In this document: positions 1 through 6,355 of the stretch, piece by piece | Numbering within the stretch: the first letter of the stretch is position 1 | Layout: every line of letters starts with the position of its first letter | DNA from: Pseudomonadota bacterium | GTDB taxonomy: Bacteria; Pseudomonadota; Gammaproteobacteria; Burkholderiales; SG8-39 | Reading direction: 5' to 3' | Assembly (NCBI GenBank): GCA_021848555.1 | Contig: JAJZUN010000178.1 | Span: 1 to 6,355, forward strand | Length of the DNA: 6,355 bases | Made by a program: the position numbers and the translations under genes | Notes under the pieces: model-generated | Seen by the model: the letters and a program-made list of their open reading frames with translations, nothing else | What the model was told of the DNA's origin: nothing | Database searches by the model: none

Positions 1-1
1 G

Positions 2-175
2 GCGGGCGGATGCGAGAATTGCGCCAGCTGCGAAATCGTCGGGGAGAATGCAATTAACGCGCTGTTTCTGCGCAACCGCAAGTCATCGGGTTGTCCCTAC
101 TATTTCGATTTTGAATCCGGTTACCTGTGCACCTGCCCCACGCGCTACGCGATTTACAAACAAACCGGATCCTGA
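2..175 (+). CDS. C-terminal end of an unrecognised cysteine-rich protein (5' partial)
   Basis: An open frame enters from the left edge and runs 57 codons to a TGA at 173-175; the start lies outside the window. I do not recognise the family. The visible part has six cysteines, at fragment residues 4, 7, 10, 31, 43 and 45. They form a C-x2-C-x2-C cluster at the front and a C-x-C pair near the end. Between them lies an aromatic stretch, GCPYYFDFESGYLCTCP, and the tail is RYAIYKQTGS. The composition (few Arg or Ala runs, mixed aromatic and acidic residues) looks like a real protein rather than a shadow frame, and no competing long frame covers the stretch. The cysteine spacing would suit metal or iron-sulfur binding, but this is inference. 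It points away from the hemerythrin gene's 3' end, so the two are convergent. Confidence 0.6.
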   Translation, partial: AGGCENCASCEIVGENAINALFLRNRKSSGCPYYFDFESGYLCTCPTRYAIYKQTGS

Positions 176-204
176 TCCAGGCTGGTCGATCGCGCACGGC
201 GGCA

Positions 205-243
205 AGGCTTATCCACAGAATTTGTGGATAAGCCTGTGGACAA
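205..243. promoter_or_regulatory. DnaA-box cluster: two perfect boxes in an inverted repeat plus a third near match
   Basis: TTATCCACA at 209-217 and its reverse complement TGTGGATAA at 223-231 both match the DnaA-box consensus TTATNCACA exactly. They sit head to head in a perfect 13-bp inverted repeat (arms 205-217 and 223-235) with a 5-base centre. TGTGGACAA at 235-243 is a third, one-mismatch box (TTGTCCACA on the - strand). Three boxes in 35 bases is very unlikely by chance and resembles replication-origin or DnaA-regulated sites. No dnaA, dnaN, rnpA, parA or rep gene is in the window, and I see no adjacent AT-rich unwinding stretch, so calling this an origin is not justified. There is no T-run after the repeat on either strand, so it is not an intrinsic terminator. 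Confidence 0.7.
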
Positions 244-279
244 CCATCAATGATCCCTGGGCTTTCGCTTGGCAGGTAT

Positions 280-307
280 GGCGCGATCTTGGGTGCGCCT
301 TTTGTTT
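280..307 (+). terminator. Weak candidate intrinsic terminator
   Basis: GGCGC at 280-284 can pair with GCGCC at 295-299 across a 10-base loop (one further G-T pair would shorten it). It is followed directly by TTTTGTTT at 300-307. It could end transcription of the cysteine-rich gene that stops at 175. The stem is only five to six pairs and lies over 100 bases downstream of that stop, so the call is tentative. Confidence 0.25.
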
Positions 308-322
308 GAGCGTTCCGCATCC

Positions 323-371
323 AGGCCGAACGCGGCTATGCTCGCCGGGCGATTTCTAGACCGTTCGGCCT
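323..371. repeat. 10-bp inverted repeat with a 29-base loop
   Basis: AGGCCGAACG at 323-332 is the exact reverse complement of CGTTCGGCCT at 362-371. The repeat lies just beyond the 3' end of the hemerythrin gene and next to a second inverted repeat at 379-411, so the 3' untranslated part of that transcript could fold into two consecutive stems. No T-run follows on either strand. A role as transcript-end protection or a rho-dependent stop is inference. Confidence 0.45.
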
Positions 372-378
372 AGGCGCT

Positions 379-411
379 TTGGCCGAGGGTCCGACCTTAG
401 GCCTCGGCCAA
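379..411. repeat. 10-bp inverted repeat enclosing the hemerythrin stop codon
   Basis: TTGGCCGAGG at 379-388 pairs perfectly with CCTCGGCCAA at 402-411 around a 13-base loop. The loop holds the hemerythrin TAA (397-399 on the - strand), so the last codons of that gene form one arm. Neither side has a T-run, so it is not a standard intrinsic terminator. It more likely acts as an mRNA 3'-end stem, alone or with the repeat at 323-371. Confidence 0.5.
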
Positions 412-873
412 CTCCCGCCGGCGCGTGCGTGCGCGAGCGGCGGGAAACTGGATGACGCTATCGGCCTTATGCAGGAAGTCGCGGTACTTCATGTCCTCCT
501 GCAGCAGATGGTTGACCAGCAGCTGCTTGAGATACAAGCCCTTGAGCGCCCAGGTGAAGCTGACGTCAGTCTGCTCGAATTCCTTCATCACGCGATCGAA
601 CTGGGCGATCAACTGGGCATGCTTGGCCGTGTGTGCCGCCAGCCCCGGATATTTCCATTGCGCCAGCAACCGCTGCTCATCCCAGAAATGATGCGCCGCT
701 TCCATCACCATCAAGTCCAGCAGGCGTTCGACCGTGGCTTTGTCCCGGCATTCGACGATCGCCTGGTTCAGCTCGTTGACCCGCGCGACAAATTGCCTAT
801 GCTCCGCGTTGATCTCCGGAATGCCGACGCTCAAGCTGTCGCTCCAGCTGATTTCCCATTCTCTTTTTTCCAC
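397..873 (-). CDS. Bacteriohemerythrin (single-domain, di-iron oxygen-binding protein)
   Basis: A 158-residue cytoplasmic protein of the hemerythrin family, which binds O2 reversibly at a non-haem di-iron centre. All seven classical ligands are visible with the expected spacing: His25 in NAEHRQF, His62 and Glu66 in HFWDE, His81 and His85 in HTAKH, and His122 and Asp127 in HLLQED. The N-terminal ISWSDSLSVGIPEIN stretch is the usual lead-in to the first helix. The last 14 residues form a basic tail (ARARTRRRELAEA) beyond the four-helix bundle, slightly longer than is common. There is no signal peptide, membrane segment or fused signalling domain, so it is a free carrier or sensor rather than a chemotaxis receptor. 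The start is GTG at 871-873, preceded by AGGGGA six bases upstream. It is monocistronic here, with an FNR-like box upstream. Bacterial members are linked to oxygen supply or oxygen and NO protection; which applies here is not shown. Confidence 0.93.
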   Translation of the reverse strand: MEKREWEISWSDSLSVGIPEINAEHRQFVARVNELNQAIVECRDKATVERLLDLMVMEAAHHFWDEQRLLAQWKYPGLAAHTAKHAQLIAQFDRVMKEFEQTDVSFTWALKGLYLKQLLVNHLLQEDMKYRDFLHKADSVIQFPAARARTRRRELAEA

Positions 874-946
874 GACACTTCCCCTCTGGATGAACTGTGC
901 ACCTGGCTGGAATGCCTAAATGGTGCCGCTTTTCCGGTTGCGGCGT

Positions 947-960
947 TTGACAACAATCAA
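947..960 (-). promoter_or_regulatory. FNR/ANR-like box upstream of the hemerythrin gene
   Basis: On the - strand the site reads TTGAT-TGTT-GTCAA, against the FNR-family consensus TTGAT-N4-ATCAA, so nine of ten specified bases match. Its centre is 80 bases upstream of the GTG start. A class II arrangement (centre at -41.5) would place the transcript start near 912, leaving a leader of about 38 bases, which is reasonable geometry. No convincing -10 hexamer is visible near 915-924 (the best is TTTAGG), which lowers confidence. Low-oxygen control of an oxygen-binding protein would make biological sense. Confidence 0.5.
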
Positions 961-1197
961 GGATTTCTTATGGAGGGGAGATCGCCCGGGAAGGCCCGTG
1001 CCCGCGCAGGGCTTTCGCGATGTTCAACCGCCCGGGTCATGAGCGGAGGCTGATTGCGGTCATAATGCAGGGGAACACTTGCGCGCCGGCTGTGGGCTAA
1101 GCGCGGACGCGGCTGCCGGCACAGCGCCCTATGCGGTTCCGGTGGAGGATGCGGTTCTCGGCGTTGCGGTGAACGTCAACCGCCCTAGGCAGGCATC
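961..1197. other. Gene-free stretch between the hemerythrin promoter and ftcD
   Basis: The full gap between the hemerythrin start and the ftcD stop is 324 bases. Apart from the FNR-like box at 947-960 I see no gene, RNA gene or clear terminator. Several GC-rich short repeats (GCCCG near 986-1000, GCGGTT near 1133-1157) look like composition rather than structure. The open frames crossing this stretch have no matching family and unbalanced composition. No hairpin with a T-run is visible where ftcD transcription should end. Confidence 0.5.
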
Positions 1198-3045
1198 CTA
1201 CTTTTGCAGCATCGCCTCAAGGCGCGCGTTTCCCTCGCTGGTCGCGCGCGCCAGCAGGGCGCTGGCGCTGTCTAGCAGCTTGGCGCAGGTGGGGCGCATT
1301 TCAGCCACGAAGTTCGCGTCAGTGATGTCTTTGAGGTTGATCAGGACATTCCAGATGCCGCCGCGCACGCCGGCGAAGGCGATGGTGAAGCCCATCAAGG
1401 CGTCGGTGATGCAGTTTGGATTGCCGTGGCGCATGGTCAATTCAGCGGTTTCCATGGCTTCGTAGCTGAGGCGCGCCGTGCGCAGCGGCACCTCGATTGC
1501 GAGCTTGAGGCCTTCCTGCATCTTCGCCTGGCGATAGGTCTTCTCCGCGTCGGTGCCCGCAGGCAGGCGTCGCGCGTCCATGTATGCGCTGAACGCCGAG
1601 GTGTCTTCGTCCACGGCCAGCATCAGGGCGTCTTTCACGTGTTGCGCTTTTTCGGCGGCGGCCAGGAGCTGCTGCTCGGCCGCTACGCTGCCGGCCTTGC
1701 CCTGCGTCAGATTGGCGACCATCGATGCAAGCGCGGCGCCCAGGCTTCCGGCGAGGGCGGCGATGGATCCGCCGCCGGGGGCGGGTGTGCCGCGGCTCAC
1801 CTCGTCCACGAGGTCGCGGCAGCGCATGGCCATCAGGCCGCCGGCATACTCCTTGGGCAGGCCGAGGATCTTCTTTGCCGGTTCGAACGGCGCGACGTCG
1901 TCTAGACCCATGCTGAATACCGCGGCGCGGAGCACGTCGCTAACGGGTACGAATGCGCTCTTGCCCTGGGCCTGCAGATAAGCGCACCCCGCCTGGTAGA
2001 GCGCCTGGAACGGCACCAAGCCTACGATTTCGCTGCCGGTCACGACCAGGCCGCGCGCCGCAGCCAGGTTTCGCGCCGCCTCGAGCACGTCCCGGGGTGA
2101 AGTCACGCGCCAGTTGGTCAGATTGATCGAAAGCTGGACCCGCTGGTAGGCGTCCACATACCAGCCGATGGCCTTGCAGGACTTGAACTGGCCCGCGCGA
2201 TAGACCTTCTGGCCGATCACGCTCCTTGCCGCATCGATATCGTTCAGGGCGAGCAGGTCGCGTAAAGAGTAGTCGTGGATTTCGCGGCAGTGTTGTTCAG
2301 TGTCCTCAAAGCGCTTGCCGTCGAATCCACAATTGCCGCAGGGAAACGAGTCTTCGGCATAGTGCAGTTCCTGGCCGCTCGAGTAATACGCATTCTTCTG
2401 GCCGCGTCGGGCGACGCGGCCTTTCTCGCGCAGCTCCAGGGCGATGTCGGTCGCGTGCGCTTTATCCGTGCTGTTGAGATTGATGTTGTAGGCGATCAGG
2501 AATTCGCGCGCACCGGTGATCAGCGCGCCGAAACCCGGATCGAACCGGGCCGGGCCGAAGTCTGGTGTCCACTCCGGGTCCGCCAATTTCTTTTCCAGAC
2601 CTTCGTATTCGCCTTTGCGCACCACCGCCAGATTGCTGCGCGCGGGCCGGCTTGCGGCCTGTTCGTAGAGGTAGACGGGAACCTCCAGCTCCCTGCCGAC
2701 GCGCTCGCCCAGCCGCCGCGCGAGTTCGGCGCAATCTTCCATGCTTACGCCTTCGACCGGGATGAAAGGGCACACGTCGCATGCGCCCATGCGCGGGTGC
2801 GCGCCCGTGTGCAGGCGCATGTCGATGACCCGGGCAGCCGCGGCAATGCCGCGGAATGCGGCTTCGACCGCGCTGTCCGGATCACCGACGAAGGTCACTA
2901 CCGTGCGGTTGGTGTCCGCACCGGCATCGACGTCCATAAGCCTGATGCCGGATACCGATTCTATGGCTTCGGTGATCTGGCGCACTTTGGCCATGTCGCG
3001 GCCTTCCGAGAAATTGGGCACGCACTCGACGACGCGGTGGTTCAT
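1198..3045 (-). CDS. ftcD: Bifunctional glutamate formimidoyltransferase / formimidoyl-THF cyclodeaminase, with a zinc-finger-like insertion
   Basis: A 615-residue cytoplasmic enzyme for the last step of histidine degradation. It moves the formimino group of N-formimino-L-glutamate to tetrahydrofolate, releasing glutamate, then deaminates the product to 5,10-methenyl-THF and ammonia. Residues 1-185 are the N-terminal transferase subdomain (VECVPNFSEGRD at 7-18; GAHPRMGACDVCPFIP at 81-96, whose His83 aligns with the catalytic His82 of the pig enzyme). Residues 186-350 are the C-terminal transferase subdomain (KAIGWYVDAYQRVQLSINLTN; TGSEIVGLVP). Residues about 405-615 are the cyclodeaminase (GTPAPGGGSIAAL at 419-431; NVLINLKDITD at 566-576). 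Both halves look intact. Between REKGR (206-210) and KAIGW (291-295) there are about 80 residues where the human enzyme has about a dozen; the extra part carries Cys236, Cys239, His252 and His257. The start is ATG at 3043-3045 with GAGGA four bases upstream. It lies 49 bases after hutC on the same strand, probably one transcript. Confidence 0.93.
   Translation of the reverse strand: MNHRVVECVPNFSEGRDMAKVRQITEAIESVSGIRLMDVDAGADTNRTVVTFVGDPDSAVEAAFRGIAAAARVIDMRLHTGAHPRMGACDVCPFIPVEGVSMEDCAELARRLGERVGRELEVPVYLYEQAASRPARSNLAVVRKGEYEGLEKKLADPEWTPDFGPARFDPGFGALITGAREFLIAYNINLNSTDKAHATDIALELREKGRVARRGQKNAYYSSGQELHYAEDSFPCGNCGFDGKRFEDTEQHCREIHDYSLRDLLALNDIDAARSVIGQKVYRAGQFKSCKAIGWYVDAYQRVQLSINLTNWRVTSPRDVLEAARNLAAARGLVVTGSEIVGLVPFQALYQAGCAYLQAQGKSAFVPVSDVLRAAVFSMGLDDVAPFEPAKKILGLPKEYAGGLMAMRCRDLVDEVSRGTPAPGGGSIAALAGSLGAALASMVANLTQGKAGSVAAEQQLLAAAEKAQHVKDALMLAVDEDTSAFSAYMDARRLPAGTDAEKTYRQAKMQEGLKLAIEVPLRTARLSYEAMETAELTMRHGNPNCITDALMGFTIAFAGVRGGIWNVLINLKDITDANFVAEMRPTCAKLLDSASALLARATSEGNARLEAMLQK
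2275..2346 (-). other. C2H2 zinc-finger-like motif inside FTCD
   Basis: Residues 234-257 of the FTCD protein read F-x-C-x2-C-x12-H-x4-H, using Cys236, Cys239, His252 and His257. This fits the classical C2H2 spacing, including the aromatic residue two before the first cysteine. The inner hydrophobic positions fit poorly: Phe is at positions 2 and 7 after the second Cys rather than 4, and Thr sits where Leu is usual. Zinc binding is therefore plausible but not shown. The human enzyme lacks this segment. It lies in a loop between strands of the second transferase subdomain, away from the GAHPRMG catalytic stretch in sequence. Confidence 0.6.
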
Positions 3046-3094
3046 GTGGTCCTCGCTGTTGGTGGGTTCGCGCGCTGCTGCAGGGCGGCGCAGA

Positions 3095-3838
3095 TTAAAA
3101 CGAGCCGGTAAACTGGTAACGGCTGGCCGGGTGCCACATGGTGGCCACGGACGCGACCGTTCCCATGGATCGGGTGGTTCGATACAGGACCAGGCAGGGC
3201 TCGCCCGCCGGCATCGCCAGCCGTTTGCGGATATCCGGGGGCGGCAATTTCGCTTCGATACGGTAGCTCACCCCCTGCAACGGGGCAACCCGCATCAGGT
3301 ACTCGTTCGGTGTCGAGTGGACAAAGTCCTGGTTCAGATAATCGGGGGCGAGGGCGGCGTTGACCCAGCGGTCTTCCACCTGAATCTGAATCTCGTTCTC
3401 GTAGTGCACCAGGATCGAGTGAAACAGCCGGATACCGCGCGGTGCGTCGAATTGCCGCGCCAGTTGAACCGGAGCCCGCGTGCCCTCCAGCAGGACGACC
3501 GCGCAGGCGTGGCGATCGCCGCGGCTGCGCACTTCGTCGGCGATGCTGCGGATCGCGACCAGTGTGGACTGGTATTTGTGCTGCGCGACAAACGTTCCCA
3601 GGCCCTGGATGCGATTCACGCTCTGCTCGGCCGCCAGTTCGCGCAGGGCGCGGTTGACCGTCATGCGCGCCACGCCGAACTGCAGGCCCAGGGCGGCTTC
3701 GGTCGGAATCTGGTCGCCTTCCTTCCATTCGCCGGCATGGATGCGCCGCAGGATGTGGTCCTTGATTCTCTGGAACGACGGGACGCCCGCTTTGCGGGAG
3801 CGCTGTTTCTTTGCCGTCCTGTGCCTGGTACGCGTCAC
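3095..3838 (-). CDS. hutC: HutC-type GntR-family repressor of histidine utilisation
   Basis: A 247-residue DNA-binding repressor. Residues about 20-86 form the GntR winged helix-turn-helix (SFQRIKDHILRRIHAGEW, then GDQIPTEAAL, then FGVARMTVNRALRELAAE, then the wing RIQGLGTFVA). Residues about 92-240 form the UTRA effector domain, with the HutC-like stretches STLVAIRSIADEVRSRG, LAPDYLNQDF, TPNEYLMRVAPL and SVATMWHPASRYQF. HutC proteins release DNA when urocanate binds. An 18-residue basic tail (MTRTRHRTAKKQRSRKAG) precedes the HTH and may add DNA contacts. The start is GTG at 3836-3838 with AGGAAGG just upstream; the next in-frame Met falls inside the HTH, so a later start is excluded. It precedes ftcD in the same orientation and faces two TTGTATAGACAA palindromes, which suggests autoregulation together with control of both divergent arms. 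Confidence 0.92.
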   Translation of the reverse strand: MTRTRHRTAKKQRSRKAGVPSFQRIKDHILRRIHAGEWKEGDQIPTEAALGLQFGVARMTVNRALRELAAEQSVNRIQGLGTFVAQHKYQSTLVAIRSIADEVRSRGDRHACAVVLLEGTRAPVQLARQFDAPRGIRLFHSILVHYENEIQIQVEDRWVNAALAPDYLNQDFVHSTPNEYLMRVAPLQGVSYRIEAKLPPPDIRKRLAMPAGEPCLVLYRTTRSMGTVASVATMWHPASRYQFTGSF

Positions 3839-3870
3839 GCGCCTTCCTGCGGGTGTTGGAAACAGGGAGT

Positions 3871-3899
3871 ATTGTGCGCAGTTCCAATTGTCTATACAA
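3871..3899 (-). promoter_or_regulatory. Candidate hutC-ftcD promoter
   Basis: On the - strand, TTGTAT (3894-3899) and CACAAT (3871-3876) are 17 bases apart and resemble sigma-70 -35 and -10 boxes (3/6 and 4/6 matches). Transcription would start near 3864, giving a leader of about 25 bases before the GTG. The -35 lies inside operator 1, which would explain autorepression by HutC. The match is modest, so this is a candidate only. Confidence 0.35.
3888..3899. promoter_or_regulatory. HutC operator 1 (hutC-proximal)
   Basis: TTGTCTATACAA is the exact reverse complement of the site at 3945-3956. It is a near-perfect palindrome (five of six base pairs symmetric; TTGT and ACAA arms around a central TA) and resembles TTGTATNTACAA-type operators known for HutC regulators. 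It sits 49 bases upstream of the hutC start. Confidence 0.78.
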
Positions 3900-3903
3900 G
3901 CCC

Positions 3904-3953
3904 TTGCGGCGGGAAAAATATGGTGCTACATTGGCGTTGTATCTTTGTATAGA
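3904..3953 (+). promoter_or_regulatory. Candidate promoter(s) for the transporter operon
   Basis: Two weak sigma-70 options fit the interval between or across the operators. One is TTGCGG (3904-3909), 17 bases, TACATT (3927-3932), with a start near 3939. The other is GCTACA (3925-3930), 17 bases, TATAGA (3948-3953), whose -10 lies inside operator 2. Either way HutC bound at 3945-3956 would block initiation or escape. The sequence alone does not decide between them. Confidence 0.35.
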
Positions 3954-3956
3954 CAA
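3945..3956. promoter_or_regulatory. HutC operator 2 (transporter-proximal)
   Basis: TTGTATAGACAA, the inverted copy of operator 1, with centres 57 bp apart (about five and a half helical turns). An extra TTGTAT half-site at 3937-3942 lies eight bases upstream as a direct repeat of the left arm, so a third repressor contact is possible. It lies 89 bases upstream of the binding-protein ATG. Confidence 0.78.
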
Positions 3957-4045
3957 CTGCCTGCCTGCGTCATCCGTCAAGGTAGAAGCAGAGAGGATGG
4001 CGCAGGCGGCCGAATCCATCGCGCAATTTAACGAGGGGCACTCAC

Positions 4046-5194
4046 ATGAACTACACGAGACTCGCAGTCGCCGTAACCGCGGCATTCGCAATGCAGTTTG
4101 GCGTGCCCGCCTGGGCGCAGGTGAAAATCGGCATCAACGTGCCGCTGACGGGCTTTGCCGCGGCCGACGGGAAGTCGGCCCTGGACGGCGCCAAACTGGC
4201 GGTGGCTGACGCCAATGCCAAGGGCGGCATGAATGGCGAGAAATTCGAACTGGTGATCTACGACGACCAGGCCTCGCCCAAGGAAGCCACTCCGGCAGCG
4301 ACCAAGCTGATCGAAAAAGACAAGGTGGTGGTCGGCGTATCCGGTTCCTACTCCGCGTCTACGCGTGCGGCGGCGCCACTGTTCCAGGCGGCGAAGGTGC
4401 CTTACGTGGTGGCCTATTCGATCCATCCGGATGTGACCCTGACTGGCGACTATGTGTTTCGCACCGCGACCATGGGCGAAGTGCAGGGTCGCGCCGGCGC
4501 CAAACTGGCCAGCGAACTGGGCAAGAAGCGGGTGGTGATGATCACGCTCAAGAACGACTTTGGCCAGGCGCTTGGTGCGGGTTTCAAGGAGGCGGCGCCA
4601 AGATTCGGCATTAACATCGTCAACGAGTACGAGTACGGCATGCCCGACCGCCAGTTCGGCGCGCTGATCTCCAAAGTGAAATCTGACAACCCCGAGTTGA
4701 TCTATGCGTCGGGCTACTTCTTCACCGCCGGACCGCTGGTGAATCAGTTGCGCGCGGCCGGCGTCACCGTCCCGGTCATCGGACAGGAAGGCTACGATTC
4801 GGAGAAGTTCATCGAGATCGCCGGGGCGGCATCCGAGGGCACGCTGGTCACCACGTCGCTCGATCGCGACTCGGCGTCGCCGGTCACGCAGGCCTTCCTG
4901 AAGGATTTCCGCGCAGCGTACAACTACGGCGCGGACATGGTCGGGGCATCGACCTACACCGCCACCAGCATTGCGATCGAAGGCCTGAAGAAGACCGGCG
5001 GCAAAGGCGGCGAGGCGTTGAAAAAGGCTATCGAAAGCGGTACGTTCAGCACGCCCATCGGCACGCTCAGCTTCAACGACCTGCACGAAGTGAAGAAAGA
5101 CGTGCAGGTGCAGGTGGTCAAAGGCAAGGCGTTCCACCGCCACTCGGTAATCTCCGATCCGGTGCTGCTGGCGCCGCCGACCAAGGCGAAGTAA
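4046..5194 (+). CDS. ABC transporter periplasmic binding protein, LivJ/LivK type, probably for a histidine-related substrate
   Basis: A 382-residue substrate-binding protein of the branched-chain amino acid family (Peripla_BP_6). Residues 1-24 are a Sec signal peptide ending AWA, cleaved before Gln25; no lipobox cysteine is present, so the mature protein is soluble in the periplasm. The fold begins VKIGINVPLTG and continues with GMNGEKFELVIYDDQ (61-75), the first-lobe ligand region SGSYSAST (99-106) and VVAYSIHPDV (121-130), and the second-lobe GQEGYDS (246-252). Glu248 aligns with the LivJ glutamate that holds the ligand amino group, suggesting an amino-acid-like ligand. The segment YSIHP replaces the usual PGATNP-like stretch of leucine-binding proteins, suggesting a different side chain. 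The start is ATG at 4046 with AGGGG seven bases upstream. It is the first gene of the transporter operon and divergent from hutC across shared operators. I give no gene symbol because the substrate is not established. Confidence 0.88.
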   Translation: MNYTRLAVAVTAAFAMQFGVPAWAQVKIGINVPLTGFAAADGKSALDGAKLAVADANAKGGMNGEKFELVIYDDQASPKEATPAATKLIEKDKVVVGVSGSYSASTRAAAPLFQAAKVPYVVAYSIHPDVTLTGDYVFRTATMGEVQGRAGAKLASELGKKRVVMITLKNDFGQALGAGFKEAAPRFGINIVNEYEYGMPDRQFGALISKVKSDNPELIYASGYFFTAGPLVNQLRAAGVTVPVIGQEGYDSEKFIEIAGAASEGTLVTTSLDRDSASPVTQAFLKDFRAAYNYGADMVGASTYTATSIAIEGLKKTGGKGGEALKKAIESGTFSTPIGTLSFNDLHEVKKDVQVQVVKGKAFHRHSVISDPVLLAPPTKAK

Positions 5195-5213
5195 GGCAAT
5201 TGGATCGCGTCTG

Positions 5214-5235
5214 CGCGCTGGCTTTGGCCAGCGCG
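5214..5235 (+). repeat. Strong hairpin between the binding-protein and LivH genes
   Basis: CGCGCTGGC (5214-5222) pairs perfectly with GCCAGCGCG (5227-5235) around a TTTG loop: nine base pairs, mostly G-C. It follows the binding-protein stop (5192-5194) by 19 bases. No T-run follows, so it should not terminate all transcripts. Such stems after a binding-protein gene commonly protect the upstream mRNA from 3' decay, giving more binding protein than permease. That role is inferred here. Confidence 0.7.
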
Positions 5236-5257
5236 GAGGCGTGCTTACGCGCCGCGC

Positions 5258-5263
5258 AGGGAG
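5258..5263 (+). promoter_or_regulatory. Ribosome binding site that decides the LivH start
   Basis: AGGGAG lies seven bases before ATG 5271. The alternative in-frame GTG at 5241 has GGAGG only one base upstream and follows directly on the hairpin, so it is a poor start. Confidence 0.7.
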
Positions 5264-5270
5264 CCGCCGC

Positions 5271-6137
5271 ATGCTGTTCGTCGAACTGATCGCCCAGGGC
5301 CTGATACAGGGGAGCATTTACGCTCTCATCGCGCTGGGCTTGACGCTGGTCTACGGCCTGCTGCGCATCCTGCACGTCGCCCACGCCGCTTTCTTTACCC
5401 TGGGCGGCTACGTTGGCGTGATGGTCGCCAATCAAACCGGCAGCCTGGCGGCGGCGATCGTCGCCGCCATGATCGTAGCCGGCATAGGCGGGATCCTGGT
5501 GTTCCGGCTGTGCTACCAGCCGATACTGCATCAACCGCCGTTTGTGCCGCTGATCGCCTCCATCGGACTGTACATCGCCGCCGAAGAGCTTTTCCGCATC
5601 ATCTTCGGGCCGTCCGGCCTGACTTACAACGACGCCTTCCTGCAGGGTCAGGTGGTTCTGTTCGGCTTCCTGCGCTTCAAGGTGGCCGAAATCGCGGTGA
5701 TGCTGGGCAGCGCAGCCATCATCGGCGTATTGAGCCTGCTGCAGACCCGTACCCGTATCGGCGTGGCTTGCCGGGCGACGGTGTCCGATCCGCAGATGGC
5801 GGAGTCTTTCGGCATTTCGCTGCGCAAAGTGGGCGACATCAACTTCTTCGTCGGTTCCGCGCTGGCGGCGTTCGCCGGGGTCATGGTGTCCGTGCTCAAC
5901 AATATGGTCGAGCCGACCATGGGCAGCGTGCCTTCCTACAAGGCGCTCGCGATCATCGTGCTCGGCGGCCTCGGCTCGGTGCGCGGGACCCTGGCGGCGG
6001 CGCTGGTGCTGGGCGTGGTGGAGTCCTTCGGCACCGTCTATCTTGGCCGTTTTCTCGATCGCAATGCGATCGCCTTCGCCTTCCTGATTCTGGTTTTGAT
6101 GTGGCGGCCGCAGGGTTTGTTCACGAGGGCCGGGTAG
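5271..6137 (+). CDS. livH: LivH-type ABC transporter permease
   Basis: A 288-residue inner-membrane permease of the branched-chain amino acid ABC family (BPD_transp_2), one of two subunits forming the channel. The start has the family pattern GLIQGSIYALIALGLTLVYGLLRI (residues 10-33), followed by HVAHAAFFTLGGY (35-47). Hydrophobic segments are visible at about 12-32, 38-52, 58-80, 92-112, 138-157, 190-210, 224-254 and 264-278. The cytoplasmic loop expected to touch the ATPase is GVACRATVSDPQMAESFGI (164-182), and the C-terminal GGLGSVRGTLAAAL (232-245) is typical. Length is normal for LivH (about 290). It begins 76 bases after the binding-protein stop, beyond a strong hairpin, and its TAG is followed immediately by the next gene's ATG. 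The symbol denotes family; the substrate may be a histidine-pathway compound. Confidence 0.9.
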   Translation: MLFVELIAQGLIQGSIYALIALGLTLVYGLLRILHVAHAAFFTLGGYVGVMVANQTGSLAAAIVAAMIVAGIGGILVFRLCYQPILHQPPFVPLIASIGLYIAAEELFRIIFGPSGLTYNDAFLQGQVVLFGFLRFKVAEIAVMLGSAAIIGVLSLLQTRTRIGVACRATVSDPQMAESFGISLRKVGDINFFVGSALAAFAGVMVSVLNNMVEPTMGSVPSYKALAIIVLGGLGSVRGTLAAALVLGVVESFGTVYLGRFLDRNAIAFAFLILVLMWRPQGLFTRAG

Positions 6138-6355
6138 ATGGAATACGAAATCTCCCTGGCGACGACTATGGCGATCAGCGTGCTGTTTGCCCTGTCGCTC
6201 AACATGATCACCGGGTTTTGCGGGCAGATCAGCCTGGGGCATGCCGCCTTCCTCGGCGTCGGCGCCTACACCTCGGGCATGCTCGCCAAGGCCGGTGTTC
6301 CATTCCTGCTGACGCTGCCTCTGGCGATGCTGTTCGCAGGAGCGCTGGGCGTCAT
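6138..6355 (+). CDS. livM: LivM-type ABC transporter permease, N-terminal part (runs off the window)
   Basis: The reading frame opens with ATG directly after the livH TAG (TAGATG, no spacer) and continues without a stop for 72 full codons to the window edge. GAGGG at 6125-6129, inside the end of livH, is the ribosome binding site, eight bases before the ATG, so translation is probably coupled. The protein begins MEYEISLATTMAISVLFALS and then shows the LivM signature LNMITGFCGQISLGHAAF at residues 21-38, followed by LGVGAYTSGMLA. LivM pairs with LivH to form the membrane channel. Full-length members are about 300 to 400 residues, so most of the gene is missing here. The two ATPase genes (livG and livF type) would be expected next. 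Confidence 0.9.
   Translation, partial: MEYEISLATTMAISVLFALSLNMITGFCGQISLGHAAFLGVGAYTSGMLAKAGVPFLLTLPLAMLFAGALGV

What the first reader, a model, noticed from the sequence alone, without database searches (positions are those of the whole stretch)
2191..2415. FTCD with a C2H2 zinc-finger-like insertion in the formimidoyltransferase half
Between REKGR and KAIGWY the protein carries about 70 residues that the human enzyme lacks. The insert contains F-x-C-x2-C-x12-H-x4-H, the exact classical C2H2 spacing, in frame and with both catalytic halves otherwise intact. A metal site in a folate enzyme of histidine breakdown could be structural, support oligomer channelling between the two active sites, or link activity to zinc or redox state. 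The motif and spacing are seen directly. Absence from human FTCD is from memory of that sequence, and function is inference. Similar long forms may exist in other bacteria.
Basis: partly seen in the sequence, partly recalled or inferred. Interest (0 to 1): 0.7.

Follow-up and report, generated by a model that had tools for sequence, protein, structure and literature searches.

The report
Zinc-finger insert in bacterial folate enzyme
A bacterial enzyme of histidine breakdown carries a small, strictly conserved zinc-finger-like domain in its first catalytic half that the solved animal enzyme lacks, most likely a metal-held structural brace rather than a DNA-binding part.

Summary
The gene at 1198-3045 (-) is an intact bifunctional FTCD of 615 aa. 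Residues 211-283 face only 4 residues in the solved animal FTCD chain and carry C236, C239, H252, H257. Every homologue examined with the long insert keeps all four: 120 of 120 listed best database hits, 80 of 80 genome loci, 32 of 32 Acidobacteriota. Where the insert was detected without using the finger, 7 of 7 in Bdellovibrionota and 6 of 6 in Myxococcota keep them, though 11 of these 13 genes were already among the 80. AlphaFold2 models the region at pLDDT 91-96 as beta-beta-alpha. Its profile matches the PRMT3 C2H2 finger at E=5.7e-5, also the top Foldseek hit, not significant there. Insert-bearing rows are one side of a tree branch (SH-aLRT 99). The finger is acidic, arguing against nucleic-acid binding. 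I read it as a structural zinc mini-domain on the tip of a hairpin that shorter bacterial FTCDs already have. Zinc itself, and any role in assembly, channelling or regulation, are untested.

The parts
1198..3045 (-). FTCD: bifunctional glutamate formimidoyltransferase / formimidoyl-THF cyclodeaminase, 615 aa
   Evidence: ORF; PF07837 4.2e-72, PF02971 1.7e-41, PF04961 3.5e-58; TIGR02024 343.6 bits, cut-off 221.25
2506..3033 (-). Formiminotransferase N-terminal subdomain, residues 5-180, with His83
   Evidence: Pfam range; H83 invariant in the 73-row alignment A2
2197..2415 (-). The insert, residues 211-283, absent from solved animal FTCD
   Evidence: Split alignment 4-210 / 284-600 against 1tt9; length distribution
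2275..2346 (-). C2H2-type finger core, residues 234-257
   Evidence: Motif; E233-235 and H246-257 in the model; PRMT3 1wir match
2338..2340 (-). Cys236, predicted zinc ligand
   Evidence: motif exact in 120 of 120 and 80 of 80; invariant among 36 inserts
2329..2331 (-). Cys239, predicted zinc ligand
   Evidence: as Cys236
2290..2292 (-). His252, predicted zinc ligand
   Evidence: as Cys236
2275..2277 (-). His257, predicted zinc ligand
   Evidence: as Cys236
1282..1821 (-). Cyclodeaminase domain (FTCD_C), residues 409-588, with Asp481
   Evidence: Pfam range; D481 invariant in A2
3095..3838 (-). HutC histidine-utilisation repressor directly upstream, same strand
   Evidence: TIGR02018 279.3 bits, cut-off 220

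Best explanation
This is an otherwise ordinary bifunctional FTCD of histidine breakdown whose formiminotransferase C-subdomain carries a zinc-binding C2H2-type mini-domain. It sits on the tip of a beta-hairpin that mid-length finger-less bacterial FTCDs already have, between the helix ending in REKGR and the strand KAIGWY. C236, C239, H252 and H257 hold one zinc; beta-beta-alpha plus a following helix (261-267) forms a compact acidic domain. Shown by computation: the motif, its constancy in long inserts, the predicted fold, one side of a tree branch, both catalytic residues kept. Inferred: zinc occupancy, and that it is a permanently loaded structural brace that fixes the hairpin and perhaps makes contacts within or between subunits of the FTCD assembly.
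For: Motif exact in 120 of 120 listed hits, 80 of 80 loci and 32 of 32 Acidobacteriota; with the insert found by the FT model alone, 7 of 7 and 6 of 6. Of the 290 sequences aligned, 239 have 50 or more residues at this place and 239 of 239 carry the motif. Among 36 diverse inserts only R213, Y221, G224 and the four ligands are invariant. Full model pLDDT 91-96 over residues 211-280, 92.2 overall; the insert alone gives a like fold at 82.8. Profile hits in the PDB sequences are mostly C2H2 fingers, PRMT3 first. Finger net charge -8 to 0, mean -3.8, n=239 with repeats, against DNA/RNA binding. No stand-alone form of about 40-128 aa found. No FT-only insert gene was seen: open frames under 597 aa lie at contig ends, hold a stop, or (L004, L024) still cover the cyclodeaminase part.
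Confidence: 0.72

Rival explanations
1. The finger is a docking module for a partner protein (as the PRMT3 finger is needed for binding uS5), tethering FTCD to another protein of the pathway.
For: Best sequence match is the PRMT3 finger, including the helix after it, also first in Foldseek; a review states that the PRMT3 finger is needed to bind uS5 (passages of PMC10216425). Tyr259, Leu261, Leu264 are Y in 194, L in 193 and L in 191 of 203 inserts.
Against: No shared neighbour gene was seen in the 8 loci outside the window's close relatives whose neighbours were scanned in part. The same review reports a model in which the PRMT3 finger does not touch uS5 but folds its N-terminus.
Confidence: 0.15
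2. The site is a zinc- or redox-sensitive switch: loss of zinc or oxidation of the cysteines loosens the hairpin and slows formimino transfer or channelling.
For: Two cysteine ligands, plus frequent Cys253 (184 of 203) and Cys290 (194 of 203) nearby in sequence.
Against: Cys253 and Cys290 vary while the ligands do not. In the Acidobacteriota sample the match counts of 31 of 32 finger genomes fit a single gene, so no finger-less second copy as in a zinc-sparing pair; the 32nd is broken over contigs.
Confidence: 0.1
3. A nucleic-acid-binding finger (moonlighting regulator).
For: C2H2 fingers often bind nucleic acid (general knowledge); profile hits include ADR1 and CTCF.
Against: Finger charge is never above 0 in 239 sequences (repeats included), median pI 4.8; a single finger.
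Confidence: 0.02
4. The four residues are a relic or chance pattern without metal.
For: None found; metal not measured.
Against: Kept in relatives down to about 49% identity; 0 of 20,000 shuffles.
Confidence: 0.03

Closest known systems
Animal FTCD (PDB 1tt9, 2pfd, 1qd1)
   Different: 4 residues in place of 73 at the insert site.
Mid-length finger-less bacterial FTCD
   Same: Same place between LREKGR and KAIGWY, same fusion; a short hairpin-like stretch there.
   Different: 14-24 residues there, no Cys/His motif.
PRMT3 C2H2 zinc finger (1wir)
   Same: The four ligands and the following helix align without gaps over 42 residues, E 5.7e-5.
   Different: A eukaryotic methyltransferase with the finger outside its catalytic domain (residues 48-71 against 217-531, figure legend of PMC10216425), not nested in one; the likeness may be convergence.
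Ros/MucR prokaryotic zinc finger
   Same: C-x2-C and H-x4-H pairs and an extra helix; 2jsp is Foldseek rank 3, E 1.5.
   Different: Ros has a 9-residue Cys-His spacer and is a DNA-binding regulator (passages of PMC9779718); here the spacer is 12 and the finger acidic.

Membership tests
Bifunctional FTCD | FTCD_N, FTCD and FTCD_C domains in one chain above cut-off | tested here: met
   all three above gathering score
Bifunctional FTCD | Catalytic His (FT) and Asp (CD) at homologous places | tested here: met
   H83 and D481 align with His82 and Asp412 of the solved chain, invariant in 73-row A2; roles recalled
Bifunctional FTCD | Both enzyme activities | not testable with these tools
   needs assay
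C2H2 zinc finger | C-x2-4-C-x12-H-x3-5-H ligands, conserved | tested here: met
C2H2 zinc finger | beta-beta-alpha fold | tested here: met
C2H2 zinc finger | Classical core Phe four residues after the second Cys | tested here: not met
   Gly in 155, Phe in 18 of 203: a C2H2-type finger with a different core, not the canonical subtype; consensus recalled, and given with other aliphatic/aromatic choices in PMC10216425
C2H2 zinc finger | Score above a Pfam C2H2 cut-off | tested here: not met
   window insert: ZHX finger 16.6 bits against 27; PF00096 reached E<=1 in 3 of 36 inserts, bits of the other rows not shown
C2H2 zinc finger | Binds zinc | not testable with these tools
   needs metal analysis
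Ros/MucR | 9-residue spacer, DNA-binding regulator | tested here: not met
   spacer 12; an enzyme; Ros spacer from passages of PMC9779718

The most novel reading that the evidence does not exclude
The finger is a zinc-gated lid or linker that couples the two FTCD active sites, so that zinc or thiol state sets how formimino-folate passes between them: a metal-controlled folate channel.
Probability: 0.08. Interest if true: 0.8.

Novelty: new variant of a known kind. Interest (0 to 1): 0.5.

Why it matters
A eukaryote-type C2H2 finger nested inside a catalytic domain of a bacterial folate enzyme, kept across several phyla, would show such fingers serving an enzyme rather than nucleic-acid binding. 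Because finger-less FTCDs with a short stretch at the same place exist, the pair is a natural comparison for what a metal mini-domain adds to a two-step enzyme. The searches made here showed no paper on it; I saw titles and abstract starts of the listed papers only (all 12, 25 of 64, all 3, and 15 of 20), in a library without most subscription journals.

Tried and rejected
Stand-alone finger proteins: profile A1 against the protein database gave 205 candidates, none at E<=0.01 (only proteins of similar length are candidates). Own genome: none held. Conserved neighbours as a functional clue: 20 neighbour ORFs from 8 loci (10 against NCBIfam, 10 against Pfam) gave hits unrelated to each other; not all neighbours were scanned, and some greedy ORFs were probably on the wrong strand. 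Cys253 as a needed ligand: 184 of 203, so rejected. Clade-specific positions outside the insert are confounded by single descent and not used. Microcompartment-shell and other lower matches of the whole model were taken as general folds. The Actinomycetes and Bacillota carriers are one MAG each (L071, L017) and may be binning errors.

Weak points of the counts. The 80 loci are the best 80 of 138, found partly by finger-derived peptide patterns. The 239-sequence set was picked by the motif itself, so ligand invariance there (203 of 203) is by construction and is not used as evidence; it also holds repeats (203 distinct inserts). The length-only recount over the same 290 sequences gave 239 of 239. 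The finger-independent samples carry the test, but 11 of their 13 genes are the same genes as; two are new (L170, L173). In one search match rows were cut off. Genomes with two matches and no finger were rechecked: 7 hold a second uninserted gene or a contig-end piece of one, one gene is broken by contig ends without an insert, and one (G159) has a shorter insertion elsewhere in the subdomain and no motif. Genomes with one unlisted match were not read. In one search at most 14 first-look candidates per genome were scored, so 1 of 398 is a lower bound. The 51 finger-less sequences were chosen by me from listed Acidobacteriota rows. Tree rows (61) were also chosen.

Full report
What is there. 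The gene at window 1198-3045 on the minus strand encodes 615 aa with all three FTCD Pfam domains above cut-off and the NCBIfam glutamate formimidoyltransferase model at 343.6 bits against a cut-off of 221.25. The next gene upstream on the same strand, 3095-3838, is HutC (TIGR02018), so a role in histidine breakdown is likely. Residues 211-283 separate the two matched blocks on the solved FTCD chain 1tt9, where 4 residues stand instead. C236, C239, H252 and H257 lie in this stretch.

Is it more than chance. The motif arose in 0 of 20,000 shuffles of the protein. It is exact in 120 of 120 listed best protein hits, out of 7999 scored, and in 80 of 80 kept genome loci, out of 138 confirmed. In 36 diverse inserts only seven columns are invariant: R213, Y221, G224 and the four ligands. 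In the 203 distinct inserts, a set picked by the motif, the nearby Cys253 is kept in 184 and Cys290 in 194.

A test that does not use the finger. The FT family model TIGR02024 was run on whole genomes; a long insert splits its match. Myxococcota: 26 of 95 genomes have the gene and 6 carry the long split (a seventh two-match genome, G609, has a gene broken over two contigs, and the piece holding this region has no motif and no long insert). These 6 are the 6 genomes that the insert profile finds, and all carry the motif (4; G004 and G010 are the genomes of L070 and L061). Bdellovibrionota: 14 of 144 have the gene, 7 with the split, and 7 of 7 carry the motif. Of these 13 genes, 11 were already among the 80. 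Acidobacteriota: 182 of 199 have the gene, 32 of 199 the insert by profile, and 32 of 32 the motif; genomes with two matches but no finger were rechecked and none has a long insert. In Pseudomonadota the insert was found in 1 of 398 sampled genomes, the sample's own centre (a lower bound), so it is rare there although the window's nearest relatives are Betaproteobacteria/Burkholderiales MAGs. Over the 290 sequences aligned the space between R210 and G285 is 0-24 residues in the 51 without the motif and 72-74 in those with it, apart from one contig-end fragment of 56; taken by length alone, 239 of 239 long ones carry the motif.

Where it was inserted. Mid-length finger-less FTCDs have 14-24 residues at this place; in the alignment they match the two ends of the insert, around G224 and around 278-284. 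In the model of the insert alone, strands 15-18 and 70-73 flank the finger; that these two strands pair as a hairpin is my reading. So the finger-bearing form is best read as a roughly 50-residue domain placed on the tip of an existing hairpin. In a tree of the FT domain built without the insert columns, the 50 insert rows are one side of a branch at SH-aLRT 99 from the 11 finger-less rows (quick method, root not inferred). One gain fits; a loss cannot be told from a gain by this count. The mixing of phyla inside the clade suggests some transfer between lineages.

How it probably works. Both catalytic residues are intact (His83 and Asp481, aligned, invariant; roles recalled), and finger-less relatives are common, so the finger is an add-on. 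It is acidic (mean charge -3.8, never above 0 in 239 sequences, repeats included), which speaks against nucleic acid. A permanently loaded structural zinc that stiffens the hairpin, perhaps at a subunit contact of the FTCD assembly, is the plainest reading. The assembly part is inference. Partner docking, by analogy with PRMT3 (passages of PMC10216425), and a zinc or redox switch remain open at lower probability.

Novelty. It is a variant of a known enzyme bearing a known type of domain in an unusual place. Ros/MucR, the known prokaryotic zinc finger, differs in spacer and role (passages of PMC9779718). No paper on an FTCD zinc finger surfaced; I saw listings only (titles and abstract starts, two of the four lists being partial), and subscription journals are mostly not in that library. 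No PDB chain of the insert-bearing form was found by sequence (four distinct sequences, the two FTCD ones without the insert).

Noticed in passing
window 1103-1171 (+): A 23-residue piece, 70% identical (E 9e-5) to the C-terminal part of a dehydrogenase-like protein (Gfo/Idh type by my reading) that is full length next to FTCD in L001, L003 and L010, and not found in L002, L004, L005, L006 and L011, some of them short contigs: probably a remnant of a gene lost here.
   Followed up: partly
window 397-873 (-): Bacteriohemerythrin-type protein (NF033749 91.5 bits, cut-off 84); a similar ORF lies near FTCD in L003 by my reading.
   Followed up: no
window 4046-6137 (+): Divergent branched-chain/urea-type ABC transporter genes (binding protein and permease) opposite HutC, with family matches below the curated cut-offs; same layout in L003 by reading. 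Possible histidine or urocanate uptake (inference).
   Followed up: no
G159 / L180: An FT gene in Acidobacteriota with a different, shorter insertion near profile position 190 and no Cys/His motif.
   Followed up: partly
FTCD residues 395-397, 418, 512-513: Positions in linker and cyclodeaminase domain nearly fixed in finger-bearing and different in most finger-less FTCDs; could be co-adaptation or mere descent.
   Followed up: no
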